NCBI GenBank assembly: GCA_013697635.1
Contig: JACCWM010000208.1
Span: 1-48,460 of the forward strand
Length of the DNA: 48,460 nucleotides
Origin: Lujinxingiaceae bacterium
GTDB taxonomy: Bacteria; Myxococcota_A; Bradymonadia; Bradymonadales; Bradymonadaceae
Direction: 5' to 3'
The position numbers and the translations under genes are program-made. Numbering within the stretch: position 1 is the first letter of the stretch; the number at the start of each line of letters is the position of its first letter. Below, one piece after another: positions 1 through 48,460 of this stretch. The notes below the pieces were generated by a model. The model made no database searches and had not been told where the DNA came from. It saw nothing but the letters and a program-made list of their open reading frames with translations.

Positions 1-27
1 CGCTGAGGGTCCATCCTCAGCGTTTGT
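1..27 (+). terminator. Hairpin followed by short T-rich stretch
   Basis: A perfect 8-bp stem (CGCTGAGG at 1-8, CCTCAGCG at 15-22) with a 6-nt loop is followed by TTTGT. It could be an intrinsic terminator for a plus-strand gene to the left of the window. The T-run is short and interrupted, so termination activity is uncertain. Confidence 0.4.
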
Positions 28-41
28 GCGCCAGGGCACCG

Positions 42-217
42 GCGCGCGTGCATCGACCTGAATGCTTGTACCCGCCAAACGACGAGCGGGCGCGCATCGA
101 CCTGAACATTTTTACCCCTAAACGATATCAGGGCGCGCATCGACCTGAGTATTTTCACCCTTAAAGGGTGACTGCGCGCCGGTGCAACCTGAACATCTTT
201 ACCCTCAAGCGCACAGC
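42..217. repeat. Four degenerate 44-bp tandem repeats
   Basis: The element GCGCGCATCGACCTGAA followed by an AT-richer ATTTTTACCC-like stretch occurs four times in a row. The shared ACCTG lies at 56-60, 100-104, 143-147 and 187-191, so the period is 43-44 bp. The copies differ most in the last 15 bases of each unit, and the fourth copy has GGTGCAACCTG instead of CATCGACCTG. No reading frame covers the array. The stretch from 218 to about 309 shows nothing else recognisable. The array could be a regulatory or protein-binding array, or a genome-wide intergenic repeat; the window contains only this one array. Confidence 0.75.
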
Positions 218-309
218 GGCCGGTGTTCAATACCCAGCAAATGTGGGTCAACGGTGCTCGCGCCAGGGTCTGATCGCAAAATTTGCCTGATAAGGGCTAA
301 GTCGGCACC

Positions 310-477
310 TCAAGGGACCCGACCCCCGCGTTGGTGATCGACTGGGCGAAGAGCCAGGAGATCACAACCGAGCTCCGGCGTATCGGAGCCGATCAGACAG
401 ATCCGCGACACCCCGAGCGCGGCGACATCTTCAATGGCGTTGAGCAGGCGTTGTTCGAACCCCTCGCCGCGCTGTCG
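310..477 (-). pseudogene. Remnant of DUF2064 (TIGR04282-type) glycosyltransferase-like gene
   Basis: Minus-strand translation gives a 55-residue open stretch, with an in-frame TGA just upstream (478-480) and TGA as its end (310-312). It contains GEGFEQRLLNAIEDV followed by RICLIGSDTPELG. The (I/V)GSDTP(E/D)L signature preceded by an F-x-x-R-L-x-x-A helix is typical of the DUF2064 family, a GT-A-fold nucleotidyltransferase-like group usually around 200 residues. Both the N-terminal nucleotide-binding part and the C-terminal part are missing, so this is best read as a decayed gene. It sits directly behind the methyltransferase gene on the same strand. The assignment rests on motif recognition only. 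Confidence 0.55.
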
Positions 478-512
478 TCATCGGCCTTTGCTCCACTTGG
501 CACGCGTTTGCT

Positions 513-1457
513 TCAACCATGCGTGGGCTTGGCGATTTCCAGGCGGGCACGAAGCTCGCTGGCGAGCAGGCGCTCGAGTTTGATGGGGACGCCGCCGGTG
601 GCGTCGCGAAGCGCGAGGTACTGTTTGGCCGGCTCGGTGGCAAAGTCGGTGCGGCGCATGGCGCGGATCAGGGTGTTCTTGGGGGTGTGGGCCGAGGCGA
701 CGAACTCGACAGCGCGGGTGTCGTAGCCGGCTGCGGCCAGGAGCAGGGTGCGAAAGGTGTCAGTGAGCGTGGCGGCGCTCGCGCGGCGAAGCTGCGGGCT
801 GTTCCACAACGGGGCAAAGGCGCCGGCCGTGTCGGCCTCGGAGAGCGCTCGCCAGCCGCGGGCAAGCTCGGCCTGGCAGCAGGGGGCAACGGCGATGAGC
901 TCGGCCTTTTGGGCGAGGCCCAGGGCGATGGCGTCGTCGGTGGCCGTGTCACAGGCGTGTAGCGCGATCAAGGCATGCAGCTCGCTGCCCTGATCGAGGG
1001 CGAAGCTCTCGAGATCGCTTGCGACATACGCCATGAGGTGGTCAAGGCCGGCCAGCTCAGTGATGCGGCGGCACTCGGCGATCAGCGCAGCGTTGCGGTC
1101 GACACCGATGATGCGCACCGGGTGCATCCAGACGTTCTCAAAGCACCAGGCCAGTGCCAGGCTCAGATACGAGCGACCGCAGCCCGCGTCGACGATGTTG
1201 AGCTGGGCAAAGCGGCCCATCAACTCGCGAAGCGGCGGGCCAAGCGTCCAGAGCATGTGGTTGAGTTGGAGAAACTTGTGCACCTGGCGAGGCGGCATCG
1301 TCGCATCGCGGTGCAAGAGCCCCAGCGCGCGAAGCAGCAAGGGCGCCGCATCGGGAGTGACGAGCAGGCGCTTGGAGCCGGTCAGCTCGCCAACGCGCTC
1401 GGGCGTCCAGTGCGCGCGGGCCATCTCACCAAAGGCCACGCTCCATTCGTCACGCAT
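513..1457 (-). CDS. SAM-dependent methyltransferase, METTL25/RRNAD1-like (Methyltransf_32)
   Basis: This 314-residue protein has a seven-strand Rossmann methyltransferase core. KFLQLNHM (61-68) precedes motif I, VDAGCGRSYLSL (89-100), which binds S-adenosylmethionine. GVD (118-120) ends strand 2, ALHACDTATDDAI (165-177) is the family-typical motif IV region, and VAPCCQ (190-195) follows it. The LHACD and PCC elements are characteristic of the Methyltransf_32 group, which includes eukaryotic METTL25 and RRNAD1. Substrates of the bacterial members are unknown to me; RNA or protein is likely. ATG is chosen because an AGGA element lies 5 nt upstream. The gene follows the pseudokinase gene by 85 bp on the same strand and may share its transcript. 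The C-terminal 60 residues are Ala/Leu/Arg-rich and less conserved. Confidence 0.8.
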   Translation of the reverse strand: MRDEWSVAFGEMARAHWTPERVGELTGSKRLLVTPDAAPLLLRALGLLHRDATMPPRQVHKFLQLNHMLWTLGPPLRELMGRFAQLNIVDAGCGRSYLSLALAWCFENVWMHPVRIIGVDRNAALIAECRRITELAGLDHLMAYVASDLESFALDQGSELHALIALHACDTATDDAIALGLAQKAELIAVAPCCQAELARGWRALSEADTAGAFAPLWNSPQLRRASAATLTDTFRTLLLAAAGYDTRAVEFVASAHTPKNTLIRAMRRTDFATEPAKQYLALRDATGGVPIKLERLLASELRARLEIAKPTHG

Positions 1458-1542
1458 GATCCTGCCTACACTCGATCAGAATTCGCATAGTCGGGTCCCC
1501 TGAGGGTCCGACCTTGGCAGCCCGCCGCCAACTTGCCGGGTT

Positions 1543-2706
1543 TCAAGCCGCGCCCGCGCGCAGCACGGTCATCAGCACAAGCAATGCCACAACCAGGGCG
1601 GCGGCGGCCAGTGCAATCAACAAGCGGCGGCGGCGATCATCGGGCTGCTCGGGGTTGTGATCGGGAGTCGCGGCCGCCGGGCGATGATCCGGGGACTGCT
1701 CGGGGGCCGCTTCGGCATGGGGCGGCACGCTGATCAAGGGGCCGGCCGAGATCTTGCTTTGCTGGGCGCGGTTGGTCTCGGGCGATTCGGCGCCGGTCCA
1801 AGGAGCGGGCAGCAAGATCAGGCCAAATCCCTCGCTCTGAGGGGTGGGCAGATTGTCGGGATCGCACCAGGGCAGAAGCTGGCGGATGTGATTGAAGCGC
1901 TTCTTGGCCAGCGGCTGCAGGCAGCGCGCGACGATCAGGCTCAAGCCGGGCGGATCGACGTTAGAGAGCCGATCGAAGGCGTCCTTGTTCAGCGGGTTCT
2001 CCACGCTCGGGCGAGGTTCCTCGCCGGTGAGCATGAAGCTCATCAGGGCGCCGAGCGAATAGATGTCACTGGCGCGGCGCAGCATCTGGCCGGAGACCTC
2101 GTTTCTGGCCTCGGGGGCCACGTAGGCAAAGTTGAGATCGGCCTTGTGGCGGTTGGGGGGCTCGCCCATCTTGGTGGCGTTTCCGCAGCCGGTGACGTGA
2201 ATGATGTCGTCAAAGCCAACGATGACATGGCGCGGGTCGAGGTCGCGAAAGACGTAGCCGGCCTCGTGGATATCGCTCAAAAAGCGCGCCAGGGAGGTGA
2301 AGATGCGCAGCGCTCGCAGGGGCGCAAGGCCCGAGGGGTGGCGCTCGCTGACGAGCTCAAAGAGCGTCTGGCCGTGCTGGTATTCGTAGACGAGCAGTGG
2401 CTCGTCACCCAGGCCAACCGGGCTCTGGGCGATCTCGAGCCAGTCAATCGGGTCGGGCAGCAGTGGGCTCTTGAGGGTGAGAAACTCCATCTCCTCGCGA
2501 AGGGCCTGGCGACGGCCGCCGACATAGTCAGCATCGCCCGTGCGCTCGCTGTCGTAGAGGATCGCCTTGACGCAGACGAGCTTGTCGTCGAGATGGGTGT
2601 CTCTGGCGAGCACGATTTGATAGCTGCGCCCGACGTGCAAAAGCTCGCTGACGCGAAAGCGCTCTTCGCCTCGCGTCGCGTCGATGAGAAATGAATCGGG
2701 TTCCAT
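1543..2706 (-). CDS. Membrane-anchored Ser/Thr kinase-like protein, probable pseudokinase
   Basis: This 387-residue protein is a protein-kinase fold of about 280 residues, then a Pro-rich linker and one C-terminal transmembrane helix (361-382, preceded by DDRRRR). The beta-3 lysine is present (VCVK, K48), and E72 may pair with it. The catalytic loop reads FRDLDPRH (153-160), keeping the Asp but replacing the Lys and the metal-binding Asn of HRDLKPEN. The DFG motif is replaced by GCG (173-175), so the second metal ligand is lost; YVAPEA (195-200) matches the APE motif. The glycine-rich loop is poor. It is therefore probably a catalytically dead or strongly altered kinase acting as a scaffold. 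The ATG at 2706 is preferred over an upstream TTG that would overlap the preceding gene. It lies 29 bp after the Ig-repeat/lamin-tail gene on the same strand, which suggests an operon. Confidence 0.8.
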   Translation of the reverse strand: MEPDSFLIDATRGEERFRVSELLHVGRSYQIVLARDTHLDDKLVCVKAILYDSERTGDADYVGGRRQALREEMEFLTLKSPLLPDPIDWLEIAQSPVGLGDEPLLVYEYQHGQTLFELVSERHPSGLAPLRALRIFTSLARFLSDIHEAGYVFRDLDPRHVIVGFDDIIHVTGCGNATKMGEPPNRHKADLNFAYVAPEARNEVSGQMLRRASDIYSLGALMSFMLTGEEPRPSVENPLNKDAFDRLSNVDPPGLSLIVARCLQPLAKKRFNHIRQLLPWCDPDNLPTPQSEGFGLILLPAPWTGAESPETNRAQQSKISAGPLISVPPHAEAAPEQSPDHRPAAATPDHNPEQPDDRRRRLLIALAAAALVVALLVLMTVLRAGAA

Positions 2707-2735
2707 GAATTCAATGCTTTGGAAGGACCAGAGGC

Positions 2736-5700
2736 TTAGAGCGCGTGACTGCAATCGCCCGGTGTTGGTGAGGACTGTATCGCAAACGCGCCGCTGCTGG
2801 TGCGCTCGAGCGAGTCGCCCTCGTCGGTGCCCATCGCGAGATTCTGCACGGGCTCACCGTCGGGGCCGAGCAGGCCACCGGCGTTGGAGCTGCCATAGAC
2901 GACGGCATCGATCGGTACGCTGGTCGCCACGATGCTGGTCGCAGGCAGGAAAAAGAGCGCCACACCGGCTGCCGCGCCGGCGCCGGGGCCGGCGAAGGCC
3001 GGGCTAAACTGCACGCTCTGGTCGAGGTCGGGAAAATGATTGGTCGCATCCGAGCTCGGCCCACCGACGACGAAGCAGCCGCCGGGCGCAAGCGTTCCGG
3101 AGAGCTGGACCTTCGAGTAGGCGTAGTTGCTGGTGCCGTTTCCGAGGCTGTAGTTGGACAGATCAACCGTGCTTTGGCCGGCATTGTAAATCTCGACCCA
3201 CTGGCGCCCGTCGACTGGGGCCGGAGCGCTGTAAAAGAGCTCGGAGATCACCAGGTCGGCGCTCGTCACCTCGATGTCGATATGGGCGCTTGCCGGGCCG
3301 CCCGGGCCCTCGACGATCAGCGTGTAGGTGGTGTCGACCTGGGGGAAAACGACGACGCTGCCCGTAGCCGTCACGATGAAATCAATGGGCTCAGCGTCGC
3401 CGTCCAGAATTTCCATGTCGGTGACGTACTGGGTCTGCCAGGAGAGCGTGACGGCTTCGCCAGCCTGGCTGGTGGTCACGTCGGCCGAAAAGCTCATGAT
3501 CAACTCGCCGGCTTCGACCGAGGTGGTTTCGATGTCCGTGCCGCCTGTGTTGCTCGCCGTCAGGGTGTAGGTTCTGTTGGCGGGCACGCTGACGGTGACC
3601 GCGTCTTCCTCCACCGAGCGTCCCGCAAGGCTTATCGGGTTGTTCAGATTGTCGCGAAGCGCCAGCGAGGTTGCGCCGCTGACTTTCCATTTAAGCTGAA
3701 CGTCGCTGCCCGTTGCGGTCCACGCGGGATCGGCAAAAAAAGACTCGATCACGGGCGGCAATGGAAGCACCGTCACGGTGATCGGGCTGGAGTCGGCGCT
3801 TCCAAAACTGCTCGTGGCCCGTAAAGTGTAGGTCGTGTTCACTTCCGGCTGGAACTCGAACTCACCGAAGCTGACCCCTTGATTGGTCACGTCGACATTG
3901 CCGCCACCTTGATTGCTCAAAATCGAGACGCTCGTCGCATCGGCGGTTTGCCAACTGAGCTTGACCTTCTCGCCGATGACGATCTGTTGCGAATCGGCGG
4001 TGAACTGCGTGACCGTGGGCCGCTTGATCATGATCGTGACCAGAGCGGTCTGCGGGCCTTCCAAACCGTTTGCCGTCAACACGTAGGTGGTGTCCACCGA
4101 CGGCGTAACGATGACGGTGTCTTCGATGATCGACTTGCTGGCAATGTTGACCGCACCACCCGGTGCGCGAATCAGCGAGAGCGACGATGCCCCCTCGACC
4201 ACCCAGCGAAGCGCGACGGACTGACCAAAGCTGATCTCGGTCGAGGTGAGCGCTTCAAATACTTCGATGTTGACCACCGGCCCGGTCGTTACATCGACCG
4301 TTCTCGTCGCAGAGCCGCCGCGATTGGTCGCCACAAGCGTATAGCTGCTGTTGGCGTCGACCTGGATTGAAATCGTGTCCGAGATCAGCGATTTGGCGGA
4401 GATGTCGATGCTGTTGCCCAGGGCGTCTTCGAGCGTCAAGCTCTCGGCACCTGAAACCGTCCAAGACAAGGTCGTGTCCGTTCCCGCCACGACGTGGCTG
4501 GGCGTCGCGGTCAAGACGCTGATCACGGGATCGAGCGGCAAAACGACGACGCTCACGCTCTCGCTGCGCGTCTGGGTCGCGTTGGTGATCGTCAAAGTGT
4601 AGGTCGTATCCTGCGCGGGGGTCAGCGTGATCGAGCCGTTGGGCAAGGTTGTGGCGCCGAGCTCGATGGCATTGTTGTTCTGGTCATGGATTGCGACGCT
4701 CGTCGCGTCACCGCTGGTCTGCCAGTTGAGCTCGATGCTCTCACCGATACGGATCGTTTCATCATTGACCGCAAAGCTCGCGATGGTCAGGCGCGCGATG
4801 ACGCCGATCTCGATCACCCTCTCGGTCCAGCCATTGGTATTGGTAGCGACCAAGGAATAGGTGCTGTTTTTTTCGGGATGAATCGTCGTTGTGCGCCCGT
4901 CTAAATCGGACGAGGAAAGCGCGATGGGCTCGTCGTCGTCGTCGAGCACGGTAATCGAGTCGGCATTCTCCACGTTCCACGACAAGATCACGGGGTCGCC
5001 GGAGATGCTGAACTCCGGGGTCGCGGCGAACTGCGAGATCACCGGCCGATCGAGCACGATCGCTATCTCTCGGGCGACGAAGCCCTTTTCATTGACGAGC
5101 TCGAGGCCCACCGAAACATCGTCATTGATCACAAAATCTGTTTCGCCAGACTTCAACTCGTTGGCGGGAATCACGTAGAGCTGGTCGGCAAAACCAACGC
5201 TGCCAGAAGCAACGAACTCCGTCTTCCAGCGCACCGTGACCGTGGCTCCCTTGTCGACGCGCGTAGCGCTGACCTCGAACAAGTCGACGCGGGGCGGGCC
5301 CAGCTCCACGACGACCTCGGGGATGACTTCAATGCTCAATGACTGGCTGACGGAATCAAATTCATTGGTCGCGGTCAGCGTAAAGCTCGTCGTCTCGGCG
5401 GGCACCACGCTCCATTCACCCTCGCCCAGGGCGTCTTGTGGGACTTCGAAGCTGAAGGAGCCGCCCTCAATGATCACGCTCGCGGCGTGGCTCGTCTTCC
5501 AACGCAATACGACGGTTTCACCCTCGTCGATGACCACCGCGTTCACGGTGAAGCGATCGATGACCGGCAACACCTCAACGACAACGGGGCGCAACTGACA
5601 GGTACCATCGGTGCAGATTTCATTGGAGAAGCACTGAAAGTCGTTGCGACACTCTTGATCGGTAAAGACCGGCGCGCAAGCGGGGGCCAGTGCCAAAAAA

Positions 5701-5756
5701 ATCGGCAACATGGCCAGCGCAACAAAGGAGCGGTAAAGGTGATGCGTCAAAAACAT
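2736..5756 (-). CDS. Exported multi-Ig-repeat protein with C-terminal lamin-tail domain
   Basis: This protein of about 1006 residues has an N-terminal export signal (hydrophobic 10-26) ending near LAPAC (Cys27), a possible but atypical lipobox. A short Cys-rich segment (27-53, five cysteines) follows. About nine Ig-like beta-sandwich repeats of about 85 residues come next, each with a V-x-L-x-W-x-(T/V) strand and a closing TTYTLTATN-like strand. The C-terminal 170 residues start with LVISELFYSAP and contain WVEIYNAG and DLSNYSLGNG, the hallmarks of the LTD (lamin-tail) domain found on bacterial surface and secreted proteins. The ATG at 5756 is chosen over a GTG at 5816 because it begins a normal signal peptide. 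It probably acts as a stalk displaying the LTD outside the cell. It starts a minus-strand series with the pseudokinase and the methyltransferase. Confidence 0.8.
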   Translation of the reverse strand: MFLTHHLYRSFVALAMLPIFLALAPACAPVFTDQECRNDFQCFSNEICTDGTCQLRPVVVEVLPVIDRFTVNAVVIDEGETVVLRWKTSHAASVIIEGGSFSFEVPQDALGEGEWSVVPAETTSFTLTATNEFDSVSQSLSIEVIPEVVVELGPPRVDLFEVSATRVDKGATVTVRWKTEFVASGSVGFADQLYVIPANELKSGETDFVINDDVSVGLELVNEKGFVAREIAIVLDRPVISQFAATPEFSISGDPVILSWNVENADSITVLDDDDEPIALSSSDLDGRTTTIHPEKNSTYSLVATNTNGWTERVIEIGVIARLTIASFAVNDETIRIGESIELNWQTSGDATSVAIHDQNNNAIELGATTLPNGSITLTPAQDTTYTLTITNATQTRSESVSVVVLPLDPVISVLTATPSHVVAGTDTTLSWTVSGAESLTLEDALGNSIDISAKSLISDTISIQVDANSSYTLVATNRGGSATRTVDVTTGPVVNIEVFEALTSTEISFGQSVALRWVVEGASSLSLIRAPGGAVNIASKSIIEDTVIVTPSVDTTYVLTANGLEGPQTALVTIMIKRPTVTQFTADSQQIVIGEKVKLSWQTADATSVSILSNQGGGNVDVTNQGVSFGEFEFQPEVNTTYTLRATSSFGSADSSPITVTVLPLPPVIESFFADPAWTATGSDVQLKWKVSGATSLALRDNLNNPISLAGRSVEEDAVTVSVPANRTYTLTASNTGGTDIETTSVEAGELIMSFSADVTTSQAGEAVTLSWQTQYVTDMEILDGDAEPIDFIVTATGSVVVFPQVDTTYTLIVEGPGGPASAHIDIEVTSADLVISELFYSAPAPVDGRQWVEIYNAGQSTVDLSNYSLGNGTSNYAYSKVQLSGTLAPGGCFVVGGPSSDATNHFPDLDQSVQFSPAFAGPGAGAAAGVALFFLPATSIVATSVPIDAVVYGSSNAGGLLGPDGEPVQNLAMGTDEGDSLERTSSGAFAIQSSPTPGDCSHAL

Positions 5757-5981
5757 GGCGATCTCGGCATAGATTAACGTTATCCCGACGCAGGTTACAA
5801 AAATTTGAACGCGCACACAACTTCATTGACCAAAGCCGGCAAAGCTTTAGGCAGCGGTCATGCTCATATATTTCGAAGCTGTGCGTGGGCACCAACAAAG
5901 AGTACTTTACTTTCGATGGCTAAATTCGCTTAAATGATCTCCAACATGCAGTGTCCAGCCTCATCCAAATTAGGATTGTCC

Positions 5982-6779
5982 GTGGCAAATCGGCGTCGAC
6001 TTGTAATGACCAGCTTGATCAGCCTCGCCCTTGCGTTTCAGGCGTGCGTGACGTCCGATCCTTCGCCAACAGCCAAACCCGATGTGGCGGTCAGCGAAGA
6101 TGTTGGTGTCGAACCCGACGTCGTCTCACCGATCGACGTGGTCGAGGTACCAAGTCTGGATATCCCCTACCCCTTGTTGGAGCTGCCTGATGGCGCGACG
6201 GCGCCCTGGCCGGGCGGCGTGGTTCACGGCGCTCTGCTCAAGGTGGCGCATGTGATCGACGGCGATACGCTTTATCTGGAGGTTGCCGAAGGCAGCGCCG
6301 TTCGCCTGCGCATCGTGGGCATCGATGCTCCCGAGTGCATCAAGCGCCGAGTGACCAGCAGTTGGATGGAGTGCGATCCGGCCAACACCGACTTCTCCGG
6401 AGATGGCGAGCCCTTTGGCGTCGAGTCCTGGCAGGCGCTGAAGGCTCTGATTGACGCCGACCCCGTGGTTCGCATCGCGTGCAACATGGTCGACGGCTTT
6501 TGCGATCGCGACCACTTCGATCGCTACCTGGGCTGGCTGATCACCTCCGGTCCGCTCGACGCAAGCGTCCACCTGGCGAGCAACGGCCTGGCCCTGACCT
6601 ATACGGCCTTTCCCGTTCCCAACATGAACGTCTATTGCGCGGCCGAAGACGAGGCGATCGCCGCCAAGCGCGGACTGTGGAGCGAAGGATTTGACGCGGC
6701 ATTTGCTGGCTTCAATCCCAGCACACGCACCTGGTACAGCTCGCGCAACTCCCGCTGCCAGGCCGCCCAAAAGCAGTAA
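5982..6779 (+). CDS. Thermonuclease (SNase-fold) lipoprotein
   Basis: This 265-residue protein is a staphylococcal-nuclease-fold phosphodiesterase, predicted to be exported. A short RRR n-region and hydrophobic stretch end at Cys22 (AFQAC, a weak lipobox), followed by an Asp/Val/Pro-rich linker. The SNase domain starts near residue 80: VIDGDTLYL (91-99), RLRIVGIDAPE (108-118, with the catalytic Arg and Ca-binding Asp), FGVES (145-149, the usual position of the catalytic Glu region) and DRYLGWL (180-186, the second catalytic Arg). AAKRGLW (227-233) is the conserved end of the fold. The GTG at 5982 is preferred over the ATG at 5934 because AGGA lies at a good distance upstream and the signal peptide then looks normal. 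The next gene starts 27 bp after the stop. Confidence 0.8.
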   Translation: MANRRRLVMTSLISLALAFQACVTSDPSPTAKPDVAVSEDVGVEPDVVSPIDVVEVPSLDIPYPLLELPDGATAPWPGGVVHGALLKVAHVIDGDTLYLEVAEGSAVRLRIVGIDAPECIKRRVTSSWMECDPANTDFSGDGEPFGVESWQALKALIDADPVVRIACNMVDGFCDRDHFDRYLGWLITSGPLDASVHLASNGLALTYTAFPVPNMNVYCAAEDEAIAAKRGLWSEGFDAAFAGFNPSTRTWYSSRNSRCQAAQKQ

Positions 6780-6806
6780 ACCCTCACCGAGACTTTGTTT
6801 TCAGCC

Positions 6807-8006
6807 ATGGGTCGACTCTCATTTGCCACAGCCTGGGTATCGTTCACGCTACTCGGGGCGCCGCTCGCTTGGTCTGGCGAGCCAGAGTGCACGGGCTGGC
6901 AGCCGGCGCAAAAAGTGGGCACGCTGTCGATCGACGCCGTTGACGAATCCTCGGGTCTTGCAGCGAGTTGGCTGCGCGCTGACCTGATCTGGACTCATAA
7001 CGACTCGGGTGACACGGCCCGCTTGTTCGCCCTGAGAACAGACGGCGAAGTGCTCACCGAGCTCACGCTCACCGGCGCTGGCAGCGTGGACTGGGAGGAT
7101 ATGGCCATCGCCGCCTGCGCCCCTGACGACGCGGCGCCGTGCATCTATGTTGCGGACATCGGTGACAACAACGCGCGACGTGAGCATGTGTCGATCTACC
7201 GCTTTGCCGAGCCGGATTTGGGCACGCCCGCGGTGGCCAGTCTCGTGATTGACCAGTTCGAAGAGCTTCGCTTCACCTATGCGGGAGGACCACGCGACGC
7301 CGAGACATTGCTCGTGCACCCGCAAACGGGCGCAATCTACATCGTCGAGAAGAACGCCACGGGCCAAAGCCAGGTTTTTCGCGTTGCCCCGCGATTTGGC
7401 GAAGCCGGCGTGGTGGCTGAGCCGATCGCCACGCTGCACTTCGATCACCTCGTCGCCTTTGGACGCATGACCACCGGAGGAGACGTCTCCCCCGACGGGC
7501 GCGAGTTTACACTTCGCACCTACACCGATCTTTACACCTACTGCGCGCCGAGCGCCGAAGCCTTCGAAGCCGCCTTCCAAGCGACGCCGATCGTCAGTGC
7601 GCAGCGCCCCCTGACGATTCAAGGCGAGGCACTGACCTATGATCGCCAGGACAACGCCCTGTGGCTGACGAGCGAGCAGCTGCCCGCTCCGCTGTTGCGC
7701 GTGCCACGCCAGGAGCGCGTCGAGCCCGATCCGAGCCAGGCCGATCCGGAGCCCGATGCCCCAGATGCCACACCGATAAGCGGCCTTGACGCAAACGCCA
7801 GCCCCGACGACTTCGATGTGCAGACGGACACGACTACGGCCCAAGACATTGCTCCGGCGATAAGCGATAACGCTAACAGTTCATCTTGTAGCTGTGCCAT
7901 GCTATCCTCTTCGCGGCGCGCAAATCTTGCGCTTTTTTTCGTGACCGCGTCTTTACTTGTCTTGGGGCGCCGTGGTCCCAGGCCGCCTCGTGCAGTCCGT
8001 CAATAG
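6807..8006 (+). CDS. Secreted beta-propeller-like protein with MYXO-CTERM-like tail
   Basis: This 399-residue protein has an N-terminal signal peptide (about 1-23, ending APLAWS). The body is rich in beta strands with repeated acidic and aromatic patterns (WTHNDSGDTARLFAL, YVADIGDNNARREHVSIYR, VSPDGREFTLRTY). These resemble six-bladed propeller proteins, but I recognise no family with certainty. A Pro/Asp-rich linker follows. The tail reads SCSC, a short spacer with two Arg, a hydrophobic helix (LALFFVTASLLVLG) and basic residues, matching the MYXO-CTERM sorting pattern of Cys, transmembrane helix, Arg. It would be cell-surface anchored after processing by a myxosortase-type enzyme, which is not in this window. 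The stop codon TAG forms part of the TAGGAG ribosome-binding site of the kinase gene downstream, so the two are probably coupled. Confidence 0.7.
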   Translation: MGRLSFATAWVSFTLLGAPLAWSGEPECTGWQPAQKVGTLSIDAVDESSGLAASWLRADLIWTHNDSGDTARLFALRTDGEVLTELTLTGAGSVDWEDMAIAACAPDDAAPCIYVADIGDNNARREHVSIYRFAEPDLGTPAVASLVIDQFEELRFTYAGGPRDAETLLVHPQTGAIYIVEKNATGQSQVFRVAPRFGEAGVVAEPIATLHFDHLVAFGRMTTGGDVSPDGREFTLRTYTDLYTYCAPSAEAFEAAFQATPIVSAQRPLTIQGEALTYDRQDNALWLTSEQLPAPLLRVPRQERVEPDPSQADPEPDAPDATPISGLDANASPDDFDVQTDTTTAQDIAPAISDNANSSSCSCAMLSSSRRANLALFFVTASLLVLGRRGPRPPRAVRQ

Positions 8007-8019
8007 GAGCTCCATCGTA

Positions 8020-9843
8020 ATGGTTCAAACACCACTAGCCCAAACCGCCGCTCACGACAGCGCCGTCGAGACGGAACTGCCCAAGGCACTTCTGTCCGGG
8101 CGCTACCGCGTCGAGAAGTGTTTGGGCGAGGGCGGTATGGGCGTGGTTTACCGGGCCGAGCATGTCTTGATGAAGAAGACTGTCGCGGTCAAGGTGCTTC
8201 ACCCGGAGATGACCCAAAACGAGGAGGTCGTCGCGCGCTTTCAGCGCGAAGCGCAGGCCGCGGCCAATATCAATCATCCGAACGTCTGTGCGGCGACCGA
8301 TTTCGGTCAAACCGAAGACGGCGCATTCTTTTTGGTGATCGAGTACCTCGAAGGCGATACGCTGCACACCACGCTTTCGACCTACCACAAGCTCACGCCG
8401 CTGCGCTCGATTCACATCGCCCAGCAGATCTGTTCGGCGCTCGACCAAGCACACGAACAGGGGATCGTGCACCGCGATCTCAAGCCGGAGAACATCATGC
8501 TCGTCGAGCGTGACGACGACCCGGACTTCGTCAAGATCATGGATTTTGGCATCGCCCGCGTGAGCATGGAGAAAAGCGATGGCTACAAGACGCCGGCCCG
8601 GCTGACCAAGGCCGGTATGGTTTATGGCACGCCGCACTACATGTCGCCTGAGCAGGTCGTCGGCGGCGAGATCGACGCGCGCGCCGATCTCTACTCGGTG
8701 GGCGTGGTGCTCTTTGAGATGCTCACCGGCCGGCTACCCTTCGAATCGGACAACCTCGTCCAACTGATGGGCATGCACGTCACCAAGGCGCCGCCGCGTC
8801 CAAGCGAGGTGGTCACGGGCGTCACCATCCCCAAGGCGCTCGACGCGCTGGTGGTCAAACTGTTGGCCAAGTCACCGGAGCAGCGCCACCAGAGCGCCGA
8901 GCAGGTGCGAAACGAGCTGCTGGTCATCGGCGAGTTGCTCGAGCACAGCGCGCCCAACGCCTCGCCCGGCCAGACGCTGGTAGCTGCCATCGCGCCGGTG
9001 GCGCGCCAGGCTTCGAGCTTTGGGACTCCGTGGGTTCAATGGTTCAAAGCGCTCAATTTCGCCACCAAGGCGGCGCTTGGCGGAGCCTTGGCCGCCGGTG
9101 CCTTTGTCTTGGGGCTATCCTTTGTTCTCTCGGCGGTCGCTCCCTCACCCAAAGCCCAGACGGCCGCCGTGGTGCGCGCCGCGCAGACGCTGAGCGCCGA
9201 GCGCGAAAGCTTCGTCGAAGAGCTCGGCCTGGAGCAGGCGCTGGCCGAGGCCGCAAACGGTGATTTCGCCAAGCTGCAGGCCTTCGAAGAGCAGCGCCCC
9301 GCCAACGCCCACATCCTCTATCTGCTGGGAATCGTCCATGCCAACGCCAACCTATGGAGCGAGGCGCTCGATCACTACGATCGAGCGATCGGCCTGGATA
9401 AGCGCTATGTGCATGAGCCGCGAGTGCTCGATGATGTATTTATGCGCTTCGAATCGCGTACGGTGGCCGACGCCACGCCGGCCGAAGCCTTTCTCGTCAA
9501 ACATCGCAACCACACTGCGACCTTGCGCCTCGAGAAGCTGGCACAAACCGGGCCGACCCATCCCGTTCGCCGACGCGCCTTCGATACGCTGCACAAGAGT
9601 GGAGAGTTTGCAAAACGAGATGCCTGGAGCCGCGCGGCCATGGAGCTGCGTGCCGCCTCCGGTTGTACCGAGCACAAAGAGAAGATCGCGCAGCTCGTCA
9701 GTATCGGCGACAAGCGAAGCTTACCGGCGCTTCGCGCCGTCGAGGCTTTGCCCAGATCAGGATGCGGCTTTCTCAAGCGTCAGGATTGTCATGCATGTTT
9801 TCGCGAAGACATCAAAGCCGCCATCGAAAAGATCGATCGTTAG
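8020..9843 (+). CDS. PknB-type Ser/Thr protein kinase with transmembrane helix and TPR-like region
   Basis: This 607-residue receptor-like kinase has a cytoplasmic N-terminal catalytic domain and all key residues: glycine loop GEGGMGVVY, VAVK (K58), HRDLKPEN (151-158), DFG (D175), GTPHYMSPEQ and DLYSVGVVLFEMLTG. One transmembrane helix spans about 351-374. The outer segment of about 230 residues includes a TPR-like element (ILYLLGIVHANANLWSEALD) and a Cys-containing end (CGFLKRQDCHACF). It should autophosphorylate and phosphorylate cytoplasmic targets in response to an extracytoplasmic cue. The ATG at 8020 is supported by AGGAG at 8006-8010. An upstream frame extension to 7957 would overlap the preceding gene and has no ribosome-binding site. 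The pseudokinase at 1543 has the same architecture without catalytic residues. Confidence 0.92.
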   Translation: MVQTPLAQTAAHDSAVETELPKALLSGRYRVEKCLGEGGMGVVYRAEHVLMKKTVAVKVLHPEMTQNEEVVARFQREAQAAANINHPNVCAATDFGQTEDGAFFLVIEYLEGDTLHTTLSTYHKLTPLRSIHIAQQICSALDQAHEQGIVHRDLKPENIMLVERDDDPDFVKIMDFGIARVSMEKSDGYKTPARLTKAGMVYGTPHYMSPEQVVGGEIDARADLYSVGVVLFEMLTGRLPFESDNLVQLMGMHVTKAPPRPSEVVTGVTIPKALDALVVKLLAKSPEQRHQSAEQVRNELLVIGELLEHSAPNASPGQTLVAAIAPVARQASSFGTPWVQWFKALNFATKAALGGALAAGAFVLGLSFVLSAVAPSPKAQTAAVVRAAQTLSAERESFVEELGLEQALAEAANGDFAKLQAFEEQRPANAHILYLLGIVHANANLWSEALDHYDRAIGLDKRYVHEPRVLDDVFMRFESRTVADATPAEAFLVKHRNHTATLRLEKLAQTGPTHPVRRRAFDTLHKSGEFAKRDAWSRAAMELRAASGCTEHKEKIAQLVSIGDKRSLPALRAVEALPRSGCGFLKRQDCHACFREDIKAAIEKIDR

Positions 9844-9845
9844 AG

Positions 9846-9862
9846 CAGACTGAGTTAGTCTG
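9846..9862 (+). terminator. Small hairpin just after kinase stop codon
   Basis: A perfect 6-bp stem (CAGACT, loop GAGTT, AGTCTG) starts 3 nt after the TAG stop of the kinase gene. No T-run follows, so it may be an mRNA-stabilising or weak rho-assisted element rather than a true intrinsic terminator. Confidence 0.3.
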
Positions 9863-9921
9863 ATGCGACGGGTTTCACACACCGACCTTGTTCATCACTT
9901 GGCCACCCAAAGGCAGGTAGC

Positions 9922-12900
9922 ATGTTGCAACGTTCAATAGTTCGCGGGCTTGGGCTGATTGGCCTGATCGGTGCCGTGGGATGTAATCTCTATCACGATC
10001 TCGACGAGCGCATCCCAGCGCTCGACGTCGTGGCGAATCTGACGGCCGTGCCCGCTGCGCTGACCAACGAGCACAACACGTCGTTTTCGTTTGGCTGCAA
10101 CCAGCAGGACTGCACATTCGCCTGCAGTTTGGACGGCGAGACACCGCACGCGTGCACCTCGCCAATCCGCTACAACAATCTTGCCGATGGCGAGCGCCTC
10201 TTCGAGGTTCGCGCTCGCGCAGGTGGCACGACCAGCCAACCGGCAAGCCACGCATGGACCATCGATACGGTGGCACCGACAACGACGCTCGACGAGACAC
10301 CCAAGCTACGCTCGCGCAGCGCACAGGCGCGCTTTGGCTTTGGCTGCGATGAGGCGAGCTGCACCTTTCGCTGCAGACTCGATGACACCAACGAGCGTGA
10401 CTGCCAGTCCCCTCAGGTCCACGAGGGCCTGGCCGATGGCGATCACAGCTTTTCGGTGCGTGCACGCGATGGCGCGGGCAACGAGGGTCTACCCGTCAGT
10501 TTTGCATGGAACGTGGATACGAGCGTCCTTGCTCCCCCGCAGGTGACGATCACCGATGCGCCGGATTCGCTGTCCTCGCAAACGAGCGCGAGCTTCTCGT
10601 TTGCCTGTGATCTGGACGACTGCACCTTCTTCTGTGTTCTCGACAGTCAGCCTGAAGAGCCCTGCACGAGCGCGAAAAACTTCACCGATTTGTCCCAAGG
10701 CGAGCACACCTTCGAGGTGACCGCCTTCAATCTCGGTGGTGCAGCTGGCGAGTCCGCCAGCTACACGTGGTGGGTCGACTCGATCCCACCAGAGATTGTA
10801 CTGCTCCAATCACCGGCTTCGGTCTCCTATGAATCCGACGCGACGTTCGTGATCGAATGCAGCGAAGAGCCCTGCGAGCTCGATTGCGCGCTCAACGGGG
10901 TCTGGGAGCCTTGCGAGGCTGTGGTCGAGTACACCGATCTGGTGCTGGGAGACCACCGCTTGGACGTTCGCGCCACGGACATCGTCGGCAACTTCACCGA
11001 AATCGCATTTAATTGGCAGATCACGCGCTTGCCCATGACGACGATCACGGCCGCACCGGCCACTCTGAGCCGCCAAACGAGTGCAAACTTCTCATTTGGA
11101 TGCGACCTGGGCCCATGCACCTTCGTTTGCACGCTCGACGGCCAGCCCGAGCAGCCCTGCTCGAGCCCTTGGGCTCTGTCCAATCTTAGCCAGGGCGGGC
11201 ATATTTTCAGCGTCGGCACGCTCAACGTTCACGGCGCCGCCGGTGAGGCGGTCAGTCATGTTTGGCATGTCGATTCGATCGCCCCGGTGGTCATGTTTTC
11301 TCAGACACCGACTGCCTTTACGGCATTGAGCAACGCGAGCTTTGCCTTTTCATGCAACGAGAGTAACTGCACCTTCGAGTGTGCCCTGGACGGCGCTGCG
11401 TTTTCGAGCTGTACGTCTCCGAGAGCCTTTTCCAATCTCACGGTTGGCCTGCACAACTTTGCCGTGCGCGCCAGCGACCCTGCAGGCAATCTTGGTGCAG
11501 TGACACAGTTCGATTGGGAGATCGTCGCCTCGCCCGTCGCCATTTTGACGGCCCATCCCGAGGCAGCCACCAACGTGCTGGAGGCGAGCTTTGCGTTTGA
11601 ATGCAGCCAGTCCAATTGCACCTATGAGTGCTCTCTGGACGGCGCAGCCTTTTCGCTCTGTAACTCACCCGTATTTTTTGAAGAGCTCGTCGATGGCACC
11701 TACCTCTTTGTCGTTCGAGCGACCAACCAGAGCGCGGTGCTCGGACCTCAGACCAGCTTTTCATGGACGATCGATACGACCTTGCCCATCACCAGCTTCA
11801 CTCTGGCGCCAGCGGTCACGACCACGACGACCCGAGCGGAGTTTGATTTTAAATGCGACAAGGCGGCCTGCCAGTTTGAATGCGCGCTCGATGGCGCGGC
11901 CTTTGCGCCCTGCAGCTCACCGACGACTCTGGCGCGCCAGAGCCTTGGCGCGCACAGCTTCCAGGTCCGGGCAACCGACTCGATCGGAAACCTCGGGCTG
12001 CCCGCCCTGCATGAGTGGAACATCGTGGCCACGACCTGGCTGAGCGCGTCATCGAGCACGAACAATTCGTGCGCCGTGCAATCGAACAACAGCATCTGGT
12101 GCTGGGGACGCAACAACAGCGGACAACTCGCGCGCGCCAGCACACTAAACGCCACGACCCCCTTCGAACTCGGTGCGTCCCAGAGCTGGGCGTCGATCGG
12201 CTCGGGCACGGGCCACACGTGTGCGGTTCGCTCAGCCGGAAGCGCCTGGTGCGTGGGTCAAAACGCCGACGGCCAACTCGGCAACAACGGCACGGGCCAG
12301 AGCACGAGCTTTGTTCAAGTCGACGCCTACAGCGACTGGCGCACGATCGCTGCTGGCGATGGACACACCTGCGCGCGTCGCGCCAACGGCACCGTATGGT
12401 GTTGGGGCAGAAATTCCAGCGGACAGCTCGGCGAGGGGACCAATTCCGGCACGAGGCGATCGCCTCGACAGGTCGGCACGGCCAGCGACTGGAGTCAGGT
12501 CGAGGCCGGCCTCAACCACAACTGTGGCCTGCGAGCCGGCGGCCAGCTCTGGTGCTGGGGCCAGAACAACCGTGGCCAGCTGGGCACGGGCAGCATCTCG
12601 ACGAACCACAATACGGCGCAGCGCGTGGGCACGGCCAGCGACTGGGCCCAGGTCTCGGCCGGCCATGAGCATAGCTGCGGCGTTCGCCAAAATGGCACGC
12701 TGTGGTGCTGGGGTTTTGGCTCACCGACGCCGACCCAGCAGGGCGTTTTGACCACCTGGCGCTCCGCGGCAGCAGGCCGTCTGCACACCTGCGCGATTCA
12801 AACCGACGATTCCGCCTGGTGCTGGGGACAAAACGCCTCGGGTCAGCTCGGAGACGCCACGACCACCACGGCGGCCGTGCCGGTGGCCGTCCTTGGCGAC

Positions 12901-13053
12901 GCCTCTTGGAGCGCGGTGTTCGCCGGTGCCGACCACACCTGTGCCACACGCACCGACGATACTCTGTGGTGTTGGGGCAGCAACGTCTATGGCCAGCTTG
13001 GCGACGAGAGCACCCAACAACGCCTCGTGCCCACGGCTGTCCTCTCGCAGTGA
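9922..13053 (+). CDS. Lipoprotein with eight Cys-rich Ig-like repeats and a seven-repeat RCC1 propeller
   Basis: This 1043-residue protein has a clear lipoprotein signal (AVGC, Cys21). Residues of about 45-700 hold eight repeats of about 80 residues. Each contains a four-Cys core of the form C-x4-C-x3-C-x(7-9)-C, seen in CNQQDCTFACSLDG, CDEASCTFRCRLDD and so on, then a G-x-H-x-F-x-V-R-A strand and usually a W-x-(I/V)-D-(T/S) end; such modules are common in myxobacterial surface proteins. From about residue 705 there are seven RCC1-type repeats, each with a central (H/N)-x-C-(A/G) and WCWG followed by GQLG. Seven repeats fit one closed seven-bladed propeller, probably a binding module on the outer surface. 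ATG 9922 follows an AGG-containing site. The next gene starts 106 bp downstream with its own candidate promoter. Confidence 0.85.
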   Translation: MLQRSIVRGLGLIGLIGAVGCNLYHDLDERIPALDVVANLTAVPAALTNEHNTSFSFGCNQQDCTFACSLDGETPHACTSPIRYNNLADGERLFEVRARAGGTTSQPASHAWTIDTVAPTTTLDETPKLRSRSAQARFGFGCDEASCTFRCRLDDTNERDCQSPQVHEGLADGDHSFSVRARDGAGNEGLPVSFAWNVDTSVLAPPQVTITDAPDSLSSQTSASFSFACDLDDCTFFCVLDSQPEEPCTSAKNFTDLSQGEHTFEVTAFNLGGAAGESASYTWWVDSIPPEIVLLQSPASVSYESDATFVIECSEEPCELDCALNGVWEPCEAVVEYTDLVLGDHRLDVRATDIVGNFTEIAFNWQITRLPMTTITAAPATLSRQTSANFSFGCDLGPCTFVCTLDGQPEQPCSSPWALSNLSQGGHIFSVGTLNVHGAAGEAVSHVWHVDSIAPVVMFSQTPTAFTALSNASFAFSCNESNCTFECALDGAAFSSCTSPRAFSNLTVGLHNFAVRASDPAGNLGAVTQFDWEIVASPVAILTAHPEAATNVLEASFAFECSQSNCTYECSLDGAAFSLCNSPVFFEELVDGTYLFVVRATNQSAVLGPQTSFSWTIDTTLPITSFTLAPAVTTTTTRAEFDFKCDKAACQFECALDGAAFAPCSSPTTLARQSLGAHSFQVRATDSIGNLGLPALHEWNIVATTWLSASSSTNNSCAVQSNNSIWCWGRNNSGQLARASTLNATTPFELGASQSWASIGSGTGHTCAVRSAGSAWCVGQNADGQLGNNGTGQSTSFVQVDAYSDWRTIAAGDGHTCARRANGTVWCWGRNSSGQLGEGTNSGTRRSPRQVGTASDWSQVEAGLNHNCGLRAGGQLWCWGQNNRGQLGTGSISTNHNTAQRVGTASDWAQVSAGHEHSCGVRQNGTLWCWGFGSPTPTQQGVLTTWRSAAAGRLHTCAIQTDDSAWCWGQNASGQLGDATTTTAAVPVAVLGDASWSAVFAGADHTCATRTDDTLWCWGSNVYGQLGDESTQQRLVPTAVLSQ

Positions 13054-13090
13054 TTTGAGGCGAAGCCGCACAATCTTTGTGACGCCGTGT

Positions 13091-13119
13091 TTGCTGAAAA
13101 GATCGCTTCCCGCTAGTAT
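13091..13119 (+). promoter_or_regulatory. Candidate sigma70-type promoter for the 13160 lipoprotein gene
   Basis: TTGCTG at 13091-13096 is separated by 17 bp from TAGTAT at 13114-13119. The predicted start lies about 35 bp before the ATG at 13160, which is preceded by GGAGAG. The -35 box matches the consensus at only three positions, so this is tentative. Confidence 0.35.
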
Positions 13120-13159
13120 GTCGCCAATTGGTACGGCAACTTATCCGGAGAGTGATTGC

Positions 13160-15937
13160 ATGTCTCAGCGCCCTTTTTTTATCCCCATTTTGGTCGCCCA
13201 AACGACGCGTCTTGCGCTCGTTTTGGCCGCGCTCGGACTTGCTTGCGGCTCGATGGGCTGTGGGACCGACGAGTCGAACTCCAAGTCGCGCTGGTCAACC
13301 GAAGAGCCGGACACCGGTGAGGACAGCTCCTCGAAAGACACCGACGATGGCGCAGACGTCGGTGAGCCGGACGCGAGCGAGGTCGAGCCTGGCGACGTTC
13401 AGTTGCCTTCTGCACCGACACGCGTCGAGACGGTCATCACCTCGGCCAACCCGGTAGCTGCGGGCGGACAGGTCACCGTGGAATGTCAGCTCTTCGACGC
13501 CGACGATCAGCGTGTCTACCCCGAGGCGGCACCGGCACAGCTCGTGTACACATCGCCGACCACGTCGTTTTTGCGCTCTGCCAACGGTCAGATCCAGGCG
13601 ATCCGCGCCGGTGTGGCGAGCCTGAGCTGCGCGATCGAATCGCTTGGCCTGGTCGATCTGGAGCCGGCGCGCCTGACGATCGTCGCCGGCGAAGCCCACA
13701 CGGTAACCACCGTGCTCGATCGTCACGTGATCAGTGCCGGCGAGACGACCTCAGCCTTTTGTGTGGTCTTCGACGCCTATGACAACGTGGTCAGCGATGC
13801 TGAGCCGACGTTGATCTCAGACGTCTCCGGCAGCGGGATCAATATCGAAGGACTCGACGTCACGATCACCCGCGCTGGATTCTACACCCTCTCGTGCACG
13901 GTGCCGGGCGCTGCCTTTCTCGATGGCGATTTGCTCGAGGTCAATCCGACGCTGCCAGCGCACCTGGTGATCTCACGCGTTCCCGATCAGAACGTCTACG
14001 CCGTGGGCCAGGTCATCTCGATCGCCTCGCTGGTAACGGACCGCTATGACAACACGATAACCAATGCCCGCGTCGGGGTAACCAGCGATCCGGTGGGTGA
14101 AGAATTTGGCTCGGCGCGCTTTCGCTACCATCAGGAGGGTACCTACGTACTGACCGCCCTGGTCGAAGGCCCCACCGAGGGCGATGTCGAGCTTCGTGCC
14201 CAGACCACCGTGATCATCAACAGCTTTGGTCCGGCCATCCAATGCGACTACCCGGCCGACGGCCAGATGATCCACGCCGCACCAGGCAGCTCGATCACCT
14301 TGACCGGGCGCGCCTCGGACACCCACGGCATCAGTAAACTGACGGTCAACCAGGATCTGGTCGCGATCGGCGCCGGCGGAAGCTTCTCGACCAGTCACAC
14401 GGTGCGCTACGGAATCAACTTCGTCGACATCGCCGCCGAGGATCAATTCGGCGCGCAAAACGTTCGCACCTGCGCCTTTTTGGCCTCGAACACCTGGACG
14501 CCCGAGGCGGGATTTTTCAACGATGACGTGACCCTTCGCCTGGGCCAGACGGCCATTGACGACGTCAATCGTGCCGGACCGGTCAACAGCCTCGCGGACA
14601 TCTTGCACGTCGTTTTGAGCAGCGCGGGGCTGCGCAACTCCTTGCACCAGTCGTTGCTTGCGGCCAACCCGCTCAAGCCGATGAGCTGCGATGCAACGCT
14701 TATCTGGTGCTTGCACTGGTCACGAGTCGACTACCTCAATTCGACGCTGACCGGCCCGCACTCGGTGGGCATGACGCTTGTCGCCGACGGCCTGCGTATG
14801 GTCACGACGGTGCGAAACTTCTCGATGAACGTCAAGATCACGGGCACGACGAACACGACCGGCTGGGTGCATATCGAATACGTCACGGTCGATTTGACCT
14901 CGAATCTGCGTTTGCAAAGTGGCAAACCTCAGGTCAGCCTGCGCCAGATCAACAGCGTGCAGGTAGGCGCCGTCAACATGGACTTCCCGGGCTTTAGCGG
15001 TGTTATCATCGACATGTTGGGCTTCTTCTTTCAGAATACGCTGCGCGACATGGTGCGCGATCTCGTGCGTGACTACATCCAGTCGAGCTTCAATCAGGTG
15101 CTCGACGGCCTGGTCTCCGGTCTCGACGTCAACTCTCTGGGCGGCGATCTGGCCGTGCCAAGACTCGATGGCGAAGGTGTGGTCAACCTGAACTTCGGCA
15201 TCCGCTTTAGCTCGTTGCTCGTCTCATCGGCGCGCGCGCTCTTTGGCATCGGCACGGAGATGACCGCTGCGGCAGCCCATGCGATCCCGTCTCGCGGTGT
15301 GCCCTACCCTGCTGGCACGGTGCTCCTCGATCCGACGACCAACCAGAACGCGGCCGTCGCCGTTCATGTGGGCGTGCTCAATCAGACGCTTCACGCCTTG
15401 TGGCGCGGCGGCTTCTTTCACGCTCGCGTCGGCAGCGCGCTCTTTGGCGACTCGATGCCCGAGGGCGCCTATGCAACGTTGGAGACGCGCTTGCCTCCGG
15501 TCGCCGTGCTCTCGGCGGGCGGCAAGTTGACCTTGATGCTTGGCGCGGTGCGCGTCTCACTCGTTTACCCGGGCCTGTTCGACGAACCTGTGGTCGTACA
15601 TCTTGGCGCCACGGCACGCTCTTTGGTGAGCCTGCAAGGCAACGAGCTCAGCTTCTCGGGCATCCAGATCGACGAGTTCTATTTCTCGCCCGAATCGATC
15701 GCGCTCAACGAGCAGAGCCGCGATGTGCTGGACAATTTCTTGCGCAACCTGGTTCAGGGGCTCGTCGATGCCTCGCTCAACAACGCGCTTCCATCCTTGC
15801 CGATCCCGAGTTTCGTTTTGCCTGCTTCGATGTCGGTCTATGGACTTCCGGCCGGTCGCGAACTGGGCTTGACCAACCCGAACATGTCGAGCTCCGCCCT
15901 TCACATCATCCTTCAAGGCGCCTTCGGCTTGCGGTGA
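13160..15937 (+). CDS. Large lipoprotein, paralogue of the next gene; function unknown
   Basis: This 925-residue protein has a signal peptide ending at LGLACGSMGC (Cys29 or Cys34) and an acidic Asp/Glu/Ser linker (35-75). Residues of about 80-440 look like several Ig/cadherin-like sandwiches with Cys pairs. The C-terminal half (about 450-925) has long amphipathic strands and helices, including a hydrophobic segment IIDMLGFFFQNTLRDMVRDL and a final NALPSLPIPSFVLP. Its order of elements matches the downstream protein: LHALWRGGFFHARV against FHTLWNGGLLELDV, and TRLPPVAVLS against SKLPPVIAPP. The pattern is faintly like lipid-binding TULIP/BPI-type folds, but this is a guess. GGAGAG before the ATG at 13160 supports the start. 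The stop is 4 nt from the next ATG, so the two are very probably one operon and perhaps one complex. Confidence 0.75.
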   Translation: MSQRPFFIPILVAQTTRLALVLAALGLACGSMGCGTDESNSKSRWSTEEPDTGEDSSSKDTDDGADVGEPDASEVEPGDVQLPSAPTRVETVITSANPVAAGGQVTVECQLFDADDQRVYPEAAPAQLVYTSPTTSFLRSANGQIQAIRAGVASLSCAIESLGLVDLEPARLTIVAGEAHTVTTVLDRHVISAGETTSAFCVVFDAYDNVVSDAEPTLISDVSGSGINIEGLDVTITRAGFYTLSCTVPGAAFLDGDLLEVNPTLPAHLVISRVPDQNVYAVGQVISIASLVTDRYDNTITNARVGVTSDPVGEEFGSARFRYHQEGTYVLTALVEGPTEGDVELRAQTTVIINSFGPAIQCDYPADGQMIHAAPGSSITLTGRASDTHGISKLTVNQDLVAIGAGGSFSTSHTVRYGINFVDIAAEDQFGAQNVRTCAFLASNTWTPEAGFFNDDVTLRLGQTAIDDVNRAGPVNSLADILHVVLSSAGLRNSLHQSLLAANPLKPMSCDATLIWCLHWSRVDYLNSTLTGPHSVGMTLVADGLRMVTTVRNFSMNVKITGTTNTTGWVHIEYVTVDLTSNLRLQSGKPQVSLRQINSVQVGAVNMDFPGFSGVIIDMLGFFFQNTLRDMVRDLVRDYIQSSFNQVLDGLVSGLDVNSLGGDLAVPRLDGEGVVNLNFGIRFSSLLVSSARALFGIGTEMTAAAAHAIPSRGVPYPAGTVLLDPTTNQNAAVAVHVGVLNQTLHALWRGGFFHARVGSALFGDSMPEGAYATLETRLPPVAVLSAGGKLTLMLGAVRVSLVYPGLFDEPVVVHLGATARSLVSLQGNELSFSGIQIDEFYFSPESIALNEQSRDVLDNFLRNLVQGLVDASLNNALPSLPIPSFVLPASMSVYGLPAGRELGLTNPNMSSSALHIILQGAFGLR

Positions 15938-15941
15938 AATC

Positions 15942-18152
15942 ATGACGAACTTCTCGACCACGCGAAACCTGTTTGCCCTTGGCGTTTGCCTGCTGCTTGT
16001 CGTCGCCTGCGGTGATTCGACGGGTTCTTCGAACAGCACGAAGAAGCCGAGCGCCAACAACAGCGCGAACAACGCGACGGTGAACAACGCCAACAACACG
16101 AACAACAACACGAACAACACAAACCCGCTGCCTACAGGCCCGGCCTACTTAACGCTCTCGGCCGATCCGCTCAAGGCCGTCTACGCGCCCGACGCCGAGA
16201 TCACCCCCAAGGCCGAGGTCTTCGATGCCCAGGGCGTGCGCCTCAACGGCGCCGAAGTGAGCTGGAGCTTTGAGCCGGCCGCGAGCATCGAAGCCGTTGA
16301 CGGCGGACGACTCAAACTGATCGCAGAAGGCCTGGTGCTCGTGAGGGCCTGCACCAATTCGGCCGCTGGCAGCGCCATTTGCGCGACCAAGACTCTGGTC
16401 GTCGACGCCGGTCCTCCCCAGCTCACCATCCATGCACCCAAGCCGGGCGACGAGCTCAGCAGCCGGCGCATCGAAGTGCGCGGCACGGCCATCGACAGCC
16501 GCGACGACGTCTACGTCTATGTCAACGGACAAGCTGTCGCGGTCGACACCGACGGCAGTTTCAGCGCCAACGTGGAGCCTCATTTTGGCATCAATCACCT
16601 TGAGATTGTCGCCACCGACGGCCTGCACGCGCTCTCGCGCACGGCCAGGCTCGATGTCCTCTGGGCGCCAGAGTTCTATGCGACCCAGGAGGACTCCACG
16701 CGCTCGGCGGTGCGCTTTGAGGATGGCATCGCGCTCAAGCTCGGGCAGAATTTCTTCGACAACAAGCAGCCGCCACTGGTCATCTCCGAGTTGCAAATCG
16801 TCACCGAAGACCTGGCCGACATTCTCTATCTCTTGTTGCGCTATATTGACCTCAACGAGCAGATCCCCGATCCGGTCGTTGACACGACAGCCCTGCTTTT
16901 GCGCGTCACCGATACCTCCATTGAAGATCCACAAGTCGAGATCGACATGACCGACGAGGGCCTCGAGCTGTTCATCCGCGTGCCTGAGCTCGTCGCCACC
17001 ACCGCCGGTCACCTTCAACTCGGCGACGCATTGCTCGATCTAAGCGGCAGCATCGTGGCGCGCATGTCGATTCGCGCGAACATTCTGGTGTCCAAGCCGT
17101 CAGCCAACGAGCCTTTCGTCGTCGAACTGGAGTCTTTCGAGTTGGCGATCGAGACGGCTGAGGCGCGCTTTCAAAGCGATGCGGCCAACGCCATCTTCGA
17201 GCTCGCCCAGAGCGCGCTTCGCGCCCAGATCGAGGCGATCTTGCTCGATACGGTCAACACCTCCTTTGTCGAGTTGCTGCCCGATCTGCTTCGCGACATC
17301 TTCAATTCGCTGGAGACCGCGCTGATCGGCCAATCCTTCCCGATCGATCTGGGCGCAGGCGATGCCGTCACGCTGCTCTTCGACGGTCGCATCAACCGCT
17401 TCGAGATACGCCACAAAGAGGCGATCGAGGCGACCATTCGCACCGACGTCGCCGTCGAGGGCGCGCCCCTGTTCGCCCACTCGCGCGGCGTCGCGCTCTC
17501 CGTGCCCTACTCCAACGATTTGCCCTTCTTCTTTACCAGCCGCATTCAGGTCGGGCTTCGCCTCGGGCTGATCAATGGCATCTTTCACACCCTTTGGAAT
17601 GGCGGGCTGCTCGAGCTCGACGTCAAGAGCTTCTTGCCAGACAACCTGAAGAACATCGTGAGCGCCGGCCATATCTCCTCAAAACTGCCGCCGGTCATCG
17701 CTCCGCCCACGCGCGGCGAACCCTTTGATTTACTCTTGTCGTTGGGTCAGCTCGAGATGACCCTCGAACACGCAAACCAGCAAGACACCTACGGGGCCAA
17801 TATTTCCGTCGGTGCGCAGGTCGTGATCACCGGCGGCGCCATCGCCATCCAGATCGCCGACAAACCCGAGATCCGGGTGTGGCTGATCTCGACCACCGGC
17901 AACGCGCCGCGCATCCCCACCGAGACCCTGCATTCCCTGATCCTCAATCAGCTCTGGCCCCAGATCAAGCTGAGCCTTGGCGAAGGCCTCTCCTTTGGGC
18001 TTCCCGTGCCCGATCTGAGCATGCTCGATCAATATGCCCCCGCGCTCTCCAATCTCGAGCTCGATTTGCGCATGACCCAGCCACTGTCCATACGCGACGA
18101 ATTCATCGTGCTCGACGCCGGCTTCGAAGGTCTCTTGCCGCTGCTGCCCTGA
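15942..18152 (+). CDS. Large lipoprotein with Asn-rich linker, paralogue of the preceding gene
   Basis: This 736-residue protein has a clear lipobox (VVAC, Cys23), then an Asn/Thr/Ser-rich linker (about 24-65, dominated by NNTNN-type runs) in place of the acidic linker of its neighbour. One Ig-like domain (PAYLTLSADPLKAVYAPD onwards) and a second domain of the PxLTIxAPxxGDxL type (about 165-245) follow. The C-terminal 450 residues are the region shared with the preceding protein, ending in FGLPVPDLSMLDQ and a hydrophobic GFEGLLPLLP. Four bases separate it from the upstream stop, indicating translational coupling. A strong terminator follows 15 bp after its stop, closing the transcript. I recognise no enzymatic motif. 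A role in binding a hydrophobic ligand or in envelope structure is conceivable but unproven. Confidence 0.75.
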   Translation: MTNFSTTRNLFALGVCLLLVVACGDSTGSSNSTKKPSANNSANNATVNNANNTNNNTNNTNPLPTGPAYLTLSADPLKAVYAPDAEITPKAEVFDAQGVRLNGAEVSWSFEPAASIEAVDGGRLKLIAEGLVLVRACTNSAAGSAICATKTLVVDAGPPQLTIHAPKPGDELSSRRIEVRGTAIDSRDDVYVYVNGQAVAVDTDGSFSANVEPHFGINHLEIVATDGLHALSRTARLDVLWAPEFYATQEDSTRSAVRFEDGIALKLGQNFFDNKQPPLVISELQIVTEDLADILYLLLRYIDLNEQIPDPVVDTTALLLRVTDTSIEDPQVEIDMTDEGLELFIRVPELVATTAGHLQLGDALLDLSGSIVARMSIRANILVSKPSANEPFVVELESFELAIETAEARFQSDAANAIFELAQSALRAQIEAILLDTVNTSFVELLPDLLRDIFNSLETALIGQSFPIDLGAGDAVTLLFDGRINRFEIRHKEAIEATIRTDVAVEGAPLFAHSRGVALSVPYSNDLPFFFTSRIQVGLRLGLINGIFHTLWNGGLLELDVKSFLPDNLKNIVSAGHISSKLPPVIAPPTRGEPFDLLLSLGQLEMTLEHANQQDTYGANISVGAQVVITGGAIAIQIADKPEIRVWLISTTGNAPRIPTETLHSLILNQLWPQIKLSLGEGLSFGLPVPDLSMLDQYAPALSNLELDLRMTQPLSIRDEFIVLDAGFEGLLPLLP

Positions 18153-18166
18153 TCTGCTCGAACCGC

Positions 18167-18202
18167 GATCGCCCTGGCCCACGGCCAGGGCTCGATCTTT
18201 TT
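18167..18202 (+). terminator. Intrinsic terminator after the paralogous lipoprotein pair
   Basis: A 9-bp perfect stem (GCCCTGGCC at 18171-18179, GGCCAGGGC at 18183-18191, loop CAC) is extended by a GATC/GATC pair at 18167-18170 and 18194-18197. TTTTT follows at 18198-18202. It lies 15 bp after the stop codon at 18152. Confidence 0.78.
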
Positions 18203-18306
18203 CCCTCATCAGTGTTCACATAATCAGCATAGTGCGGACATTCACATTTGTCTCAGTATGCGTTCGTGTCTTTCTTGCGAGCGTATTGTCGACCTCGATG
18301 CAAATT

Positions 18307-18331
18307 GAACCGGCAACTGTGAAGCCGGTTC
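18307..18331 (+). other. 5'-leader hairpin upstream of acidic lipoprotein gene
   Basis: A perfect 8-bp inverted repeat, GAACCGGC (18307-18314) and GCCGGTTC (18324-18331) with a 9-nt loop, lies 24 bp before the ATG at 18356 and just before the ribosome-binding site AAGGGAG (18343-18349). No T-run follows, so termination is unlikely. It could be a repressor-binding site or an mRNA structure controlling stability or translation. Confidence 0.55.
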
Positions 18332-18355
18332 CTGGAAGCAGCTAAGGGAGTAGAT

Positions 18356-20101
18356 ATGAGCTTGTGTAAAAAGACCGCAACGATAGCGCTGGCCGCGATT
18401 GCCGCCACGACCCTTACCGCTTGTCCGGCTGATCGTGAGGACGTCGACCAGACCAGCGTTCAACAAAACATTGAGCAGAATGTGCGCGAGAACCTCGAAC
18501 AATTCGCGCAGTCCTCGGAGTTTCTCGAGAACGTCCCGGCCTGGCAGCGCTGGCAAAACCTCTTTGTCGGCATCGGCGACCGGGCGCTCTTTGACCCCGA
18601 TCTCGGTGCGCGCACCGATCAGCTCGTTGATTTTTTGACCAACGATGTCTTCATCGAGGAGAACATCCTCGAGCAAGACGATGACATGATCGTCTATCAG
18701 CTGCGCGGCGAGACCTTCTGTGCGCGCCTCGAGGCCGACGAGGGCCTGCGTGATTGGGCCGATCTGTTCGTCTTTCCTCGGGCTCTGAGCCTCGTCGAGA
18801 CCATCGACGTGCGCACTCTGATGGATCTGCAAAACCTCTTCGCCAATTTGGATACCGGTCTTCGCGGTATCGACAACGGTGCCGATCTCGGCGATGGCGA
18901 CGATCTCGACACCGAGAACCAGGCGCTTGAACACAACGCCAGCACCCTCTTTGGCTTTGGCCAAGGCGTGCTCAGCGACTGTGTGAGCCAGATCAACGAG
19001 GCCGACATTCGCCTCGAGGCCACCTCGCCCGAGGAGAACGACATCGACGTGCGCGTGTTGCTCGGCGACAGCGACGACGAGCTGATGCTCTTCGAGTTCT
19101 ATCAAGAGCGCCTCAGCGTCGAGACCGACTACAGCCGCTACCGTGACTTGCTCGTCGAGCTCGCCGAAGTCAACGGCGCCGACGTCCAAGAATTCATCCC
19201 CGAGACCATGGAGGGCCGCCTTCGCGCCGAACTCCGCAGCGAGGGCGATCAGCGCTCACGCTATGTCATGAACATCCTCGACGACATTCGCTTTGTCGAT
19301 GGCCGCCAGGAGCTGCTCGTCGACTCAGGCAGCAACGTCTTCGAGTTCGACGTCAATGGCCAAGACGAGGTCATGAACGTCAATGTCAACATCCCCTCGA
19401 TCGAGCACATCTATGCCTTCGAGGGTGGCCTCGATGACGCCATCGGCGAGCCTGTCGACGATGAGAATGGCCGCATGGCTCGTCTTCGTCTCGACAACAT
19501 CGGTTTCAACACCGAGTTCTCCGTCGAGCAGGACGAAGACGCGTTGCGCTTGACCAACGTCAACCTCGGCGACAACGTCGTGCGCTTTGACATCGACGAA
19601 GAGCAGGTCTTCGCCCTCGATATCGACACCAACGAGATCATCGTGCGCGAGCTCGACGACCAGGTCGAGTTGGCCTTTGGTGACGACTTCGAGTTGCGCA
19701 TGCGCTTTAGCTTCGATCAACTCGAAGACGAGCTCGACGGCGTCCAGCCCTGGATGCAAGACGAGGTGATCACGCTTCGCTTCGACGAGGCCGACGAGCC
19801 CCGCATCCTGCTGCGCGACGACTTCCTCGTCGAAGTGCTCGACGGGCGCCTCGTGCTCGAGTCGCAGTTCGAGGACACCGAGCTCGTCGCCGAGCCCGGC
19901 GAGTGCCTCACGGCTGACGCGGTGAGTATGCGGCCTGACCCAGCCGGAGATCGACCTGCTGGCGTCGATCCCGACGATACCGACGATACCGACGATACCG
20001 ACGATCCCGAGGACGTCCTGGGCGAGATCGACGAAGATGTCGACGACCCCCGTCTTCCCGAGGCTCACCCCTTTACCCGCATCTCGGTGAGCTCCTGCTA
20101 A
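18356..20101 (+). CDS. Highly acidic lipoprotein of unknown function
   Basis: This 581-residue protein has a canonical lipoprotein signal (LTAC, Cys23). The mature part is extremely rich in Asp and Glu and alternates short beta-strand-like stretches (for example LRLTNVNLGDNVVRFDIDEE) over residues of about 280-520. This resembles repeating beta-solenoid or sandwich organisation, without a motif I can name. A helical region (about 30-110) precedes it. Near the end a DDT tripeptide is repeated, encoded by 9-bp tandem units. Only a few cysteines occur, including the last residue. AAGGGAG precedes the ATG, and a strong terminator lies 33 bp after the stop, so this is a single-gene transcript. The acidity suggests divalent-cation binding or adaptation to salt, but this is inference only. 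Confidence 0.75.
   Translation: MSLCKKTATIALAAIAATTLTACPADREDVDQTSVQQNIEQNVRENLEQFAQSSEFLENVPAWQRWQNLFVGIGDRALFDPDLGARTDQLVDFLTNDVFIEENILEQDDDMIVYQLRGETFCARLEADEGLRDWADLFVFPRALSLVETIDVRTLMDLQNLFANLDTGLRGIDNGADLGDGDDLDTENQALEHNASTLFGFGQGVLSDCVSQINEADIRLEATSPEENDIDVRVLLGDSDDELMLFEFYQERLSVETDYSRYRDLLVELAEVNGADVQEFIPETMEGRLRAELRSEGDQRSRYVMNILDDIRFVDGRQELLVDSGSNVFEFDVNGQDEVMNVNVNIPSIEHIYAFEGGLDDAIGEPVDDENGRMARLRLDNIGFNTEFSVEQDEDALRLTNVNLGDNVVRFDIDEEQVFALDIDTNEIIVRELDDQVELAFGDDFELRMRFSFDQLEDELDGVQPWMQDEVITLRFDEADEPRILLRDDFLVEVLDGRLVLESQFEDTELVAEPGECLTADAVSMRPDPAGDRPAGVDPDDTDDTDDTDDPEDVLGEIDEDVDDPRLPEAHPFTRISVSSC
19973..20008 (+). repeat. In-frame 9-bp tandem repeat (GACGATACC, four units)
   Basis: GACGATACC occurs three times exactly (19973-19999) and once with one substitution (20000-20008). 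It encodes Asp-Asp-Thr units in the C-terminal acidic tail of the lipoprotein. Because the unit is a multiple of three, copy-number change would alter length without frameshift. Confidence 0.85.
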
Positions 20102-20133
20102 GGCCGATTGAAATCCTCTACTAGAACGTGATC

Positions 20134-20166
20134 GCCCGGGCTCCGCTAAGGAGCCCGGGCTTTTTT
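20134..20166 (+). terminator. Strong intrinsic terminator
   Basis: A perfect 11-bp GC-rich stem (GCCCGGGCTCC at 20134-20144, GGAGCCCGGGC at 20150-20160) with a 5-nt loop is followed directly by TTTTTT (20161-20166). It ends the acidic lipoprotein transcript 33 bp after the stop codon. Confidence 0.92.
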
Positions 20167-20297
20167 CTTGCCCTTGTCTACCCAATAAACCAGCGTTCAC
20201 ACGCGTTTGCCTGGGCAAGCGTATGGATTTTGCCTCTCTCGGTTCTATCCCGCGCAAATATCTGCTACAACGCCCACAACGTGTAAGGAGATCGTTA

Positions 20298-20903
20298 ATG
20301 GCTTCATCAGAAATCCTCGTCAAACGCCTCATCGGCGAAGAAATCGCCCCCTACGTCGACGACCTGGCCAGGCTTCGCATCGAGATATTTCGCGGCTACC
20401 CGTATCTCTACGATGGCGACCTGATCTACGAAGAGCAATATTTGCGCCGCTACCTCGAGTCGTTGGACAGTGTGCTCGTCGTGGCTTTGGACGGCGCGCG
20501 CGTCATTGGCGTGTCAACCGGAATGCCGATGAACGAGGCCGACGAGGTGTTTCAAAAACCGTTTTTGGAGCTGGGCTACGACATCTCCAAAATTTTTTAT
20601 CTCTCCGAGTCGGTGCTTCAGCCCAATTACCGGGGCCACGGTATCGGCGTGCAGTTTTTTACCGAGCGTGAAGCCCACGTCCAGACCATGCAGCGCTTCG
20701 AGTGGGCCTGCTTCTCTGCCGTTCTACGCTCGCCCGATCATCCGGCAAGGCCGGATGACTACGAGCCACTCTTCGAGTTTTGGAAACATCGCGGCTACAA
20801 GCGTTACCCGGAGATGCGTACAACCCTCACCTGGAAAGGTGTCGGGCGCATGGAGCCGACCGCCGAAGTCATGGAATTCTGGTTGAAGCATATGGATACT
20901 TGA
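20298..20903 (+). CDS. GNAT-family N-acetyltransferase
   Basis: This 201-residue protein is a Gcn5-related acetyltransferase. The acetyl-CoA-binding motif A is visible as LQPNYRGHGIGVQFF (about residues 110-125, R-G-x-G-I-G), preceded by the strand IFYLSESVL. VLVVALDGARVIGVSTG (about 55-72) is the conserved beta-2/beta-3 hairpin. AAGGAGA 8 nt before the ATG at 20298 decides the start. Its TGA overlaps the ATG of the nitrilase-family gene (TGATG), so the two are translationally coupled. GNAT and nitrilase domains are also known as a single fused polypeptide in many bacteria, and here they are separate chains. The acyl acceptor is unknown; a small amine or amidated metabolite shared with the hydrolase is plausible. 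Confidence 0.88.
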   Translation: MASSEILVKRLIGEEIAPYVDDLARLRIEIFRGYPYLYDGDLIYEEQYLRRYLESLDSVLVVALDGARVIGVSTGMPMNEADEVFQKPFLELGYDISKIFYLSESVLQPNYRGHGIGVQFFTEREAHVQTMQRFEWACFSAVLRSPDHPARPDDYEPLFEFWKHRGYKRYPEMRTTLTWKGVGRMEPTAEVMEFWLKHMDT

Positions 20904-21802
20904 TGTCGATTCCGATCAAAGTTGCCAGCGGACAATATCCGGTCGAGTTCTTGCCAAGCTGGCAGTACTTTGAAGAAAAGGTCGAGCGCCTCGTCGCCGA
21001 AGCCGCCGCCGAAGAGGCGACGCTGCTGGTTTTTCCGGAGTATTCGTCGATGGAGCTGGCCTCGCTCTTTGAGGAGTCCGTGCGCCACGATTTGCAGTTC
21101 CAGATGGCTGAGATGCAGGGCCTGCTCAGCGGCTACCTCGAGCTGCACGCTCGGCTGGCGCGCACGTATGGCGTCTACATCGTCGCCGGGTCCTATCCCG
21201 TGCGCCTCACCGATGGCAGCTATCGCAACCGCGCCTACATCTTCGGCCCCCAGGGCGGCTACGATTTCCAAGAAAAGATCGTGATGACGCGCTTTGAGAG
21301 TGAGCTGTGGCTTATCTCGTACGGCGACCAACTCAAGGTCTTCGATACCCACTTTGGGCGCATCGGCATCAACATCTGCTATGACAGCGAGTTTCCCCTG
21401 CTCGCGCGTCGCCAGGTCGAGGCCGGCGCAAACCTTATCGTCGTACCGAGCTGCACCGACACCCCCTTTGGCTACCACCGCGTGCGCATCGGCTGTCAGG
21501 CACGTGCGCTGGAGAACCAATGCTTCGTCGTACACAGCGTTTTGGTCGGCGAGGCGCCCTGGTCTAACGCGATCGACCACAACGTCGGCCGCTCGGCGAT
21601 CTACTCGCCGGTCGACTACGGCTTCACCGAAGACGGCGTGCTGGCCATCGGCAACTGGTGTGAGCCCCAGTGGGTCTATGGTATCGTCGACCTCTCCAAG
21701 ACCGAGGACGTGCGTGTGCGCGGCGAAGTGCTCAACTACAGAGACTGGGCCAATCAATCGGCCGCGGCATCGGCGGAGATCGCCAACATCGAGCTAAAGT
21801 GA
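20903..21802 (+). CDS. Nitrilase-superfamily carbon-nitrogen hydrolase
   Basis: This 299-residue protein has the full Glu-Lys-Cys catalytic set: VFPEYSS (Glu near 46), the Lys in QEKIVMTRF (near 127) and the nucleophile in INICYDSEFP (Cys near 161). Length and motif order fit the cytosolic nitrilase/omega-amidase-like branch, which hydrolyses amides or N-carbamoyl compounds. There is no signal peptide. The start codon overlaps the GNAT stop codon, so it is translated by re-initiation. The pair probably modifies and cleaves the same small molecule. A gap of 138 bp separates it from the P-type ATPase gene, which probably has its own promoter. Confidence 0.9.
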   Translation: MSIPIKVASGQYPVEFLPSWQYFEEKVERLVAEAAAEEATLLVFPEYSSMELASLFEESVRHDLQFQMAEMQGLLSGYLELHARLARTYGVYIVAGSYPVRLTDGSYRNRAYIFGPQGGYDFQEKIVMTRFESELWLISYGDQLKVFDTHFGRIGINICYDSEFPLLARRQVEAGANLIVVPSCTDTPFGYHRVRIGCQARALENQCFVVHSVLVGEAPWSNAIDHNVGRSAIYSPVDYGFTEDGVLAIGNWCEPQWVYGIVDLSKTEDVRVRGEVLNYRDWANQSAAASAEIANIELK

Positions 21803-21940
21803 GCCCAACGCCGGGTGCACCGGGTGGTTTGAATGTGCATCGGCGTGGTTAGAATCCCTGAGTTGAACGCAGGCGAGACGTTTCAATAAACAAGTTTCTA
21901 AGACGTCCCCCGACACCGAGCTCCTCTCAAGGCACTATCC

Positions 21941-24900
21941 ATGGCTTTTATCAACAACCTGTTGACCGACCACCTGCCCACGCTTCGCAATCTGTTCGGA
22001 CACAATCATCGTCGCACCTGGCAGGGTAAGGGGCGTGCACATATCGAGCTTCGCGGGCTCGACCCGAGCGATCTGAGCGTGTTCGCCGTCTCGCTCGAGG
22101 CCGCGCTCGAAGAGCATCCCGGGGTGATCTGGGCCGAGGTCAATGGCGTGCTCGGCCGCGTGATCATCTCGCATGACGAGAGCCGCTGCTCGATCGAAAC
22201 TCTGGTCGCGCTCGTCGAACAAGTCGAGCAACGCTTCCAACTGAGCGAGCAGGGGTTTGCCAACAATCGCCCCGAACATCCCGGTGACGACGAGCCGATC
22301 ATGCGTGCCGTCGTGCGCATTGGGGCGGACGTGCTTGGCGTTGGCCTGGGCACGGCGCTCAAAGTGGTGCGAAAGGAGCCCTCGGAGGGCGGCTTCGATC
22401 TGGCCGCGACCATGGCGCTGATCGAGAACGTGCCCCGCATCCGTCGAAAGGTCAGCCGGCGCGTCGGTGACGCCGCGGCCGACGTCGGGCTGGGCATCAC
22501 CAATGCCTTCGTCCAGGCCATAGGCTCCGGGCCGATAACCCCGTTGGTCGACATCCCCTACCAGCTCATCCAACTCGCCGAAGCGGTGGCCAGGCGCAGC
22601 GTCTGGCAGCTGCGCGAGGAGGAGCTTTGCGCCAACCCGGAACACGCCGGCGCAACACCCCATCACCAGCACATTCGGCCCGCGCCGATTCCGCCGGGTC
22701 CGATCGAGCGCTACGCCGAGGATGCCTGGCAGGTCTCGCTTGGCGGCTTCGCCGTGGGGCTGGCCGACACCCAGGACTTCAAGCGCGCCGTGACACCCCT
22801 GCTCGACGCTTTGCCCAAGCCGGCGCGCTTTGGGCGTGAGGCGTTTTGTGCTCAACTCGGCCGCGCTCTGGCCGGTCGAGGACTGGTCATCCTTGATCCG
22901 AAGGCTCTGCGCCGCCTGGATCGCATCGATTATATCGTCGTCGACGAACTGATCATGTACACCAGCGAGCTCAAGCTCGACCGTATCGTCCCCATGAGCG
23001 ACATCGACATCTCCCAGGCCCACCACCAGGCAAGTCTGCTCTTCGACCCGAGCGAGCCGCTCAAAACACGCCGTGATGGGGGCTGGAGCCTGGGTCTGGT
23101 CGACCACGTCGGGGCCAGGCTGCCTGCCAAGGTCGCAAAGCGCGCCGATGAGCTCACCAGCAACCACGTCAAGTCCGGCCCGCCGCTGGCCCTGGTGCAC
23201 GACAAGCGCATCGTCGCGCTTTTTCGCACGTGCTTGTCGGTCGATCCTGCGGCCGAGCAGTTCATCGGGGCGATCCGGCGCGCCGGCCTTTACTTGATCA
23301 TCGCAACCGACGACGAGACGCTGCCTCAAGACTTCTCCCCTGATCGCATCGTGCGAAAGGGCGAAGATCTACTTCAGCGCATCCACCATGAGCAGCGTGA
23401 TCACCACGTCGTGTGCATGATCGGTCACGGTCCGGCGGCCGCGCTCGATGCCGCCGACGTCAGCCTCGGGCTGTTTCGCGAAGGCAATCAACCGCCCTGG
23501 AGCGCGGACCTGATCGGCTCCAACTCGCTCGACGACGCGACCTTTCTCGTCGAGGCCTGCATCGAAGCGCGCAAGGTCTCCGGTCAGAGCGTCGTGCTCG
23601 CCGGCGCCGGCGCGGGCATCGGCGCATTCTATGCCATCGGCGGCCTCAAGAAGGTGCCGCCCAACCGCGTCACGCTCGCGGTCAACTCGGCCTCGCTCAT
23701 CGCCCTGGGCAACGGAATTCGCGCCGCCGCAGCGCTCGATCGCCGCATCAAACCGGCACCGCGAAACGGCACACCCTGGCACTCGTGGACGATCGAGACG
23801 GTTTTTGACCAGCTGGACAGCTCCCCCAATGGACTCAGCCCGCAAGCCGCTCAGAGGCGCCTTCCCCCCGTCCCCAAGCCCGTGTCCACCTCGCTTGCCA
23901 TCGCCCAGGCGATCACCAAAGAGCTGGCCAATCCGCTCACGCCCGTGCTTGCCGTTGGCGCCGCCGTCTCGGCCGTCGTTGGCTCCGTGACCGACGCCGG
24001 CATCGTCGGCGCGGTCATCGCCATCAACGCACTGATCGGTGGTGTCGAGCGCTACAAGGCCGAGCAGGTCATCGCCGAACTAGCCCAGCGCGAGACTCAC
24101 TGCGTCGAGGTCACACGCGATGGTCAAACCACGATCGTCGAGAGTGGACAACTCGTGCCCGGCGACGTGATCTGGCTGGAATCGGGCCACGTCGTGCCGG
24201 CCGACTGCAGGATCATCGAGGGCGAAACCCTGGAGGTCGACGAGTCGGCGCTGACCGGTGAGTCGCTGCCGGTACCCAAAAGCGCCGACTTGACGTTTGC
24301 AAACTCGGTGGCCGAGCGCCATTCGATGCTCTATGCCGGCACGGCGATCGCCGTCGGCGAGGTGCGCGCCGTGGTCGTGGCCGTCGGCGCCGACACCGAG
24401 ATGCAGCGCGCCATCTATCGCACCGCAAAGAGCAGCGGCCAAGAGACGGGCGTCGAAGCGCGCCTTCGCCACCTGACCGATTTGACCTTTCCCTTTGCCA
24501 CGAGCAGCGGCGCGGCCTTGATGGCCATGGGGCTGTTTCGCCGCCAGAAGCTCGACGAGCTCGTCGGCCCGGCCGTCAATCTGGCCGTCGCGGCCGTGCC
24601 CGAAGGGCTGCCACTGCTCTCCACCGCCGCCCAGCTCTCCGCGGCAAGGCGCCTCTCCAAGCGCGGCGTGCTCGTTCGAAACCCGCGCGCCATGGAAGCC
24701 CTGGGCCGCGTTGACGTGCTCTGCGCCGACAAGACCGGCACCCTGACCGAGGGACGCATCGCGTTGCACAGCGTCTTCGATGGCGAGCACACCCGCGCGC
24801 TCAGCGAGCTCGAGGCCAGCCACTGCTTCGTCGTCGGTGCCGCCCTGCGCGCCACGCCCGAGCAGCCCGAGGAGGGTCTGCTGCCCCACGCCACCGACCG

Positions 24901-26428
24901 CGCGATCGTCGACGGCAGCCGCTCGGCCGGCGTCGAGATCGACGAGGGTCTCGGTCTCTGGGCACGCTGCGAAGAGCTACCTTTCAAGTCCGCGCGCGGC
25001 TTTCACGCCGTGCTCGGCACCACCTCCGACGGCATGCTCGTGACGATCAAGGGCGCCCCCGAAGAGGTGATTCCGCGCTGTTCGACGCGCATGCGAGGCA
25101 GCAAGAAGCTGCGCCTCGACTCACGGGCAAAGCTCAAGTTGGTCGACGAAGTCGAGGCGCTTGCCAGCCAGGGATTGCGTATCCTGGCGATCGCCGAAAA
25201 GGACATCAGCGACATCAACGGCGACCCCTTTGGCCAAGACCACGTGCAAAAGCTCACCTTTTTGGGCTTTGTCGCCTTGAGCGATCCCCTGCGCCCGACC
25301 TCGGCCGAGGCCGTTGAGCGCCTGCACAAGGCCGGCGTCGACGTGATCATGATCACCGGTGACCATGCCAGCACGGCCGCGCGCATCGCCAAAGACGTCG
25401 GCCTCTCCGACGCCATCGCCGTCTTGACCGGCGCCCAGATCGACCAGATGAGCGACGAAGCCCTCGACGAGGCGATCACCTACGTCAAGATCGTCGCCCG
25501 CGCCACGCCCAACCACAAGGTGCGCATCGTCGAGTCTTTGCAACGCAAGGGACGCGTCGTGGCGATGACCGGCGACGGCGGCAACGACGCGCCCGCGATC
25601 CGCCTGGCCGATGTCGGCATCGCCCTGGGCCGCTACAGCACCAGCGCCGCGCGTGAATCGGCCGACCTGATCATCACCGACGAGCGCATCGAGACCATCG
25701 TTGACGCCGTCGCCGAGGGCCGCGCGCTCTGGGCCTCGGTGCGCGACGCCGTCTCGATCCTCATCGGCGGAAACCTCGGCGAGGTGGGTTTCATGCTGAC
25801 CAGCGGCCTGTTTAGCCGCACCCCTGCTCTCAATGCCCGCCAGCTCCTGCTCGTCAACCTGTTCACCGACGTCGCCCCGGCGCTGGCCATCGCCATGCGC
25901 CCACCGCCTGACGTCTCACCCGAGACCTTGCTTCACGAAGGCCCCGAGGCCTCGCTGGGCGATGCCCTCGACCGCGACATCCTCTGGCGCGCCATCACCA
26001 CCGGTGCAGCCGGCGTGGGCGCCTGGGGTTTTGCCCAAAACTTCTTCATGAAAGACGCCGCCTCGACCATCGGCCTGCTCTCCATCGTCGGCGCCCAGCT
26101 TGGCCAGACCCTGGTCGCCGGAAAACCCAACGCCAACGTCCTGGCCGCAAGCCTGGGATCGGCCGCCGGCCTGCTCCTCTTGGTCCAGACACCCGGCATC
26201 AGCCAGGTCGTCGGCTGCCGCCCGCTTGGCCCCCGCGGCCTGATCACGGCCGCCACCGCCACAAGCCTGGCAACGCTGAGCGCAGCCTTCACCCCCAAGA
26301 TCGTCGCCGCGATCAACACCTACTTTGAGCGCCGTGACCTTGGCAAAGAGACTGCCCTGGCTTCAAGCAATGGCCTCAGCGCACCGTTCACGAGCAATGG
26401 CCTCGATCCGGATGCGCTCGCCTACTGA
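21941..26428 (+). CDS. Large P-type cation-translocating ATPase (CtpI/CtpH-like)
   Basis: This 1495-residue protein has a C-terminal half that is a complete P2-like ATPase: TGES (about 772-775, actuator), VAAVPEGLP (PEGLP about 887-891, ion-binding M4), DKTGTLTEG (phosphorylated Asp930), MITGDHASTAARIAKDVGL and GDGGNDAP (from about 1211), with C-terminal membrane helices. The first 620 residues are unusual. An HMA-like ferredoxin fold at about 30-100 is followed by a degenerate ATPase-like module in which GHGPAAALDAADVSLGL stands where a GDGxNDAPAL-ADVGIA hinge would be, but without DKTGT. This organisation and length recall the actinobacterial CtpI/CtpH group. The ion is unknown; the PEGLP motif argues against the CPx heavy-metal type and for Ca or another non-CPx cation. 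AAGG precedes the ATG. It converges with the SpoIID gene, 10 bp between stops. Confidence 0.88.
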   Translation: MAFINNLLTDHLPTLRNLFGHNHRRTWQGKGRAHIELRGLDPSDLSVFAVSLEAALEEHPGVIWAEVNGVLGRVIISHDESRCSIETLVALVEQVEQRFQLSEQGFANNRPEHPGDDEPIMRAVVRIGADVLGVGLGTALKVVRKEPSEGGFDLAATMALIENVPRIRRKVSRRVGDAAADVGLGITNAFVQAIGSGPITPLVDIPYQLIQLAEAVARRSVWQLREEELCANPEHAGATPHHQHIRPAPIPPGPIERYAEDAWQVSLGGFAVGLADTQDFKRAVTPLLDALPKPARFGREAFCAQLGRALAGRGLVILDPKALRRLDRIDYIVVDELIMYTSELKLDRIVPMSDIDISQAHHQASLLFDPSEPLKTRRDGGWSLGLVDHVGARLPAKVAKRADELTSNHVKSGPPLALVHDKRIVALFRTCLSVDPAAEQFIGAIRRAGLYLIIATDDETLPQDFSPDRIVRKGEDLLQRIHHEQRDHHVVCMIGHGPAAALDAADVSLGLFREGNQPPWSADLIGSNSLDDATFLVEACIEARKVSGQSVVLAGAGAGIGAFYAIGGLKKVPPNRVTLAVNSASLIALGNGIRAAAALDRRIKPAPRNGTPWHSWTIETVFDQLDSSPNGLSPQAAQRRLPPVPKPVSTSLAIAQAITKELANPLTPVLAVGAAVSAVVGSVTDAGIVGAVIAINALIGGVERYKAEQVIAELAQRETHCVEVTRDGQTTIVESGQLVPGDVIWLESGHVVPADCRIIEGETLEVDESALTGESLPVPKSADLTFANSVAERHSMLYAGTAIAVGEVRAVVVAVGADTEMQRAIYRTAKSSGQETGVEARLRHLTDLTFPFATSSGAALMAMGLFRRQKLDELVGPAVNLAVAAVPEGLPLLSTAAQLSAARRLSKRGVLVRNPRAMEALGRVDVLCADKTGTLTEGRIALHSVFDGEHTRALSELEASHCFVVGAALRATPEQPEEGLLPHATDRAIVDGSRSAGVEIDEGLGLWARCEELPFKSARGFHAVLGTTSDGMLVTIKGAPEEVIPRCSTRMRGSKKLRLDSRAKLKLVDEVEALASQGLRILAIAEKDISDINGDPFGQDHVQKLTFLGFVALSDPLRPTSAEAVERLHKAGVDVIMITGDHASTAARIAKDVGLSDAIAVLTGAQIDQMSDEALDEAITYVKIVARATPNHKVRIVESLQRKGRVVAMTGDGGNDAPAIRLADVGIALGRYSTSAARESADLIITDERIETIVDAVAEGRALWASVRDAVSILIGGNLGEVGFMLTSGLFSRTPALNARQLLLVNLFTDVAPALAIAMRPPPDVSPETLLHEGPEASLGDALDRDILWRAITTGAAGVGAWGFAQNFFMKDAASTIGLLSIVGAQLGQTLVAGKPNANVLAASLGSAAGLLLLVQTPGISQVVGCRPLGPRGLITAATATSLATLSAAFTPKIVAAINTYFERRDLGKETALASSNGLSAPFTSNGLDPDALAY

Positions 26429-26438
26429 TCGACGCCGG

Positions 26439-26963
26439 TTAAAGCACGCGACGGCGCCTGGCGGCGATCACCACCGCACCAAGCGCCGCAATCAGTGCTG
26501 CTGTCGGCGATGGCACGCCCGATCCGGTGGCACTGCAGCCGCCATCAATGCCGGCCGAGACGTTGACCAGACTGCCCAACGGCCCGCGCTCCGATGGGCC
26601 AGGCTGCTCGTAATCCTCCTCGTCATCTTCCTCGTCATCTTCCTCGTCTTCACCGCCGGGATCCGGCGGATCGACACCGGGCTCCTCGCCAGGATCGACG
26701 GGGCCGGGCGGCTCGACTTGACCGGCCACACAGAGGTCGGCCTCACAACCCTGGGTGCAGGTCTCCGTGGCCGACGGTGCCCCGAACTCACAGTGAACAC
26801 GGGTGCTCTCGTCAAAGCAGTGCCAGGCATCGGCCGGGCGGCTCTCACAAAACCAGCTCATGTCCGCCTCGGGCCGACACATGTTCGCCCGACAGCCATA
26901 GGTACAGGTCTCGACGCGCGTTGCACGCTCGCCCGCGCAGTCGAGCTGGGTATCGGCATCAAA
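26439..26963 (-). pseudogene. Downstream part of SpoIID-domain gene, cut off by an in-frame TGA
   Basis: This is in the same frame as the SpoIID open reading frame, directly after its TGA, and encodes 174 residues. It continues the Cys-rich region (DADTQLDCAGERATRVETC, then a second unit beginning FCESRPADAWHC), followed by a Pro/Asp/Glu-rich linker. The end is GGCSATGSG, a hydrophobic helix (AALIAALGAVVIAA) and RRRR, a MYXO-CTERM-like sorting tail. The reading frame shows no other lesion, so the break is recent, recoded, or a sequence error. No good ribosome-binding site is evident before the first internal ATG, which makes separate translation unlikely. Confidence 0.75.
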
Positions 26964-27794
26964 TCACAGCGAGCCATCGACGCCTGAGCTGGCGCAAAAA
27001 GTATCGTGCACAGTCGGCTCATAGGGCGGCACAAATGGGCCCCCGCAGGCGCCGGTGGAGCGCTCGAGCACGATGTCGGCGCCGTAGTAGTTGCGCATCA
27101 TGTCTTCGTAGCCCATGCCCCGGTTGGCCAGGCAAGCCTGGCCGTTTTGTGAGGCGCAGCCCCGGTTGTGGGGATTGCTGTTGCAATCGGCCGGCACCCA
27201 GCCAAGCGGCGTCATCTTGATGCCACAGCCGCTTTTTCCCCAGTTGTAGGTCACCCAACGCTCGGTGTTGGTCGTATCGGCGCCACCGGCGCCGTTGCAG
27301 GCGACGATCGGCTCGCCGCTGTCAGGGTTGGCCGGGCGAGCGCCGGCGACGTAGAAGGTCGCAACGATATGGTTGTTCCAACTCGCGAACTGGCCACGGG
27401 TGGCACGGGCGGCCTCGAAGTGACGCTCGCTGGCCGTGGTGTAGCTGCACTTGTAGACCTGGTCGGCCTGGCTGTTGCGAATCGTCGTCACCTTGGCCAC
27501 GAACAGCTTGTAATACAAGAAGCTTCTGGCCTGCAGCGCCTGGGCCTTGAGCGCCTCGGGCGGCGCGTTTCCGTTCTCACAGGCCACGACGTTGGCGATG
27601 TAGTCCTCCTCGATGTCGACCTCGCCAAAACCCTCGACATTGACCGTGCAAGGCGCCACCAGCGGCAGCGCGACGGTGTGAAACTCGCGCAGCTCATCGG
27701 GCGCGCGCTCGCCGGTGTCCGATGGTTCAAGTCCACATCCACCCAAGAACGAGGCTGCCAGCAGCACAAATGCGAAAGCGCAGACTTTTACCAT
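26964..27794 (-). CDS. SpoIID/LytB-domain lipoprotein (5' part of an interrupted gene)
   Basis: This 276-residue reading frame has a lipoprotein signal (FLGGC, Cys20) and a SpoIID-like domain. That fold covers peptidoglycan-binding lytic or amidase-enhancing proteins: IEEDYIANVVACE, APPEALKAQALQARSFLYYKL (the classic E-A-L-K-A-Q-A-x-A-x-R-(S/T) block), then VYKCSYTTASERHFEAARATRG, and a C-terminal GMGYEDMMRNYYGADI. In SpoIID the block around the first Glu is catalytic or structural, and the protein acts on peptidoglycan glycan strands in the periplasm. The ATG at 27794 starts a normal signal peptide; a candidate promoter lies at 27848-27876. The frame stops at a TGA (26964-26966) inside a Cys-rich repeat, while the same frame continues to 26439, giving 450 codons before the final stop at the natural MYXO-CTERM end. 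Confidence 0.8.
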   Translation of the reverse strand: MVKVCAFAFVLLAASFLGGCGLEPSDTGERAPDELREFHTVALPLVAPCTVNVEGFGEVDIEEDYIANVVACENGNAPPEALKAQALQARSFLYYKLFVAKVTTIRNSQADQVYKCSYTTASERHFEAARATRGQFASWNNHIVATFYVAGARPANPDSGEPIVACNGAGGADTTNTERWVTYNWGKSGCGIKMTPLGWVPADCNSNPHNRGCASQNGQACLANRGMGYEDMMRNYYGADIVLERSTGACGGPFVPPYEPTVHDTFCASSGVDGSL

Positions 27795-27847
27795 AAAAAC
27801 ACCATCCCAGATCGGGCCAAACAACCATCTTGGCAAGCACTAAGCCC

Positions 27848-27876
27848 AGTATTTCAGCTTCCCGAGGAGCATTCAA
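27848..27876 (-). promoter_or_regulatory. Candidate promoter of the SpoIID-domain gene
   Basis: On the minus strand TTGAAT (27876-27871) is followed by a 17-bp spacer and AATACT (27853-27848). The box positions and spacing fit a sigma70-type promoter with a leader of about 45 nt to the ATG at 27794. Match quality is moderate. Confidence 0.33.
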
Positions 27877-27941
27877 TGTCCGTTTTGCAGCGCGAGACCG
27901 TGCTTTGACAAGGCTTTGATGGGAGAGGCCATCGTTTCAGC

Positions 27942-28062
27942 ATATGTGTAATTTAACTAACATATTGAAATTATTGACCTTTTGACCTATTGCTGGGTCG
28001 TTCGGGCTCAGGCACGTGCCTGTCACCGAAACAATCCGTGCTCTTCCCCGCCTTGTCGGGGA
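27942..28062. promoter_or_regulatory. AT-rich regulatory region with three symmetric elements before the CAP-domain gene
   Basis: This stretch between divergent genes is much more AT-rich than its surroundings at 27942-27990. It holds an inverted repeat ATATGT/ACATAT (27942-27947, 27960-27965), a direct repeat TTGACC (27974-27979, 27982-27987), a perfect 14-bp palindrome CAGGCACGTGCCTG (28009-28022), and a hairpin TCCCCG/CGGGGA (28045-28050, 28057-28062) about 27 bp before the ATG at 28089. I cannot assign a -10 box with confidence. The palindrome could be an operator or a member of a REP-like repeat family. Confidence 0.45.
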
Positions 28063-28088
28063 GTGGATCAACCCATCAAGGGGTATCT

Positions 28089-29153
28089 ATGCAATTGCAA
28101 TTACGCTATGTGCTCGCGCTCTTCCTACTTTCATCCAGCCTTGTCCTCGCTTGTGGCGGCCCTGAGACGGCCGGTGACGCAAGCCTTGACGGCGTGATCG
28201 TCGACCTCAACGAGAGCGAGGCGCCCGGCGCGCAGAGTGAATCAGACAGCAGCTGCCCGACCTGCGAGGCCTGCACGACCAATGACGACTGCGGCCAGGG
28301 CGGCCTTTGCGCCACGCTTTCCGATGGGCGCGCCGTGTGCACGAGTCCTTGCGACGACGACACCGACTGCAATGGCGAGGCAACTTGCGTGGCCGCGCGC
28401 TCGAGCGACGGCGCCAAGCGCTACGGTCTTTGCCTCAGCGACGATACTGCAAACGAAGTCTGCCCTGAAAATTGGAGCTGCACCGACGAGGAGCCGCTCG
28501 AAGAGGAGCCCGTCGAGGAGGAGCCCGTCGAAGAGGAGCCCGTCGAGGAGGAGCCCATCGAGGAGGAGCCCATCGTCGAGGAGCCTGTCGAGGAGGAGCC
28601 CATCGTCGAGGAACCGGTCGAAGAAAAACCGATTGAGCCGCCACCGGTGCAGCCGCCGCCTGTGTCCAGCAACGATCCCGCCAACAATCTGTGCGACAAT
28701 CCCCAAGGCGTCTGCCGCTACTGTGGCCCGCCAACCGGGGCCGTCACGAGCTGCCCGAGCTCCGACAACAGCGTCAACTGCCAGGTGCTTCGCCTGGTCA
28801 ACCAGGAGCGCGCGCGCGTCGGCCTGGGCCAGCTCACCTACAACGCTGAGCTGGCTAAATCCGCCCAAAAGCACGCCATGGACATGAGCACCTGCGACTA
28901 CTTCAGTCACTACTCGCTCGACGGCACGTCCTTCTTTGAGCGCTGCGCCGAGGGCGGTTACACGGGGCGCTGTAGCGGCGAGAACATCGCCGGCGGCCAG
29001 CGCACAGCACAGCTTGTCTTCAATGCCTGGATGAACTCGCCAAGCCACAAGCGCAACATCCACGCCGCCCAGCACACCGAGCTCGGCGTGGGCTACTACA
29101 CCAACGGCGGCCACTATACGCGCTACTGGGTCCAACACTTCGGCAGGCGCTAA
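28089..29153 (+). CDS. CAP-domain (SCP/YkwD-like) lipoprotein
   Basis: This 354-residue protein has a clear lipobox (LVLAC, Cys22) and a Cys-rich segment (about 55-130; patterns such as CTTNDDCGQGGLC, seen in myxobacterial surface proteins). A Glu-Pro-rich spacer of EEEPVEE-type units (about 134-183) and a short Pro stretch lead to a C-terminal CAP domain (about 230-354). CAP signatures are NQERARVGLGQLTYNAEL, KHAMDMSTCDYFSHYSLDG, GENIAGGQ and WMNSPSHKRNIH, then the hydrophobic strand LGVGYY. The conserved His and Glu residues of the CAP cavity are present (HYS, GEN, SHKRN). It is probably displayed outside the cell on a stiff acidic stalk. The substrate or ligand is unknown. ATG 28089 follows AAGGGG, which favours it over an in-frame start at 27990. 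Confidence 0.87.
   Translation: MQLQLRYVLALFLLSSSLVLACGGPETAGDASLDGVIVDLNESEAPGAQSESDSSCPTCEACTTNDDCGQGGLCATLSDGRAVCTSPCDDDTDCNGEATCVAARSSDGAKRYGLCLSDDTANEVCPENWSCTDEEPLEEEPVEEEPVEEEPVEEEPIEEEPIVEEPVEEEPIVEEPVEEKPIEPPPVQPPPVSSNDPANNLCDNPQGVCRYCGPPTGAVTSCPSSDNSVNCQVLRLVNQERARVGLGQLTYNAELAKSAQKHAMDMSTCDYFSHYSLDGTSFFERCAEGGYTGRCSGENIAGGQRTAQLVFNAWMNSPSHKRNIHAAQHTELGVGYYTNGGHYTRYWVQHFGRR
28488..28637 (+). repeat. In-frame 15- and 18-bp tandem repeats encoding EEPVE/EEPIVE units
   Basis: Units of GAGGAGCCCGTCGAG type, with synonymous changes and Val/Ile exchange, recur nine times and encode a Glu-Pro spacer in the CAP lipoprotein. Near-identical neighbouring units suggest recent slippage or recombination expansion. 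Confidence 0.85.
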
Positions 29154-29179
29154 CGCACGCCTTGCCCCCGGCGCTGCGC

Positions 29180-29812
29180 CTATTTCGTGCCGTAGAGCCG
29201 GTCGCCGGCGTCGCCCAGGCCCGGCACGATGTAGCCGTGGTCGTTGAGGTGGCTGTCGACGGCGGCCGTAAAGACTGGCACGTCCGGATGCACCGCATGG
29301 AAGTTGCGGATGCCTTCGGGCGCGGCCAGCAGGCATAGAAACTTCACCGAGCGCGGGTTGGTCTCCTTGACACGGCTGACCGCCGCCGCCGCCGAGTGCC
29401 CGGTTGCAAGCATGGGATCGACGACGATCACGTCGCGCCCGTCCATGATCTCGGGCAGCTTGAAGTAATATTCGACCGGCTCGAGGGTCTCCGGATCGCG
29501 GTACAGACCGATGTGGCCTACGCGCGCCGAGGGGATCAGATCGAGCAGCGCCTCGACGAGGCTGATGCCGGCGCGCAAGATCGGCACGAAGACGAGCTTC
29601 TTGCCCTCGAGCATCGGCGCTTGCATCGACGTCAAGGGCGTCTCAATTTCATTGTAGGTCAGGGGCAAGTCGCGCGTCACCTCGTAGCCGAGCAACATGG
29701 CGATCTCACCCATGAGCCGGCGAAAGCTTGCCGTGCTCGTATCTTTTTTGCGCATCAAGCTCAGCTTGTGCTGGATGAGCGGATGATCGATGACCGTTAC
29801 TTCAGACGTCAT
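29180..29812 (-). CDS. upp: Uracil phosphoribosyltransferase
   Basis: This 210-residue enzyme, the normal length for the family, converts uracil and PRPP to UMP in pyrimidine salvage in the cytoplasm. Diagnostic features are [17 protein letters not shown] near the N terminus, FVPILRAG (75-82), the PRPP-binding loop [11 protein letters not shown] (131-141) and the uracil-binding end [13 protein letters not shown] (193-205). ATG 29812 is the natural start of the family. It is the third minus-strand gene in a row, 33 bp after the 17-repeat Cys-rich lipoprotein gene, and could be read through from it. It converges with the CAP-domain gene, 26 bp between stops. It is the only clear housekeeping enzyme of nucleotide metabolism in the window. 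Confidence 0.97.
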
Positions 29813-29845
29813 AAACTACTCGTGTTTTGTTCATTGATGGGAATT

Positions 29846-32152
29846 TCAGGTGCACCGCCCGCCAAAACACAGCAGGCCATCGCAGCACTCGGTGTTTAGG
29901 CTACAGCTCTCGTTGTAGATCTTGCACTGCGAGACCGGCTCGCCGCATACACCCGTGATCGAATTGCAGTAGTTCGAGCAGCAATCGGCGTTGGCGCCGC
30001 ACCCCTGACCGTTGGAGATGCAGGCGCGCACGCACTTGCCGCCATCGCAAATATCGCTGCAACACTGGGTATCGCTGCTGCAGGTATTGCCAACGGGCAG
30101 ACACTGCGAGCGGCAGGTTGAGCTGCCCGGATCGCAGAACCCTTCGCAGCATTGTGCGTCGTTGGCGCAGGTCGCCCCGGCGACCACGCATTGGGTGGGC
30201 TCGGAGCACTTCTTGTTGGTCGGGTCGCAGAAGTTCGAGCAGCAATCGGCGTTCACAGCGCAGGTGTTCGTATTGCTCACGCAGGTGACGCATTTCTTGG
30301 TCACCGAATCGCAGTCGCCCGAGCAGCAATCGCTGTTGCTCACGCAAGTAGCCGTCAGGCTCAGGCAACTCGCGCACTTGGCGCTCACCGGGTCACAGCG
30401 GTTGTTGCAGCAGTCGGCGTTGAGCGCACAGGCCTCGTCCACGATGTTGCACTGGTTAGGCTCGGTGCCGCAAACGCCCAACGAGTTGCAGTTTCCGCCG
30501 CAGCAATCGCCACTAAAGGTGCATTGCTCGCCGGTACGCACGCACGAAGACGAGTTGCAGGTGAGCTTGCCATCGACGCCTGGCACGCAAAGCCCGCTGC
30601 AGCACTGATCGCTGATCGCGCAGCTGTCGCCGTTGTCCACGCACTGGTCGAAGTCTCGGCCAAAGCAACGGCGCACGCCGCTCGCCGTATCGCGACAGGC
30701 CGCGTTACCGCCACAGCAATCATGGGTGCCGGTATAGGGGTTGCGCTTGTCACAGACCTCGCCGGCTTGCTTCGCGCCGTTTTGATTGCCGCAGCGCCCG
30801 ACATCCTGCAGGCTGCCGTCAGCATTGATGAAGAACTGGCAGGTCGCCTGGGCTTGATTGTTGTTGCATACGCCTGCCGCGCTGCAGCATTGGTCGTCGG
30901 AGCGACACAGCTCGGCGCGCGGGCGGCAGCCACCCAAATACTGGCAGGTGCGATAGCCGGTGCCATCACCCAGACAGGAGTACGAGCAGCAGTCGTTGAC
31001 GCTCGAGCACACCTCGCCGACCACGCGACAGCTGCTCACCGAGCCCGTCGTGCCCTCCAATTTGCGGCAGAAGCCGCTCTCGCACTGTGAGTTGCAGCAG
31101 TCGGCGTTGGCCAGGCAGACCTCACCAGAAGACTTGCACAGGCCGCCCGAGATGCAACGCTTCAGACCGTCGTCGCCAAAGAGCTTGCAGTTGTTCGAGG
31201 CGCACTCGCTGTCGCCGCCGCAAATCGTGCCGGCGACCTTCTTCTGCGGCCCGGCCTGGCAGACGCCGCCCGTGCACTTGTTAGAGCAGCACTCCATGTT
31301 GTCGGTGCAGCTCTGGCTCGCCGAGCGGCACACGTCGTAGGTGTCGCAGGTCCCCTCGTCGCAAAAGAGCGAGCAGCACTGCGAGGACGACGCGCAGCCC
31401 TGGCCGGCGCCCTGACAGCCGCCGGTTCCGCCCAGACACGCCAAGGTGGCGAGATCACAGCGCCCAGAGCAGCAAGTCGAGCTGCTCGAGCAGGCCTGCC
31501 CCGTCGCATCGCAGCTTCCGTAGGAGAGCGAGCAGACGTTGTCGACATTGCAGACCCCCGCGCAGCAATCCAGGCTGTCGGCGCAGCCTTGGCCGCTGCC
31601 CTGACAGCTCGGACCGGTGTCAACACCGGTATCGATGGCCACGTCCTCGTCCGGCATGGTGTCGTGGACATCGGGCGTATCGACGCCGATCGTATCCGGC
31701 AGAGCGCCAACATCATTGCCGCCCGAATCGACGGGATCGATGGTGTCGCCCGGATCGGAGGTGTCATCGCCGCTGCCGGAATCATTGCCGCTCGAGGTAT
31801 CGCCGGCGTTGCCGGTGTCGCCCACGGAGGTTTCTTGGCCAGCGTCGCCGCTATCGGGGCTCGTGGCGTCGCCGCTATCCGGGCTCGTGGCGTCGCCACT
31901 GTCCGGGCTCGCAGCATCGGCGTCGGACGGGCTGGCATCGTTCGCCACATCGGGCAAGCGCCCAACGTCGGTGCCCGTATCTGGATTGGTCGTCACGTCG
32001 ATGCCCAGGTCGCGGCCAATGTCCTCCTCGACCTTGGTATCACCTGCTGGCCGCTTACTGGCCTCATCGTTACAATCGCAGCCGCCGAAGAAAACCAGCA
32101 CCAAGATCAAGACAACATAGAGAACAAATGACCGTTTGAGTCGCGCAGACAT
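29846..32152 (-). CDS. Lipoprotein with 17 double-cysteine repeats
   Basis: This protein of about 768 residues has a lipobox (FFGGC, Cys25) and a long Asp/Ser/Gly/Pro linker (about 30-200) that includes three units of SPDSGDA. About 560 residues of tandem disulfide-rich modules follow. Seventeen CC pairs occur, each in a pattern like C-x(4-6)-C-x(3-5)-D-C-C-x(2-4)-C, as in ADCCNSQC, SDCCSGDC, ADCCSNYC. The pattern resembles knottin or Dickkopf-type modules and is typical of large myxobacterial surface proteins of unknown role. The ATG at 32152 is chosen; an ATG three codons upstream is equally possible. A promoter with symmetric sites lies at 32280-32321. The protein should be strongly disulfide-stabilised, which implies oxidative folding in the periplasm. 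Confidence 0.85.
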   Translation of the reverse strand: MSARLKRSFVLYVVLILVLVFFGGCDCNDEASKRPAGDTKVEEDIGRDLGIDVTTNPDTGTDVGRLPDVANDASPSDADAASPDSGDATSPDSGDATSPDSGDAGQETSVGDTGNAGDTSSGNDSGSGDDTSDPGDTIDPVDSGGNDVGALPDTIGVDTPDVHDTMPDEDVAIDTGVDTGPSCQGSGQGCADSLDCCAGVCNVDNVCSLSYGSCDATGQACSSSSTCCSGRCDLATLACLGGTGGCQGAGQGCASSSQCCSLFCDEGTCDTYDVCRSASQSCTDNMECCSNKCTGGVCQAGPQKKVAGTICGGDSECASNNCKLFGDDGLKRCISGGLCKSSGEVCLANADCCNSQCESGFCRKLEGTTGSVSSCRVVGEVCSSVNDCCSYSCLGDGTGYRTCQYLGGCRPRAELCRSDDQCCSAAGVCNNNQAQATCQFFINADGSLQDVGRCGNQNGAKQAGEVCDKRNPYTGTHDCCGGNAACRDTASGVRRCFGRDFDQCVDNGDSCAISDQCCSGLCVPGVDGKLTCNSSSCVRTGEQCTFSGDCCGGNCNSLGVCGTEPNQCNIVDEACALNADCCNNRCDPVSAKCASCLSLTATCVSNSDCCSGDCDSVTKKCVTCVSNTNTCAVNADCCSNFCDPTNKKCSEPTQCVVAGATCANDAQCCEGFCDPGSSTCRSQCLPVGNTCSSDTQCCSDICDGGKCVRACISNGQGCGANADCCSNYCNSITGVCGEPVSQCKIYNESCSLNTECCDGLLCFGGRCT

Positions 32153-32279
32153 GAGAATCATCCGGGGTGAGCAAAAATGAAGGTTTCACCGAAGAGTCAA
32201 CATCCTCGGGTTTACGTTGGCCTCTGGCCTCAGATGAGTCTGAAAATCAAATCGTGGGGTGTGAGCTTGCGCCAAACTC

Positions 32280-32321
32280 AGGATAGATAATTCTCCCAGG
32301 GAGGTCAATCGACGCATTGAC
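32280..32321 (-). promoter_or_regulatory. Candidate promoter with overlapping inverted repeats for the Cys-rich lipoprotein gene
   Basis: On the minus strand TTGACC (32308-32303) is followed by exactly 17 bp and TATCCT (32285-32280), a good sigma70-like arrangement. A perfect inverted repeat GTCAAT-CGACGC-ATTGAC (32304-32321) overlaps the -35 box, and CTCCC-A-GGGAG (32293-32303) sits in the spacer. Both look like operator sites. The leader to the ATG would be about 120 nt. Confidence 0.45.
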
Positions 32322-32335
32322 TCGAAATCGCTTCG

Positions 32336-33043
32336 TCACATGCGAGCGCTGACCGGAATCAGCGCGCCATGAATCGGATCTCCCAGTGGCCCGCTCAGCG
32401 CCACGATGATGCGCGCAAGCGCGTCGGGCGCGACCCAGCGCGCGAACTCGCCGCCGGGCATCGCCTCGCGGTTGGCGGCCGTATCGATGATCGAGGGCAG
32501 CAAGGCGTTGATGTTGATGTCGAAGGCCTTGATCTCCTCGGCGCTCGCGCTGACCAGGGCGTTGAGCGCGGCCTTGGTCGCCGCGTACGGGCCCTCGCCG
32601 GCCGATGGCTTGAGCGTCGACTTGGAGCTGATCAACATGATGCGCCCGTAGTTTCGCGCCTTCATGCCGCCGAGCACCTCGCGCAGCACGAAGAGGCTGG
32701 AGCGCAAGTTGAGGTCGATCAAGAAGTCGATGTCGGCATCGCCCGCCTCCTCGATCTGCAAGTAGCGAAACCCACCCGCACAGTGAACAAGCGTGTCGAT
32801 GCCGCCCAGATCCTGCTCGATCAGCGCGATCGCCTCCTTGACCGCAGCGGCCTGGGTCAGATCGGCGCGCAGCCAACTCAAGGCCTCAAGCTCGCCATCG
32901 GCAACCAGGCCGCCGGACTGCGACGCTGTGTTGATGTCGACGCCGACCACCCGGCAGCCGGCCTCGAGAAATTGCTTGACCACCTCGCGACCTAAGGCGC
33001 CGGCAGCGCCTGTCACGACCACACGTTTTGGCTCGTTGTTCAT
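32336..33043 (-). CDS. Short-chain dehydrogenase/reductase (SDR)
   Basis: This 235-residue protein has a classical SDR Rossmann fold: TGAAGALG (11-18) in the cofactor loop, a following Asp (VDIN, about 36-39) that favours NAD(H) over NADP(H), and ADLT (about 60-63). VHCAGG (86-91) stands where NNAG normally is. The catalytic set includes ISSK (Ser) and YAATK (Tyr and Lys). The loss of the usual NNAG Asn pair is a mild oddity, seen in some divergent SDRs. The substrate cannot be inferred. GAGGTGAT just before the ATG is a near-perfect ribosome-binding site. It is the most upstream of three minus-strand genes (SDR, Cys-rich lipoprotein, upp), but the long gap of 183 bp and the candidate promoter suggest a separate transcript. 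Confidence 0.9.
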   Translation of the reverse strand: MNNEPKRVVVTGAAGALGREVVKQFLEAGCRVVGVDINTASQSGGLVADGELEALSWLRADLTQAAAVKEAIALIEQDLGGIDTLVHCAGGFRYLQIEEAGDADIDFLIDLNLRSSLFVLREVLGGMKARNYGRIMLISSKSTLKPSAGEGPYAATKAALNALVSASAEEIKAFDININALLPSIIDTAANREAMPGGEFARWVAPDALARIIVALSGPLGDPIHGALIPVSARM

Positions 33044-33171
33044 CGGATCACCTCGTTAGTTGGAGTGAACGGCGTTGGTTTTTTGCTCTTACTGTCTGTT
33101 TGCTTAGCTTTATCCTCACACGACGTCCAGCCCAAGCCACGACCGTTCTTTGAAGACGGAGCCCACAAGCC

Positions 33172-34566
33172 ATGTCCACCGGCCCACAAAAGCTCGCCCT
33201 CTGCCTGCTCTTTGCCTTGTTTTTAGGCGGCTGTCCGGGCGCGTGCTCCGGTAAGGCCGCGCCCAATGACGCCAATCGACTCAGCCCGGCGCCCTCCGAG
33301 CTGACGGCGCGCTGGGCTGAGGCCACCCTCAAGCGCAAGGTTGCTCCAAGCTCGCCAACCAGGTCACACACCGGGCTTCGCTACGAGGCCAATGCGCACT
33401 GCCCGCTCACCTACGATTTCGAGGCGACCACGAGCTTCACCAGCGCCGCGCGCCCCGGGCGCCTGAGCAGACCGCAAATCAAACAGACCTTGGGCCGCTT
33501 CGATCTCTTGGCCGATGCGATCGAGCCCACGCAATGGCGCCTCAACAACCGCGCGCTCGGCCAGTACACGGTTCGAAACCAGGTGCGCCAACCCGGCAAG
33601 GAATTCTGGCCTGGCGAGTTGGCCGACGCGATCGTCGAGAACCAACGCCTCGCGCTCGTTGAACTGGGCGAGCCCGGCCAGCTCTGGAGCCGACTCGGTA
33701 CGTTCTCCGGGCTTCAAGTCTTCTTTCCTGCGCTTCCTGACGCCGCAGCGCTCGACGCCATGACCCACTGGGATCTGCGCTTTGCGCCACTGCACGACAG
33801 CCAAGGTCAGGCAAGAACCCCTCGCGCCTTCGATCCGCGCGTCGAAGTGCATCTTGTCGAATGGATTGAGATCGATGGCCACGAAGCCGCCGTGCTCGAC
33901 GCGCGCTACGCCTTTGACGAGACCTACGACGGCGCCGCCAGCGAGAGCATCGTCTTCTTCGGGCGCTATGTGGTCTTGCGCTCCGGTCGCCTGCTCCACG
34001 CCGCATTGTCGCTTCGCCGCGCCCTTCTTCCGCCTCCCGATGAACACGAGGCTGTGCCCATCGAAGTCGCGCAACTAGCCGAGGCCCGCCTGAGCGCGGC
34101 GTGCGACGGGCCCGTGCTCGATGCGATTCCCCACCATGCCAGCCGCACCAAGCTTGCGCTCGACACCTACACCAAGCTCGTCTTCGCCCTCAACGCCGGC
34201 AATCCCGAGCGCGCCGCTGGCTACCTCGCCACCGATCTGATCGCCACCCACGGCGCCGACCAGATCGTGGCTTTGCTGCAACGCCACGTGGCCCACCACG
34301 GCCAGGCGGTGCTGGGCGATCCAGGCTTCTTTGAGCCCGTCGAGATTGACGGCCAGTTCTTGCGCTTTCGCATCGTCGGGCGCGCCGAAAACTTTCCCGA
34401 CGCAAGCCACAGCGCGGTCACCGTGATCAACCAGGTCACGATCGAGGAGATCGACGGCGCCATGAGCATCCTGGCCATTGGCTCGACCAGCATCCAAAAC
34501 TCCGAGCAGTGGAACGTGCTCGAAATCTCGGCGCGCAACCTCTACTCGCCGGCCCAGCCACAATAG
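33172..34566 (+). CDS. Lipoprotein of unknown function
   Basis: This 464-residue protein has a typical lipoprotein signal (LFLGGC, Cys21), then a Pro/Ser-rich stretch and about 400 residues of mixed alpha/beta sequence with few cysteines. I recognise no family. The last 130 residues (from TYTKLVFALNAGNPERAAGYL) have the helix-then-strands flavour of NTF2/SnoaL-like folds, which is only a suggestion. The middle part has regular aromatic-rich strands (VHLVEWIEIDGHEAAVLDAR). It is divergent from the SDR gene (128 bp between starts) and its stop is 2 bp from the end of the opposing zinc-ribbon kinase-like gene. Location at the inner or outer membrane, facing the periplasm, is inferred from the signal. 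Confidence 0.7.
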   Translation: MSTGPQKLALCLLFALFLGGCPGACSGKAAPNDANRLSPAPSELTARWAEATLKRKVAPSSPTRSHTGLRYEANAHCPLTYDFEATTSFTSAARPGRLSRPQIKQTLGRFDLLADAIEPTQWRLNNRALGQYTVRNQVRQPGKEFWPGELADAIVENQRLALVELGEPGQLWSRLGTFSGLQVFFPALPDAAALDAMTHWDLRFAPLHDSQGQARTPRAFDPRVEVHLVEWIEIDGHEAAVLDARYAFDETYDGAASESIVFFGRYVVLRSGRLLHAALSLRRALLPPPDEHEAVPIEVAQLAEARLSAACDGPVLDAIPHHASRTKLALDTYTKLVFALNAGNPERAAGYLATDLIATHGADQIVALLQRHVAHHGQAVLGDPGFFEPVEIDGQFLRFRIVGRAENFPDASHSAVTVINQVTIEEIDGAMSILAIGSTSIQNSEQWNVLEISARNLYSPAQPQ

Positions 34567-34568
34567 CC

Positions 34569-37124
34569 TCAGTCAAACGCCACGACTTTGTCTTCGCCGT
34601 GGCGGCTGCTCAAGCTCGTGACACGCTCGAGCAAACGTTGTCGCTGCTGCCAGAACACGTCGAGACGAACCTTCTCGTTGGCGCTCGCCTGCGGGAACAA
34701 TATCGCGTCGACGAGCGGCCGACGCATCAATTCCAATGAGCTCAAAGTCGACGCGCTAAAACGCGTGACCCACTCAAAGCGCGTCTGCACGCGCTGCATC
34801 GGTTGAAACTGAAAACCCGCTCCATTATCGATCGAGACGAACTCACCGTTGGCAAAGTGGTTGTTTACGCCGTAGAAATCCTCGACCAGGCTGAAGCGAT
34901 CGTGGTTGTTCGTCAGATAGTCGAAGACCAGCAACGACGAGATTTGGCGCGCCATCGACGCTGTGTCGGCCTCGGCGCGCTCGCGCATGATCCCGTTGTA
35001 GAGTTGGCCGTTGCGATAGATCCGAAGCGCGCGGATCGACTGTTCGAGAGGCTGCTCGAGCAGCGTTTTGTCGGCATCGACATCGAGCCAGGGCTGCCAG
35101 ATCTCGTGGTACTCGATCGGCCAGTGCACATAGCGCACAACCCACTCCTTGAGCGTGCCGTAGAGATAGTCGGCCACGACACCGTCCGGGCCCGGCTCGC
35201 GCACCCAGATCAAATCGCCGAAGCGCTCGGCGTAGCGGCGTTGGTTGTCGGTATCGACGCGTGCATAGAGCGCGTCAAAGTCGGCACGACTGATGCGCGC
35301 CGGCCGGTTTTGCGGCACCTTGAAGTGGCAGACCATGATCTCGCACAGATAGTAGGCCGCGATCTCTGCGCGCCACCAGTCCTCCCAGTCGCGCTGCGCC
35401 GGCTTGAAGGCGTAGACGTTCTGGCCGCCGCGCGTCAGCCGCAACGAAATCGAGCGGCCGCCGCCCAGCGCGCGCAGCTCATCGACCATCTCGTCGACGC
35501 CGAGGGTGACCACCTGGTAGCGAAGCGCCGGGTCTGCGCGCAGGCTCTGATCGAAGATCGCCTGTTTGTCGGCGCTCGGCCCGCTGCGCCCGAACTCCTC
35601 GATGACGATCTCTCGCGCGCGCCTCGCTGATCCCTGATCCACCAAGCCCTGGGCAATCTGCATCGGCGAGACACGCGTCGAGGCGGAGACGGCCTCGGAG
35701 GCCACGGCGATCGCCGACCACACCGCGCGCAGCTCGGCCATGCTCGCCGGCGGTGGCTCGTTGGCCAGCGGCTCGACGACGGCCACGGGCCGATCGCTCT
35801 CCAGCAACGCCACCGCGCGCTCAGCGGCCAGATGCGCACGCACCGCCAGGGCGCTCAGCGCCGCGAGCGCGACGAGCAGGCCGACCACCACCAACACCCG
35901 CGCCGTGCTCGCCCGCGTGGGCGCATCCGCCGGCACGACAGTCGCTGGCGCCACAGGCTCAGGCGCGCTTGCAATCGCAGCGGCTTTCGGCGCTGGCGCC
36001 TTGACCCCATGCGCCCTGACCGGCGTCGAAACGCGCGCTCGCCGCTGCTTCGGTACACTCCGCGCGCTCGGCGCCTCGGCCGGCGCCGGGATCGCCACCT
36101 TGGAGAGCACATCGACGAGGCTTGCCGCGATCGCATGGCGCACGCGCTCGAAGATCGGATGCTCATCGATCGGAGTCCACGGTCCGTCCGCCTCGGCGAT
36201 CTCGTCTGCGACGACCCAGATCCCGGCCCGAAACAGCGCCACCAGCCCCGCATAGTCGATCGAGTCGTAGATCACCTCGCCAGCGCGAATTCGATACTTG
36301 CCCGCCCTGGCCACCGTCTCGCTGGCCGCTGGGCTCGTCGGCAACGGCGCAACCACCGGCGCCGGCGCAATTGCTGCTGGCGGCAGCGGCGGCGGCAGGG
36401 AAATCACCGTCTCCCGGGTCGCCTCCTCCGCCGCGTCAACAGGCACAGGCGTCGCCACTTTCTTTCGCGCCGCCGCAGGAGCAGGCAGGCGCCCGCTGTC
36501 GGCAGGCTCGAGCACGTCGATGACGCCCTCGACCAGATCGTCGAGCACCTCGTCGACGTCAAAGGAGATCGGCGCAGGCAACGGCAGCGCATCGGGCGCT
36601 GGCCCACGCGGGCGTTTGGTCTGCAGTTGTTTGAGCAGCGCCGTGGCCAGCGGCCGAACGTCATCGGGCTTATCGGTCTCCGGCAGCCGCGCTGTGGCCC
36701 GCGGACCGAAAACGCCCAGGTTCTTGATCGCCGGGCTGAGCGCCGCGTCCTCGGCCGCCGCCACGGGCCGAAACCGATCCTGCAAGGGCGCCGCAGCCTG
36801 CGCGGGCGAAGCCACCTCGGGCACGACCCGTTGGCTGCGATTGAACACCGTGTCATGGCTGATCCGGGCCCAGCCCCGCTCTTCGTTCGAAGACGAGGGC
36901 AACGGCGACGACGCGCTCGCCACCGGAATCGACGTCTGGCATCCCGGGCAGGGCACCGAAGACAGCGCCACGCCCTTGCCGCGCGGCGTCAGCCGGAATT
37001 GGGCCTGACACCCCGGACACCGCAACACCACGGCCTGGGGAACCTGCTCGGACACGAAGGACGACTCACTTGCCTTGCGATGATCAATGGATTCGCCTGA
37101 AACCAAATCCGACGCCAGCTTCAA
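34569..37124 (-). CDS. Zinc-ribbon, single-pass membrane protein with Fam20C/Four-jointed-like kinase domain
   Basis: This protein has up to 851 residues. CPGCQ and CPGCQ (Cys 36, 39, 59, 62) form an MJ0042-type zinc ribbon. A disordered Pro/Ala-rich stretch contains a GYF_2-like element (277-325, YRIRAGEVIYDSIDYAG). One transmembrane helix (409-430) follows a basic, Pro-rich segment, so the C-terminal 420 residues should lie in the periplasm. That part resembles secreted kinases of the Fam20C/Four-jointed type: VYAFKP (Lys574), an acidic helix (AEIAAYYL, Glu587), FDYLTNNHDR (734-743, catalytic Asp) and VSIDNGAGF (763-771, metal-binding Asp766). A distant PI3/PI4-kinase-like fold is the alternative. 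The upstream boundary uses a TTG at 37124 and is uncertain; a start nearer the zinc ribbon is possible. The DUF3137 gene is 60 bp upstream on the same strand. Confidence 0.72.
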   Translation of the reverse strand: MKLASDLVSGESIDHRKASESSFVSEQVPQAVVLRCPGCQAQFRLTPRGKGVALSSVPCPGCQTSIPVASASSPLPSSSNEERGWARISHDTVFNRSQRVVPEVASPAQAAAPLQDRFRPVAAAEDAALSPAIKNLGVFGPRATARLPETDKPDDVRPLATALLKQLQTKRPRGPAPDALPLPAPISFDVDEVLDDLVEGVIDVLEPADSGRLPAPAAARKKVATPVPVDAAEEATRETVISLPPPLPPAAIAPAPVVAPLPTSPAASETVARAGKYRIRAGEVIYDSIDYAGLVALFRAGIWVVADEIAEADGPWTPIDEHPIFERVRHAIAASLVDVLSKVAIPAPAEAPSARSVPKQRRARVSTPVRAHGVKAPAPKAAAIASAPEPVAPATVVPADAPTRASTARVLVVVGLLVALAALSALAVRAHLAAERAVALLESDRPVAVVEPLANEPPPASMAELRAVWSAIAVASEAVSASTRVSPMQIAQGLVDQGSARRAREIVIEEFGRSGPSADKQAIFDQSLRADPALRYQVVTLGVDEMVDELRALGGGRSISLRLTRGGQNVYAFKPAQRDWEDWWRAEIAAYYLCEIMVCHFKVPQNRPARISRADFDALYARVDTDNQRRYAERFGDLIWVREPGPDGVVADYLYGTLKEWVVRYVHWPIEYHEIWQPWLDVDADKTLLEQPLEQSIRALRIYRNGQLYNGIMRERAEADTASMARQISSLLVFDYLTNNHDRFSLVEDFYGVNNHFANGEFVSIDNGAGFQFQPMQRVQTRFEWVTRFSASTLSSLELMRRPLVDAILFPQASANEKVRLDVFWQQRQRLLERVTSLSSRHGEDKVVAFD

Positions 37125-37184
37125 GTGTTACCAGTTTTCGAGCCAAAACCAAGAAATCGCGCGGGTTTGGCAGCGAAATAGAGA

Positions 37185-38291
37185 TCAAAACGCGCCAGGA
37201 GGAGTCGCCAGCGCGTTGACGTTCAACTCGTCGACCACCCCGAGCGCAAATTGCAGATCCTCGAAGAACACCTCGATATGCGCACTCTGGGTAAAGGGGC
37301 GAAACGGATCCGGCTCGAAGAGATCTTGATGATAGCGCCGCGCAAAGTAGAACTTCGATCCCACAAACGAGATATGAACCGCATTGTCGCCCGAGGTGCC
37401 CTCCAGCTCGTCGACGGCCGCGGCGATCGCGCTCGTGCGCTCTTTGGGCGCCTGGCCACGACGAAATTGCAACACCCGCTCAACCAGCCCCGGAGTCAGC
37501 ACGAGCAGCGCCTCGCTCTCGCGCGTGCTGTAGATCTGAAACTGGGCGTCGAACTCCGGGATCCCCAGCAATACCTCGACCAGGGGCTGATGAACCGAGA
37601 GTCGCGCCAGCCAGGGCGCAAACATCGCTTGCGTAAGCTGCGCCCGTGTCGTCGGTAAACCGTCTCCGATCGGCGCGCGCCGCGGCAACAGGATCGTAAA
37701 CCCTTGCAGCGGCCGATGAAAATCGGCCACAAAGTACAAGCCCTTGTGAATCAGGACCGTCTGCGCGCTGGTGATGTTGCCATTCTTTCTGTTTGGGGTC
37801 TGCACCACATTGCTCGCTTTGAGCTCGCACACTTCAAAGCGCGTCTGGCCAATGCGCCCGCGAATCAGATCCTCGCCCTGGTAATCACTGGGCACTATCT
37901 GAAAGATCCCGCTCCTGTTGAAGTCCTCGATCGCGATCCGGCCGTTGGGCTGGTAGACCAGACTCGGATCGATGAACTGGACCAGCGGCGAGATCACCTC
38001 GCGTTTGAAATCATCCCGAAAACTGCCGCCAAAAACGGTATTCTTGGCCGTGGCCACCCCGTAGTAAGCCAGGAAAGCGAAGACGAAGGGAAAAAAACAC
38101 GAGCAACCACTGGAGGTCCATATGAACATCAAGACGATGCTCACCAGCGACAGCAACAGAGCGCCGCCGATGATCGCTGCCTTGATCAAGTTGTAGCGGG
38201 CCACCTGCTCCAGGCGCCGCTGCTCGAGCGTGGCAAGCGGGGCGGCCAGGCGTCGCTCGATGAACTCGTGCAGATCTTGGGTGGATCGCAT
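37185..38291 (-). CDS. DUF3137-family membrane protein
   Basis: This 368-residue protein has a helical, basic N-terminal part, two close transmembrane segments (about 38-60 and 62-80; LLSLVSIVLMFIW and FFPFVFAFLAYYGVA) and a cytoplasmic region of about 280 residues. The conserved DUF3137 blocks are visible: FKREVISPLVQFIDPSLVY, then FNRSGIF, the block YQGEDLIRGRIGQTRFEVCEL, and FHRPLQGFTILLPRR further on. The family has no known biochemical function; it occurs in diverse bacteria as a probable membrane-anchored sensor or scaffold. The ATG at 38291 has AGAGG upstream and is preferred over an earlier in-frame start. It lies immediately upstream of the zinc-ribbon/kinase-like gene on the same strand, so the two could act together. 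Confidence 0.82.
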   Translation of the reverse strand: MRSTQDLHEFIERRLAAPLATLEQRRLEQVARYNLIKAAIIGGALLLSLVSIVLMFIWTSSGCSCFFPFVFAFLAYYGVATAKNTVFGGSFRDDFKREVISPLVQFIDPSLVYQPNGRIAIEDFNRSGIFQIVPSDYQGEDLIRGRIGQTRFEVCELKASNVVQTPNRKNGNITSAQTVLIHKGLYFVADFHRPLQGFTILLPRRAPIGDGLPTTRAQLTQAMFAPWLARLSVHQPLVEVLLGIPEFDAQFQIYSTRESEALLVLTPGLVERVLQFRRGQAPKERTSAIAAAVDELEGTSGDNAVHISFVGSKFYFARRYHQDLFEPDPFRPFTQSAHIEVFFEDLQFALGVVDELNVNALATPPGAF

Positions 38292-38411
38292 CAACCGCCT
38301 CTCGATGAGCGCAACCGTGAATTTTCTTTGTAATACCAAGCGCTTTGTGGTGATCTTCGCGCACTCGCAGCCGCTGTATTATGGCAACACCTTAGCCCAA
38401 GAGCATCGCAC

Positions 38412-40130
38412 ATGAAACAAGCCTTCGTCCTGCTCGTCATAATTTTGCTGGCCGGCGCGATCGGCTGCTCGCCGGCCTCGTCAAACCGCACGCCGACAGG
38501 CGACGCCGACGGCAGCGTCGAGCACGACGCGCTCGACGCCGCCGTCGAACACGACGCGCACGACGCGCACGAGCTCCAAGACGCCGATACAAGCCCCGAG
38601 GACGCCGCCCTCAGCGCGACGATCACCGCGCGCCTGGTCGCGGTCGACTGGGGTTTGGGCGCCAGCGTCGAAGATCCCGCGACTCAGATCGTCTTTCAGG
38701 CCGACGCCAGCGGGCGATTTCGCGCACGCTTCACCTGGCCGCCCGGCGTGCACCGGCTCGTGCTCAGCGTCGAGGAAGAGGTCTACGGCCTCCAAGGCGG
38801 CCTGATTGAGGGTCTGGCCCGCGACTCGACGCCGATGTGGCCGGGCACCGAGCAGCGCGCTCGAAGCGAGTCCGTCGCGATCTTTAGCGCGACCAGCGAG
38901 CAGGTCGAGCTCTCGACCAACCTTCAAAACCTGACGATTGTGCGGCTCCACACGGCCGAATCGGCCCGGCTCGACGCCCTTCCCGGCTCGGCCAACGTCG
39001 GCGCGCTCTTCGACACCGCCCTCAGCGCGCTGGCCACACAGGGCCAGGATCCATACCAGGTCGTCGTCACACTGATGCACGGCCTCTTCGAGGCGGGCGC
39101 CGCACCTTTGACCACCGAGCGCGGCACCTTCTTCATCGCGCCGGGCAGCGACGAGGAGGCCGCCGTCGAGGTGCGTGGCAGCTTCAGCGACTGGCAGCAA
39201 AACGATCAAACCCGCCTGGTCAAAATCTTAGGCCGGCTCTGGGGCCGCTACATACCCCTTGGCGATGAGCACCATCAGTACAAGATCGTCTTCAACGACG
39301 GCGCCGCCTGGTTCACCGACCTCTCCAACCGCCACATCGTCTGGGACGGCATTAACCCCAACACCATCGGCGCCTTCAACTCGGTCGCCAACCCGGCCAG
39401 CCGCGCTCAGAGTGTGGGCCGCACCGTCTGGCTTCGCAGCGTTCACAGCCCTGAGCTTGGCAACCAGCGCGACGTCTACGTGCACCTGCCACCCGACTAC
39501 GACCGAGCGCCCACCAGGCGCTATCCCGTGCTCTACGTACACGACGGCAACGAGAGCATCGTGCGCTCGCAGTTTCACGAGGTGGCCGACGCCTGGGCCA
39601 CCACCGATGCCACGCGCGCGATTATCCTGGTCTTTGTCGCCCTGCCCTCCCAGGATCTGCGCATGGCCGAGTACACTGTCGCCAGCAACGGCGCGCGCGG
39701 CAGCGACCATGCGCGCTTTCTCAACGACACGCTCGTTCCGCTGATCGACACCAACTTTCGCACGCGCACCGACCGAGGCGCGCGCGGACTGGTCGGCGCA
39801 AGCCTCGGTGGCCTGATCTCGTTTTGGACGGCCGCCCAGCACCCCGAAAGTTTTGGCTTCACGGCCGGAATGTCCTCCTCGTTCTTCTGGCACGACGAGA
39901 TCATGCGCCAGACCATCACAGAGCTCGGCTGCCAAAATGTGCGCTACTACCTCGACAGCGGCTCGCCTGCCGACAACTCCGTGTCGACCGCCGCCATGCG
40001 CGACACTCTGGTCGCGCTCGACTGCCAGCACCGCTATGAGCGCGAAGACGGCGCCACCCATGACTGGCATTTTTGGAAAGGCCGCTTTCCCAATGTGCTC
40101 GAGAGCTTCAAATTGAGCTTCGCGCCCTGA
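38412..40130 (+). CDS. Lipoprotein esterase (Fes/enterochelin-esterase-like) with CBM48-like domain
   Basis: This 572-residue protein has a lipobox (AIGC, Cys19), then a His/Asp-rich linker (EHDALDAAVEHDAHDAHE). A beta-sandwich around residues 255-325, marked VEVRGSFSDWQ and HQYKIVFNDGAAWFTD, looks like the CBM48/Iso-amylase N-like module that often precedes such esterases. The alpha/beta-hydrolase domain (about 340-572) contains YPVLYVHDG, the nucleophile elbow GASLGGL (Ser), YYLDSGSPADNS (Asp) and THDWHFW (His), the putative-esterase family (PF00756) layout. It would hydrolyse an ester outside the cytoplasm; siderophore, acyl-sugar or feruloyl esters are all possible. A TATTAT element 30 bp before the ATG may be a -10 box but lacks a good -35. 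Confidence 0.87.
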   Translation: MKQAFVLLVIILLAGAIGCSPASSNRTPTGDADGSVEHDALDAAVEHDAHDAHELQDADTSPEDAALSATITARLVAVDWGLGASVEDPATQIVFQADASGRFRARFTWPPGVHRLVLSVEEEVYGLQGGLIEGLARDSTPMWPGTEQRARSESVAIFSATSEQVELSTNLQNLTIVRLHTAESARLDALPGSANVGALFDTALSALATQGQDPYQVVVTLMHGLFEAGAAPLTTERGTFFIAPGSDEEAAVEVRGSFSDWQQNDQTRLVKILGRLWGRYIPLGDEHHQYKIVFNDGAAWFTDLSNRHIVWDGINPNTIGAFNSVANPASRAQSVGRTVWLRSVHSPELGNQRDVYVHLPPDYDRAPTRRYPVLYVHDGNESIVRSQFHEVADAWATTDATRAIILVFVALPSQDLRMAEYTVASNGARGSDHARFLNDTLVPLIDTNFRTRTDRGARGLVGASLGGLISFWTAAQHPESFGFTAGMSSSFFWHDEIMRQTITELGCQNVRYYLDSGSPADNSVSTAAMRDTLVALDCQHRYEREDGATHDWHFWKGRFPNVLESFKLSFAP

Positions 40131-40208
40131 AGTGCTCGCGCTCACGGCGCCGATCGCCTACCCTTGACGTGGCAAGCTGCGAGCACCCCACTGTGGATTA
40201 AGGATGAG

Positions 40209-43200
40209 ATGATGGGATCGACGCACCATGCACGACGCATTGAGGCGCTCGAACTGCTTGTCCTTTGCACAACCATAGCCCTGCTCATTGGAGCCTGCTC
40301 CAAACCGGCCACCCCTGAGTTTGCCGAAGACACCACACCCTTTGTCGACGACCTCGAACCGGATTTTCATGGCCTGGTCATGCGTCTCGAGAGCGCCCAA
40401 CCCCTCGTAGACGACGCCTTGGGCTCGCGCGTCGTCGAGGGAGACCCGCTCAGCGACGGCGCAGCCGACGTATTGCTCGCTCGCCTGATCACCCGGCCAT
40501 CGACGCCGTCTGCAAGCCCATCGCTGGCCTCGGACCGCACGCAAGTGTCGCCGTGGGCATTCGACGACGACTCGCTCAAGGTGGCCGACACCCTGGCTGC
40601 GCCCGATTTTCGCACACGGCGTCGGGCAAGCTACATGCCGCTTACGATCACAAAATACGGCCCTGTGGCCACGGTCGAACCCAACACGAAGGTGCGCGTC
40701 GTTTTTTCATTGCCGCTCGCTCAGGCCGGTCGCGCCGACCCTCCGATAACGATCGAGCCCGAAGTCGCCGGAAAGTGGCACTGGGTCGATGTCCGCACCG
40801 TCGAATTCAAACCCGAGGGCGGCTATTTCCCACCGTCGACGCGCTTTGACGTGAGCGTGTCAACCGAGCTCGCCGCGCTCTCTGGGCTCACGTTCGAGGA
40901 GGACCATCGCTGGTCGTTCTCGACCTTCGAGGCGCGTATCATCGAGTACCACCCGCGCGGCAGGACTCGGCCTGAGCCGCTGCTCGTGCTCGCCTTCAAT
41001 ACCCTTGTCGAGGCCGACGATCTCATGCTCTCGCGGCTCACGATCACCTCGGACACCGGCGCTCCGCTGACCGCTCGACGCGCATCACCCGAGCGTCTTC
41101 GCGAGGATCCCAGCGCGCGCCAATTCATCAGAAACCTCGCACCGGGTACATGGATCGCGATCGAGCCCGACGGCCGCCTCGCCGGCAACAGCGCGGCCAG
41201 CGTCTACTTTCACCCCGATCTCTTCAACCCCACTGCGACCACGGCCCGACCCTCCTCCTTTTTCTTCAGGACCGCCCCGGCCTTTGAATTTCTCGATGCC
41301 CAGTGCGGCGATCGCGAAGACGCGAGCTGCCAGGCCATTGGTTTTCCAAGTGACTGGACGAGCTACGCCTACCAATTGAGATTCTCCACCCCTATCGACC
41401 CGGAGCACTTCGACCCAACAAGCGTTGTCATCGAGCCACCCATTGCCGGATCGAGCGTGCAGATCGTCGACGGCCTCTTACATGTCATCGACATCAGCCT
41501 GGCCCAGGGCCGCCACACGATCACGGTGCCCGCTACACTGCAAGACATATACGGCCAGGCTCTTGGCAAGGCGCTCACCCACGACTTCGAGCTCTACGCT
41601 CACCCCCTCGAGCTTCTCGCGCCGACCGACGCCATTGTGACCTTGAATCCCAACGAGCCACGCAGCCTGCCGATCTGGACGGCGGGGCTCTCGTCGGTAG
41701 GCGTAAGCTTTGAAAAAGTCGCGCCCGCCGATCTGCGCGCCACGGTCAAGCCCCTGCGCGATAACCGCGTGACCAGCATAAAGACCAATGCCTGGGACGG
41801 CGCCCTCACCCGCGTCGAGCTCGACCTTGGTGAGTTCATCAACGAGAACAGCCGCCATGGACTCTTGACCATCGATCCACGCACGGTCCTCGACGAGCGA
41901 CGGTATCCGCCAGAGGCCTTCCAGACCTGGCTTCGCACGGCGCCCTATGTGCGCATCGCCGTGCAATTTACCCACATCGGCCTTGACGCCTTCACCGATC
42001 CCGCCAGCGAGACGACCTATGTCTGGGCAACCTCGCTCGTCGACAACAAGCCCCTCGCAGGCGTCGAGCTCGTCTGGCGCGAGGTCACCGTCGGCACCAC
42101 CGACGCCCACGGATACGCCCGCTTGCCCGGGCTGAACCGCCTCGAGGGCACCTCGAGCCTGCTGACCGGGCGCCTGGTCGATGACACCGCCGTGCTCGAT
42201 CTGGCGGGCCTCAATCTTGGCAAGGTCAGACAGCCCAAAGCCGCCCCCGAGTTTGCCTGGCACATCTTCGATGATCGCCAGAGCTATCGCCCCGGCGAGC
42301 ACGTTCACCTCAAAGGATGGCTTCGACGCTTGAGCGGCACCGATCGCCGCCGCGCAACGCTGGCCACCGACATCGAGGCCGTCGACATCGTCGTCGCCGA
42401 CGCCCAAGCGACCGAACTTGGCCGCGCCCGCGTCGCGCTCAACGATCTGGGAGGCTTCGACCACAGCTTTGCGCTGCCCGTGAGCGCACAACTTGGCCAG
42501 GCCAGAGTCAGCTTCCAGGCCGTCGAAAGCCTCGACAGCCCTGTACACCGCCACAGCTTTCGCATCGACGAGTTTCGCCGCCCCGAGTTCGAGGTCACGG
42601 CCCGCCCGAGCAGCGGCCACTACGTGGTCAACGATACGGCCCGCCTGGAGTTGAGCGCGCACTACTTCACCGGCGGCGGCCTGCTCGGCGCGCCGGTCAC
42701 CTGGCAAGTCTCCCAACAACCCGCGCGCTTTGTCCCCCCCAACCACGCCGACTTTCACTTCGGCCGCCTGCCCGACAACGACGACAGCAACGACGACAGC
42801 AACGACGACACGACACCTGCCACCATACCTTTGCCCCTCACGCTCGAGTCCAAGACCGACACCCAGGGCAACCACGTCGCCGCGCTCCACCTCGACGCCA
42901 TTTATCCGCGCCACCCGGTGCTGGTCACGGCCAGCCCCACGGTCACGGACGTCAATCGCCAGATGCGTCCGGCCGAGTTCACCATGCTCGTTCACCCGGC
43001 GGCCAATCACATCGGCCTTCGCGCCCGGCGCGGATTTCTGCGCGTCGGCGAGAAGATCGAGGTCGACGCGGTCGTCACCGACGTCCACGGCTCACGCCAG
43101 GCTGGGCGCGCGATCACCATGCGCCTGGTCGGCCCGATCGGCGCAAAGGACCAACCCGCGGCCAACGCCACGCGCTGCGAGACACGCTCGCTCGCCATCG

Positions 43201-46200
43201 AACCGGTGAGCTGCACCTTCGAGCCACGCCAGGGCGGCACCTACCACCTCGTCGCCGAGGTCGAGGATATCCTTGGCCGGCTCAGCCAGAGCACGACCAC
43301 GCTCGAGGTCGTCGCCACCGCGGCCGACGCGCCCACCCAAAGCGCTCCCAATCGCCTCAATCTGCTCGCTCAGCGCGCCCATTACAGCCCCGGCGACACC
43401 GCCCAGATCCTCGTGCTAGCCGGCGTCCAAAGCGCCCACGGCGTCGCCACCGTGGGCAGCGGCGAGCTGATCGAAACCCATCATTTCCGCATCGAAGATG
43501 GCCACCACATTCTGGAGTTTCCGCTCAGCGATCGCCACGCCCCCAACACCCGTGTCCACGTCACGATCGCCGCCTCCTCACCACGACCGATCGCCGCGAC
43601 GTCCTCGATCGAGCTCGAGGTGAGCGCCCGCGAGCATGCCCTCGAGCTCACCCTCACCCCGGCCGAAACCTCGCTTATGCCGGCCGCCTCGACACGCGTC
43701 GAGCTGCTCGTTCGCGACAGCGCTGGGCGTGCCGTGCCCAATGCCGATGTCGCCCTGTGGGTCGTCGACGAAGCCGTGCTTGCCTTGACCAACTACGAAT
43801 TGAGCCACCCCCACGAGGTCTTCTTCGCGCGCCAGCCCTCCTTTGCGCTCGACTCGGCCCATCTGCGAAACCAGGTTTTCTCGCCAGCAAACGACGATCT
43901 GCACGCCCTGCTGCTCGCGCGCCTTCGCGGCGATCGCACCCAGTTCAAAATCGAGGGCCGCGACAGAAAGCGCGTCAGCGGCCCGCTCACCTACAGCCTT
44001 CCAGACACGGCCGCCAAAGCTTTGCCCGCCAAGAAACCGGACCCGATGGCTGAGCGATTTTCGCGTGCATCCAGGCGAGCTGACGACGTCTCCAACCAGA
44101 TCACCTTCGGTGACGACAAGCCGGCCCCCAAGGAATCAAAAATTTTGAAGAAGCTGTTCGGCGGCCGAACCGGCGAACGGTTTTCCAAACCCCAAGACGC
44201 CGTATACAGCCTGGTCGATATTGATGAACCCCGCCCTCAAGCAACTCCCGTGTTCCCGATCCTGAAGGCCTCGGGCGCCCATTTGCCAAACACGCGACCG
44301 AGTCCAACGCCGACCCCACCCGTCATCGAGGAGTTTGCGGCCGCGCTCGACCCGATCGCACTTCGCCAGGACTTTGGCGCACTCGTCGCCTTCTCACCCT
44401 CGCTTCGCACCGACGAGCACGGGCGCACCCACCTCGACGTCACGCTTCCCGACAGCATCACACGCTACCGCGTGATGGCCGTCGCAGCCGCCGGCGAGAC
44501 ACGTTTTGGCAAGGCGGAATCCACGATCACAGCGCGCCTCGAGCTGATGGTTCGCCCCGCCCTGCCCCGCTTCCTGACCGCCGGCGACCGCTTCGAGCTG
44601 CCGATCGTCGTGCACAATCAAAGCGATCGTGAACACCAGGTCGACGTCGCCGTTCGTGTTCAAAACCTTGTACTCAGCGGCCCTCACGGCCGCCGCGTCA
44701 GCGTGCCGGCCGGCGACCGCGTTGAAGTGCGCTTCTCGGCTCGCGCCGACCAGAGCGGCCCGGCCCGCGTCGATGCCGTTGCCGCCATCGGCTCGCTCTC
44801 GGACGCCGCCTCGACACCGCTCACCGTCTATGCCCAGCGCGACGCACCCGAGGTCGTCTACGGCCAGCTCGACGACGCCCCGACGGCTGTGCTCATCGAG
44901 CTACCGCGCTCGAGCGATGGCGAGGTGCTCGCTGGCGCCATCGAACTGTCCGCCTCCTCGAGCGTGATGCAAGACCTCTCCGACGCCGTGCTCTACCTGA
45001 TCAAATACCGCTACGATTGCACCGAACAAATCGCCTCGCGCCTGCTCGCCATCACGGCCGCGCGCGAGCTGATCGATCCCAAGCTTCGCCACGAGGGCCT
45101 CGATCTCGACGAGATCGTCGCCCGCGACATCGCCACACTGAGCTTGCGCCAACAGCCACGCGGTGACTTCGGCCTGTGGCGAAAACATGGCCCTCCCTCG
45201 CCGTTCTCCAGCATTCATGCGGTCCATGCGTTGTTCATGGCCAAAGAGAATGGCTACGAGGTGTCGACCGAAGTGCTCTTGGGCGGGCAAGACTACGTCA
45301 ACCTCGTCGCCGATTATCGAGACTTGGCCGAACGCCACCAGAGCAGCACGGCGCGCGCCTATGCGCTCTATGTGCTCGACGTCATGGGCATGCCCAAAGC
45401 CCAGCCCGCACTGGAGATGCTCTCGACCACGCGCTACGGAATCTTCAACCGCGTGCTGCCCGTCGACAGCCTGGCCTGGCTATTTATCGTGCTCTCCAAC
45501 TCCCCGGAGCACCGCACCAATCCGGCCACCATTGCCCTTCGAGACCACCTGCTTACCCGCATCGTGCGCGATGGCCAAAGCGCCCACATCAACGAACCGA
45601 TCGGCCACGACAACCACTTCGCCCTTCGCTCACGCGGGCGCGCGCCGGCCGTGGTGCTCCAAGCGCTGATGGCCAGCGAGCCCACCAGCAAGCTCATCGA
45701 GCCCCTCGTGCACGGCCTGCTCGCCAGCCGCGAGAACGGCCGCTGGGACAACACCCAGGAGAACGCTTTCGCCGTGCTCGCCCTCTCGCGCTACTTTCGC
45801 CAATTCGAACACTCCACTGGCCGCATCGATCTGCAGGCCTGGGCCGGCCACACCCCGATAGCCGAGCACGGCTTCGTCGGCCTGACCACCCGAGCGCTCC
45901 CGATCTTCACCCTGCCCCTTGACGACGAAGCCCTCGCCAGCTCAGCGCGCGTCGTGCTCCAAAAGCGCGGCCGCGGCCGCCTCTACTACCGCCTGGCCAT
46001 GCACCACGCCCCCGAAGACCACAAGATCGCCTCCGAGAACAACGGCATCTCCGTGATCCGCCACTTTGAGCCACTTGACGCGCTCACCGACGTCACCCGC
46101 GACGAGGACGGCACCTGGCGCTTTCGCGCCGGCGCCCGCGTGCGCGTCAATCTCACCATAATCGCCTCCGCCATGCTCGACCACGTCGCCCTGGCAGACG

Positions 46201-46448
46201 CCCTGCCCGCCGGCCTCGAGATCGTCCACACGGCTGCGCACAACCACCCCTGGTTCGACCACGAACAGCTCTCCGAGCGCGGCGCCCAGGTCTTCGCCAC
46301 CGCGCTCAAGATCGGCCCCCACAACTACAGCTACATCACACGCGCCACGACCCCTGGACACTTCTTTGCCGCCCCGGCCCACGCCGAGCAGATGTACAAC
46401 CGCGACCACAATGGCCACAGCGCCACCGACGTGGTGATTGTGTATTGA
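40209..46448 (+). CDS. Bacterial alpha-2-macroglobulin lipoprotein with thioester
   Basis: This 2079-residue protease-trap protein has a lipobox LIGAC (Cys30). It has multiple macroglobulin domains, including the MG signature YRPGEHVHLKGWLR (about 695-708). A low-complexity insertion (about 1270-1390; Lys/Pro-rich) probably contains the bait region. DYRVMA-like strands (ITRYRVMAVAAAGETRFG) are the typical ANA/MG10 block, and the thioester CTEQ occurs in YRYDCTEQIASR (Cys about 1604) within the alpha-helical TED domain. Upon bait cleavage the thioester would covalently capture a protease in the periplasm. At about 2080 residues it is longer than the usual 1500-1650 of YfhM-type proteins. The family's usual partner PbpC is absent nearby. 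AAGGATGAG precedes two adjacent ATGs; the first is taken. A repeated GACGACAGCAAC tract occurs at about 42778-42806 (Asp-Asp-Ser-Asn units). Confidence 0.93.
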   Translation: MMGSTHHARRIEALELLVLCTTIALLIGACSKPATPEFAEDTTPFVDDLEPDFHGLVMRLESAQPLVDDALGSRVVEGDPLSDGAADVLLARLITRPSTPSASPSLASDRTQVSPWAFDDDSLKVADTLAAPDFRTRRRASYMPLTITKYGPVATVEPNTKVRVVFSLPLAQAGRADPPITIEPEVAGKWHWVDVRTVEFKPEGGYFPPSTRFDVSVSTELAALSGLTFEEDHRWSFSTFEARIIEYHPRGRTRPEPLLVLAFNTLVEADDLMLSRLTITSDTGAPLTARRASPERLREDPSARQFIRNLAPGTWIAIEPDGRLAGNSAASVYFHPDLFNPTATTARPSSFFFRTAPAFEFLDAQCGDREDASCQAIGFPSDWTSYAYQLRFSTPIDPEHFDPTSVVIEPPIAGSSVQIVDGLLHVIDISLAQGRHTITVPATLQDIYGQALGKALTHDFELYAHPLELLAPTDAIVTLNPNEPRSLPIWTAGLSSVGVSFEKVAPADLRATVKPLRDNRVTSIKTNAWDGALTRVELDLGEFINENSRHGLLTIDPRTVLDERRYPPEAFQTWLRTAPYVRIAVQFTHIGLDAFTDPASETTYVWATSLVDNKPLAGVELVWREVTVGTTDAHGYARLPGLNRLEGTSSLLTGRLVDDTAVLDLAGLNLGKVRQPKAAPEFAWHIFDDRQSYRPGEHVHLKGWLRRLSGTDRRRATLATDIEAVDIVVADAQATELGRARVALNDLGGFDHSFALPVSAQLGQARVSFQAVESLDSPVHRHSFRIDEFRRPEFEVTARPSSGHYVVNDTARLELSAHYFTGGGLLGAPVTWQVSQQPARFVPPNHADFHFGRLPDNDDSNDDSNDDTTPATIPLPLTLESKTDTQGNHVAALHLDAIYPRHPVLVTASPTVTDVNRQMRPAEFTMLVHPAANHIGLRARRGFLRVGEKIEVDAVVTDVHGSRQAGRAITMRLVGPIGAKDQPAANATRCETRSLAIEPVSCTFEPRQGGTYHLVAEVEDILGRLSQSTTTLEVVATAADAPTQSAPNRLNLLAQRAHYSPGDTAQILVLAGVQSAHGVATVGSGELIETHHFRIEDGHHILEFPLSDRHAPNTRVHVTIAASSPRPIAATSSIELEVSAREHALELTLTPAETSLMPAASTRVELLVRDSAGRAVPNADVALWVVDEAVLALTNYELSHPHEVFFARQPSFALDSAHLRNQVFSPANDDLHALLLARLRGDRTQFKIEGRDRKRVSGPLTYSLPDTAAKALPAKKPDPMAERFSRASRRADDVSNQITFGDDKPAPKESKILKKLFGGRTGERFSKPQDAVYSLVDIDEPRPQATPVFPILKASGAHLPNTRPSPTPTPPVIEEFAAALDPIALRQDFGALVAFSPSLRTDEHGRTHLDVTLPDSITRYRVMAVAAAGETRFGKAESTITARLELMVRPALPRFLTAGDRFELPIVVHNQSDREHQVDVAVRVQNLVLSGPHGRRVSVPAGDRVEVRFSARADQSGPARVDAVAAIGSLSDAASTPLTVYAQRDAPEVVYGQLDDAPTAVLIELPRSSDGEVLAGAIELSASSSVMQDLSDAVLYLIKYRYDCTEQIASRLLAITAARELIDPKLRHEGLDLDEIVARDIATLSLRQQPRGDFGLWRKHGPPSPFSSIHAVHALFMAKENGYEVSTEVLLGGQDYVNLVADYRDLAERHQSSTARAYALYVLDVMGMPKAQPALEMLSTTRYGIFNRVLPVDSLAWLFIVLSNSPEHRTNPATIALRDHLLTRIVRDGQSAHINEPIGHDNHFALRSRGRAPAVVLQALMASEPTSKLIEPLVHGLLASRENGRWDNTQENAFAVLALSRYFRQFEHSTGRIDLQAWAGHTPIAEHGFVGLTTRALPIFTLPLDDEALASSARVVLQKRGRGRLYYRLAMHHAPEDHKIASENNGISVIRHFEPLDALTDVTRDEDGTWRFRAGARVRVNLTIIASAMLDHVALADALPAGLEIVHTAAHNHPWFDHEQLSERGAQVFATALKIGPHNYSYITRATTPGHFFAAPAHAEQMYNRDHNGHSATDVVIVY

Positions 46449-46460
46449 AAAACGCCAGGC

Positions 46461-47213
46461 TCATCGGCGCAAGTAGCGAGACACCAGCTCCCCGAGCTCG
46501 AACTCCTCGGCCCCGATCCCCTCTTCAAGCCCACCGCTCACGATCAACTCCTGCACTCCAAAGCGCGCCATCGCCTCGACCATCGCCGTCGGACTCTGCG
46601 GATAACGCGCCCCAATGCGCTCCACGAGCGCCTGCACCAGCCGCTCCCTGACCAGCTCGGCACTGGCAGCATCCCCGGCCTTGGCTACGGACGCCGGCTT
46701 TGCCACCTCGTCTTGAGCCCCCTCGAAAAACCGATAATTCCTCGACACCTCACGCCGCATGGCCCTTTGCCCCGCGAGCACGATGCCCGCCGGCTCTTCG
46801 CTGACTTTGCTCGGCGCTGGTATTTTTGCCGACTCCGCCTCACCAACCCCATACTCAGCGCAAGCCTGCTCCAAAGCCGCCGCCTCGACCAAAATGCCCT
46901 CGCGGCGCAAATAGCGGCGCTCGGTGCCCATGACCACCACGCGCACCGAAGAGTTGCGCGAGGCAAGACGCGTGACGCGGCTGTCACCGGCTGGTAGAAA
47001 GACCAGGTGATCAAACTCCAAACAGCGCAAGCACGTGGGCTTCCACCGCTTGCCGTCGGCCTCGTAGCCGGCAAGATCCTGACGACGCTTTTTCAACGCC
47101 TTGCCACACGACCAACACGGCTGGTTTCGCCGGACACGCCAAACGACCAGGTCACCTTCGAGCCAGGGACCTTTTTGAGCAAACCCCTTGTTTTTCTTTC
47201 GCCGGGTGGTCAT
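46461..47213 (-). CDS. DUF2293-family protein
   Basis: This 250-residue, basic, soluble protein has two zinc-binding-like Cys pairs near the N terminus (CWSC at about 33-36 and CLRC at about 61-64). HLVFLPAGDSRVTRLASRNSS and RRYLRREGILVEAAAL follow, the blocks I associate with DUF2293 (PF10056). MRREVSRNYRFFEGAQ lies near residue 150. The C-terminal third is helical, with ARYPQSPTAMVEAM, and ends RYLRR. DUF2293 proteins are conserved but functionally uncharacterised; a nucleic-acid role would fit the basic, Cys-pair start. It converges with the macroglobulin gene (12 bp between stops) and is divergent from the DUF2791 ATPase gene, with 109 bp between the two start codons. Confidence 0.8.
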   Translation of the reverse strand: MTTRRKKNKGFAQKGPWLEGDLVVWRVRRNQPCWSCGKALKKRRQDLAGYEADGKRWKPTCLRCLEFDHLVFLPAGDSRVTRLASRNSSVRVVVMGTERRYLRREGILVEAAALEQACAEYGVGEAESAKIPAPSKVSEEPAGIVLAGQRAMRREVSRNYRFFEGAQDEVAKPASVAKAGDAASAELVRERLVQALVERIGARYPQSPTAMVEAMARFGVQELIVSGGLEEGIGAEEFELGELVSRYLRR

Positions 47214-47322
47214 CGTCGCAAAACCCTCGGTCTCCTAAAACCAGCGTTGGTTATTTTACCTGTATTTGTTATCGACAAAAGAGGCGTGATTGTTGCGCAC
47301 GATTTTGGCTATGGAGCGCCAC
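47214..47322. promoter_or_regulatory. Divergent intergenic region with weak plus-strand promoter candidate
   Basis: The 109-bp AT-richer region separates two divergent genes and must hold both promoters. On the plus strand TTGGTT (47247-47252) and TATCGA (47270-47275) are 17 bp apart, a weak match. The start codon at 47323 has GGAG at 47313-47316. I could not choose a minus-strand promoter. Confidence 0.3.
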
Positions 47323-48460
47323 ATGACAAAAGAGATCAAGACCATGAGCGCCTCGCTGCGCGCCTCGCTGGTGCTGGAGGCGATGCGCCTTGGCGTCGTA
47401 CCCGCCGCTGACTTGAGCGGCTACACGGTCGGCCGCGAACGCGAGGCGGCGCGCATCGAGGCCGATCTCGATCAGGTCGAGCGTGACGGCGGCGCCGTGC
47501 GCGCCTTTTTGGCCGATTACGGCGTCGGCAAGACCCACCTGCTCGAACACCTTCAACACCAGGCAGCCCAGCGAAATTTTCTCACCGCACGCGTCGTGCT
47601 CGACGCCCGTGAGGCCGCCCCCAGCCATCCCCAGCGCGTCTACCGCGCGCTGGTGCGCTCGCTTCGCTACCCCGAGCGCCCCCTCGAAGAGGGCGCAGGC
47701 CTTCGCCCCCTGCTCGAAAAAGCCGTCACCAACGACCAGGCCCGCGCCGACTTCGAGGTCGGCACCAAGCTCGCCGGCCGCTCGCTTCGCGAACGCCTCG
47801 ACGATGGCATGCACCTCTATCTCACACCCGCCCTGAGCTACTTCGAAGAGCTCACTGGCTCCAACGCCGGCCCCGACGACGCAGCCACCCTGGCCCTCTT
47901 GCTCGACTGGCTCGAAGGCCATCCCACCGTCTCCAACCAGGACATCGACTCCCAGCTCTCGCGCCGCATGCGCGGCAGCCACCGCATCTACAGCCTCAAA
48001 GACTATCGCCCCTGGGCACGCATCTACGCCTACCTGATCAGCGGCATCGCCCGCCTCGCAAACCAGGTCGGCTACGCCGGCCTGGTCATCCTGCTCGACG
48101 AGGCCGAGTTCTACGCACTGCTCTCCTCCGAGAACCGCGAATACGCCCGCTACCTCTTCAAAGCCTTGAGCTGCGCCGCCGTCGGCACCGACATCGTGCC
48201 CTTCGAAGCCGAAGAACTCGAGCGCGGCGGCTACGGCATCCTCCAGGAGCTCCCCACCCGCCACAGCGATCGCTCCTCGCTCTACACCGTCTTCGCCATG
48301 ACCCCCAACGCCGCCGGCATCGAAATCCTCGAACAAGCCGTGCCACCCGGCTCGATCACCGAGATCGCCCCCTTCGCCGGCCCCCAATACGAAGAGCTCG
48401 TCGCCCGCATCTGCGGCTTCTACAGCGACGCCAGCCTCGACTGGAACTTCCCCCCCAAAG
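47323..48460 (+). CDS. DUF2791 / BrxC-BrxD-type P-loop ATPase (partial, runs off the window)
   Basis: A continuous reading frame of 379 codons runs to the end of the window with no stop. The start (ATG at 47323) has GGAG 6 nt upstream; an in-frame ATG at 47311 has none. The N-terminal block LRASLVLEAMRLGVVPA, then GYTVGRERE and RAFLADYGVGKTHLLEHL (Walker A), is the DUF2791 signature as found in BREX ATP-binding proteins and in ter-associated ATPases. Walker B is GLVILLDEAEFYALL. These proteins usually have about 400-450 residues, so perhaps 50-100 residues are missing. It is probably a regulatory or DNA-coupled AAA+-like ATPase in a defence or stress cassette whose further genes lie outside the window. 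Confidence 0.82.
   Translation, partial: MTKEIKTMSASLRASLVLEAMRLGVVPAADLSGYTVGREREAARIEADLDQVERDGGAVRAFLADYGVGKTHLLEHLQHQAAQRNFLTARVVLDAREAAPSHPQRVYRALVRSLRYPERPLEEGAGLRPLLEKAVTNDQARADFEVGTKLAGRSLRERLDDGMHLYLTPALSYFEELTGSNAGPDDAATLALLLDWLEGHPTVSNQDIDSQLSRRMRGSHRIYSLKDYRPWARIYAYLISGIARLANQVGYAGLVILLDEAEFYALLSSENREYARYLFKALSCAAVGTDIVPFEAEELERGGYGILQELPTRHSDRSSLYTVFAMTPNAAGIEILEQAVPPGSITEIAPFAGPQYEELVARICGFYSDASLDWNFPPK

Follow-up and report, generated by a model that had tools for sequence, protein, structure and literature searches.

Does an open reading frame of a Lujinxingiaceae bacterium encode a kinase that faces the periplasm while tied to a zinc ribbon in the cytoplasm, and what would such an enzyme use as a donor where ATP is scarce? 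The ORF occupies positions 34569-37124 (minus strand, 851 amino acids counted from TTG) of the window, the whole stretch of 48,460 nucleotides that was analyzed. By comparative evidence the ORF is authentic and conserved and does not represent a chance reading frame, because homologs (orthologs and paralogs together) are found in 34 of 58 related genomes, with identities of at most 51% across the kinase part. Translation probably begins at the GTG at 37055 (V24), which would give a protein of approximately 828 amino acids, because VSEQVPQAVVLRCPGC aligns with Met in the paralogs (MGEHAPEAVEVKCPGC in the source genome's L021). All residues are numbered here with the TTG codon as residue 1. The predicted features are the following:

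34569..37124, minus strand: bitopic membrane protein, whole ORF from TTG, 851 aa
37053..37055, minus strand: likely start codon GTG (V24), inferred from its alignment with Met in the paralogs L021 and L024
36927..37028, minus strand: MJ0042-type zinc ribbon, residues 33-66 (C36, C39, C59, C62), from sub-threshold NCBIfam TIGR02098 and Pfam Zn_ribbon_4 matches and the CxxC pairs
36090..36302, minus strand: GYF-like domain, residues 275-345, weak individual scores
35841..35897, minus strand: single transmembrane helix, residues 410-428
35535..35741, minus strand: helical TPR-like segment, residues 462-530, from helices of the AF2 model and weak Pfam TPR matches in six of 31 relatives
34572..35522, minus strand: Fam20-like kinase domain, residues 535-851, predicted extracytoplasmic
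35451..35468, minus strand: LGGGRS glycine-rich loop, residues 553-558
35403..35405, minus strand: K574, nucleotide-binding lysine
35364..35366, minus strand: E587, helix C glutamate
35328..35345, minus strand: predicted disulfide between C594 and C599, neither of which occurs without the other
34896..34907, minus strand: catalytic loop N740-H-D742-R743
34824..34829, minus strand: D766-N767 of the metal-binding DNG motif

The first-pass annotation of this DNA had read a kinase from the motifs AFKP (with K574), E587, FDYLTNNHDR (with D742) and SIDNGAGF (with D766), preceded by one transmembrane helix. The motifs lie at those positions, and the helix was found at residues 410-428.

The C-terminal domain matches the Pfam Fam20C model with 12.7 bits for the full protein and 14.6 bits for the domain, and does not reach the gathering score of 26.8. 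A search of the PDB with the single sequence returned only chance matches. Pfam Fam20C matches at E ≤ 1 occur in 26 of 31 relatives, and a profile of these 31 relatives identifies FAM20C as the top PDB match (E=2e-7), together with zebrafish Fam20C (1.9e-5) and C. elegans Fam20 (2.2e-4), the first protein outside Fam20 being PI4K2A at E 0.52. The profile alignment extends over the C-terminal helix of Fam20C. The AlphaFold2 model of residues 432-851, for which 54 sequences served as input, has a pLDDT of 94.1 and a pTM of 0.88. With this model Foldseek places Fam20 proteins at ranks 1-18 (best E 1.5e-8), followed by PI4KIIalpha (4.1e-5). Scores from VIA-align are Z 17.3-18.1 against Fam20 (264-284 residues, rmsd 3.9-4.8 Å, with the rows inside the Fam20 group tied), compared with at most 15.8 for PI4K-II, 14.9 for CtkA, 12.0 for HipT and 11.8 for CotH.

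Structure prediction had been suggested as a check on the kinase fold, and the model is indeed a kinase fold with Fam20 proteins as its nearest PDB relatives. The Fam20C-like reading likewise holds, as Fam20 kinases rank first among PDB entries in the profile search, in Foldseek and in VIA-align. The same description had also named Four-jointed; no Fj structure is among the PDB matches listed, in searches that were not directed at Fj. A predicted kinase fold and kinship to Fam20 are thus established computationally, from sequence profiles and a model.

It is possible that the domain is a glycan or lipid kinase instead of a protein kinase, resembling Fam20B, which acts on xylose, or a type II PI4-kinase. 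PI4K-II provides the second-best fold match (Z 15.8), the Pfam PI3_PI4_kinase model matches weakly in five of the 31 family members, and the sugar kinase Fam20B has been reported to be older than Fam20C in animals (PMC5865150). However, Fam20 exceeds PI4K in all three comparisons, although this does not speak against Fam20B, itself a Fam20 protein. We consider this reading somewhat unlikely; it overlaps our main proposal, which allows for either a protein or a glycan substrate.

Both among the 31 relatives and among 54 aligned relatives, the motif residues vary little or not at all. In an alignment of 91 distinct kinase-domain sequences, K574, E587, N740, D742, R743, D766 and N767 are kept in every member of the ortholog group that covers those positions. 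The Fam20 test residues, namely the catalytic Lys, the Asp of N-x-DR and the Asp of DNG, are present in the protein. However, an equivalent of Fam20 Glu306, the role of which is described in PMC5865150, is not conserved: the corresponding position, which precedes the helix C Glu by five residues, is D582 here and Asn or Ser in relatives. The four conserved disulfides of Fam20 (PMC5865150) also have no counterpart, and the bacterial family shows a single conserved Cys pair, C594/C599. Both cysteines occur in the main clade, both are substituted in L007, and both are missing in the outgroup (L081-L098) of the 91-sequence alignment. Because the Pfam score, the Glu306 equivalent and the four disulfides all fail, we describe the protein as a bacterial variant: it is related to Fam20 and Fam20-like in its working, with catalysis itself inferred, but it is not a strict Fam20 member. 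Three lipoprotein homologs (L072, L073 and L074) have Gly in place of the helix C Glu and keep the remaining catalytic residues.

A second, degraded copy, which was beyond the reach of the first-pass annotation, accompanies the kinase. Each of the 21 genomes of the family that includes the source genome encodes one copy whose kinase residues are intact, alongside one or more whose active site is degraded, and exactly such a pair is found in 20 of them. Two copies are present in 20 of the 21 genomes, and G004 has four. The three pseudokinase copies of G004 (L039, L040 and L117) are all fast evolving. The kinase of G002 appears to be split across two contigs, giving three matches, and the intact copies of G002 and G017 are only partly assembled, with the visible portions intact. 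The degraded copy is usually longer (mostly 880-1390 aa). It retains the membrane helix and, in the majority of genomes, a zinc ribbon and GYF-like domain as well. The LGGG loop is missing from degraded copies, along with at least one of the residues K, E, D742 and D766. The mildest case, L024, lacks only the loop and the Glu, while one pseudokinase subclade has D742 replaced by Glu and D766 by His. The paralog in the source genome, L021 (G000:C32:53541-57000, 1174 aa, with its pseudokinase domain at 53541-54611), reads NNWNRFN, in which NR replaces DR, and ENGATF, in which ENG replaces DNG. It is likely the pseudokinase partner of the kinase studied here, the pairing being inferred.

After removal of long branches the pseudokinases form a clade of 17 rows (support 100/99), and in a wider quick tree 22 of 25 group together (support 89). 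Given a single clade and a pair in every genome, we infer one old duplication of which both copies were retained. Fam20A is a pseudokinase that activates Fam20C by dimerization (PMC7948968, PMC5865150). Judged from the trees, the bacterial pairing apparently arose separately from vertebrate Fam20C/Fam20A, because the pseudokinases fall inside the bacterial family. The kinase gene does not lie next to the pseudokinase gene. The evolutionary distances of the two are correlated (r=0.86), which is no evidence of contact because vertical descent alone predicts it. Conservation of a paired pseudokinase is a computational result, whereas its functional pairing with the kinase is inferred.

The degraded copies bear on two other readings. 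One is a catalytically silent receptor, in which the kinase fold would detect nucleotides, glycans or phosphate in the periplasm and pass the signal to the zinc ribbon and GYF domain on the inner side. ATP is sparse outside the cell, and the retention of paralogs that have lost catalytic residues implies that the fold is useful without catalysis. However, a protein that only binds would have no need of catalytic residues, yet these are intact at every readable position in the ortholog group, and several stand-alone lipoproteins without any cytoplasmic part also keep them. We consider a silent receptor unlikely. The other reading, transfer of a group other than phosphate, such as AMP, has precedents in the different chemistry of some pseudokinase-fold enzymes (cited in PMC7948968), and the altered acidic residues of the partner in the subclade described above would be compatible with it. 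The active copy, however, retains the standard phosphotransfer residues, and this possibility seems to us quite improbable.

A hydrophobic segment of membrane-spanning strength is found in 50 of 55 long members, none of which has a second such segment. In family members with the helix, the 30 residues that precede it contain 3.6 Lys and Arg on average, compared with 1.8 in the sequence that follows, and by the positive-inside count 34 proteins favor an N terminus inside while eight favor the opposite. This bias is a property of the family, because the studied protein itself has three before and three after. In many homologs the kinase domain stands alone. In the main clade, each of the 18 homologs that lack a mid-protein anchor (L025/L053, L028, L029, L031-L036, L058, L067, L068, L071-L075, L080) has a hydrophobic signal that ends in a lipobox Cys, compared with a rate of 0.16% for shuffled N termini. 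The lipobox rule is a simple custom filter and not SignalP, and the topology counts are not corrected for shared ancestry. Several outgroup members also have lipobox or Sec-type signals, as judged by eye. One Polyangiaceae lipoprotein (L058:3753-5993) consists of an FGE-sulfatase (SUMF1-like) domain fused to the same kinase domain.

An extracytoplasmic, presumably periplasmic, kinase domain is strongly supported because of the lipoprotein signals in unanchored homologs, the keeping or loss of C594 and C599 together, and the positive-inside bias. The support consists of prediction and the export signals of homologs, with no localization data. The first-pass annotation had likewise put the kinase outside the cytoplasm, and this homology-based evidence agrees with it in the absence of topology measurements. 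The reverse arrangement, with a cytoplasmic kinase domain and the N terminus outside, would suit the normal requirement of kinases for cytoplasmic ATP, but it is very improbable given the lipoprotein signals in 18 of 18 unanchored main-clade homologs, the positive-inside bias, the paired cysteines and the zinc ribbon at the opposite end of the protein.

The N-terminal part had been described as a zinc ribbon followed by a GYF_2-like region. The zinc ribbon has both CxxC knuckles but scores 18.3 bits with NCBIfam TIGR02098 against a cut-off of 20.9, and Pfam Zn_ribbon_4 is also sub-threshold in the studied protein. CxxC pairs are present in most family members, and some members have no detectable zinc ribbon or GYF-like domain. 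The zinc ribbon alone found no relative among solved structures. Pfam GYF_2 does not match the studied protein and gives only sub-threshold matches in two of 16 relatives, and a sequence profile of the GYF-like region found no solved relative. A conserved pattern in this region closes with W-x-P-x-x-x-H-P, and the model of the region (pLDDT 79.5) returns a top PDB list composed mostly of GYF domains, all of them weak (best E 0.53, best GYF Z 5.3). Both assignments remain plausible: the knuckles and the GYF-dominated model matches give weak support, and the curated thresholds were missed.

The model also matches weakly the GYF domain of GltJ, 7z3c (Z 4.5, 67 residues, rmsd 5.2 Å). Because GltJ is listed as a membrane protein and as an effector of the GTPase MglA (PMC3169522, PMC12288465), a docking role for the cytoplasmic part is a reasonable guess by analogy, not a finding. 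A search with the Arf family gave only two large ORFs and is uninformative for MglA.

We propose an inner-membrane protein in which a cytoplasmic zinc ribbon and GYF-like adaptor would be joined by one crossing helix to a periplasmic part, a short helical repeat and then the Fam20-type kinase domain. The kinase would transfer phosphate to an envelope protein or glycan, with traces of ATP in the periplasm, or a different nucleotide, as the donor. The separately encoded pseudokinase paralog (G000:C32), which has the same architecture, would bind or activate the kinase in the manner of Fam20A with Fam20C, and the cytoplasmic domains would dock the pair to an internal protein. We favor this proposal as a whole with only somewhat more than even confidence, since catalysis, donor, substrate, pairing and the role of the cytoplasmic part, including any sensing by the zinc ribbon, are all inferred. 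More tentatively, a bacterial extracytoplasmic Fam20-like kinase and an obligate pseudokinase may predate the radiation of the family, with each of the two proteins crossing the membrane and an adaptor in the cytoplasm thereby controlling phosphotransfer in the periplasm; we give this broader claim somewhat less than even weight.

The scarcity of ATP outside the cytoplasm, which the first-pass annotation had pointed out, remains a puzzle. However, periplasmic ATP is reported to be low and not absent: a review describes a measurable pool in the periplasm of E. coli, while no inner-membrane ATP translocase or exporter is known in bacteria (PMC7432876). A search for the ATP/ADP translocase PF03219 gave no match, but the control was likewise unmatched and the search is uninformative. 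Because cultured Bradymonadales are predators (PMC7460792), prey lysis could serve as an extra source of ATP, which is speculation.

Of 284 Myxococcota genomes sampled, 81 contain the family. Genomes of Bradymonadales type (Lujinxingia, Bradymonadaceae) are among its carriers, as are other Myxococcota, and some of the MAGs that carry it are labeled Proteobacteria. The scan of the genome collection relied on one conserved pattern and does not show absence elsewhere, and a PF06702 search of the source genome was uninformative. The only recurring neighbors of the kinase are upp and an SDR gene, in two loci. A DUF3137 gene upstream on the same strand (37185-38339, 60 bp gap) was considered as an operon partner and rejected, because only five of 20 other family genomes have matches, all weak, and in the loci checked these lie away from the kinase. 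Elsewhere in the window are a 771-aa Cys-rich lipoprotein-like protein (29846-32161) that contains many repeats and matches no Pfam family, a secreted CAP-domain protein with a long VEEEP repeat tract (27990-29153), and a bacterial alpha-2-macroglobulin of 2094 aa (40164-46448) that adjoins a 572-aa esterase-domain protein (38412-40130).

A kinome survey terms the FAM20 cluster eukaryotic or Metazoa specific (PMC9758233), and the text of a paper on Fam20 structure and evolution does not mention bacteria (PMC5865150). Our literature search, the coverage of which was incomplete, found no link between Fam20C and Myxococcota beyond passing mentions. Bacteria may own a kinase and helper pair that works outside the cell. 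An outward-facing bacterial relative of Fam20 with a conserved pseudokinase raises two questions that can be tested in cultured bacteria: whether regulated phosphorylation takes place in the periplasm, and with what donor, and how kinase-pseudokinase pairs originate. Because the family is large, it may represent a general system of envelope modification.

Several known systems invite comparison. CotH of the Bacillus spore coat is a bacterial atypical kinase reported to be Fam20C-like (PMC12189002). It is farther in structure from the domain studied here than Fam20 is (Z 11.8 versus 18.1), and its cellular setting differs. Type II PI4-kinases and CtkA have the broad fold in common (Z at most 15.8 and 14.9, respectively), but their sequence and fold scores are below those of Fam20 and their settings also differ. 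GltJ (AgmX) of Myxococcus xanthus, in which we take a zinc ribbon to precede the GYF domain, resembles the cytoplasmic part through its solved GYF domain. Unlike the protein studied here, it is not described with a kinase domain in PMC3169522 or PMC12288465. The nearest match by both fold and profile is the animal Golgi casein kinase Fam20C with its pseudokinase activator Fam20A. The DNG motif, the N-x-DR loop, an extracytoplasmic location (predicted here) and the combination of a kinase with a pseudokinase paralog are common to both. In contrast to Fam20C/Fam20A, the bacterial protein has neither the Glu306 equivalent nor the four disulfides, and it is tethered in the membrane to a zinc ribbon and GYF-like domain. 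Its pseudokinases, unlike Fam20A, form their own clade within the bacterial family.
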